Assembly (NCBI GenBank): GCA_029881055.1
Contig: JAOUNH010000004.1
Coordinates: 1 to 35,588 of the forward strand
DNA length: 35,588 bases
Direction of reading: 5' to 3'
DNA from: Gammaproteobacteria bacterium
Lineage (GTDB): Bacteria; Pseudomonadota; Gammaproteobacteria; Steroidobacterales; Woeseiaceae
Each line of letters starts with the position of its first letter. The stretch's first letter is position 1. The translations under genes were made by a program, and so were the position numbers. Positions 1 through 35,588 of this stretch are shown piece by piece. The notes beneath the pieces are model-generated. The model saw only the letters and a list, made by a program, of their open reading frames with translations, had not been told where the DNA came from and did not search any database.

Positions 1-132
1 GTCGAGGCTTCGTATGCTGTCATTGCCGTCCACGAGCCCGGCATACGCAGCGATGCCGTTTGCGGGTAAGCTCAAGCGTTGGAGGTCCGGAATGATTTGG
101 CTCCGGCAAGAGAACTGACAGGAGAAGAGCAT
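1..132 (-). CDS. possible start of a leftward gene with a leucine-rich-repeat-like segment (cut by window edge)
   Basis: A minus-strand frame opens with ATG at 132-130 and stays open for 44 codons to the left edge. Its translation contains LQRLSLPANGI followed by more leucine and isoleucine at repeat-like spacing (ending IRSLD), which matches the LxxLxLxxNxI pattern of leucine-rich repeats. This is a pattern match on a short fragment. Two plus-strand frames are also open for part of this stretch (one to TAA at 67-69, one to TGA at 116-118), so the segment could equally hold the tail of a rightward gene. It overlaps the ATG of the VOC gene head to head by two bases. Weakly supported. Confidence 0.2.
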   Translation of the reverse strand, partial: MLFSCQFSCRSQIIPDLQRLSLPANGIAAYAGLVDGNDSIRSLD

Positions 133-505
133 GATCGGTTACGTCACAGTTGGCACGAATGATATTGACAGGGCGGCGAAGTTCTATGACGCGTTGTTTG
201 CTTCCCTGGGGGCCAGCCGATTCTTTGATACAGACACCTTCATCGCCTGGGCAACGGGACCGTCGGCGCCTGCGTTTTCGGTGACCAAACCTTACGATGG
301 CAATGCGGCAACTGTAGGTAATGGTGTCATGGTCGCTATCGCAATGGACTCAACAGACAAGGTCGACGCTTTTTACGCCAAGGCACTTGAACTGGGCGGC
401 ACGGATGAAGGCGCGCCTGGCTTGCGCTTGGACAATTTTTACGCAGGATATTTTCGCGACCTCGATGGCAACAAGCTGAACGCTTTCTGCTTCACGAAGA
501 AATAG
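131..505 (+). CDS. VOC-superfamily (glyoxalase/bleomycin-resistance-like) protein
   Basis: A 124-residue single-domain protein of the vicinal oxygen chelate fold. The N-terminus (YVTVGTNDIDRAAKFYDALF) is the usual beta strand plus helix with the FYD signature, and the C-terminal part shows GYFRDLDGNKLNAF, the RDPDGN-type ending of the family. The length is normal for a one-domain VOC protein made of two beta-alpha-beta-beta-beta modules. These proteins bind a metal and act on small electrophiles, antibiotics or lactoylglutathione, but the histidine usually found in the first strand is not evident here, so no reaction can be assigned. The start at 131 is supported by AGGAGA about 8 bases upstream. 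It lies 27 bp before the signal peptidase gene in the same direction. Confidence 0.85.
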   Translation: MIGYVTVGTNDIDRAAKFYDALFASLGASRFFDTDTFIAWATGPSAPAFSVTKPYDGNAATVGNGVMVAIAMDSTDKVDAFYAKALELGGTDEGAPGLRLDNFYAGYFRDLDGNKLNAFCFTKK

Positions 506-532
506 TCCGAGTAGAGGAGCGCCCGGGTACTA

Positions 533-1132
533 ATGGAAAATACACGGCTTAAGTACATTCTTCGCGAGGGCCTGATTCTCGCCATGCTGGTTGTTGGCAT
601 CCTGGCAGGGCGATCAACTCTCGCCGATCACTATTACGTGCCATCAGGATCCATGGAATACACACTGATCGCAGGTGACCGGGTATTCGTCGACAAAAGA
701 GCTTACGGCCTGCGGGTTCCATTCACGCGAATCGAGCTTACTGACGGGGACCCCGTGCGAAGAGGCGACGTCGTGATATTTGATTCTCCGCGTGACGGGA
801 AGCGCCTGATCAAGAGAATTGTCGCCGTTGGTGGCGACGACGTTCTTATTCAGGACGGCCACCTCGCGATCAACGGTGAATGGCTGGCATCTCCTGCGGA
901 TACCGGAATTGAATGGATTGGCGACAAGCGCGTGGCTCTGAATCTCGCCGACGGGGGTGGCCCCGGGTTTTCGGTGAGCCTAACCGAGGGAACGGTGCTC
1001 GCCATCGGAGATCATCGCGGCGATTCCGTGGACGGCCGGTTTTTCGGGCCCGTTGCAGAAGCTGAGATTTACGGTCGTGCCGTAGCCGTTTACTATCGTC
1101 GCGGCTCCGGTTTCGAGTGGCTCAAGCTGTAG
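533..1132 (+). CDS. lepB: signal peptidase I
   Basis: A 199-residue S26-family signal peptidase, which removes signal peptides from exported pre-proteins at the outer face of the inner membrane. One N-terminal membrane segment (about residues 12-31) is followed by the catalytic serine motif PSGSME (Ser40) and the general-base lysine in KRLIKRIVAVGGD (Lys94). The C-terminal conserved box reads GDHRGDSVDGRFFG, a variant of the usual GDNRDNSxDSR. It is shorter than E. coli LepB (324 residues), which has two membrane segments and a longer periplasmic domain, and resembles the compact type. It does not sit beside lepA or rnc, so it may be a second copy. It ends 16 bp before the convergent P-II gene. 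Confidence 0.88.
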   Translation: MENTRLKYILREGLILAMLVVGILAGRSTLADHYYVPSGSMEYTLIAGDRVFVDKRAYGLRVPFTRIELTDGDPVRRGDVVIFDSPRDGKRLIKRIVAVGGDDVLIQDGHLAINGEWLASPADTGIEWIGDKRVALNLADGGGPGFSVSLTEGTVLAIGDHRGDSVDGRFFGPVAEAEIYGRAVAVYYRRGSGFEWLKL

Positions 1133-1148
1133 AGCCTGAACCAGGAGG

Positions 1149-1508
<360 letters not shown>

Positions 1509-1570
1509 TCAGTCAGGTTGCCGTATGCTAGCAATAGGCTTGCTCTATGTGTACAACTGGTGGACTTATC

Positions 1571-2599
1571 ATGAGCAACAAAACTGGTCTTCTCAAAGAA
1601 TCGGCGGGCTGGCTGTACTACGGTGTGGCGGTGAGCTACGCCATTTTCGGCTATGTACTGGGTCTCGCCGGGCTATTCGTCTCGTCGATACCCATCAATA
1701 TGGCCGCTACACTGTTACTCGCCCATGCGATGACGATTTCGGCCTACCTTATTCACGAGTGCGGCCATAATCTCGTGTTTGTACGACATAAAGACAACGC
1801 GCGCCTTGGTCGGGTCATGAGTTGGTTGTGCGGCGCGGCTTACGGTACCTATGAAGATATGCGTTACAAGCACTTCAGGCACCATGTCGATAACGACGAT
1901 GTTGTCTGGTTTGCATACGATGAGTTTTTCCAGCGCCATCCGCTGATAACGAAATTAATCCGCCTCCTCGAATGGTTTTACATTCCCGCGCACGACTTGC
2001 TGATGCACGGCGTCATGGTTTTCACGTCGTTTGTAATTCCAGAGCGCCGCAATCAACGGTTGAGAAACGTCAGTGTCATTCTGATACGCGGCGGCTTGTT
2101 TGTTTCCGCAGCAATATTCTTCCCGAAGGTGGCCATTCTGTACGTGCTTGCCTACCTGATCATGATGCATGTCCTGCGATTCATGGACAGTGTGCAGCAC
2201 GATTATCCATACAGCACAACGTTGTTCGAGACTTCGCGAGCCCCGCACAAGGGTGATCGCGAATGGGAGCAGGAGCACACGTTTAGCAACCCCTTGTCGT
2301 TACGATTTCCGCACTTGAATTGGCTTACCCTGAATTTCGGGTACCACAATGCGCATCATGCGAATATGAACTTGCCTTTCTATCGCCTGCCGGCTTTGCA
2401 TGCAAAGATGTCCGGTGACGATCCCGCGAATGTGATCCCATTCGGGTCGCAGCTCAGGCTATATCACAACAACAGGGTGTCCAGAATCTACAATCCGCAA
2501 CCCGAGAACTATCCGAAAGGTATCGAATACCTGCGAGTTGCCCAATCCGGGTCCGGGCCTATTGGCGGTAACGCAGCGTCGTTCCTGACCTCGTTTTAG
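1571..2599 (+). CDS. membrane fatty acid desaturase-family protein
   Basis: A 342-residue integral membrane di-iron protein. Three histidine boxes are visible: HECGH (62-66), HFRHH (101-105) and HNAHH (259-263), the arrangement of the fatty acid desaturase/hydroxylase superfamily. Hydrophobic segments lie near residues 15-60, 140-156 and 165-205. These enzymes introduce double bonds or hydroxyls into acyl chains, or act on carotenoids, using O2 and an electron donor; the substrate is not evident. I chose ATG 1571 (MSNKTG) over the in-frame ATG at 1547 because the extra eight residues (MCTTGGLI) look non-native, though neither start has a strong ribosome site. It is transcribed alone, divergent from P-II. 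Confidence 0.85.
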   Translation: MSNKTGLLKESAGWLYYGVAVSYAIFGYVLGLAGLFVSSIPINMAATLLLAHAMTISAYLIHECGHNLVFVRHKDNARLGRVMSWLCGAAYGTYEDMRYKHFRHHVDNDDVVWFAYDEFFQRHPLITKLIRLLEWFYIPAHDLLMHGVMVFTSFVIPERRNQRLRNVSVILIRGGLFVSAAIFFPKVAILYVLAYLIMMHVLRFMDSVQHDYPYSTTLFETSRAPHKGDREWEQEHTFSNPLSLRFPHLNWLTLNFGYHNAHHANMNLPFYRLPALHAKMSGDDPANVIPFGSQLRLYHNNRVSRIYNPQPENYPKGIEYLRVAQSGSGPIGGNAASFLTSF

Positions 2600-2654
2600 G
2601 GCCTGCGAACCCCGTGCGGATACCCAGCGTCAACAGGCCCAGGTGAAGTGATCC

Positions 2655-3449
2655 TTGCAAACTGTCTTTAACAGCCTGGCGTGGCAGACGGAGGTGGCCA
2701 AGCTCATCTCCGCGCCCGACAGTAAAACGATCGCCAAACAGCTGGTTGCCTTCACTTGCGCGACCGTGTCGAATAATGGCACCAGCCTGATGGCATTTCA
2801 TGCCGACGCGCCGCCGGAGGTGATTCACCACTCACTCGCGCCGAGTCGTGCGCGGCATTATCTCGATCGCTATCTCGCAGGCCCCTATCTCCTCGATCCG
2901 CTGTACCAGATGGCACTTCGACCGGATAAGCCTGCCATGTGCCGTTTTCGGGATGCCCAACCGGATCGCTTTCATTCGAGTGAGTACTACCGTCAATACG
3001 TTGAGCGTACCCATCTCGTCGATGAAATGGATTTCCTTCTGGGCGTATCGCCGGTCAGTGCCCTGGTCCTCGTGTGCGGGCGCACGGAAAAGCGCTTTTC
3101 GCGAATCGAATTAAGTCAGCTGCGGCTCGTCGAACCGATAGTTCGCACTGCCATGCAGAAAGTATGGGACAGCCGGGATCGCGAATCGTCCCGCGACGCC
3201 GGCGATCATGGCATGCACAGGCGGCTGACGACTTGTTTCGAAAACTTCGGCGAAAAAACCCTGACCCATCGGGAACGAGAAATAACGCAGTTGCTACTGC
3301 GTGGGCATTCGTCCAAATCAATCGCCCGCGAACTGGGAATCGCGCCGGGCACTGTGATGGTTCACAAGCGCAACCTGTTCGCCAAGCTGAGCATTACATC
3401 GCAGTACGAGTTGTTCTCGCGATTCATCGACGCGCTTTCGAATTCCTGA
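2655..3449 (+). CDS. LuxR-family transcriptional regulator
   Basis: A 264-residue regulator. The C-terminal 60 residues form a LuxR-type helix-turn-helix: LTHREREITQLLLRGHSSKS, then IARELGIAPGTVMVHKRNLF with the usual AKL and YELF that follow. The N-terminal 180 residues have no recognisable receiver (no conserved phospho-Asp pattern), and I do not see the tryptophan/aspartate set of acyl-homoserine-lactone receptors; it may be another small-molecule sensor. The start is TTG at 2655, placed 8 bases after AGGTGA (2641-2646); no ATG fits. The gene ends 85 bp before the isovaleryl-CoA dehydrogenase gene and the gap holds two hairpins, so control of that operon is possible but only inferred from position. 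Confidence 0.85.
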   Translation: MQTVFNSLAWQTEVAKLISAPDSKTIAKQLVAFTCATVSNNGTSLMAFHADAPPEVIHHSLAPSRARHYLDRYLAGPYLLDPLYQMALRPDKPAMCRFRDAQPDRFHSSEYYRQYVERTHLVDEMDFLLGVSPVSALVLVCGRTEKRFSRIELSQLRLVEPIVRTAMQKVWDSRDRESSRDAGDHGMHRRLTTCFENFGEKTLTHREREITQLLLRGHSSKSIARELGIAPGTVMVHKRNLFAKLSITSQYELFSRFIDALSNS

Positions 3450-3450
3450 A

Positions 3451-3480
3451 AAGGGTGTACCTCTGGTGAGGTATGTCCTT
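3451..3480 (+). promoter_or_regulatory. 13-bp hairpin after the luxR stop (operator or RNA element)
   Basis: A perfect inverted repeat TACCTC-TGGT-GAGGTA (3458-3473) is extended at RNA level by G-U and Watson-Crick pairs to AAGG/CCTT at the ends (3451-3480), giving a 13-bp stem with a four-base loop. There is no T-run after it, so it is not a classical terminator. It begins two bases after the luxR stop codon. It could be a DNA operator or an RNA-level element in front of acyl-CoA operon 1. Confidence 0.4.
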
Positions 3481-3482
3481 CC

Positions 3483-3500
3483 ACTCGGCGATTACCGAGT
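3483..3500 (+). promoter_or_regulatory. second inverted repeat upstream of ivd
   Basis: ACTCGG-CGATTA-CCGAGT is a perfect 6-bp inverted repeat two bases downstream of the previous hairpin and 34 bp before the ivd start codon. Its position suggests a regulatory site for operon 1; function is inferred from position only. Confidence 0.3.
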
Positions 3501-3534
3501 ATGATTCCCATTCCACAAGCGTGAGTGTGACCTT

Positions 3535-4692
3535 ATGTTTGAATTCGATTTTGGGCATGGCGAGGAGCTCGACTTGCTGCGCGAGACGGTGCGCGATTTC
3601 GCTACCGACCGAATTGCGCCGCGTGCGGCGACGATTGACGAGACCAACGAATTTCCGGCGGACCTGTGGCCGGAACTCGGGCAACTCGGCTTGCTCGGTA
3701 TTACAGTTGAGGAAACCTGGGGCGGTTCCGGCCTGGGATACCTTGCGCATGTTATCGCGATGGAAGAAATCAGTCGCGCGTCGGGTGCCGTCGGATTGTC
3801 GTACGGCGCCCATTCCAATCTTTGCGTGAACCAGCTGCGGCGCTGGGGGAGCGAAGAACAAAAAAATCGATTTCTGCCCAAACTCGTGTCGGGTGAGTAT
3901 CTCGGCGCGCTCGCGATGAGCGAAGCGGGTGCGGGTTCCGATGTCATGAGTATGCGCACAACGGCTACCCGGGACGGTGACGACTATGTGCTCCAGGGAT
4001 CCAAGATGTGGATTACCAATGCGCCTGGCGCCGACCTGATCATCGTGTATGCGAAAACCGATCCCTCGGTAGCGTCTGGCGGCGTGAGCGCATTCCTCGT
4101 CGAACGCGGGACGCCCGGATTTTCAACGCCGCAGAAACTGGACAAGCTGGGGATGCGCGGTTCCGACACCAGCGAAGTGCTGTTGGAAGAGTGCCGTATC
4201 CCGGCGAGCATGATGCTCGCCGAAGAGGGCAAGGGCGCCGCGATCCTGATGAGCGGACTCGACTACGAACGTGTCGTGTTGTCCGGTGGTTCGTTAGGGC
4301 TAATGGCGGCGTGCATGGATCTCGTCCTGCCGTATATCCATGACCGTAAACAATTCGGGCAGTCCATTGGCGAGTTTCAGCTGATGCAGGGCAAGATTGC
4401 GGACATGTACACGGCGCTGAGCAGTTGCCGCGCGTACGTCTATGCCGTTGCCCAGGCGTGCGACCGTTCCCGAACTACACGTTTCGATGCGGCAGGATGT
4501 ATTCTAGTCGCAGCTGAAAAAGCTACGTGGATGGCGGGCGAAGCGATACAGGTGCTCGGCGGCAATGGCTATATTAACGAGTACCCGGCTGGCCGCCTGT
4601 GGCGGGATGCCAAGCTCTACGAAATTGGCGCCGGCACGAGCGAAATTCGGCGCATGCTGATAGGGCGTGAATTGTTTAACGCCAGTAAATAG
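3535..4692 (+). CDS. ivd: isovaleryl-CoA dehydrogenase
   Basis: A 385-residue FAD-dependent acyl-CoA dehydrogenase that oxidises isovaleryl-CoA to 3-methylcrotonyl-CoA in leucine breakdown, passing electrons to ETF. IVD-type signatures run through it: [12 protein letters not shown] (about 89-100), the flavin segment [28 protein letters not shown] with Glu245 at the catalytic-base position used by IVD and long-chain dehydrogenases, RKQFGQ, and the C-terminal [30 protein letters not shown]. The GAGTSE segment lacks the Glu used as base by medium-chain enzymes, as expected for IVD. It is first gene of operon 1; the carboxylase subunit follows after 3 bp. Ribosome site is weak (GAGTGTG). Confidence 0.95.
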
Positions 4693-4695
4693 GAC

Positions 4696-6309
4696 GTGAT
4701 GCCAAAAATAAGCACAAAGATCGATCGCAATTCCAAGGGCTTCGAAAGCAACGTGGCGGCTCATACGGAGCTGGTCGAAAAGCTTAAGGAAGTGAACGAT
4801 TACATCATGCTGGGTGGCCCTGAGCGATCACGGGAATTGCACTTGTCGCGCGGCAAACTCCTCGCGCGTGACAGGATCAGGGCGTTGCTGGATTCAGACA
4901 CCGACTTTCTCGAAGTTGGCCGGCAGGCTGCCTGGCAGGTCTATTCCGACGACGTGCCTTGTGCCGGAATCGTGACCGGTATCGGCAAGATTCACGACAT
5001 CGAGTGCATGGTCGTCGCCAACGATGCAACCGTGAAGGGCGGTACTTACTATCCGCTGACGGTCAAGAAACACCTTCGTGCGCAGGAAATCGCCGCCGAA
5101 AACCGACTGCCCTGTATTTATCTCGTCGATTCGGGCGGAGCCTTTCTGCCGCGACAGGATGAAGTCTTTCCCGATCGCGATCACTTCGGTCGAATTTTCT
5201 TCAACCAGGCGCGGCTGTCGGCGGCCGGCATTCCGCAAATCGCTGTCGTGATGGGATCCTGCACGGCGGGCGGCGCCTACGTGCCGGCGATGTGCGATGA
5301 GTCGATCATCGTGCGAAACCAGGGGACGATATTCCTGGGTGGTCCGCCGCTCGTAAAAGCGGCAACCGGGGAAGAGGTTGATGCCGAGACCCTGGGCGGT
5401 GGCAGCGTCCACTCGCGGATTTCAGGAGTAACCGATTATCTTGCGGACAACGATGCACACGCACTGTCGATTGCCCGCGATATCGTCGCGAGTTTGAATG
5501 AGGCTCCGCGCGCCACTGCCGGCCGGCGCGAGCCCCGAGAGCCCTTGTACGCGGCGGAGGAAATCTACGGCATCGTTTCCCGGGAGTACCGGTACCCTTA
5601 CGACGTTCGTGAAGTTATCGCGCGCATCGTGGACGGGTCGGAGTTCCAGGAATTCAAGAAGCTCTATGGCGCGACATTGGTCACGGGATTTGCACATATC
5701 GACGGTTATCCGGTCGGGATTGTCGCGAACAACGGTATCCTGTTCCCCGAATCTGCCCAGAAAGGCGCCCATTTCGTTCAGCTCTGCAATCGTCGTCGCG
5801 TTCCGCTCGTGTTCCTGCAAAATATCACGGGATTCATGGTGGGCAAGCGGGTCGAACATGCGGGCATAGCCAAGGATGGAGCCAAGATGGTCAATGCCGT
5901 GGCGACTGCTAACGTGCCGAAATTCACAGTCGTCATCGGCGGATCATTCGGCGCGGGAAACTACGCCATGTGCGGTCGCGCTTACAGCCCGAACCTGATG
6001 TGGATGTGGCCCAACGCGCGAATATCAGTGATGGGCGGCGAACAGGCCTCGATGGTCTTATCGACCGTCAAAGCGGATGGTCTGGCCGCACGCGGTGAAG
6101 AATGGTCGGATTCCGACAAGGCCGACTACGAAGAAATGATTCGCCAGCAATACGAAACACAGGGCCATCCCTTGTATGCGAGCGCGCGTATGTGGGACGA
6201 CGGCATTATTGATCCCACGGATACACGACGAGTACTGGCGCATGGACTGTCGGCTGCGATGAGCGGTCGCCGCAAAGATGAGGCTCCTCACGGCATATTT
6301 CGTATGTGA
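4696..6309 (+). CDS. mccB: methylcrotonyl-CoA carboxylase carboxyltransferase (beta) subunit
   Basis: A 537-residue biotin-dependent carboxyltransferase, the length of MccB/LiuB and AtuC. It transfers carboxyl from carboxybiotin to the acyl-CoA, here probably 3-methylcrotonyl-CoA to 3-methylglutaconyl-CoA. Both crotonase-like carboxyltransferase halves are present: [20 protein letters not shown] and [20 protein letters not shown] in the N-half, [13 protein letters not shown], and in the C-half [44 protein letters not shown]. It starts GTG ATG (4696 or 4699), three bases after ivd. Next to ivd the leucine role is most likely; geranyl-CoA carboxylase beta (AtuC) is a close relative and cannot be excluded by eye. 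The partner biotin carboxylase subunit is not in this window. Confidence 0.9.
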
Positions 6310-6348
6310 GTCCATGTACAATCACGGCAAACTATTAATGGATGAATT

Positions 6349-7206
6349 ATGCCGCTGGATTACGATGCGCTGATGGCGACCCGAGTGGTCGACTTACCCT
6401 TGAGTTACGACGATTCCGAGGCGATTCTCTATGCGCTTAGCATCGGCATGGGGCAGAACCCGCTTGACCTCAAGGAATTGCCCTATGTGTACGAGCAGGG
6501 TGATGCCTTCAAGACCCTGCCCACCCTGGCAACAGTGCTGGTACCCGATATGTTTCCACCCGGATTGGGATGGGACTTTAGCCAGGTGTTGCACTCCGAA
6601 CAACGCATGCAGTTGTATCGACCGTTGCCGCCCAAGGCTGATCTGCTGATCAACAAGCGGGTAGCGGACGTATTCGATTGGGGACCCCGCAAAGGCGCGT
6701 TGTTTCTCTTCGAGGCAGAGGGTCGCCTGGCGAGTGATGACACTGTTTTGTTTACGCTCGGCTGCACGGTTATGGCCCGCGGCGATGGCGGCTTCGGCGG
6801 TCCCAGCGGCACCGGGCCCCGGCCGCACAGGCCGCCGCAACGTGACCCGGACTTAAGTTGCGACCTTTCGACTCGCCAGGACCAGGCCCTGTTGTTCAGG
6901 CTCACGGGCGATCGAAATCCCCTGCATGCGGATCCGGCCCTGGCATCGAGGGCCGGCTTCGATGTGCCCATACTGCACGGCATGTGCACCTACGGTGTTG
7001 CTTGTCGCGCTATTCTTAAAACGATTTGCGACTACGACTACACCTTGATTGAGAGCTTCGAGGCGCGCTTTACGGCGCCGGTACTGCCGGGTGATACGAT
7101 CACGACCGATATGTGGCAGGACGGTAACGTCGTTTCCTTCCGCTGCAGCGTGAAAGAGCGCGACGTCATCGTGCTGCGTAATGGCAAGTGCACGCTGGCT
7201 GTATAG
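6349..7206 (+). CDS. MaoC-family (R)-specific enoyl-CoA hydratase (MFE-2 hydratase-like)
   Basis: A 285-residue double hot-dog protein. The N-terminal half (about 10-145) is the degenerate MaoC-like dehydratase domain. The C-terminal half carries the hydratase-2 motif RLTGDRNPLHADPALA with the catalytic pair Asp188 and His193, five residues apart as in human MFE-2, followed by PILHGMCTYG. Such enzymes add water to 2-trans-enoyl-CoA to give (R)-3-hydroxyacyl-CoA. The two halves are joined by a low-complexity Gly/Pro/Arg-rich linker (about 146-166). The stop codon abuts the GTG of the following crotonase gene with no gap, so the two are translationally coupled. In this operon it may act on a branched enoyl-CoA; its substrate is unknown. 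Confidence 0.88.
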   Translation: MPLDYDALMATRVVDLPLSYDDSEAILYALSIGMGQNPLDLKELPYVYEQGDAFKTLPTLATVLVPDMFPPGLGWDFSQVLHSEQRMQLYRPLPPKADLLINKRVADVFDWGPRKGALFLFEAEGRLASDDTVLFTLGCTVMARGDGGFGGPSGTGPRPHRPPQRDPDLSCDLSTRQDQALLFRLTGDRNPLHADPALASRAGFDVPILHGMCTYGVACRAILKTICDYDYTLIESFEARFTAPVLPGDTITTDMWQDGNVVSFRCSVKERDVIVLRNGKCTLAV

Positions 7207-8013
7207 GTGACTGAGAGCCTGCAAATGGATCGCGTCAGAATAAAGATCGAAGCTCACGTTGCCGATGTCGTCTTGAATCGGCCGGACAAGATGAATGCCG
7301 TTGATATGGAAATGTTTGTGGCATTGGGTGCGGCGGCCGATCGTCTCGCTGCAGATAAATCCGTTCGCGCCGTCGTTCTACGAGGTGCAGGCGAAAGTTT
7401 TTGTGCAGGTATCGATCTGAACCTGTTTGCGGACACCGACCTCGATTTTCGCGCCGCGTTGAGTGCGCCGGTAGAACCATCTCCGGCTAACCTGTTTCAG
7501 CGTGCTGCCTACGCCTGGCGCGAACTGCCGGTACCAGTGATATGCGCGATCGAAGGTGTCTGTTACGGGGCAGGGCTGCAAATCGCAATGGGCGCTGACA
7601 TTCGTTACGCGTCACCGACGGCCAGACTGTCTATTATGGAATCGCACTGGGGCATTATCCCGGACATGGGAATCAGCGCGACCCTTCGGCACCTGGTATC
7701 GCCCGACAGGGTAAAGGAATTGTCCTGGTCGGCACGTGTGCTTGACAGTACCGAGGCGAAGGTACTTGGACTGATCACGGACGTAGTCGACGATCCGCTC
7801 GAAGCCAGCCGCAAGCTGGCTGCGGAATGTGCGGCGAAATCGCCGGACGCCATTCGGGCGATCAAAACTCTGGTTAACCAGGCGTGGCAATCGACAGAAG
7901 CCGACGCGTTAGCGCTGGAGGCGCGGTTGCAGGGTGGCATAATCGGCGGGCGCAATCAGCAGGAGGCCATGCAGGCTAATCTAGCCAGGCGAAAGCCTGA
8001 CTTCGTCGACTAG
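7207..8013 (+). CDS. crotonase-family protein, dienoyl-CoA isomerase-like active site
   Basis: A 268-residue crotonase-fold acyl-CoA enzyme. The oxyanion-hole segments are SFCAGIDLN (about 64-72) and GVCYGAGLQIA (117-127). The first catalytic Glu of enoyl-CoA hydratase (Glu144 in rat) is Gln125 here; the second is Glu145 (SIMESHWG), and Asp153 (IPDMG) lies eight residues later. The Glu/Asp pair at spacing 8 is that of delta3,5-delta2,4-dienoyl-CoA isomerase, so an isomerase or other non-hydratase reaction is more likely than plain hydration. It does not read as a methylglutaconyl-CoA hydratase (LiuC). It starts with GTG at 7207 directly after the MaoC stop codon and is the last gene of operon 1. 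Confidence 0.88.
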   Translation: MTESLQMDRVRIKIEAHVADVVLNRPDKMNAVDMEMFVALGAAADRLAADKSVRAVVLRGAGESFCAGIDLNLFADTDLDFRAALSAPVEPSPANLFQRAAYAWRELPVPVICAIEGVCYGAGLQIAMGADIRYASPTARLSIMESHWGIIPDMGISATLRHLVSPDRVKELSWSARVLDSTEAKVLGLITDVVDDPLEASRKLAAECAAKSPDAIRAIKTLVNQAWQSTEADALALEARLQGGIIGGRNQQEAMQANLARRKPDFVD

Positions 8014-8134
8014 AAAAGGCGCGAAACCGGAACTTTGGCTCAATTCGGGACTCCAATTCACTGGGATTTATTGGGACGTAGCGCTAATTAACGGGACCAC
8101 TATTCAGAGTATCTGGCGCGCAGGAATTGTCGCA

Positions 8135-8806
8135 ATGCTGTTGTCGGCGTCGGTGCCTGCGTGGAGCCAGGGTTCGTCTGAGCTGTCAGCTGACCTTCCC
8201 GACGCTCGGACCATGGCTGTGCAGGCGAAGGTCGAGCAGTTGTTCCAGGCGGAGGATTTCAGGCGCGCCTATTTTATTTACCGGAACGAACTCTCGCCGA
8301 TTGGCGACAAGTACGCACAGTACATGGTCGGCTACATGCTGCTAAACGGGCTGGGCGTGAGCGAGGACCCGGTCTCTGCTTCAGCCTGGTATCGACTGGC
8401 CGCCGAGCGCGATACTCCGGAGTTTGTAGCCGTGAGCAACCACCTTTTGCAACAGCTGGACGAAAATCAGGTCCACCAATCCAATGCTGAGTATTTCCGT
8501 TTGCGCTCCAGGTACAGCGATGTCGCCGTCGTACTGGCATCGATCAAACGCAACCTTAGTGATCTTGAGGGCAGGACCGGGACTCGCATCAGAGGCGAAA
8601 GTTCGCCGATAACGATCGTTGAACCTGATCGGAGCCGGACGCAGACGGCCGACAGTTACTACGGATCCATTTACCGCCAGTTGGAAGAACGACTATTGTT
8701 GCTTAAGGAAATGGACGGCTTTCACGATATCGACACGGACCCGACCCGATTCGATATCCGTGAGCTGGAGCGCCGCGCCCAGGTGCGCGTCGAGTCAATC
8801 GACTGA
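8135..8806 (+). CDS. exported protein with a Sel1-like repeat, function unknown
   Basis: From the only ATG at 8135 this is 223 residues. A Sel1/TPR-like repeat is visible around residues 40-100 (AQYMVGYMLLNGLGV, then SASAWYRLAAERDTPEF). The rest is charged and probably helical. Sel1-repeat proteins usually act as scaffolds, often in the periplasm. The ATG start leaves a stunted leader (MLLSASVPAWSQG). The same frame is open upstream of the ATG and reads SIWRAGIVA directly before it, completing an ordinary signal peptide with an arginine, a hydrophobic core and an AWSQ-G cleavage region. The true start is therefore probably upstream at a non-ATG codon (for example ATT at 8102). It overlaps the convergent tetR gene by 12 bp. 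Confidence 0.65.
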   Translation: MLLSASVPAWSQGSSELSADLPDARTMAVQAKVEQLFQAEDFRRAYFIYRNELSPIGDKYAQYMVGYMLLNGLGVSEDPVSASAWYRLAAERDTPEFVAVSNHLLQQLDENQVHQSNAEYFRLRSRYSDVAVVLASIKRNLSDLEGRTGTRIRGESSPITIVEPDRSRTQTADSYYGSIYRQLEERLLLLKEMDGFHDIDTDPTRFDIRELERRAQVRVESID

Positions 8807-9385
8807 CAATCCACGCGCCAGTATTTCCGGAAACTCGTTGACCAGTTTCTCGCCCTGTTCCGCGTCACCGTGGTACCACTTTGGTATCCAGTTAATCGAT
8901 CCCATAATTGCATTACCTGTCATGCGAACATTGCAGTCCGCGATACTGCCGTCTCGAATTCCGGCTTGAAGCACTGCTTCGAAATTCTTGCCGTGGGTGC
9001 GCGACAATTGCAGGACTTCCTCGCGATGCTCGGGTTTAAGCGAAGGAACCTCGCTCATGATCGCAATGGGTCCGCGGTCGCCCACCATCATTTCGATGTG
9101 ATATCGGAGGTAGCGAAGCATGACATCCATGCCGTCGCGCCCCTCGGACAGCGCCCTGTCGAGTGCCTCGCGACCGAGGTCAGCGGCACGTACGTAACAG
9201 AGGTAAACCAGTTCCTGTTTGTTGCGCACGTAGTAGTAAAGCGCGGGATCCGTCAGGCCGAGTACATCGGCGACGTCCCGGAGCGAGGTGCCACTGTAGC
9301 CCTTTTGGTTGAAACACTGTGCCGCCGCCCTGAGCATCCGGGTTTTCTGGAGTTCGAATCGCGTTTCTTCGGCGCTCGTGGCCAT
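8795..9385 (-). CDS. TetR/AcrR-family transcriptional regulator
   Basis: A 196-residue one-component repressor of the usual length. The N-terminal DNA-binding domain (about 10-60) shows RMLRAAAQCFNQKGYSGTSL, RDVADVLGLTDPALYYYVRN and KQELVYL, a textbook TetR helix-turn-helix. The rest is the helical ligand-binding and dimer domain. It is divergent from icmF, and the gap contains a 25-bp palindrome (9443-9467), the expected operator position for control of itself and of operon 2. The ligand is probably an acyl-CoA made or used by these enzymes, by analogy with PsrA- and FadR-type TetR proteins; this is inference. AAGGA precedes the ATG. Confidence 0.92.
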   Translation of the reverse strand: MATSAEETRFELQKTRMLRAAAQCFNQKGYSGTSLRDVADVLGLTDPALYYYVRNKQELVYLCYVRAADLGREALDRALSEGRDGMDVMLRYLRYHIEMMVGDRGPIAIMSEVPSLKPEHREEVLQLSRTHGKNFEAVLQAGIRDGSIADCNVRMTGNAIMGSINWIPKWYHGDAEQGEKLVNEFPEILARGLSVD

Positions 9386-9442
9386 GGCTAAAGTATCCTT
9401 TTTCGTTGTCGTACCGAGAGGCAGGCACTTGAGTTCTGGATC

Positions 9443-9467
9443 AATCTGAATTATTTTAATTCAGATT
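9443..9467. promoter_or_regulatory. TetR-type operator palindrome between tetR and icmF
   Basis: Two perfect 11-bp arms, AATCTGAATTA and TAATTCAGATT, are separated by TTT. The site is AT-rich in a GC-rich background, 58 bp upstream of the tetR start and 49 bp upstream of the icmF start. Location and symmetry fit an operator for the adjacent TetR protein that overlaps divergent promoters. Binding is inferred. Confidence 0.7.
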
Positions 9468-9515
9468 AAAATTATTGCAACCCGCAAAGTCACTGATTTC
9501 TAAGGAATTTCGGCA

Positions 9516-12500
9516 ATGAGCACTGCAGCCAGCGATCTGCCAGGCGTGTCCGGCGAGGCCCGGGTAGCGCCATTGCGCTTCGTAACCGCGGCATCCTTGT
9601 TTGATGGCCACGACGCGGCCATCAATATTATGCGGCGCCTGATCCAGGCACGCGGCGTCGAAGTTATCCATCTTGGCCACAACCGCAGTGTCGACGATAT
9701 TGTTCGCGCGGCGATCCAGGAGGACGCAGACGGCATTGCGATCAGCTCTTACCAGGGCGGTCATATCGAGTTCTTTCGTTACATGATTGATCGCCTGCGC
9801 GAGTCCGGAGCCGGCCACATCAAGGTATTCGGTGGCGGCGGCGGCACGATCACGCCGGAGGAAATCCGCGAGCTCATGGACTACGGCGTCGAACGCATTT
9901 ATCACCCCCACGATGGCATGCAACTGGGTCTTGCAGCGATGATCGACGATCTCGTCGAGCGTACTGTGGCTGGCAGGCGTGCGACAGGCGCGCCGGCCAC
10001 TGTCGACCCATCGTGCACGACGGATATTGCAGCGACGATTTCGGCGATCGAAGAGAATGTTTTCGGCGATGCCGGGATGGCAGCGAAAAGGAAAGAGTGG
10101 CAGGTCAAGGCGGGCAAGGTTCCGGTGATCGGCATTACGGGTACCGGCGGTGCAGGCAAGAGCAGCGTCACTGACGAAATCCTGAATCGATTCCTCGCCA
10201 GTTTTCCCGACAAGCGAGTTGCGGTTCTGGCCGTCGATCCCACGCGGCGACGCACTGGCGGGGCCTTGCTGGGCGATCGCATTCGTATGAATTCGCTGCG
10301 TTCCGAAAGGGTTTACATGCGGTCGATCGCGACGCGTCGACAGCACCTGGCCACCAGCGAAATGCTGAGCGACCACATCCTGTTTCTGAAGTCGCTGGGT
10401 TTCGATTTACTGATCGTCGAAACAGCCGGTATCGGCCAAAGCGACAGTGAAATCGTCGATATGGTGGACTTCTCGGTCTACGTCATGACCAGCGAGTACG
10501 GTGCGGCGAGCCAACTGGAAAAAATCGACATGCTCGATTTTGCCGACCTGGTTGTATTGAACAAGTATGACAAACGCGGCGCAGAGGACGCGTTGCGCGA
10601 TATCCGCAAGCAATGGAAACGAAACCACGTCGCGTTCGAGGTTGCTAACGATGAGGTGCCGGTGTTTCCGACGATTGCGAGCCAGTTCAACGATCCTGGC
10701 GTTAGCTGGATGTTCAGCGAGATGTGTCGGCGCATGGCGTTGAAATTAGGGCTGCCTGATAGCAAGTGGTCGACTGACATCGACACCAGCAACAAGGAAC
10801 CTCGATCCACGGCAGCCATTCCGGGTTCCCGAATTCGCTACCTTGCGGAAATCGCAGAACAAGGTCGGGCACAAAATCACGAAGCCGATTCGCAGGCGAC
10901 CATTGCGAGCCGCGCACAGCATCTGTACGAAGCCTTGAAACTGATTCCGGACCCGAAGTTGCCCGAAGCGCTTGAGCGCTACGCTGGCGAAGCACTGACG
11001 GAAGGCGATGATCGCAGTCTTGTCGTGCTGAGGCAGCGTTACCAGGAAGCTGTTTCCGATCTTTCGTCGGAATCCATACAGCTCCTTAAGGACTGGCCCA
11101 GGCGCAGGGCTGCCGTCAAATCGGAGCGGTTCAGCTACACCGTGCGCGGCAAGGAAATCACGGGCGACAATTACAGTGAGAGCCTTAGCCACCAGAAGAT
11201 CCCGAAAATAGCGGCGCCTGATTTTTCGGACTGGGGCGAGTTGCTGTCATTCCTGACCCTGGAAAATTTGCCGGGAGCCTATCCATACACGGGCGGCGTT
11301 TATCCGTACCGAAGGCTGGGCGAAGACCCGACGCGAATGTTTGCCGGTGAAGGAACACCGGAGCGCACCAACCGTCGCTTTCACTATCTTTCACAAGGTC
11401 AGCCGACTGCGCGACTGTCAACCGCCTTCGATTCGGTAACCTTGTACGGCGAAGATCCGCACGAGCGTCCTGACATCTACGGCAAGGTCGGTAACTCCGG
11501 TGTCTCGATTGCGACCGTCGACGATATGAAAAAGCTGTACTCCGGGTTCGATCTTTGTGCGCCGACGACGTCCGTGTCGATGACGATTAACGGACCGGCG
11601 CCGATGATATTGGCATTTTTCATGAACGCAGCGATCGATCAGCAGGTGGAAAAATACTTGCGTAGTAGCGGTCTGTGGAAGGATGCTGAGAAGAAGATCG
11701 AAGCCTGGTTCAAGGGGCGTGAGCGGCCGAAGTATGAAGGCAAGCTTCCGGACGAAAATGACGGGCTGGGGCTGGCCTTGCTCGGTATTTCAGGCGACAA
11801 GCTGGTTGACGCCGATACGTACGCGAAAATACGAAACGAAACGCTGAAAACCGTTCGTGGCACAGTCCAGGCGGATATTCTCAAGGAAGACCAGGCTCAA
11901 AATACCTGTATTTTCTCGACAGAGTTCGCGATGAAGATGATGGGCGACGTGCAGCAGTATTTCATCGAGAACAACGTCCGCAATTACTACTCAATTTCCA
12001 TCAGCGGATACCACATCGCCGAAGCCGGGGCGAATCCGATCAGCCAACTCGCGTTTACCTTGTCCAACGGTTTTACGATTGTTGAGTATTATTTGGCGCG
12101 CGGCATGGACATCGATGATTTCGCGCCTAACTTAAGTTTCTTCTTTTCGAACGGCATGGATCCGGAATACTCGGTCATCGGTCGTGTTGCACGCCGGATC
12201 TGGGCACGCGCGATGCGCGAGCGCTACGGAGCGAGTGCGCGTTCGCAAATGCTGAAGTATCACGTGCAAACGTCAGGTCGCAGCCTGCACGCGCAGGAAA
12301 TCAGTTTCAATGACATACGTACGACATTGCAGGCCTTGTACGCATTGTTCGACAACTGCAACAGCCTGCACACAAATGCGTTTGACGAAGCCGTCACCAC
12401 ACCAACAGAGCAATCGGTACGTCGCGCGGTTGCCATACAGCTGATTATTTCACGCGAGCTCGGCTTGAATTTTTGTGAGAACCCCTGGCAAGGATCCTTT

Positions 12501-12959
12501 GTGATCAAGGAACTGACGGACCTGGTCGAAGAGGCCGTCTACCAGGAGTTCGAGCGGATTTCGGAGCGGGGCGGTGTGCTCGGTGCGATGGATACCATGT
12601 ACCAGCGTGGCAAGATTCAGGACGAGAGTCTGTATTACGAGGGTATGAAGCACGACGGCTCACTGCCGCTCATCGGCGTGAATACTTTCTTGCCGAAACA
12701 CGGGCAGGAAGACGAAGTCCACGAACAGGAACTGATCCGGTCCACGGACCTCGAGAAGCAAGACCAGATTCGGCATCTACGAGGATTCCAGGCGACCCAC
12801 CGGGAAGACAGCGGACCCGCGCTGGCGCGCCTGCAGGCGGTTGCGCGGGAACGAAATAATGTGTTTGCCGAGCTCATGGAAACCGTAAAAGCGAATTCAC
12901 TGGGGCAGATATCCGCCGCGTTGTACGACGTCGGTGGCGAATACCGACGAAACATGTAA
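9516..12959 (+). CDS. icmF: fused isobutyryl-CoA mutase (IcmF), adenosylcobalamin-dependent
   Basis: An 1147-residue fusion with IcmF domain order. The N-terminal B12-binding domain has the DGHDAA motif (His32 as lower cobalt ligand), SSYQGGH and FGGGGG. A MeaB-like GTPase chaperone domain follows, with P-loop GTGGAGKSS (209-217), [10 protein letters not shown] (301-310) and NKYD (349-352). A linker leads to the acyl-CoA mutase barrel from about 575, with [16 protein letters not shown] and [13 protein letters not shown]. It interconverts isobutyryl-CoA and butyryl-CoA, and some homologues also act on isovaleryl/pivalyl-CoA. By eye alignment the substrate-pocket pair is Tyr596 and Gln795; IcmF normally has Phe and Gln. 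It is about 60 residues longer than Geobacillus IcmF, mainly around 720-768. AAGGA lies 9 bases before the ATG. First gene of operon 2. Confidence 0.93.
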
Positions 12960-12981
12960 GGCAGCCACCTGGGGAGCATTA

Positions 12982-13758
12982 ATGGCGAACACGGTACTTT
13001 ACGAACAGCAAGACAATGTCGCGATCATTTCCTTGAACCGGCCGGATTCCTTGAATGGATTCACGACCGAGCTCTGTGCGGAGTTATTGCAGGCTTTCGA
13101 GAAAGCGCAAAGTGATGAGGGCATCCGCGTGATCGTTTTGACCGGAGAAGGTCGGGCGTTCAGCGCTGGTGCTGACCTCAAGCAGGGATTTGTCGGAGAT
13201 CGCACGACGCAGGGAAAGCTGTTATTCGAGTACGCGCCGGTGTTAACAGCAATCGCCGAGATTCCGAAACCGGTCATTGCAGCTGTACCTGGTTTCGCCG
13301 CGGGCATTGGACTTTCCTTTGCGTTGCACAGCGATCTGCTGGTGATGGCGGACGATGCATTTTTGCTTTCGCCGTTTACGACCATATCACTGGTTCCGGA
13401 TGGTGGCGCGAACTGGCTGCTGGTCAGGCAGCTCGGATATCACCGCGCCTACCAGTTGAGTATCGAATCCGAGCGCGTGACTGCAGCGCGCTGCCTGGAG
13501 CTGGGCATCGCAAACAAGGTTGTGCCAGCCAGCAATTTGCGCGACGCCAGCGTCGCCTGGGCCGGCGAACTCAGCAAACGTGCACCGTTGTCACTTGCGG
13601 CAACGAAGAAGGTCATGCGTCACGCGATGGATCATGACTGGCATAGTTGTTTCACGATGGAAGCGCAGGAGCAGCAAAAGTTGCGAGAGTCGGAAGATGC
13701 CAAAGAAGGCGTCGATGCGTTTTTTGAAAAACGCGCACCTAATTTCAAGGGCAAGTAG
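12982..13758 (+). CDS. crotonase-family enoyl-CoA isomerase (PaaG/ECI-like)
   Basis: A 258-residue crotonase. The oxyanion-hole segments are AFSAGADLK (about 59-67) and GFAAGIGLSFA (104-114). Both hydratase glutamates are replaced (Ser112 and Phe132), while Asp140 in SLVPDGGANWLL occupies the acid/base position of PaaG and related delta3-delta2 isomerases. It should therefore shift a double bond of an enoyl-CoA rather than hydrate it. The start at 12982 (MANTVLYEQQ) has GGGGAG six bases upstream; an in-frame ATG at 12934 lies inside icmF and gives a poor N-terminus, so I rejected it. It lies 22 bp after icmF and 19 bp before the acyl-CoA dehydrogenase gene, within operon 2. Confidence 0.88.
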   Translation: MANTVLYEQQDNVAIISLNRPDSLNGFTTELCAELLQAFEKAQSDEGIRVIVLTGEGRAFSAGADLKQGFVGDRTTQGKLLFEYAPVLTAIAEIPKPVIAAVPGFAAGIGLSFALHSDLLVMADDAFLLSPFTTISLVPDGGANWLLVRQLGYHRAYQLSIESERVTAARCLELGIANKVVPASNLRDASVAWAGELSKRAPLSLAATKKVMRHAMDHDWHSCFTMEAQEQQKLRESEDAKEGVDAFFEKRAPNFKGK

Positions 13759-13777
13759 GCCTGTAACAGAGACAGAA

Positions 13778-14950
13778 ATGGACAGAAATATATTTGAAGA
13801 GGAACACGAGATGTTCCGCGACGCGGCTCGCAGCTTCTATAAGAACGAAGTAATGCCGCACAGTGAGCGCTGGCGCGAACAGGGTATCGTCGACCGGGAC
13901 GCATTCCTGAAGGCGGGCGAACAGGGCATGTTGCTGATGTGGGCCGATGAGAAATACGGCGGTGCCGGCGTCCACGATTTCCGTTATGAACAGATACTGA
14001 TCGAGGAGATCGCGAGATACGGCGATCCGGGGTTTTTCATGACCTTGCATAGCCGCTTGGTCGGTCCGTATATCGGCGAGCTGGGTACGGAAGAGCAGAA
14101 AGCCCGCTGGTTGCCGAAGTGCATATCGGGCGAATACATACTGGCCGTCGCAATCACTGAGGCGGGTGCAGGCAGCGACGTATCGGGCGTGCGCACGAAA
14201 GCCGAAGATAAAGGCGATCACTACCTGCTGAATGGATCGAAGACCTTTATCTCCAATGGCATCCTCGCGGACCTCGTGATCGTCGTTGCGCGGACAGATA
14301 GTGCTCGTCATGGACTCAGCCTGTTTGTGGTCGAGCGTGGTATGGAAGGCTTCGAACGCGGCAAAAACCTCAAGAAGATGGGGATGAAAAGCCAGGACAC
14401 GGCAGAGTTGTTTTTCAATAACGTCAAGGTGCCTAAGGAAAACCTGCTTGGCGAGTGGAATCGGGGTTTCTACCAGCTTATGCATTTCCTGGCCGAGGAA
14501 CGCTTGTTGGGCGCCTGCCAGTACCTCGCCAATGCCGAAGCCGCGTTCGAGGCAACGATGGAGTATGTACAGGAGCGCAAGGCTTTCGGTCAGGCAATTT
14601 CCGACTTTCAGGTCACGCGATTCAAGCTTGCCGACATGCGGACGGAGATGGATGTCGCGCAGGCGTTTGTCGATCGCTGTGTGATGGAGCACAACGCCGG
14701 CAAGCTCAGCGCGGAAGATGCCGCGAAAGCCAAGTTATTCTGCAGCGAGCTGGAAGCCCGCGTAACTGATGAGTGTGTGCAACTGCACGGGGGTAATGGC
14801 TACATGGACGAGTATGCCGTCAGTCGCATGTACACGAACGCGCGAATATCCCGCATTTATGCAGGCACGTCGGAAGTGATGCGCGAGATCATTGCGCGTT
14901 CGCTGGGCCTTGACCCGCGCAAGAAGAACAAAGCCGAACGGGCAGCCTGA
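13778..14950 (+). CDS. long-chain-type acyl-CoA dehydrogenase
   Basis: A 390-residue FAD-dependent acyl-CoA dehydrogenase. Signatures include [16 protein letters not shown] (about 125-140), the flavin and substrate segment FISNG, KMGMKSQDTAEL, ERKAFGQ, and VQLHGGNGYMDEY, followed by SRIYAGTSEVMREIIARSLG. The catalytic base appears to be Glu241 in LAEERLLGA, the position used by long-chain and isovaleryl enzymes, because the C-terminal medium-chain position is Ala in YAGTSE. This makes it LCAD-like; the real substrate may be a branched or modified acyl-CoA given the operon. The start at 13778 (MDRNIFEEEH) is the normal N-terminus; the frame is open upstream but that extension overlaps the crotonase gene. 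One base separates it from the next gene. Confidence 0.92.
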   Translation: MDRNIFEEEHEMFRDAARSFYKNEVMPHSERWREQGIVDRDAFLKAGEQGMLLMWADEKYGGAGVHDFRYEQILIEEIARYGDPGFFMTLHSRLVGPYIGELGTEEQKARWLPKCISGEYILAVAITEAGAGSDVSGVRTKAEDKGDHYLLNGSKTFISNGILADLVIVVARTDSARHGLSLFVVERGMEGFERGKNLKKMGMKSQDTAELFFNNVKVPKENLLGEWNRGFYQLMHFLAEERLLGACQYLANAEAAFEATMEYVQERKAFGQAISDFQVTRFKLADMRTEMDVAQAFVDRCVMEHNAGKLSAEDAAKAKLFCSELEARVTDECVQLHGGNGYMDEYAVSRMYTNARISRIYAGTSEVMREIIARSLGLDPRKKNKAERAA

Positions 14951-14951
14951 C

Positions 14952-15812
14952 ATGCGAGTCGCTTTCATCGGACTGGGCGTCATGGGGTTTCCCATGGCCG
15001 GGTACCTAGCCAAAGCAGGACACGATGTCACGGTCTACAACCGCACCGCAGCGAAAGCGAAGTCCTGGTGCGAGAAGTTCGGTGGCCAATCCGCCGCTAC
15101 ACCGGCAGAGGCTGCGGCTGACGCACAGATTGTTTTTTCCTGCGTCGGTAACGACGATGACGTCCGTGACGTCTTGCTAGGCAGTGACGGCGTCATGTCA
15201 TCGATCACAAGTGGCTCGATAATCGTTGATCACACAACAGCGTCAGCGAAGATAGCGCGGGAAATCGCGTCAGTAGCAAAAGGCAGTTCAGTCGGATTCC
15301 TGGATGCGCCGGTGTCGGGTGGCCAGGCTGGTGCCGAGAACGGCCAATTGACGGTCATGGTCGGTGGTAGCCGCGATGATTTCGAGCGAGCAGCCCCTGT
15401 TATCGACAGTTACGCGAAAGCCATCACGCATATCGGCCCTGCAGGTGCGGGTCAACTGGCCAAGATGGTGAACCAGATTTGCATTGCAGGGGTTGTACAA
15501 GGCCTGGCAGAGGGCCTGCATTTTGCGCAAAAAGCGGGCCTCGATCCTGCGCTGGTTATCGAATCAATATCCAAAGGTGCCGCACAATCGTGGCAAATGG
15601 AGAATCGCTGGAAGACCATGGTTAAGGGCGAGTACGAGTTTGGCTTTGCCGTGGACTGGATGCGCAAGGATCTGGCGATGGCGCTCGCAGAAGCTGCCGA
15701 AAACGGTGCGCAGCTGGAATTGACGCAACTGGTCGATCAATTCTACGCAGAAGTACAGGCGCTGGGCGGAAGTCGCTGGGATACGTCTAGCTTGCTGGCC
15801 AGATTGAAGTAA
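14952..15812 (+). CDS. 3-hydroxyisobutyrate dehydrogenase-like NAD(P)-dependent beta-hydroxyacid dehydrogenase
   Basis: A 286-residue beta-hydroxyacid dehydrogenase. The N-terminal Rossmann domain begins MRVAFIGLGVMGFPMAGYLA with the GxGxMG dinucleotide motif. The substrate loop reads FLDAPVSGGQAGAENGQLTV (about 117-136). The catalytic lysine is Lys171 in GAGQLAKMVNQ, with Asn175 nearby. The C-terminal helical domain ends RWDTSSLLARL. Family members oxidise 3-hydroxyisobutyrate to methylmalonate semialdehyde in valine breakdown, or reduce tartronate or succinic semialdehyde. Its place after icmF and two acyl-CoA enzymes supports the valine/isobutyrate role, but sequence alone does not settle it, so I leave the symbol empty. 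Last gene of operon 2; 30 bp later the TPP riboswitch begins. Confidence 0.85.
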   Translation: MRVAFIGLGVMGFPMAGYLAKAGHDVTVYNRTAAKAKSWCEKFGGQSAATPAEAAADAQIVFSCVGNDDDVRDVLLGSDGVMSSITSGSIIVDHTTASAKIAREIASVAKGSSVGFLDAPVSGGQAGAENGQLTVMVGGSRDDFERAAPVIDSYAKAITHIGPAGAGQLAKMVNQICIAGVVQGLAEGLHFAQKAGLDPALVIESISKGAAQSWQMENRWKTMVKGEYEFGFAVDWMRKDLAMALAEAAENGAQLELTQLVDQFYAEVQALGGSRWDTSSLLARLK

Positions 15813-15841
15813 ACTAGCGCCCAGCTAAAAAGCCAAAAATC

Positions 15842-15918
15842 ACAGGGGTGGCCATCGGGCCTGAGACTCGTCACGAGAACCCTTAGAACCTGATCCGGAT
15901 AATGCCGGCGTAGGAAGA
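15842..15918 (+). promoter_or_regulatory. TPP riboswitch (THI box)
   Basis: The conserved core is present in order: GGGGTG (15845-15850), CTGAGA (15861-15866), ACCCTT (15879-15884), GAACCTGATC (15886-15895), then GGATAATGCCGGCGTAGGAA. These are the invariant thiamine pyrophosphate-binding segments. The ribosome-binding sequence AGGAAGAG overlaps the 3' end of the aptamer and the ATG follows at 15924, leaving no room for a separate terminator, so control is most likely by hiding the ribosome site when TPP is bound. It governs the thiamine uptake operon that follows. Confidence 0.95.
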
Positions 15919-15923
15919 GAATC

Positions 15924-17960
15924 ATGAAGTACAAATGCTACCCGTGGCTGCTTGCCCCCATACTTGTTGCCTCTCTTTCGGCGGGCGCGGAAGTTCCACT
16001 CGAGGAGATCACGGTCACGGCGGACTATCGCGAACGATTGCTGACCGACGTTCCGTTCAGTGTCAGCGCGATGAGCGGCGAGTTCATCGAAGCTACCGCC
16101 GTGCAGCATTTTGAGGAACTCGTTAACCTCATCCCTAACATGAACTGGTCCGGCGACGGGCATCGCGCGCGATATTTCCAGATACGCGGAGTCGGTGAAC
16201 TGGAGCAATACCAGGGCGCGCCAAATCCCTCGGTTGGTTTCCTGATCGACGATATCGATTTCAGCGGCATTGGCAGCATCGCAACGCTGTTCGACGTAGA
16301 CCGGATCGAAGTACTGCGCGGGCCGCAGGGGAGTCGTTACGGGGCGAACGCGTTGGGTGGTCTCGTGTATGTGCAATCAACCGCACCGTCAGCCGAACGA
16401 GACGGGCGTATGCAGTTAACAGTCGGTGGCGACGACGCTCGTGCATTGGCAATGGCATTTGGCGGTCCTATGAATGCGTCGGAGTCCGCATTGTTTCGCG
16501 TCAGCGCGCAGCGATCCCAGAGCAACGGATTTCGAAGCAACGCCTATCTGAATCGCAATGATACGAACGGACGAGACGAAACTGCTCTCAGGGGGCGGGC
16601 CCGGCTTGTGTTTGCAAAGGACGTGCTCCTTGATGTGTCCTTGCTGTACTCGCGGCTGGACAACGGTTATGACGCCTTTTCTCTGGATAACAGCTACACG
16701 ATGTTGTCGGATAAACCAGGGCGCGATGCTCAGGAGAGCCTCGGCGCCGCGGCTCGGGTTGCATGGCCGATTCTCGATGGTCTGACCGCGACGTCGATAA
16801 CATCATTTGCGGACTCTTCAATCGACTTCAGCTTCGATGCCGATTGGGGTAATGATCAAAGCTGGGAGCCGTTCACTTATGACTATGTGTCAATCAGCGA
16901 CCGTAAGCGGCGCACAGTCAGCCAGGAATTCCGGTTGGGATCCGAGCAATGGCTGATCGGTGTTTATGCGCTCAATCTGGCCGACGAAGTCATTACCCTG
17001 AATCGCGGTGAGTACTATGATCCTTTTCTGGACTGGGCAGACAGCCTCGACGACAGTTTTGGCAGTGACTACGAAGCCACCAACCTGGCTTTGTTCGGAC
17101 AGTTTGATCACGAGCTTTCTGCGGCGACCAGGATATCAACCGGGTTTCGAGTCGAGCGGCGCAAAACCGATTATTCCGATACGGCCGGTCTCGAAGCGGG
17201 GCCATCGGAAACCATGTGGGGTGGAGAAGTCGGCGTCAGTCACGACTTTAGCGATCACAGCGCCTACGCGACCTTGTCGAAGGGCTACAAAGCCGGAGGA
17301 TTTAACCTCGGCGCAGTGCCCGACGGCAATCGTGAGTTTGGCAGTGAAGATATGTGGACAATCGAGGCCGGCATTAAAACAATGCTGCCGGACCATCACC
17401 TGCAAATGAGTGCGGCTATCTTCCACTATCGCCGCTTTGACCAGCAAATTCGTACATCGACCCAGTTAATCCCCGGTGATCCGGCGTCGTTCGTGTTTTT
17501 TACTGACAATGCAAGTGAAGGCGAGGCACTGGGCTTCGAGTTGGACGCGCGCTGGTTTCCTGCCGACGAATGGGAGTTGTACGCGTCCCTGGGTCTTATC
17601 GACGCAACCCTGCAGAGTGGTCGCGAGCAGGCGCATGCGCCACCGTTTACGCTGGCGCTTGGGGTCTCGTATCAAAACCCCAACGGCTATTTCGTGAGGC
17701 TTGACGCATCTGCAAAAGATGCTTTTTATTTTGACGTCAGTCACGATCAGGCGTCGCAACCCTACCAATTGTTCAATGTGCGAATCGGGCGCGAAACCGA
17801 AACCTGGCTCGCGGCACTTTGGGTGCGGAACCTGCTTGATGAGCGCTACGCGGTGCGTGGCTTTTACTTTGGAAACGAGCCACCGGATTTTCCCGATAAG
17901 CTCTATACCCGTTCTGGCGATCCGCGCCAGGTTGGCGTAACGATCGAAAGGAGGTTTTAA
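15924..17960 (+). CDS. TonB-dependent outer-membrane receptor, probably for thiamine
   Basis: A 678-residue outer-membrane receptor. An N-terminal signal peptide (about 1-22, ending SAGA) is followed by the TonB box EEITVTA, the plug domain (about 40-155, with FQIRGVGE, PSVGFLIDDI, IEVLRGPQGSRYGANALGG) and a 22-strand-type barrel ending in the C-terminal aromatic signature (GVTIERRF). It imports a scarce substrate across the outer membrane using TonB energy. The TPP riboswitch directly ahead and the thiamine-binding, PnuT-like and kinase genes behind it identify thiamine or a derivative as the likely ligand. AAGGAGG for the next gene lies inside its last codons. Confidence 0.92.
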   Translation: MKYKCYPWLLAPILVASLSAGAEVPLEEITVTADYRERLLTDVPFSVSAMSGEFIEATAVQHFEELVNLIPNMNWSGDGHRARYFQIRGVGELEQYQGAPNPSVGFLIDDIDFSGIGSIATLFDVDRIEVLRGPQGSRYGANALGGLVYVQSTAPSAERDGRMQLTVGGDDARALAMAFGGPMNASESALFRVSAQRSQSNGFRSNAYLNRNDTNGRDETALRGRARLVFAKDVLLDVSLLYSRLDNGYDAFSLDNSYTMLSDKPGRDAQESLGAAARVAWPILDGLTATSITSFADSSIDFSFDADWGNDQSWEPFTYDYVSISDRKRRTVSQEFRLGSEQWLIGVYALNLADEVITLNRGEYYDPFLDWADSLDDSFGSDYEATNLALFGQFDHELSAATRISTGFRVERRKTDYSDTAGLEAGPSETMWGGEVGVSHDFSDHSAYATLSKGYKAGGFNLGAVPDGNREFGSEDMWTIEAGIKTMLPDHHLQMSAAIFHYRRFDQQIRTSTQLIPGDPASFVFFTDNASEGEALGFELDARWFPADEWELYASLGLIDATLQSGREQAHAPPFTLALGVSYQNPNGYFVRLDASAKDAFYFDVSHDQASQPYQLFNVRIGRETETWLAALWVRNLLDERYAVRGFYFGNEPPDFPDKLYTRSGDPRQVGVTIERRF

Positions 17961-17963
17961 CGC

Positions 17964-18209
17964 ATGAAAGTCGCAGTTGATATAAGTCTGTACCCGTTGG
18001 ATGCGGATTTTATTCCGCCAATCAAAAACATTATCAAGCGGTTGGCCGAACACAGTGATGTTGAAATCGAGTACAACCGGATGAGCACACAGTTGCGTGG
18101 TGAATACGATGTTGTTATGCCAGTGCTGATGCGAGAAATCCGGACGACATTTGAGGACGTGCCGAAAGCCGTGTTCACGATCAAAATACTGAACAACCCG
18201 GTCAACTGA
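17964..18209 (+). CDS. thiamine-binding protein, YkoF/MTH1187-like (DUF77)
   Basis: An 81-residue protein beginning KVAVDISLYPLDADFIPPIK and continuing to EVEYN-like and MPVLMREIRTTF segments. The length and pattern match the small thiamine-binding family (formerly DUF77; MTH1187, YkoF half-domain), a ferredoxin-like fold that binds thiamine or its pyrimidine part. No signal peptide is present, so it should be cytoplasmic. It sits 3 bp after the receptor gene with a strong AAGGAGG and 2 bp before the pnuC-type gene. In this setting it probably buffers or delivers thiamine after uptake; that role is inferred. Confidence 0.85.
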   Translation: MKVAVDISLYPLDADFIPPIKNIIKRLAEHSDVEIEYNRMSTQLRGEYDVVMPVLMREIRTTFEDVPKAVFTIKILNNPVN

Positions 18210-18211
18210 CA

Positions 18212-18811
18212 TTGTTGACGCAAATTATTGAACAGGCGAGGTCGCAATCGATATACGAGATCGTTGCGGTACTTGCCGCAATCGCTTATCTCAGTCTTGC
18301 GATTCGGCAGAATATTGCGTGCTGGTTTTTTGCCGCGTTCAGTACGGCGATCTATGTTGGTCTTTTCATTGAGGCCCGGCTCTACATGGAGTCGTTGCTC
18401 AACGCGTTCTACTTCGTGATGGCGATATATGGGTGGTACGTTTGGCGCGCTGGTCGCGATGTGGGAGGAAGTCGTCCGGTCGCGATCTGGTCACGGAATA
18501 GACACTTCGCGGCGATACTCATCATCGTGACCCTGAGCATTGGCAGCGGGATGCTGCTGAGTGCCAATAGCGATGCAGCGTTTCCCTATATCGACTCCCT
18601 GACAACCTGGTTTGCGATCTGGGCGACCTTCCTGGTGGCGCAAAAAGTTCTTGAGAACTGGTGGTATTGGCTCGTGATTGATATCGCATCGATAGTGATC
18701 TATTGGTCGAGAGACCTGCAATTGACTGCGTTGTTGTTTGTCGTCTACGTCATCATGATTCCCTTTGGCCTCGTCAGTTGGTCCCGTTCGATGCGCGAGC
18801 AGCGCACATGA
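18212..18811 (+). CDS. pnuT: PnuC-family transporter, probable thiamine transporter PnuT
   Basis: A 199-residue membrane protein with about seven hydrophobic segments. PnuC-family features are the aromatic stretch FYFVMAIYGWYVWR (about 66-79) and the ENWWYWLVIDIASIVIYW segment (about 148-165), followed by LTALLFVVYV. PnuC proteins carry vitamins (nicotinamide riboside, riboflavin or thiamine) down a gradient, with trapping by phosphorylation. Under a TPP riboswitch and next to a kinase, the thiamine subtype (PnuT) is the best fit. It starts at TTG 18212 (a second TTG follows at once), and its TGA overlaps the ATG of the kinase gene (ATGA). Confidence 0.87.
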   Translation: MLTQIIEQARSQSIYEIVAVLAAIAYLSLAIRQNIACWFFAAFSTAIYVGLFIEARLYMESLLNAFYFVMAIYGWYVWRAGRDVGGSRPVAIWSRNRHFAAILIIVTLSIGSGMLLSANSDAAFPYIDSLTTWFAIWATFLVAQKVLENWWYWLVIDIASIVIYWSRDLQLTALLFVVYVIMIPFGLVSWSRSMREQRT

Positions 18812-19629
18812 CAGTTCCGCTGACTCCCGAAGCGGTGCTCGCCGAGATACCCGGATGGGAGGGCGCGTCGGTTTCTGAATTGAAAGGCGGCCTGACAAAC
18901 AAGTCCTGGTTGATTGTGAATGGTGAGAAGTCCGGCGTTTTGAAAATCGATCACGGCCTGCGCGGGGCGCCATTCAACACGCGCAGCGCGGAAGCCTGCG
19001 TCCAGAGTTCTGCTGAAAAAGCCGGTCTCGCGGCGCCGGTACTGCTCGCCGACGATGGCTTGTATTTCACGGAGTACGTCGAGGGTACCGTCTGGACACG
19101 CGACAGCTTTGCTGAGGCGGGCAATCTCGAACTCATTGCTGCGGCACTCAGGCGCCTGCACGCACTGCCGCTGACCGGGCGCGCCGTGGATGCCAGGGTC
19201 GCGGCCAAACGCTACGTCGAAAATGTCGTGGGTCTCGATCCGGTTGTCGTGAGCAAATGTACAGAGGTGATTTCGCACATGCGCCAGCCGCACAATTTGT
19301 GCTGTTGCCATAACGACCTCGTTGCGGAAAACATTATTGCAACTCCGGATCTCAAGTTCCTGGACTGGGAATATGCCTGCGACAACGATCCGTTTTTCGA
19401 TCTGGCAACGTTGGTGGAGCACCATGAACTGGATGACGCGCAGGTAACGCGGCTGCTTGATGCGTATCTCGGTGGCGATGGGCGGCGTTGGCGCAAGCAA
19501 CTGGAGAAACAGCGCAAACTGTATCTCTCTCTATTGTGTTTGTGGATGGCGTCACGACCGGAAACCGATCTCGTCGAGCTCGAACAGGTGGTCGAACGAA
19601 TGCTTACCAGCTATTCCGGAGCTCTCTGA
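18808..19629 (+). CDS. aminoglycoside/choline-kinase-like phosphotransferase, probable thiamine kinase
   Basis: A 273-residue APH-fold small-molecule kinase. Visible motifs are the nucleotide-binding loop LKGGLTNKSWLI, the catalytic loop CCHNDLVAENII and the metal-binding KFLDWEYACDNDPFFDLATL. Relatives phosphorylate choline, aminoglycosides or thiamine (ThiK). As the last gene of the TPP-controlled operon, with its ATG overlapping the transporter stop codon, it most likely phosphorylates incoming thiamine and traps it. An in-frame ATG exists at 18703 inside the transporter gene but gives a non-family N-terminus. The 3' end overlaps the convergent glyoxalase II gene by 26 bp. Confidence 0.85.
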   Translation: MTVPLTPEAVLAEIPGWEGASVSELKGGLTNKSWLIVNGEKSGVLKIDHGLRGAPFNTRSAEACVQSSAEKAGLAAPVLLADDGLYFTEYVEGTVWTRDSFAEAGNLELIAAALRRLHALPLTGRAVDARVAAKRYVENVVGLDPVVVSKCTEVISHMRQPHNLCCCHNDLVAENIIATPDLKFLDWEYACDNDPFFDLATLVEHHELDDAQVTRLLDAYLGGDGRRWRKQLEKQRKLYLSLLCLWMASRPETDLVELEQVVERMLTSYSGAL

Positions 19630-20395
19630 GCTTCAGGAATACGGTGCGTGCGTCCGGATTGTCGCCGATCTCGGGAAACTCCTCCGCTAACTTTGCGACG
19701 ATTGTTGGGCTTTGCAACCGGAAGAAGGTGTTGATCTCTTTTTCCTGCCCGAGCGTCGTCAGCAGCGCGTGTGCAGGGTCCTGGTTTTTGCACTTCTCCA
19801 GCAATTCCGCCGCCGCCCGGTTGTCCGGTTCGCGATCAAGTGTGAAAGCGAGATTGTTCAGCAGGTACTCGTGGCCCGGGTAAAGCAGGGTGTCATCGCC
19901 AAGTACTTCCAGTTGCCGCTCGAAGGTCTCGAACAGTTCTTCGGGGTGACCGCCGTTGTGGCAGTTGCCTGCCCCGGCGTTGAACAAAGTGTCTCCGCTG
20001 AACAGCACCGGTTGCTCCGTCCTCGACAACAGGCAGATGTGGCACATCGTGTGACCAGGCGTGTCGAGGCATTCGAGTTCCACGGTATTGCCGACATGGA
20101 TGACATCGCCGGCGCCCACACCGATATCCATATTCGGGATCCGGCCGCCCGCATTCTTGTGTGCGATAATTTTTGCGCCAGTAGCTTTGACGACGCCCTT
20201 GTTGCCACCGGTGTGATCCCCGTGCTCATGGGTATTGAGGACTTGCGTTATCGTCCAGCCGCGCTCTGCCGCCAGTGCGAGGCACTTCGGGTAGTCGAGC
20301 GGATCGATGGCGAGTGCATCGCCGGTTTCCAGGCAGGCGACCAGGTAATTGAAATTGCGATAAGCGTTACCTGTCCAGACCTGTTCGACGATCAC
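19604..20395 (-). CDS. gloB: hydroxyacylglutathione hydrolase (glyoxalase II)
   Basis: A 263-residue metallo-beta-lactamase-fold enzyme that hydrolyses S-lactoylglutathione to lactate and glutathione. The metal motif NTHEHGDHTGGN (THxHxDH) lies near residues 54-65, followed by HTMCHICL, GDTLFNAGAGNCHNGG and PGHEYLLNN, which provide the remaining ligands and the glyoxalase II C-terminal domain signature. Length is normal for GloB. It starts with GTG at 20395, which overlaps the TGA of the upstream amidohydrolase gene (GTGA), so the two are coupled. Its 3' end overlaps the thiamine kinase gene tail to tail by 26 bp. Confidence 0.92.
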   Translation of the reverse strand: MIVEQVWTGNAYRNFNYLVACLETGDALAIDPLDYPKCLALAAERGWTITQVLNTHEHGDHTGGNKGVVKATGAKIIAHKNAGGRIPNMDIGVGAGDVIHVGNTVELECLDTPGHTMCHICLLSRTEQPVLFSGDTLFNAGAGNCHNGGHPEELFETFERQLEVLGDDTLLYPGHEYLLNNLAFTLDREPDNRAAAELLEKCKNQDPAHALLTTLGQEKEINTFFRLQSPTIVAKLAEEFPEIGDNPDARTVFLKLRELRNSW

Positions 20396-22056
20396 TCGGG
20401 CGTTTCCCGGTTGAACACGATGCGACCTGCGACCCAGGTCTGCAGGACGCTGATGTCGTCGATTTCGGAAGCGGGAACCTCGAAGTAATCGCGATCGATC
20501 ACGATGAAGTCAGCCCACTTGCCCGGCTCGAGACTGCCAAGTCGATCCTCCTGGTTCGCGGCATAGGCTCCCGCCAGCGTAAACGAATGCAAGGCCTCGG
20601 CGCGCGTCAGCGCCTGGTCGGCGTACCAGCCACCCTCGGGCTCACCGTCACGCCCCTGGCGGGTGACGGACGCATACAGGCCGTGGAAGGGATTGGAGAG
20701 TTCGACGGGAAAATCGGATCCGTTGGCTAACACGGCACCGGAGTCCAGCAATCGCCGCCAGGCATAACCACCCAGGATACGCTCCGGCCCGATCCGGTCT
20801 TCGGCCATATTCTTGTCGCTGGTCGCATGCGTCGCCTGCATGGATGCAATTACACCGAGCTTGGCGAATCGGGGTATGTCCTCCATAGCGATTATTTGTG
20901 AGTGTTCGATGCGATTGCGCAGTGGCGACGGTTTTCCCCCCTGCGCTTTGTCGAATGCGTTCAGGGCGAGCCGATTCCCGAGATCGCCGATGGCATGAAT
21001 GCCCACCTGGAAGCCCATCGCATTGGCCTTCGCGACCTGGTTATCCAGCTCCTGTTGCGTCCAGAACGGCAATCCCCGGTTCTCGACATCATCGCTGTAG
21101 GGCTCGATCATGGCTGCGCCACGACTACCGAGAGCGCCGTCCGAATAGATTTTGACCGACGCAATGTCCAGGTGGTCATTGCCGTATCCGCGGATGGGCT
21201 TGCCGATGGCATCGAGAACCTCATCTGCGCCACCCGTCATCGCGTATATGCGCATATCCAGAAGATTATTGTCGGCCATGGACAGATAAACTTCGGCATT
21301 CATGAGATTGATACCCGCGTCATGCACGCTCGTAATACCCTCGGAGAGTAAAGCGTCAACCGCTGCTCGAATGGAGTCCTGCATTTCGTCCTTGTTCGTC
21401 GCCGGCACTTTCGCATCGATCAGGTCCATCGCCAGGTCGACGAATACACCGGTGGCGTGACCATTCGCGTCGCGGATAATTTTGCCGCCCACAGGATCCG
21501 GCGTGTCGTCACTGATGCCCGCGATCTGCATGGCGGCGCTATTGGCCCACGCGGCGTGACCGTCAATTCGGCGCAGGTAAACAGGGCGGTCGCTGACCAC
21601 GGCATCGATTTGCGATGCCAGCGGAAATTCCTTTACGGGCCAAAGCACCTGGTTCCACCCGCGGCCAAGTATCCAGCGAGCGCTGGGCCGTTCCGCTGCA
21701 TAAGCCTGAATCGCCGCTACGGCGTGCTCGACGCTCGGTATTCCGGTCAGATCCAGGTTGGACTTGAGGGCGCCAAGGCCTTCGACATGACCGTGTGAGT
21801 CGATCAGCCCGGGCAGTACTGTTTTCGAATTCCCGTCGCGCAGGGTCGCGTCCGGATGTTGTGCCAGCAGGTCGTCGTCACCGATAGCAACGACTTTGCC
21901 CGCATCATCGAATACGAGGACCGAGAAAGTCTCGATGCCCTCATTCGTCGAGGTATAGCCGTTGATGTTGTGCAGTGCTGTATCCGCAATTGCGATCGAA
22001 CTCGAGACGAGGACCAGCAGCGCTGCTGCAGAGGATGCGTGTTTTATTCTTGTCAT
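20392..22056 (-). CDS. exported amidohydrolase-family protein (YtcJ-like)
   Basis: A 554-residue metal-dependent hydrolase of the amidohydrolase superfamily, YtcJ-like subgroup (amidohydro_3). A signal peptide (about 1-24, ending AIADT) directs it to the periplasm. Metal-binding features are DSHGHVEGLG (HxH), HAIGDLGNRLALNAFD, RIEHSQII and ANGSDFPVELSNP. The C-terminus has the family's beta-sandwich ending LGSLEPGKWADFIVIDRDYF. Members hydrolyse amide or carbamate bonds in small molecules; the substrate is not evident. TAAGGTAA lies upstream of the ATG. It is divergent from the FAH-family gene with only 44 bp between start codons, and is coupled to gloB downstream. Confidence 0.9.
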   Translation of the reverse strand: MTRIKHASSAAALLVLVSSSIAIADTALHNINGYTSTNEGIETFSVLVFDDAGKVVAIGDDDLLAQHPDATLRDGNSKTVLPGLIDSHGHVEGLGALKSNLDLTGIPSVEHAVAAIQAYAAERPSARWILGRGWNQVLWPVKEFPLASQIDAVVSDRPVYLRRIDGHAAWANSAAMQIAGISDDTPDPVGGKIIRDANGHATGVFVDLAMDLIDAKVPATNKDEMQDSIRAAVDALLSEGITSVHDAGINLMNAEVYLSMADNNLLDMRIYAMTGGADEVLDAIGKPIRGYGNDHLDIASVKIYSDGALGSRGAAMIEPYSDDVENRGLPFWTQQELDNQVAKANAMGFQVGIHAIGDLGNRLALNAFDKAQGGKPSPLRNRIEHSQIIAMEDIPRFAKLGVIASMQATHATSDKNMAEDRIGPERILGGYAWRRLLDSGAVLANGSDFPVELSNPFHGLYASVTRQGRDGEPEGGWYADQALTRAEALHSFTLAGAYAANQEDRLGSLEPGKWADFIVIDRDYFEVPASEIDDISVLQTWVAGRIVFNRETPE

Positions 22057-22100
22057 TGGATTACCTTATCCGCGAGATTATCGCTAATAGCAGGGGAGTC

Positions 22101-22943
22101 ATGAGACTAGCAAGCTTTCAAACCGGGAACCATCGATCCTACGGGGTTGTCGACGGAACGATGCTGCGAGAAGCCGACAAGGCGTTCCGGGTACGCTATC
22201 CGGATCTGCGCGCAGCCATCACCGCCGGCAAACTCGACGAACTGGCAGCGAGTACGTCCGGCGCTACGCACGCAATAGATGGCGTGCGACTCCTTCCGCC
22301 CATCCCGAATCCGGACAAAGTCCTCTGTGTGGGCGTCAACTATCGCCCGCACATCGAGGAAATGGGGCGAAAGGTACCGGACTACCCGGTCGTGTTTGTG
22401 CGCTTCCCGGGCAGCCAGACAGGCCATGGGCAGGAACTGATCCGGCCGGCGCTCTCGGAGCAATTCGACTACGAAGGAGAGCTGGCCTTTGTCATCGGCA
22501 AGCGGGCACGTCATGTCACGAAGGCCGACGCGTTGAACTATGTCGCCGGGTATTGCTGCTTCATGGATGGCTCGGTGCGTGACTGGCAGAATCACACGCC
22601 GCAATTTACGGCCGGCAAAAACTTCGCGACTAGCGGATCCATGGGTCCGTGGCTGGTTACGAGTGATGAGATACCGGACCCTTCGGTGCTCACGCTGACG
22701 ACGCGACTCAACGGCGAAATCATGCAGGAAGGGCGCGTCTCGGATCTTGTTTTCGATATCCCCCGCTTGATTGAATATTGCACAAGCTTCGCAGAGCTGC
22801 TGCCCGGGGACGTTATCGCAACGGGTACTCCGGGCGGAGTCGGCGCAGCACGGACGCCACCGAGGTGGTTGAAGGCCGGTGATCAAGTCGAGGTCGATAT
22901 TCCCGGAGTCGGCTTGCTGGCGAATCCGGTCGCAGACGAATGA
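22101..22943 (+). CDS. fumarylacetoacetate hydrolase-family protein
   Basis: A 280-residue FAH-fold protein. The catalytic domain (about 70-280) shows VLCVGVNYRPHIEEMG, FDYEGELAFVIGKRA with the two acidic metal ligands, GYCCFMDGSVRDWQ with the third, GKNFATSGSMGPWLV and the closing GDVIATGTPGGVGAAR. Family members cleave carbon-carbon bonds or decarboxylate 2-keto acids in aromatic and sugar-acid catabolism (fumarylpyruvate hydrolase, 2-keto-3-deoxy-L-fuconate-type hydrolases, oxaloacetate decarboxylase). The exact substrate is not evident. The start at 22101 has CAGGGGAG about 6 bases upstream; the frame is open further upstream but that overlaps the divergent gene. Confidence 0.9.
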   Translation: MRLASFQTGNHRSYGVVDGTMLREADKAFRVRYPDLRAAITAGKLDELAASTSGATHAIDGVRLLPPIPNPDKVLCVGVNYRPHIEEMGRKVPDYPVVFVRFPGSQTGHGQELIRPALSEQFDYEGELAFVIGKRARHVTKADALNYVAGYCCFMDGSVRDWQNHTPQFTAGKNFATSGSMGPWLVTSDEIPDPSVLTLTTRLNGEIMQEGRVSDLVFDIPRLIEYCTSFAELLPGDVIATGTPGGVGAARTPPRWLKAGDQVEVDIPGVGLLANPVADE

Positions 22944-23030
22944 CGAAGATTGGCACCTTAAACCTTGATTTTGAACACATTGACGCGCTGGCACCGCATG
23001 TAGCGTTTGAGCAACAAAAGCTTCTGGAAT

Positions 23031-23059
23031 GTGTCAAAAACTTTTAGAACCCCTATAAA
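23031..23059 (+). promoter_or_regulatory. sigma70-like promoter in the intergenic region
   Basis: GTGTCA (23031-23036, four of six consensus bases) and TATAAA (23054-23059, five of six) are separated by 17 bp. A further TTGACA occurs at 23063-23068 but its -10 partner is poor. Transcription would begin near 23066 and could end at the terminator at 23246. Confidence 0.4.
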
Positions 23060-23065
23060 GGATTG

Positions 23066-23246
23066 ACAAATAGTGGTTTTTCTGCGAATTTTCCACTCAC
23101 TCCGCGTAGTCTTTCAGCAACAATTGGAACTACGCGAAAGAATGCAAGACACCTTCAGGTACGACTTGGCGGGGGATTCAGGGGGCCAGGACCACGTGCT
23201 TACGTTGGTTTGGAAAAAGCGGTTTCGCAAGAAGCCGCTTTTTTTT
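23066..23246 (+). ncRNA. candidate small RNA of about 180 nt, no known family
   Basis: Between a promoter-like site and a strong terminator lie two further hairpins: CGCGTAGT (23103-23110) pairs perfectly with ACTACGCG (23129-23136), and ACCACGT (23191-23197) pairs with ACGTTGGT (23202-23209) with one bulge. No open reading frame with a ribosome site fits. I do not recognise 6S RNA, tmRNA, RNase P or SRP RNA. The terminator alone could instead serve the FAH-family gene 270 nt upstream, so the RNA is only a candidate. Confidence 0.35.
23214..23246 (+). terminator. rho-independent terminator
   Basis: AAAAAGCGGTTTC and GAAGCCGCTTTTT form a 13-bp stem with one G-U pair, closed by a GCAA (GNRA) loop and followed by a T-run (eight T, 23239-23246). 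It is the clearest intrinsic terminator in the window. Confidence 0.92.
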
Positions 23247-23333
23247 GTTCGCGATTTTTGCAGCTGGTCTTTCGTTGAGGTCATCGTCCCGTCCCTGCTA
23301 CATTGAGCCTCCACGGCAACAGGCGGGTCGATA

Positions 23334-23591
23334 GTGAATGAGAACAAACGCATGGCGTATTGGCGCGCCAACCTAAGGCTCGTCGCGCTTTGCCTCTCGG
23401 TCTGGTTCGTCTGCTCATACGGATTCGGCATACTCTTTGTTGAGGAGCTGAACACAATCCGTATCGGTGGCTTTCAACTGGGTTTCTGGTTCGCGCAGCA
23501 AGGGTCGATTTACGTCTTTGTATTGCTGATTTTCTTTTACGCCTGGCGCATGAATCGGATCGATCGCGATCACGACGTGCACGAAGACTAG
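23334..23591 (+). CDS. DUF4212 protein, small subunit of a sodium:solute symporter
   Basis: An 85-residue protein with two membrane segments (about 14-36 and 50-70) and a charged C-terminus (RMNRIDRDHDVHED). The motif YWRANLRLVALCLSVWFVCS and the segment RIGGFQLGFWFAQQGSIYVF are characteristic of DUF4212, which is nearly always encoded just before a VC_2705-type sodium:solute symporter, as here (17 bp). The start is GTG at 23334 after AGGCGGG; an in-frame ATG at 23352 is the alternative. It probably forms a two-part transporter with the next protein. Confidence 0.92.
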   Translation: MNENKRMAYWRANLRLVALCLSVWFVCSYGFGILFVEELNTIRIGGFQLGFWFAQQGSIYVFVLLIFFYAWRMNRIDRDHDVHED

Positions 23592-23608
23592 TGGACTAAG
23601 GCGAACTC

Positions 23609-25366
23609 ATGAGTCTTCAATTGCTTACCTGGATCGTCGTCGGTCTCAGTTTCCTGCTCTATATCGCAATTGCGATCTGGTCGCGTGCTCACAATACGGG
23701 TGATTTCTACATCGCTGGCAAGAGCGTCTCGCCGCTGGCCAACGGCATGGCGACAGCCGCTGACTGGATGAGCGCCGCCTCGTTCATCTCCATGGCGGGG
23801 CTAATCGCGTTTCTCGGCTATGACGGCTCCGTCTATCTCATGGGCTGGACAGGAGGCTATGTTTTGCTGGCGTTGCTCCTCGCGCCATACCTGCGCAAAT
23901 TCGGCAAATTCACGGTGCCGGAGTTTATCGCGGAGCGTTACTACTCGAAGGCGGCCCGAATCGTCGCTGTGATCTGCCTGATATTTATCTCGTTCACCTA
24001 TGTCGCGGGACAAATGCGCGGCGTCGGCATCGTGTTCTCACGGTTTCTCGAGCTCGAAATCGAGTGGGGGCTGGTGCTGGGGATGCTCGTGGTTTTCATT
24101 TACGCCGTCCTTGGCGGCATGAAGGGCGTTACCTACACGCAGGTCGCTCAGTATTGTGTTCTGATATTTGCTTACACCGTTCCTGCGATATTCATCGCGA
24201 TTCAACTCACGGGCAACCCGATTCCTCAACTCGCTTTTGGCAGCGAAGTTGACGGTAGTGGCATGGCGCTACTGGACAAGTTGAACGAAATCGTCACTTC
24301 GCTGGGTTTCAGCGAGTACACGTCGGGCAGCAAGAGTCGCATAGACGTTTTCTGTATCACGATGGCCTTGATGGCAGGCACAGCGGGGCTGCCGCACGTA
24401 ATCGTTCGTTTCTTTACCGTGCCAAAAGTGCGCGATGCACGCATATCCGCAGGTTATGCGTTGCTGTTCATTGCCGTTCTGTACACGACGGCACCTGCGG
24501 TTGGTTCGATGGCGCGTTACAACCTGATCAATACGATACAAACGGGGGAGGTCGGTGCCATCGACGGCAATCTCGCACACGACGAGCGCCCACGCTGGTT
24601 CAACACCTGGGAAACTACGGGCCTGTTGAAGTTCGAGGACAAGAACGGCGATGGCCGCGTGCAGTACTACAACGATACGAACCCTGAATTTGCGTCGCAA
24701 GCAGATCAATACGGATGGCGGGGCAATGAGCTGACGGTCGATCGGGACATCATGGTGCTGGCCAATCCCGAGATTGCGCGTTTGCCGGACTGGGTGATTG
24801 CGCTGGTGGCCGCCGGCGGTATTGCCGCCGCTTTGTCAACGGCGGCGGGGTTACTGCTGGTGATTTCAGCAGCGATTTCGCACGACCTGATCAAGGGTAT
24901 TTTCGTTCCGTCAATCTCTGACAGGAATGAGTTGCGTGCTGGCCGGATTGCTGCGGCGTTCGCAATTCTGGTCGCCGGCTACCTGGGGTTCGATCCGCCG
25001 GGCTGGGTGGCACAAGTGGTAGCTTTTGCCTTCGGATTGGCAGCAGCGTCCCTGTTTCCGGCTATCCTGATGGGTATATTTTTCAAGCGCATCAATCGCG
25101 AAGGCGCTATTGCGGGCATGTTGACTGGCCTCCTGTTCACCTACGGCTATATCGAATACTTCAAGGGCTTGTTTCTGAAGTGGTCGGGTGCGCCCTGGGG
25201 CACCAATACGGCTGAGCACTGGATACTCGGCATTTCGCCGGAGGGCATCGGCGTGGTCGGCATGTGCCTCAATTTCCTTGTAGCCTTTGCGGTCAGCGGG
25301 ATAACAAAGCCGCCACCTGAACATATTCAACACATGGTCGAGCGCATTCGAGTGCCACGCCATTAG
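23609..25366 (+). CDS. VC_2705-type sodium:solute symporter (ActP-like large subunit)
   Basis: A 585-residue SSSF-family symporter with about 13 membrane helices, driving uptake of a small organic acid such as acetate or another monocarboxylate with sodium. Family segments include FYIAGKSVSPLANGMATAAD, WMSAASFISMAGLI, KFTVPEFIAERYY and AALSTAAGLLLVISAAISHD. Between helices, at about residues 320-370, an inserted hydrophilic loop contains DKNGDGRV (from Asp344), which resembles a calcium-binding EF-hand loop. Its substrate is not evident from sequence. AAGG precedes the ATG. The M20 peptidase gene follows after 11 bp, suggesting that peptide or amide breakdown products might be among the cargoes. 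Confidence 0.92.
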   Translation: MSLQLLTWIVVGLSFLLYIAIAIWSRAHNTGDFYIAGKSVSPLANGMATAADWMSAASFISMAGLIAFLGYDGSVYLMGWTGGYVLLALLLAPYLRKFGKFTVPEFIAERYYSKAARIVAVICLIFISFTYVAGQMRGVGIVFSRFLELEIEWGLVLGMLVVFIYAVLGGMKGVTYTQVAQYCVLIFAYTVPAIFIAIQLTGNPIPQLAFGSEVDGSGMALLDKLNEIVTSLGFSEYTSGSKSRIDVFCITMALMAGTAGLPHVIVRFFTVPKVRDARISAGYALLFIAVLYTTAPAVGSMARYNLINTIQTGEVGAIDGNLAHDERPRWFNTWETTGLLKFEDKNGDGRVQYYNDTNPEFASQADQYGWRGNELTVDRDIMVLANPEIARLPDWVIALVAAGGIAAALSTAAGLLLVISAAISHDLIKGIFVPSISDRNELRAGRIAAAFAILVAGYLGFDPPGWVAQVVAFAFGLAAASLFPAILMGIFFKRINREGAIAGMLTGLLFTYGYIEYFKGLFLKWSGAPWGTNTAEHWILGISPEGIGVVGMCLNFLVAFAVSGITKPPPEHIQHMVERIRVPRH

Positions 25367-25377
25367 GAGCTGAACCC

Positions 25378-26685
25378 ATGATCCGGTTATTAATTGCACT
25401 GATGCTAGCTATAGCAAGTCCCGCATCTGCCGCGGAATCTTTGACGGACGATGAGCAACGCATGGCAGATTGGATCGATGCCCACACTGCCGAGGCTGTA
25501 GCCCTGCTGAAGGAAACCGTCGACATCCCGAGCGGTACGCTGAATCTTGCCGGAGTGCGTGAGGTGGGAGATGTCATGCGGCGCGAACTCGATGCACTGG
25601 GGCTGGAAACCGAATGGGTCGAAATGCCTGTCGAGATGAATCGAGCTGGCCACCTTTTCGGACGCAAAAATGGCAGCGGTAAAAAGTTTCTTCTGATCGG
25701 ACACCTTGACACCGTATTCGAGATCGATGATGGCATTCGCCCGTTTGCGTCCGACGGAGACATCGCGCGAGGACACGGCATATCGGATATGAAATCCGGC
25801 AACATCGTTATTGTTTATGCGCTGCGGGCCCTTCAAGAGATCGGCGCACTGGAGGACATTCCGGTCAGCGTTGCCTACATTGGCGATGAAGAAGAGTCCG
25901 GTGTACCGCTGTCAGTCTCGCGCAAGGAATTGATCGAGGCGGGCATCTGGGCGGATATTGCCCTCGGGTTCGAGGAAGCCGTATTTCTTGACGATACCGA
26001 CTGGGCGACGGTCGCGCGGCGGAGTTCGAGCGGATGGACGCTGACTGTCGAAGGAAAGCAGTCGCACTCGTCGTCCATTTTCAGCGAAGAGACGGGTGCA
26101 GGTGCCATTTTCGAAGCGGCCCGCATCCTCAATGCGTTTTATGAACAGGTGCGCGGGCCCGAATACCTGACTTTCAATGCCGGGCTTATCGCGGGTGGCA
26201 CGGAGGTGCAATATGACGCTGGCCAGAGCCGTGCCTCCGCCTTCGGCAAATCCAATGTTGTGCCGCGTACACTGGTTGTAGAAGGCGGAATGCGGACGAT
26301 TTCAACGGAACAGCTCGAGTGGGCGCGAGCGACGATGCAGGCGATCGTCGCAAAAAACCTGCCACACACGAAAGCATCGATCACCTTCGTCGATGGTTAT
26401 CCGCCAATGTCGCCGACAGAGGGTAACCTGGCCCTGCAGCGAGCGTTTTCGGATATCAACGTAGCACTTGGACGAAAGCCGATGCCGGCTTTGGATCCGC
26501 TTCGTCGCGGGGCCGCCGATATTTCGTTTGTCGCGCCTTACACAGATGCACTGGCAGGCCTCGGTGCAATAGGTGGCAACGGACACACCCCCGATGAGTA
26601 CCTGGAGTTGTCCTCGCTGTCGCTGGCGATCAAGCGCGCAGCGATTTTGATCTACCGGCTTAGCCGCGAGGAAGCGGCAGACTGA
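25378..26685 (+). CDS. exported M20-family metallopeptidase (glutamate carboxypeptidase-like)
   Basis: A 435-residue di-zinc aminoacylase/carboxypeptidase of the M20 family. A signal peptide (about 1-20, ending ASAA) places it in the periplasm. Zinc and catalytic motifs are LLIGHLDTVFE (His and the Asp two residues on), HGISDMKSGN (bridging Asp), GDEEESG (catalytic Glu and zinc Glu) and GGNGHTPDEYLEL (last His). The lid/dimerisation domain lies between about 215 and 325. The closest familiar type is carboxypeptidase G2, which frees C-terminal glutamate, but specificity is not settled by eye. AGGAG lies upstream of the ATG. It follows the symporter by 11 bp and precedes the CDF gene by 2 bp. 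Confidence 0.9.
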   Translation: MIRLLIALMLAIASPASAAESLTDDEQRMADWIDAHTAEAVALLKETVDIPSGTLNLAGVREVGDVMRRELDALGLETEWVEMPVEMNRAGHLFGRKNGSGKKFLLIGHLDTVFEIDDGIRPFASDGDIARGHGISDMKSGNIVIVYALRALQEIGALEDIPVSVAYIGDEEESGVPLSVSRKELIEAGIWADIALGFEEAVFLDDTDWATVARRSSSGWTLTVEGKQSHSSSIFSEETGAGAIFEAARILNAFYEQVRGPEYLTFNAGLIAGGTEVQYDAGQSRASAFGKSNVVPRTLVVEGGMRTISTEQLEWARATMQAIVAKNLPHTKASITFVDGYPPMSPTEGNLALQRAFSDINVALGRKPMPALDPLRRGAADISFVAPYTDALAGLGAIGGNGHTPDEYLELSSLSLAIKRAAILIYRLSREEAAD

Positions 26686-26687
26686 CG

Positions 26688-27602
26688 ATGTCTCACGATC
26701 ACCGACACGGCGCGAATAACAAAAACCTCAGGCGGGTGATGATTGCGCTGGTGCTGACCGGAACCTTCATGGTTGTCGAAGTGATCGGCGGCATCATCTC
26801 GGGGTCACTGGCCTTGCTCGCGGATGCGGGGCATATGCTGACTGATACGATGGCATTGGCGCTCGCGGCAATGGCGTTCCAGGTTGGCAAGCGTCCCCCG
26901 GACGGCAAACTGACTTTCGGCTACCAGCGGTTCCAGATCCTCGCCGCGTTTGTAAACGGTTTGAGTTTACTGGCGGTGGTCGGGTGGATACTTTACGAGG
27001 CGATTCACCGCCTGATCGTGCCGATCGAGATACTGGGCGAAACAATGCTAGTGGTGGCGGCCGCGGGATTAGTCGTGAATCTTGTGTCGTTTGCGGTGCT
27101 GCATTCCGGCGATCAGGAAAATCTCAATATTCGCGGCGCTGCTTTGCACGTCGCCGGGGATTTGCTCGGATCTGTTGCCGCAATGGTTGCAGCCCTGGTC
27201 ATTATCTACACGGGCTGGACCTTGATCGATCCCATACTTTCAGTCGCGGTGGCGGCCCTGATCCTCAAGAGCGCGTGGGCGCTTGTGAAACGTAGTGGTC
27301 ACATACTGCTGGAAGGCGCGCCGGAATGGCTCGACGTCAAAGCGATGCAGGAGCGCATCGTTGCCGGCGTGCCTGGTGTTTGCGAAATTCACCATGTTCA
27401 CATCTGGGGTCTGACACCGCAGGAACTGATGTTGACCATGCACATGTCGGTGACTGACGAAGCCACCAGTCAGTCGGACGTGTTGCGCGATACGAAAAAA
27501 TTCCTGAAGACCGAATACGGTATTGGACATGCCACGATCGAGGTGGACGTCGATGGTTGTTCAGATCATCAGGTGTCGAGAGGCTTGACCACACCGATAT
27601 AG
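26688..27602 (+). CDS. cation diffusion facilitator family metal exporter (ZitB/CzcD-like)
   Basis: A 304-residue CDF transporter with six membrane helices and a cytoplasmic C-terminal metal-sensing domain (about 205-300). The short His-rich N-terminus is MSHDHRHG. The metal site is formed by DAGHMLTDT (HxxxD in helix 2) and LHVAGDLLGS (HxxxD in helix 5), the zinc/cobalt/cadmium pattern. It exports Zn2+ or similar ions in exchange for protons. GAGGAAG inside the end of the M20 gene serves as ribosome site. Its 3' end overlaps the convergent hpt gene by 34 bp. Confidence 0.93.
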   Translation: MSHDHRHGANNKNLRRVMIALVLTGTFMVVEVIGGIISGSLALLADAGHMLTDTMALALAAMAFQVGKRPPDGKLTFGYQRFQILAAFVNGLSLLAVVGWILYEAIHRLIVPIEILGETMLVVAAAGLVVNLVSFAVLHSGDQENLNIRGAALHVAGDLLGSVAAMVAALVIIYTGWTLIDPILSVAVAALILKSAWALVKRSGHILLEGAPEWLDVKAMQERIVAGVPGVCEIHHVHIWGLTPQELMLTMHMSVTDEATSQSDVLRDTKKFLKTEYGIGHATIEVDVDGCSDHQVSRGLTTPI

Positions 27603-28105
27603 GGAAGTGTGCGATTCTGCTCCGCGTAGTCGAGTCCGTAACCGACGACCCACTCGTTACCGATGTCAAAGCCGAGGTAGTCGACCGTGACATCAACTTC
27701 GGCCTTGTCGGCTTTACGCACCAGCGCTGCTGTTCTAACAGACGCTACGCGGTGTGATTTCATCATTCCAATCAGATACTTGAGCGTATGACCGGTATCG
27801 ACGATGTCCTCGACAATGAGTACGTGCTTGCCGGCTATATTGCCGCGCACATCCATCACGAGACGCACAGCACCTGTCGAAGCATCGCTGTCGCCATAAC
27901 TGGAAACGGCAATGAATTCTATGGTGCGAGGAATGCTCATGCGACGTGCGAGATCGGCGAGAAACATAAAGGAGCCTTTCAGGACACCTACCATCACCAG
28001 GTCATCGGCATGCGCGTAATCGGCGGATATCTGTTCCGCCAGTTGCAAAACCCGGGACTGGATATCTGCTTCGCTGATCAGTACTTCAGGTATATTCTCG
28101 TTCAC
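27569..28105 (-). CDS. hpt: hypoxanthine phosphoribosyltransferase
   Basis: A 178-residue purine salvage enzyme that joins hypoxanthine (or guanine) to PRPP. The PRPP-binding loop reads HVLIVEDIVDTGHTL (about 94-108), preceded by the flexible-loop SSY (about 68-70) and followed by KADKAEVDVTVDYLGFDI, which supplies the purine-binding lysine region. Length equals E. coli Hpt. I chose GTG at 28105 (MNENIPEVLI) because it gives the family N-terminus; the open frame continues to an ATG at 28306 but that extension lies opposite the kinase gene and is unrelated to Hpt. Only 39 bp separate it from the divergent deoxynucleoside kinase. Confidence 0.93.
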   Translation of the reverse strand: MNENIPEVLISEADIQSRVLQLAEQISADYAHADDLVMVGVLKGSFMFLADLARRMSIPRTIEFIAVSSYGDSDASTGAVRLVMDVRGNIAGKHVLIVEDIVDTGHTLKYLIGMMKSHRVASVRTAALVRKADKAEVDVTVDYLGFDIGNEWVVGYGLDYAEQNRTLPYIGVVKPLDT

Positions 28106-28144
28106 GGGCCAATCATAGCAGGATTGCGGTAGGGTACGACGGCA

Positions 28145-28780
28145 ATGAAAAAGACGATCGCCATCGCGGGCAATATGGGCTCCGGAAAATCGACACTCGT
28201 CGAGTTTCTGCATCGAACTTACAATGTTTCTCCGTTCTACGAACCGAACGACGAGAACCCGTATCTCGCTGATTTTTACAAGGACATGAAGCGCTGGGCG
28301 TTTCAATCACAATTGTATTTCCTGAGTAACAAGTTTCGCTTGCACCAGGAGCTTGATCGTCAGGCGGGTGTGGTCGCGCTCGACCGGACGATCTTCGAGG
28401 ATGCCGAGATATTTGCGACAGCGCTGCACCAGATGCGAAAGATTTCGGAACGCGACTGGGAAACCTACCAGGGTTTCTACCATGCGATCCTGGATGCGAT
28501 TCGGCCACCGGACCTGATGATTTACCTGCGTTGCTCGATGCGGACCTTGCGACACCGGATCAACGTGCGCGGCCGCAAGATGGAGCAGGACATCCCGGCT
28601 GCCTACCTGAAGCGGCTCAACCAGAACTACGAGAACTGGATTGCCTCCTATACGATGGGAGAGGTGCTGGTCCTCGAGACCGACGATCTCGACTACATCC
28701 ACGACCTGGTGCACCGGCTGGACGTTATGGAGCGTATTGAAGCGGTTCTGCCCAAAGCCATCGGTCGCCCAAACTGTTAA
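28145..28780 (+). CDS. deoxynucleoside kinase (dAK/dGK-type)
   Basis: A 211-residue kinase phosphorylating deoxynucleosides to the monophosphates for salvage. Motifs: P-loop GNMGSGKST (9-17), YEPNDENPYL with the substrate-binding Glu, DRTIFEDAEIF (Asp80-Arg81, the DRS/ERS motif), and the LID region RGRKMEQDIPAAYLKRLN. The pattern is that of the bacterial deoxyadenosine/deoxyguanosine kinase group rather than tk-type thymidine kinase. It is divergent from hpt, so two purine salvage activities share one 39-bp intergenic region. Confidence 0.92.
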   Translation: MKKTIAIAGNMGSGKSTLVEFLHRTYNVSPFYEPNDENPYLADFYKDMKRWAFQSQLYFLSNKFRLHQELDRQAGVVALDRTIFEDAEIFATALHQMRKISERDWETYQGFYHAILDAIRPPDLMIYLRCSMRTLRHRINVRGRKMEQDIPAAYLKRLNQNYENWIASYTMGEVLVLETDDLDYIHDLVHRLDVMERIEAVLPKAIGRPNC

Positions 28781-28821
28781 CCGGTTCAAAATCCGTACAT
28801 CTCCCTATTGCGCATATTAAT

Positions 28822-28840
28822 GCGAATGATTATCATTTGT
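28822..28840. promoter_or_regulatory. Fur-box-like site upstream of feoAB
   Basis: The 19-bp site GCGAATGATTATCATTTGT matches 13 of 19 positions of the Fur consensus GATAATGATAATCATTATC, including the central AATGAT and ATCATT halves. It lies 31 bp before the feoA start codon, where Fur with ferrous iron would block the promoter. Confidence 0.8.
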
Positions 28841-28871
28841 GCCTTGAACGAAAAGAGCGCGGAAAAGTCGA

Positions 28872-29123
28872 ATGGAAATAAATGGTTACACGCTGGCTAC
28901 TTTGAAGCGCGGTCAAAAAGTCGTTATCAAGGCAATCAACGCCACTGATCCGCAGGTACAGCGCCTGATGGTGCTGGGCCTCGTTGAGGGCGCTGAAATC
29001 GAGCATGCGAGCGCGGCGCTCGGCGGCGACCCCATTGAATTCCGTCTGTTTGGCTGTGGTATCTCGCTGCGGCAGGAACACGCCAGGCACTTCCAGGTTG
29101 CACCCGCAGGGGCAGGTGACTAA
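28872..29123 (+). CDS. feoA: ferrous iron transport protein A
   Basis: An 83-residue SH3-like cytoplasmic protein that supports FeoB. It shows TLATLKRGQKVVIKAI, RLMVLGLVEGAEIE and the C-terminal GCGISLRQEHARHFQV, the FeoA core pattern. It starts after GGAAAAG, downstream of the Fur-like box, and its TAA lies 8 bp inside feoB, so the two are translationally coupled. No feoC is seen after feoB. Confidence 0.93.
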   Translation: MEINGYTLATLKRGQKVVIKAINATDPQVQRLMVLGLVEGAEIEHASAALGGDPIEFRLFGCGISLRQEHARHFQVAPAGAGD

Positions 29124-31305
29124 ACCGTCCGAAATCCGGGTACCTGCGAGTTCGATAGCGGTAAGACGGGGGGTTGAATCCCGTGTTGCAGTTGTCGGGA
29201 GTCCCAACTCAGGCAAAAGCACCCTGTTCAATCGCCTCACCGGCCTCAAGCAGCGGATTGGCAATTACCCTGGCGTCACAGTCGAGCGCCACATTGGCAC
29301 CCTGTCCTGGAAAGACCGCAAAACCGAGCTGATCGATCTCCCCGGCACGCATTCACTTCGCCCGCATTCGCTGGAAGAACAGATCACAGTCGACGTCATA
29401 CTGGGCCGCCTTGCGGTCGCAGCGCCGCCGGACGGAATCCTTGCGGTGCTGGATGCGACCAACCTGTACCAGGGACTGTTCCTGGTTCAGCAACTGGTTG
29501 AACTGCAGAAACCTATGGTTGTTGCTTTGACGATGACCGATGCGGCGATCCGGTCCGGAATCGATATTGACCTGCATGCGCTGAGCGAAGCGCTCGGTGG
29601 TGTGCGTGTTTGCGGTGTCATCGCGACAACCGGTGCCGGCCTGAACGAGCTGCGAGAGGCCGTCACAACGATTCAGGACGCACCGCTGCCGCGCAAGATC
29701 AACGTGTGGCCGGAACTGGAGGTCGCGATCAGTGGCTTGCGCTCCGCGACCGGAATCTCGCTATCGGAAACAGAATGTGTGCGCTTGCTGATCGACGGCA
29801 TTACGGAGAGAAACCAGTCTTTCAGCGCTGGTCTCGATAACGAATTTATTGCACGGCTCGATGCGCTGCGGCTGGAATTTTTTGCGGGCCAGCCGCCCGT
29901 AGCCGTCGAAGCGCGTATTCGCTACGGCTGGGTGCGATCAGTATTGAAGTCGGTACAACAGTCGGCACCGAAGTTGTATGGCTGGCAATCGCGAATCACA
30001 GAGTTTCTTAATCAACCTTTCGCGGGCACGATTGGTTTGTTTGTGGTCATGGCGGTGGTTTTCCAGGCGGTTTTTGCCTGGGCAACACCGCTCATGGATT
30101 TCATTGATGGTGCAACGGCAACACTCGGCGCGCGGGTAGGGGATGTCCTCGGAGATGGCGCTTTTTCAAGTCTGATCGGCGACGGCGTCATCGCGGGCGT
30201 CGGTAGCGTCATCGTCTTCCTGCCGCAAATCCTGATCCTGTTCCTGTTTATTATCCTGCTCGAGGACTCAGGTTACCTCGCGCGTGCCGCTTACCTCATG
30301 GACCGCACCATGCGCTCGGTTGGCCTGTCGGGCCAATCGATAATTCCGATGATCTCGAGTTTTGCCTGCGCGGTTCCCGGCATCATGGCTACGCGCGTCA
30401 TCCCAAGCCGTCGCGACCGTATCGCGACCATCATGGCGGCACCGTTCATGACCTGTTCCGCGCGTTTGCCGGTGTATGCACTGCTGATCGCGGCGTTCGT
30501 ACCGGCACAGCAGGTCGGATTCATGAATCTGCAGGGCCTCGTACTCTTTGGTCTCTATATGTTCGGTATTGTCATGGGCATTCTGACGGCTCTGTTGATG
30601 CGCAAGACCGCACTTCGCGGGCCCAAGCCGCCGTTCGCGCTAATGCTGCCGGAGTTTCGCAAGCCGAATCTGCAGACTGTGTTTTTCCAGTTGCTTGGAC
30701 GCGTGAAGGTTTTTCTGTATCGCGCAGGCACGGTGATCTTTTCCGTCGCCGTCATCGTCTGGGCCCTGTCCTACTATCCGCGCTCGGATCTCATCGCCCC
30801 GGAGGTGGAAAAGCAGCGGCAGGCGGCGGCTTTCATGCTGTCCGGTGAAGAACTCGCGGTGGAGTACGCGCGCATCGACAACGTCGCTGCCGCCGCGCAA
30901 CTGGAGCAGAGCTGGCTGGGCCGCGCGGGCAAGTCAGTGGAACCCATGTTTCGCCCGCTCGGTTGGGACTGGCGGGTTTCGGCAGCCGTGATAGCCGGAT
31001 TTCCCGCCCGGGAAGTGGTCATCGCTGTGCTGGGAACGGTCTACGCGGTCGGCGACCAGGCCGACGAGGGCACATTGAGCACGCGCCTCAAAGCATCGAC
31101 CTGGCCCGATGGCAGCAAGGTCTTTACCCTGCCCATGGTGCTGGGACTCCTGATCTTTTACGCGTGTTGCCTGCAATGCGCAGCGACGCTGGCCGTCATC
31201 CGGCGTGAAACCAACACCTGGCGCTGGCCGGTGTTCGCCTGGGTTTACATGACCGCGATCGGATATATCGGTGCCATGCTGGCGTTTCAGCTCGGCAGTG
31301 CCTGA
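29116..31305 (+). CDS. feoB: ferrous iron transport protein B
   Basis: From GTG 29116 this is 729 residues. The N-terminal G-domain has G1 GSPNSGKST (28-36), the G2 threonine in YPGVTVERH and G3 DLPGTHSL (74-81). The G4 position reads LTMTD (Thr139 to Asp142), where FeoB normally has NxxD. A helical GDI-like domain follows, then a membrane part with two Gate motifs: SFACAVPGIMATRVI and, after the duplication, the AGFPAREVVIAVLG type. It takes Fe2+ across the inner membrane. The GTG start has AGGGGCAG just upstream and overlaps feoA by 8 bp; the open frame extends back to 28984 but only as a shadow of feoA. Confidence 0.95.
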   Translation: MTKPSEIRVPASSIAVRRGVESRVAVVGSPNSGKSTLFNRLTGLKQRIGNYPGVTVERHIGTLSWKDRKTELIDLPGTHSLRPHSLEEQITVDVILGRLAVAAPPDGILAVLDATNLYQGLFLVQQLVELQKPMVVALTMTDAAIRSGIDIDLHALSEALGGVRVCGVIATTGAGLNELREAVTTIQDAPLPRKINVWPELEVAISGLRSATGISLSETECVRLLIDGITERNQSFSAGLDNEFIARLDALRLEFFAGQPPVAVEARIRYGWVRSVLKSVQQSAPKLYGWQSRITEFLNQPFAGTIGLFVVMAVVFQAVFAWATPLMDFIDGATATLGARVGDVLGDGAFSSLIGDGVIAGVGSVIVFLPQILILFLFIILLEDSGYLARAAYLMDRTMRSVGLSGQSIIPMISSFACAVPGIMATRVIPSRRDRIATIMAAPFMTCSARLPVYALLIAAFVPAQQVGFMNLQGLVLFGLYMFGIVMGILTALLMRKTALRGPKPPFALMLPEFRKPNLQTVFFQLLGRVKVFLYRAGTVIFSVAVIVWALSYYPRSDLIAPEVEKQRQAAAFMLSGEELAVEYARIDNVAAAAQLEQSWLGRAGKSVEPMFRPLGWDWRVSAAVIAGFPAREVVIAVLGTVYAVGDQADEGTLSTRLKASTWPDGSKVFTLPMVLGLLIFYACCLQCAATLAVIRRETNTWRWPVFAWVYMTAIGYIGAMLAFQLGSA

Positions 31306-31323
31306 ATCGAACGCCGGCGGCGA

Positions 31324-31812
31324 TTATTCGCAGTCGACCTCTTGTTTCAACAGAGCCTGAACGTCCTCGGCGGGCGGTCCGGCAGCGTCATTACCGGCGT
31401 CGAATATGATTTTCCACCTGCCGTCATCCTGCTTGCGCCAGACGGAATTGAAGGTTCCCCAGTACTCTTTTGTTACGCCGTCCTCGCCGGTCGCGACCAC
31501 TCGGAAGGGACCTCTGGACAGTGCCAGGGTGCCATCTTCAAGGACTTCTATGTACTGCGGGCGCCACATGATTTTTGGCGCCGTCTCGCCAAAGAAAACG
31601 CTCCAGGCCGCAACGACGGCTTCCGCTCCGCGCTGTACGCTGCCGCCGACAAATCGTGCGTCTGTATCGATAAAGGAGGCGAAGGCTTCTGCATCCTGAT
31701 TCTCGACCGACTGGCTAAATGCGATTTCGTGACAGCGCACGTCGTTTTCGACATCTGCGAATGCAGAGATCGGGAGGATCAACAGGCTGGCAAGCCACAA
31801 TCTGTTTTTCAT
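31324..31812 (-). CDS. exported DUF4440/SnoaL-like (NTF2-fold) protein
   Basis: A 162-residue protein with a signal peptide (MKNRLWLASLLILPISAFA) and a cone-shaped NTF2-fold domain. Family-type segments are AFASFIDTDARFVGGSVQRG, VVAAWSVFF and YWGTFNSVWRKQDDGRWKII. These domains bind small hydrophobic ligands or act as simple isomerases; function here is unknown. I prefer the start at 31812 because AAGAGAG lies 8 bases upstream and the signal peptide is then compact; an in-frame ATG at 31830 adds MKRVAN. It is divergent from the MFS gene (53 bp) and ends 18 bp after feoB, convergent with it. Confidence 0.85.
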   Translation of the reverse strand: MKNRLWLASLLILPISAFADVENDVRCHEIAFSQSVENQDAEAFASFIDTDARFVGGSVQRGAEAVVAAWSVFFGETAPKIMWRPQYIEVLEDGTLALSRGPFRVVATGEDGVTKEYWGTFNSVWRKQDDGRWKIIFDAGNDAAGPPAEDVQALLKQEVDCE

Positions 31813-31865
31813 ATTGGCCACTCTCTTCATTACCCGGTACCGGACCTTAGGCTATAGTACCCCCG

Positions 31866-33137
31866 ATGAAAGGTCTTCGCTGGTACGTTCTTGCCATCCT
31901 CGTTCTCGGCAGCGCAATAGCGTACGTGCTGCGCACCAACTTTAACATCGTCAGCGAAACGATGATGCGCGACCTCGGGCTGAACGAATACCAGTTGGGC
32001 ATGGTGTTTTCTGCATTTGCAGCAGGCTATGCGATCTTCCAGTTCCCGGGCGGCATATTCGGCGATAAATTCGGACCGCGATTCACGATCACAATAATCG
32101 CCGTTGCGTGGACTGCGCTGACGGTGCTGACGGCCGTCATACCGGGCAACGATGCGTTGTCTGTCGCGACGATAGTAGTCGCTTTGATCGTAACCCGTTT
32201 CCTGGTTGGCGCTTTTCACGCGCCGTTTTTCCCGGTCACGATCGGTGGCACGATCACTAGCTGGTTCCCGCTCAAGCAATGGGGTCTGGCCAATGGGCTC
32301 ACGAGCACCGGCCTCACGCTGGGCGCTGCAGCGACCGCACCGCTTATCGTCTGGCTGATGGATACCTATGGCTGGCGGTCGGCCCTGCTGATGACCGCGC
32401 CGGTTGGCCTGCTGTTCGCGTTTCTCTTTCACCGGTATGTCACCGACGACCCGAAGGACCATCCGCAGATAACCGATAAAGAGCTCGACCGGATTGCCTC
32501 GGACCGGCCGACCGCGGGACACGTTGCGGAGAAAGGCGCGTGGCTGGTTGCGCTGAAGAACCGCAACGTACTGCTGATCACGAGCAGCTACTTCTGCATG
32601 AATTACCTCTTTTATCTCTTCTTCAGCTGGTTTTTCTTTTACCTGACTGACATCAAGGGCATGTCGAACACGGATGCCGGCATGTTCGTTTCAGCGCAGT
32701 GGATCCTCGGCGCAGTCGGCGCAACGGCGGGCGGCGTGCTTTGCGATATCCTGGTGCGGCGCCTGGGCGTTCGAAGCGGACCACGGATACTTACAATGAC
32801 GGCGCTGATCCTGTCGGCGGCCTTTCTCTATATTGGCGCCGTCTCCGGCAATCCGGTGCTCAGTGTTGTTTTCCTGTGCCTGTCCTTTGCCTGTAACCAG
32901 ATGACCGAAGCCCCTATCTGGGTGGCAACGATGGCGGTATCCGGAAGGCATGCCCCGGTTGCGACCGGCATACTGAACACCGGCGCAAATGTGCCCGGTG
33001 TCCTCGGTGGGTTGCTGGTTCCGGTCACGGCAGGCCTGTTCGGCTGGCCGGCAGCAATGGCGACGGGTTCGATATTTGCGATAATCGGCGCCTTGTTGTG
33101 GTTATTCATCCGTGCCGATGAGCCTATGAGCGATTAG
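31866..33137 (+). CDS. MFS transporter (anion:cation symporter-like)
   Basis: A 423-residue major facilitator protein with 12 membrane helices. The loop motif FGDKFGPR between helices 2 and 3 and the N-terminal YVLRTNFNIVSETMMRDLGL fit the ACS family that imports organic acids such as hexuronates, phthalate or other carboxylates with protons. It heads a four-gene run: the BKACE gene starts 2 bp after its stop codon, then two overlapping genes. It is therefore the likely importer of the substrate handled by that operon. Confidence 0.9.
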   Translation: MKGLRWYVLAILVLGSAIAYVLRTNFNIVSETMMRDLGLNEYQLGMVFSAFAAGYAIFQFPGGIFGDKFGPRFTITIIAVAWTALTVLTAVIPGNDALSVATIVVALIVTRFLVGAFHAPFFPVTIGGTITSWFPLKQWGLANGLTSTGLTLGAAATAPLIVWLMDTYGWRSALLMTAPVGLLFAFLFHRYVTDDPKDHPQITDKELDRIASDRPTAGHVAEKGAWLVALKNRNVLLITSSYFCMNYLFYLFFSWFFFYLTDIKGMSNTDAGMFVSAQWILGAVGATAGGVLCDILVRRLGVRSGPRILTMTALILSAAFLYIGAVSGNPVLSVVFLCLSFACNQMTEAPIWVATMAVSGRHAPVATGILNTGANVPGVLGGLLVPVTAGLFGWPAAMATGSIFAIIGALLWLFIRADEPMSD

Positions 33138-33139
33138 TT

Positions 33140-34069
33140 ATGGCGAAAAAGATCATCATTACCTGCGCCGCGACCGGTTCCATACACACGCCGACCATGA
33201 GTCCGTATCTTCCGGTGACGCCGCAAGAAATAGCCGACCAGTCCGTCGCAGCGGCAGAAGCAGGCGCATCCATTCTGCATTTGCACGCACGCAACCCTGA
33301 AACCGGCCAGCCGACCGCTGACCCGGACGTGTTCATGCAATTCCTGCCGGACATCAAGAAACGTTGTGACGCGGTGATTAACATCACGACGGGTGGCAGC
33401 TCCCTGATGACGCTGGAAGAGCGCCTTGCGGCGCCGACGCTCGTCGAACCGGAGATGGCATCACTGAATATGGGATCGATGAACTTCGGCTTGTTTCCAC
33501 TGCAGAAGCGGTATGAAGACTGGAAGTACGAGTGGGAACCGAAACTGCTCGAAGCCACTCGAGATGTCGTTTTTCAAAATACGTTCGCGAACATCGAGCA
33601 GATTTTCAAAACGCTGGGCGAAGGCTGCGGTACACGATTCGAATTTGAATGCTACGACGTCGGTCATATCCAGACGCTGGCCTACTACTTGCGCGAAGGT
33701 GTGATCCAGAAACCTGTGTTCGTGCAATTCGTGCTCGGCGTACTCGGCGGTATCGACGCATCGCCGCAGAGCCTCATGCACATGAAAGCGACGGCCGACA
33801 GGCTGCTGGGTGACAACTACCAGTTCTCAGTGCTGGCGGCGGGGCGCATGCAGATTCCGCTGGCGACGCTGGGTGCGATCCTGGGCGGCAACGTGCGGGT
33901 CGGTCTCGAGGACAGTCTTTTAATCGGCAGGGAGCAACTGGCAACGAGCAATGCCGAGCAGGTGCAAAAAATCCGGCGCATCGTCGAAGAGTTGGGCCAC
34001 GAAGTCGCAACGCCAGCAGAGGCGCGCGAGATGCTGCATCTGAAAGGTGCCGACAAGGTCAACTTTTGA
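33140..34069 (+). CDS. BKACE-family beta-keto acid cleavage enzyme (DUF849)
   Basis: A 309-residue zinc TIM-barrel enzyme of the BKACE family (Kce, 3-keto-5-aminohexanoate cleavage). Such enzymes join a beta-keto acid with acetyl-CoA and split it into acetoacetate and a new acyl-CoA. Zinc ligands are visible as HLHAR (His47, His49) and Glu257 in RVGLEDS, at positions matching His46, His48 and Glu230 of Kce. The N-terminus is TCAATGSIHTPTMSPYLPVT; the position of Kce Glu14, which lines the substrate site, is Ile15 by eye alignment, so the substrate probably differs from Kce. The stop codon overlaps the TTG of the acetyltransferase gene. Confidence 0.92.
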   Translation: MAKKIIITCAATGSIHTPTMSPYLPVTPQEIADQSVAAAEAGASILHLHARNPETGQPTADPDVFMQFLPDIKKRCDAVINITTGGSSLMTLEERLAAPTLVEPEMASLNMGSMNFGLFPLQKRYEDWKYEWEPKLLEATRDVVFQNTFANIEQIFKTLGEGCGTRFEFECYDVGHIQTLAYYLREGVIQKPVFVQFVLGVLGGIDASPQSLMHMKATADRLLGDNYQFSVLAAGRMQIPLATLGAILGGNVRVGLEDSLLIGREQLATSNAEQVQKIRRIVEELGHEVATPAEAREMLHLKGADKVNF

Positions 34070-34560
34070 GCGCGAAATCCGGAATTACCACGCGCTATGC
34101 ATCGTCCGAAGATGCCGTGCTGGTGCATGCGATGATCATTGAGATGGCCCATGCGATGGATGCGCAGGCGCAAGTCCGGAGTACGGTTGAGGACTTCGCC
34201 AATGCGATGTCGGACGACAACGAGGATATTCATGTGCTGCTTGCCGAGCGGGGCAAGGTGCCGGTCGGTGTCACTATCTTTTTTTTGACGTTTTCAACCT
34301 GGCGCGGAACGCTTGGTGTCTACGTGCAGGATATTTTCGTGGCACCGGAAGGTCGTGGCACCGGGATCGGGAAAAGGATGTTGAGCGAGGTCGCGGCCTG
34401 GGCCAGCGAACGTGGTGCTGATCATCTGCGGCTGTCGGTTGATCGCGATAATGTCGGCGCACAGGCGTTTTACGAAAAAATCGGTATGAAGTTTTGCGAC
34501 GAAGAAATGATCTACCGGATTACTGGCGCGAAATTTGAAGAACTGGGATCGGGACTATGA
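34066..34560 (+). CDS. GNAT acetyltransferase, SSAT-like (polyamine-type)
   Basis: A 164-residue GNAT N-acetyltransferase. The acetyl-CoA loop is RGTGIGK (97-103), with DIFVAPEGRG before it and NVGAQAFYEKIGM (Tyr136) near the end. The segment FSTWRGTLGVYVQDIFV closely follows the pattern STWxGxxxxYLEDLFV of spermidine/spermine and diamine acetyltransferases. This suggests acetylation of a primary amine on a polyamine or diamine-like compound. It starts at TTG 34066, overlapping the BKACE stop codon (TTGA), and its own stop codon overlaps the next ATG (ATGA), so it is translationally coupled on both sides. Confidence 0.88.
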   Translation: MSAKSGITTRYASSEDAVLVHAMIIEMAHAMDAQAQVRSTVEDFANAMSDDNEDIHVLLAERGKVPVGVTIFFLTFSTWRGTLGVYVQDIFVAPEGRGTGIGKRMLSEVAAWASERGADHLRLSVDRDNVGAQAFYEKIGMKFCDEEMIYRITGAKFEELGSGL

Positions 34561-35573
34561 AGGTCATATTTTCGGAGCGGCAACGGGAACACAACCCGGA
34601 GTCGTATTTATCGTCCGGCGCAGCAGTTCCAAACCCTGAACTGCCTGAACGCGCCGACCGCTTGCTTGCCGCAGCCTTGTCGGCCGGACTTGAACCGGAG
34701 GCACCGGCAGATTACGGCGATGATCTGATCGCGTCGATTCATGCCGAGCGCTACCTCACCTTCCTTGAGAATATCCATACGCGCTGGTCGCGGATTGAGG
34801 GTGCATCGAAGGAGGTTTTGCCGAACGTACACCCCATCGAGCGCAGTGACGGCTACCCGAAGTCCGCGGTGGGGCAGGTGGGATTTCACGTTTACGACGC
34901 ATCCTGTCCAATCGCGGCCCACACCTGGCTCAGCGCCCGCTGGAGTGCGATGACGGCGGCGCATGCCGCGCAGCGAGTCATATCGGGCGACAGCGCGTGC
35001 TATGCGTTGTCGCGACCACCGGGCCACCATGCATCGCAAGACCTGGCCGGCGGATTTTGTTATCTCAACAACAGCGCGATAGCAGCGCAGCACCTGCTCA
35101 GCAAGTTTGCACGCGTCGCGATTATCGATGTCGATGTTCATCACGGCAATGGCACGCAACGAATTTTTTATGAAAGGGACGATGTATTGACCGTGTCGAT
35201 ACACGCCGATCCCATTCGCTTCTATCCGTTTTTCTGGGGGTACGCCAACGAGACAGGCTCCGGTGCGGGCCTGGGCTACAACGTCAATATTCCGCTCGTG
35301 CGCGGCACCGGTGACGAGGACTACCTCAGGTCACTGGACAAGGCGCTGACTGCGGTGGGCGATTATGCCCCGGAGGCGATCGTTATCGCGCTGGGACTGG
35401 ACGCGCATGAAGAAGATCCTTACCAGGGCATGAAGATCACAACGCCGGGATTCGCTCGCATCGCATCGCGCCTCGCAGCGCTGGCCTTGCCATCGGTGAT
35501 AGTGCAGGAGGGTGGTTATCTTAGCGATGCGCTTGGGCCAAACCTTGCATCGTTTTTGAATGGTTTTCAGTGA
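34557..35573 (+). CDS. histone-deacetylase-family acetylpolyamine amidohydrolase-like protein
   Basis: A 338-residue arginase/deacetylase-fold enzyme, almost the length of Mycoplana acetylpolyamine amidohydrolase (341). The active-site features are RPPGHHA (His157, His158), IIDVDVHHGNGT with zinc ligands Asp193 and His195, and GLDAHEEDP with Asp282. FYERGDV-like (FYERDDV) and EGGY segments are also present. These enzymes remove acetyl groups from acetylated polyamines or lysine-like amines. It is directly coupled to an SSAT-like acetyltransferase (ATGA overlap), which strengthens a polyamine-type substrate. The gene is complete; only 15 bases of the window follow it, and nothing is seen in them. 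Confidence 0.9.
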   Translation: MKVIFSERQREHNPESYLSSGAAVPNPELPERADRLLAAALSAGLEPEAPADYGDDLIASIHAERYLTFLENIHTRWSRIEGASKEVLPNVHPIERSDGYPKSAVGQVGFHVYDASCPIAAHTWLSARWSAMTAAHAAQRVISGDSACYALSRPPGHHASQDLAGGFCYLNNSAIAAQHLLSKFARVAIIDVDVHHGNGTQRIFYERDDVLTVSIHADPIRFYPFFWGYANETGSGAGLGYNVNIPLVRGTGDEDYLRSLDKALTAVGDYAPEAIVIALGLDAHEEDPYQGMKITTPGFARIASRLAALALPSVIVQEGGYLSDALGPNLASFLNGFQ

Positions 35574-35588
35574 AGGCCATAACGTATT

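Follow-up and report, generated by a model that had tools for sequence, protein, structure and literature searches.

The closest described counterpart of the locus treated here is the degradation of L-beta-lysine in a Pseudomonas, for which Barker and co-workers reportedly worked out the same set of reactions by enzymology in about 1979-81. EC 2.6.1.65 and EC 3.5.1.51 are presumably activities of that route. Our literature search found nothing that named these intermediates, linked a beta-keto acid cleavage enzyme (BKACE) with a deacetylase, or gave genes for the Barker route. A sequence-only reading of the locus had stated that no pathway with this combination was described, a statement that is not supported in view of the reported Pseudomonas route. 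According to published work, substrate promiscuity is a feature of the BKACE family (PMC4922564), the catalytic residues of BKACE15 are E171 and R254 (PMC11961710), the KCE of lysine fermentation recognises the free 5-amine of its substrate through Glu14 (PMC10470551), and PIS is a gatekeeper motif of bacterial polyamine deacetylases (PMC11532494).

Gene layout

The locus lies at the end of the window, by which we mean the whole stretch of 35,588 nucleotides that was analysed, and comprises the following features:

31324-31830, minus strand: SnoaL-like gene, divergent from the operon
31831-31865: gap of 35 bases, a possible promoter site of the operon as read from sequence alone
31866-33137, plus strand: MFS transporter gene, 423 aa
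33140-34069, plus strand: BKACE gene, 309 aa
34066-34560, plus strand: GNAT acetyltransferase gene, 164 aa, with a TTG start, overlapping the BKACE stop
34557-35573, plus strand: HDAC-fold zinc deacetylase gene, 338 aa

The four plus-strand genes (31866-35573) follow one another at spacings of +2, -4 and -4 bases, and their coupling, as first noted from the letters, was confirmed from the sequence and its open reading frames. The contig stops 15 bases past the deacetylase gene, where our view of the operon ends. Each product scored above the Pfam cut-off for its family: MFS_1 at 180 bits, PF05853 over the whole domain at 365 bits (cut-off 24.8), Acetyltransf_1 at 62 bits and Hist_deacetyl at 254 bits.

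A conserved cassette around the BKACE

The neighbourhood survey that the sequence-only reading had suggested was run on BKACE loci with at least 3.5 kb of sequence on both sides (n = 64; locus counts include near-copies, and some genomes of the genus were entered twice, with two records each). All three partners, a class III aminotransferase, a GNAT and a deacetylase, were found within 3.5 kb of the BKACE in 42 of the 64 loci, the number in which all four enzyme types of the Barker pathway are encoded together. Taken singly, the aminotransferase was near the BKACE in 48 loci, the GNAT in 44 and the deacetylase in 50; 13 loci had none of the three nearby, and 0 of the 64 had a partner solely beyond 3.5 kb. 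Two loci (L037 and L039) had neither aminotransferase nor GNAT. The GNAT was missing from G002, and 7 of the 50 loci bearing a deacetylase had none at the score used. Among 10 relatives whose close BKACE is full-length, 9 have the GNAT and deacetylase directly behind it, and the grouping is also widespread outside the genus. It is therefore more than chance, and this BKACE subfamily has the GNAT and deacetylase as conserved partners. Plasmid records with a BKACE numbered 119, of which 9 were examined, one of them without annotation. The cassette occurs in many rhizobia and marine bacteria, and can be described as common to many soil and marine bacteria.

The possibility that the four genes come together solely in this genome, raised in the earlier reading, does not apply to the three enzymes but very nearly applies to the MFS gene. 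Among the loci examined, G002 alone has an MFS orthologue (87%) in the corresponding position, while L034 has a 59% copy beside the cassette on the opposite strand. On these grounds the MFS gene was rejected as a defining member of the cassette, and what had been taken for a fixed operon partner is a local one. The conserved unit is class III aminotransferase-BKACE-GNAT-deacetylase. The best named model for the MFS protein, a putative substrate importer of the operon, was the D-galactonate transporter at only 218 bits against a cut-off of 395.

The probable class III aminotransferase of this genome is encoded outside the operon on contig C245, which is why it could not be seen in the earlier reading; in G002 the orthologue of this gene lies next to the operon. 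Shinella and L128 carry an amino-acid ABC importer followed by the four cassette genes, a LysR gene and a 4HBT-type thioesterase. The scheme proposed below gives no role to a DMFA-like hydrolase that is present in 40 of 98 loci.

A proposed masked-amine route

From the observed genes, their families, their conserved linkage and the loss of polyamine-binding residues described below, we infer a substrate, an order of steps and a chemistry. On balance, the cassette probably serves the catabolism of a diamino acid that loses its beta-amine by transamination with the other amine kept under an acetyl mask. The most likely substrate is L-beta-lysine (3,6-diaminohexanoate), either free or already acetylated at N6. 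The substrate would be taken up by the MFS protein here and by SSS or amino-acid ABC importers in other loci. The GNAT, our proposed N6-acetyltransferase of beta-lysine, would use acetyl-CoA to form N6-acetyl-beta-lysine, which the class III aminotransferase (here probably that on C245) would convert to 6-acetamido-3-oxohexanoate. The BKACE would then cleave this compound with acetyl-CoA to acetoacetate and 4-acetamidobutyryl-CoA, and the HDAC-fold deacetylase, together with a thioesterase or acting in that role itself, would release 4-aminobutyrate and acetate. The acetyl mask would stop the free amine from closing a ring on the 3-ketone. Masking of the amine in a compound such as beta-lysine had already been suggested from the sequence, and given the conserved GNAT-deacetylase-BKACE linkage it is the best reading; this part of the sequence-only reading stands, while its acetylpolyamine label, its fixed MFS and its claim of novelty do not.

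The genome also encodes an acetoacetyl-CoA synthetase, split into two pieces that lie at contig ends, and has an SSADH-like gene scoring just below its cut-off. A search of this genome, which is 84% complete, gave no SCOT-type subunit. Within the genus, a KamA-like enzyme is encoded in an operon shared with a GNAT-deacetylase fusion, and its close orthologues there occur in cassette genomes only (8 of 12). Against the AblA model, with a cut-off of 525, the KamA of this genome scored 470, and all 8 genus orthologues fell below the cut-off. Across 33 cassette genomes KamA had no match in 17 and only 288-313 bits in 7, the AblA cut-off being reached by none, and it stood beside the cassette in 0 of 99 BKACE loci. 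Since KamA is not general in cassette genomes, most hosts would need beta-lysine from outside. An S58 (beta-/D-aminopeptidase) gene, whose product has a D-aminopeptidase as its top solved relative, lies within 5 kb of the BKACE in 7 of the 12 genus genomes that carry the cassette. Among 80 loci, the best out of 562 and a set rich in Mesorhizobium, only 5 had such a gene, all of genus type.

The same masked-amine logic could serve another diamino acid differing in chain length or amine position, such as 3,5-diaminohexanoate, beta-ornithine, a 2,4-diaminobutyrate-related compound or beta-amino acids freed from peptides; we hold this to be unlikely. The ABC importers are merely of "amino acid" type, reaching 336.5 bits with the EhuA (ectoine) model (cut-off 345.4) and likewise staying below the cut-offs of the cystine and arginine models, two aminotransferase types, about 38% identical to each other, accompany the cassette, and the enzyme families concerned are promiscuous. 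On the other hand, no such compound other than beta-lysine is known to have had this reaction set described. Lysine 2,3-aminomutase is the sole solved relative that a search gave for the genus KamA-like enzyme, in which both of its Asp residues (D293 and D330) are conserved.

Active-site residues of the deacetylase

The solved deacetylases nearest to it, MrAPAH of M. ramosa (3q9b, 269 bits) and PsApaH (9gkz, 283 bits), both matched over the whole length, carry the name acetylpolyamine amidohydrolase. Residues D193, H195, D282, H157, H158 and Y321 of the zinc site and catalysis, equivalent in order to D195, H197, D284, H158, H159 and Y323 of MrAPAH, are each kept in all 68 cassette copies (64 distinct sequences), which bears out the earlier statement that the zinc and histidine residues are all in place. 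Two acidic residues at the substrate mouth of MrAPAH, E106 and E117, bind the polyamine there. In the same 68 copies, E106 is replaced by V (V105 here) and E117 by A or S (S116 here); D stands at the E106 site in 14 of 27 control deacetylases (26 distinct sequences) and at the E117 site in 2. The PIS motif reads PYQ in the window, its middle position being F in 58, L in 8 and Y in 2 of the cassette copies and I in 14 of the 27 controls. Loss of the two acids is no proof, since the E117 site is non-acidic in most controls and PsApaH, with H and G at the two sites, is without both. With E106 and E117 neutral throughout and PIS changed to PYQ, the acetylpolyamine substrate suggested earlier was dropped. 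Judged by these residues, the deacetylase does not appear to be a typical polyamine enzyme, and we propose it as a 4-acetamidobutyrate or 4-acetamidobutyryl-CoA deacetylase.

If the cassette were devoted to polyamine catabolism, then the GNAT would acetylate polyamines, the deacetylase would open acetylpolyamines, the aminotransferase would be a polyamine:pyruvate transaminase and the BKACE would act on a downstream beta-keto acid. The names of the closest solved deacetylases fit this scheme, as do a PotB-like (polyamine-type) permease, scoring below its cut-off, upstream of the cassette in a Thalassospira relative and the presence of polyamine:pyruvate transaminase 9j4z (237 bits) among the aminotransferase relatives. 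The polyamine-binding acids of MrAPAH, however, are gone from all 68 cassette deacetylases, and a second deacetylase in the same genome (G000, contig C245) carries the polyamine-type D/PIS signature; the route was rejected on these two counts and we regard it as improbable. We know of no polyamine-derived beta-keto acid fit for a BKACE except malonate semialdehyde. That compound is described as non-native for a BKACE in PMC11961710.

Arg221 was considered as a carboxylate clamp and rejected as a main clue: it is present in 67 of 68 deacetylases of the first set and in 0 of 6 further ones (two BKACE-linked), and the AlphaFold2 model is unreliable at 221-225, where pLDDT is below 50. In 4 of 6 class-level members no BKACE was found within the 12-18 kb covered, which shows that this subfamily of deacetylases extends beyond the pathway. 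Nine neighbouring proteins from three non-BKACE loci of the subfamily showed no shared theme.

Affinities of the BKACE and the GNAT

The BKACE passes NF053538 (triacetate-type, 3,5-dioxohexanoate) at 510.6 bits against a cut-off of 430. Since the Thalassospira cassette BKACE passes too, at 534 bits, this model does not single out triacetate, and its name was rejected as the function. In the BKACE tree, members with a neighbouring deacetylase fall on one side (68 of 71 rows, two of the three exceptions being contig ends), and none of the 26 sister-set rows has such a neighbour. The Glu and Arg, most likely E170 and R253 from alignment ranges, are invariant in 99 of 99 sequences. At the place of KCE Glu14 all 71 cassette BKACEs have V or I, but so do all 26 members of the sister set. 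A triacetate route as in phloroglucinol breakdown, with the GNAT and deacetylase as passengers or protein regulators, would agree with the NF053538 score, but it has no place for the conserved aminotransferase and GNAT-deacetylase linkage; we consider it very improbable. The neighbour genes scanned included no phloroglucinol-pathway partner genes.

The GNAT contains the FSTW...QDIFV segment pointed out earlier. Among solved proteins it scores best with 2fe7, a "probable N-acetyltransferase" (75 bits), and the thialysine acetyltransferase 12jc (74 bits), followed by diamine acetyltransferase 2 (2bei, 53 bits) and, more weakly, diamine acetyltransferase 1 (about 28 bits). This nearness to the thialysine (lysine-like) group was counted in favour of beta-lysine. 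The AblB model, presumably an entry of the NCBIfam library, was not among the 25 NCBIfam families matching at E 0.001. We give scarcely any credence to detoxification, in which streptothricin or another antibiotic containing beta-lysine would be handled by the GNAT and deacetylase, and the remaining enzymes would recycle its beta-lysine: streptothricin acetyltransferase is the top NCBIfam match and nourseothricin acetyltransferase 5c82 reaches 40 bits, but the scores are far below cut-off (45 bits against 420), the adjacent deacetylase would undo resistance, and two loci co-encode amino-acid importers with the cassette.

Discussion

In weighing beta-lysine as the substrate, we counted for it the linkage, the one-sided placing in the BKACE tree, the GNAT affinity, the changed deacetylase residues, the importer and thioesterase of Shinella and L128, the KamA operon of the genus, S58, the acetoacetyl-CoA synthetase and the SSADH-like gene. 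Counted against it were the NF053538 pass, the PotB-like permease, the DMFA-like hydrolase, the absence of SCOT, the patchy occurrence of KamA, S58 and GNAT, the D-aminopeptidase affinity of S58 and the failure of Arg221 to hold in further deacetylases. The mostly non-acidic E117 site of the control deacetylases also counted against it and slightly lowered our confidence in beta-lysine.

A broader and more speculative idea, which we think unlikely as a whole, is that the cassette represents the long-missing genes by which aerobes break down beta-lysine, an enzyme of HDAC fold having been taken over as 4-acetamidobutyryl-CoA deacetylase. In the genus it would form half of a beta-lysine economy. 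The other half would be the operon that encodes lysine 2,3-aminomutase, the fused GNAT-deacetylase and two ATP-grasp peptide ligases, and that would make beta-lysyl peptides, a natural substrate for S58 beta-aminopeptidases. If the proposed beta-lysine route is right, there would be candidate genes for the N6-acetyl-beta-lysine transaminase, 3-keto-6-acetamidohexanoate cleavage and the acetamidobutyryl-CoA deacetylase, three activities to which, to our knowledge and as far as the literature search reached, no sequence has been assigned in four decades. The cassette of many rhizobia and marine bacteria would be accounted for, a whole subfamily now annotated as "acetylpolyamine" or "histone deacetylase" enzymes would be corrected, and genomic study could turn to what becomes of N-acetyl-beta-lysine, which methanogens use as an osmolyte.

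The deacetylase shares family and catalytic residues with the acetylpolyamine amidohydrolases MrAPAH and PsApaH, but in the window differs from MrAPAH at E106 (V), E117 (S), PIS (PYQ), F27 (P) and Y168 (F). With the KCE/BKACE family (2y7d, 8rip) the BKACE shares the HLHAR motif and a Glu and Arg matching E171 and R254 of BKACE15, whereas KCE Glu14 is I15 here if the alignment is gapless. The GNAT is similar to 12jc over nearly its full length, with the segment STW...(D)(I/L)(F/Y)V common to both, although the scores with 12jc and 2bei are only 53-75 bits. AblA/AblB synthesis of the osmolyte N-epsilon-acetyl-beta-lysine shares metabolites with the proposed route, and a KamA relative is present in the genome; AblA/AblB is biosynthetic, however, while the cassette is proposed for breakdown, its GNAT matches no AblB model and KamA is below the AblA cut-off. 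L-beta-lysine degradation in Pseudomonas is known as enzymes, whereas the cassette is known here from genes alone and the window operon is without the aminotransferase; yet for each activity of that route, acetyltransferase, transaminase, acetyl-CoA-dependent beta-keto cleavage and deacetylase/thiolesterase, there is one gene family here.

Gene order and conservation of the cassette

The sequence-only reading had placed four coupled genes at 31866-35573, and open frames together with Pfam matches confirmed this operon, with spacings of +2, -4 and -4 bases.

31866-33137, + strand: MFS transporter; open frame, Pfam family above cut-off
33140-34069, + strand: beta-keto acid cleavage enzyme (BKACE); open frame, Pfam family above cut-off
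34066-34560, + strand: GNAT acetyltransferase, TTG start overlapping the BKACE stop; Pfam family above cut-off
34557-35573, + strand: deacetylase; open frame, Pfam family above cut-off

The genome (G000) is a 2.8 Mb draft, 84% complete, and the window is its complete contig C139, which ends just after the deacetylase. A secreted-looking SnoaL/DUF4440 protein (31324-31830, minus strand) is divergent from the operon, the start codons lying 35 bases apart.

Among the genomes searched, BKACE was found at 78% identity or more in 12 of the genus, the window's included; the copy in G064 is cut by a contig end. GNAT and deacetylase directly follow BKACE in nine of the ten genus relatives with a full-length copy, while the tenth, G002, keeps MFS-BKACE-deacetylase and has no GNAT. 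The BKACEs of G014 and G081 (51-53% identity) have neither partner within 20 kb. A scan of named genomes returned 562 relatives, and the best 80 were taken on; the closest of these 80 (84-87%) come from Gammaproteobacteria or Proteobacteria metagenome assemblies. Partners were counted in those 64 of the 80 loci that extend 3.5 kb or more to each side, matches below 60 bits being left uncounted. A class III aminotransferase lies near BKACE in 48 of the 64, GNAT in 44 and deacetylase in 50; all three occur in 42 and none in 13. The partial sets are aminotransferase with deacetylase (5), deacetylase alone (2), GNAT with deacetylase (1) and aminotransferase with GNAT (1), and in none of the 64 was a partner found only at greater distance. 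GNAT and aminotransferase are both absent from loci L037 and L039. Hosts of the cassette among the best 80 include Mesorhizobium, Rhizobium, Phyllobacterium, Nioella and several Gammaproteobacteria, and Thalassospira carries it without GNAT. Of nine plasmid loci opened, four have the full gene order (Phyllobacterium, Pararhizobium, Roseateles sp. XES5, Shinella sp. PSBB067), four do not (Aminobacter, Shinella zoogloeoides, Roseovarius, Azospirillum) and one is an unannotated record. Locus L033, in a record titled Acidimicrobiia bacterium, has a BKACE 80% identical to the window's and a layout like that of L031, near an S58 peptidase gene and a second deacetylase; either mis-binning or recent transfer between phyla would account for it.

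In a tree of 99 BKACEs, which takes in the distant G014 and G081 rows, one side holds 68 members with and three without a deacetylase neighbour, and the other holds 26 without. Two of the three exceptions (L058, L065) are contig ends, and the third (L036) has aminotransferase and GNAT. The neighbour label changes three times on the tree versus 26.8 times when shuffled, but support for the basal split is weak (81/60).

The aminotransferase is not in the window operon. In seven genus genomes a class III enzyme of type 1 stands directly 5' of BKACE. The window's subgroup carries a different one, with about 38% identity to type 1, which follows the deacetylase in G002 and lies about 3.3 kb (G041) and 5.1 kb (G001) from BKACE. 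The window genome carries its orthologue on contig C245, 81% identical to the G002 enzyme and 69-70% to those of G041 and G001. The window operon is therefore the general cassette in rearranged form, and no new combination of genes. A set like the C245 cluster adjoins the MFS-BKACE-deacetylase operon in G002 (L015). In G007:C123 and G040:C9 the type 1 match contains one internal stop codon, which may mean gene decay, an error in the draft or a match that extends beyond the gene end.

C245, 2811-9668 (L183): class III aminotransferase, zinc alcohol dehydrogenase, FAD oxidase, tyrosine phenol-lyase and polyamine-type deacetylase

Residues of the deacetylase, BKACE and GNAT

We aligned 68 cassette deacetylases with the reference acetylpolyamine amidohydrolases MrAPAH (from M. 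ramosa) and PsApaH and 27 control deacetylases. Excerpts of PMC5454378 name E117 (MrAPAH numbering) as a polyamine determinant, and excerpts of PMC11532494 name E106 and the gatekeeper, I291. All three are replaced in 68/68 cassette copies, and the acetylpolyamine label first given to the window enzyme is thus not upheld: E106 is V throughout, E117 is A (50) or S (18), and I291 is F (58), L (8) or Y (2). The F27 place holds P in 67 and the Y168 place F in all 68. The controls have D (14), P (5), G (3), T (1) or a gap (4) at E106; at E117 they have G (11), F (6) or S (3), with an acidic residue in only two, and 14 keep I291. PsApaH, a polyamine deacetylase, itself has H and G at the E106 and E117 places, so loss of these acids alone is no proof against a polyamine substrate. 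Of 368 other genomes drawn from the class, six carry a deacetylase that matches at E 1e-100 or better; only two of these adjoin BKACE, both with an aminotransferase and without a GNAT match, which counts against the beta-lysine scheme set out below. Arg221 was rejected as a general mark of the subfamily: it is present in 67/68 cassette copies but in none of six more distant ones, where the two BKACE-linked copies have D and V. Seven genus genomes (L141-L146 and L148) have a polyamine-type D/PIS deacetylase and no BKACE match.

The cassette BKACEs keep E170 and R253, most likely, by alignment ranges, the E171 and R254 discussed in passages of PMC11961710; they differ from the sister set, related BKACEs without a deacetylase neighbour, at S87, F197, F229 and a handful of further positions. 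NCBIfam NF053538, an equivalog named for 3,5-dioxohexanoate, scores above cut-off on the BKACEs of the window and L105. Because these belong to aminotransferase/GNAT/deacetylase cassettes, its name is likely too narrow for the proteins it catches. The window GNAT is closest to the thialysine acetyltransferase group.

A KamA operon and S58 peptidases in cassette genomes

Among the relatives searched, and with kinship ignored, close orthologues of a KamA-like enzyme (at least 73%) are confined, within the genus, to cassette genomes, eight of 12, the rest of the genus reaching no more than 277 bits. Two genomes of a different family, G110 and G086, also have an orthologue and gave no BKACE match. 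By alignment count both D293 and D330 of lysine 2,3-aminomutase (2a5h), residues with a role in binding the lysine amine, are present in the enzyme, yet it scores below the AblA cut-off (470 vs 525).

G000:C223, 5637-10719, + strand (L177): KamA-like radical SAM protein, two D-Ala-D-Ala-ligase-like ATP-grasp proteins, 584-aa GNAT-deacetylase fusion
G000:C238, 698-5947 (L182): TonB receptor, NhaC-family transporter, S58 gene

The KamA layout is seen in G000 and, from frame layout, in G040. In the fusion (about 585 aa) the GNAT is N-terminal (31.5 and 34.9 bits against a cut-off of 20.7) and the deacetylase domain C-terminal, and G002, G041, G049 and G066 have a 582-588 aa frame with a deacetylase domain 3-4 kb from KamA. 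The window GNAT aligns with the fusion's GNAT part only at E 0.84. The operon looks like a pathway for a peptide of beta-lysine or another beta-amino acid.

S58, a family of beta- and D-aminopeptidases, is present in 47/119 relatives and lies less than 5 kb from BKACE in seven of 12 cassette genomes (G001, G015, G040, G041, G055, G066 and G058, the last cut by a contig end). Among the best 80 of 562 loci it is near the cassette in five (L028-L031 and L033), all of the genus type. The G001 copy matches the structures 2drh (282 bits) and 3n2w, a beta-peptidyl aminopeptidase (268 bits), and the window genome's copy is about 71% identical to the cassette-adjoining ones of G015, G055, G066 and G040.

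Beta-lysine as candidate substrate

In a Pseudomonas studied by H. A. Barker's group, L-beta-lysine is reportedly acetylated at N6 and transaminated to 3-keto-6-acetamidohexanoate, which is said to be cleaved with acetyl-CoA to acetoacetate and 4-acetamidobutyryl-CoA, a deacetylase/thiolesterase then reportedly yielding 4-aminobutyrate. The cassette has one enzyme family per step (GNAT, aminotransferase, BKACE, deacetylase). This correspondence and the cassette linkage support the amine-masking idea of the sequence-only reading, the substrate being one that we infer. Separate hints towards beta-lysine come from the KamA-like enzyme and the S58 genes described above and from two further enzymes of the window genome: acetoacetyl-CoA synthetase, as two contig-end pieces (one at 577 bits, above cut-off, the other at 394), and an SSADH-like enzyme (626 bits, cut-off 646). 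In this 84% complete genome the search for a SCOT-type subunit gave no match.

The substrate could instead be another diamino acid than beta-lysine. Against the beta-lysine scheme, most cassette genomes outside the genus, and four within it, have no KamA match or only a weak one, and L037 and L039 lack two of the scheme's enzymes. A DMFA-like hydrolase (N,N-dimethylformamidase beta-subunit type), present in 40/98 loci, also counts against it, having no role within the scheme. In cassettes of rhizobia it stands 5' of the aminotransferase, L037 and L039 have it ahead of BKACE, and in L035 it occupies 6905-8593. 

The four genes of Roseateles XES5 and of Shinella have an amino-acid ABC importer on their 5' side, and a LysR gene and then a 4HBT-type thioesterase on their 3' side. 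Homologues of this thioesterase occur in 11 of the 98 loci searched, about 8 kb or less from BKACE, a 23% match in L105 being uncounted.

Among open-licence PMC papers we found none that assigns genes to Barker's pathway. The earlier statement that no such pathway had been described is not supported, reactions of these types being reported from that Pseudomonas work on L-beta-lysine. The chemistry is of a known kind; new, as far as we checked, are the gene assignment, the recruitment of an HDAC-fold enzyme and the link to the KamA operon.
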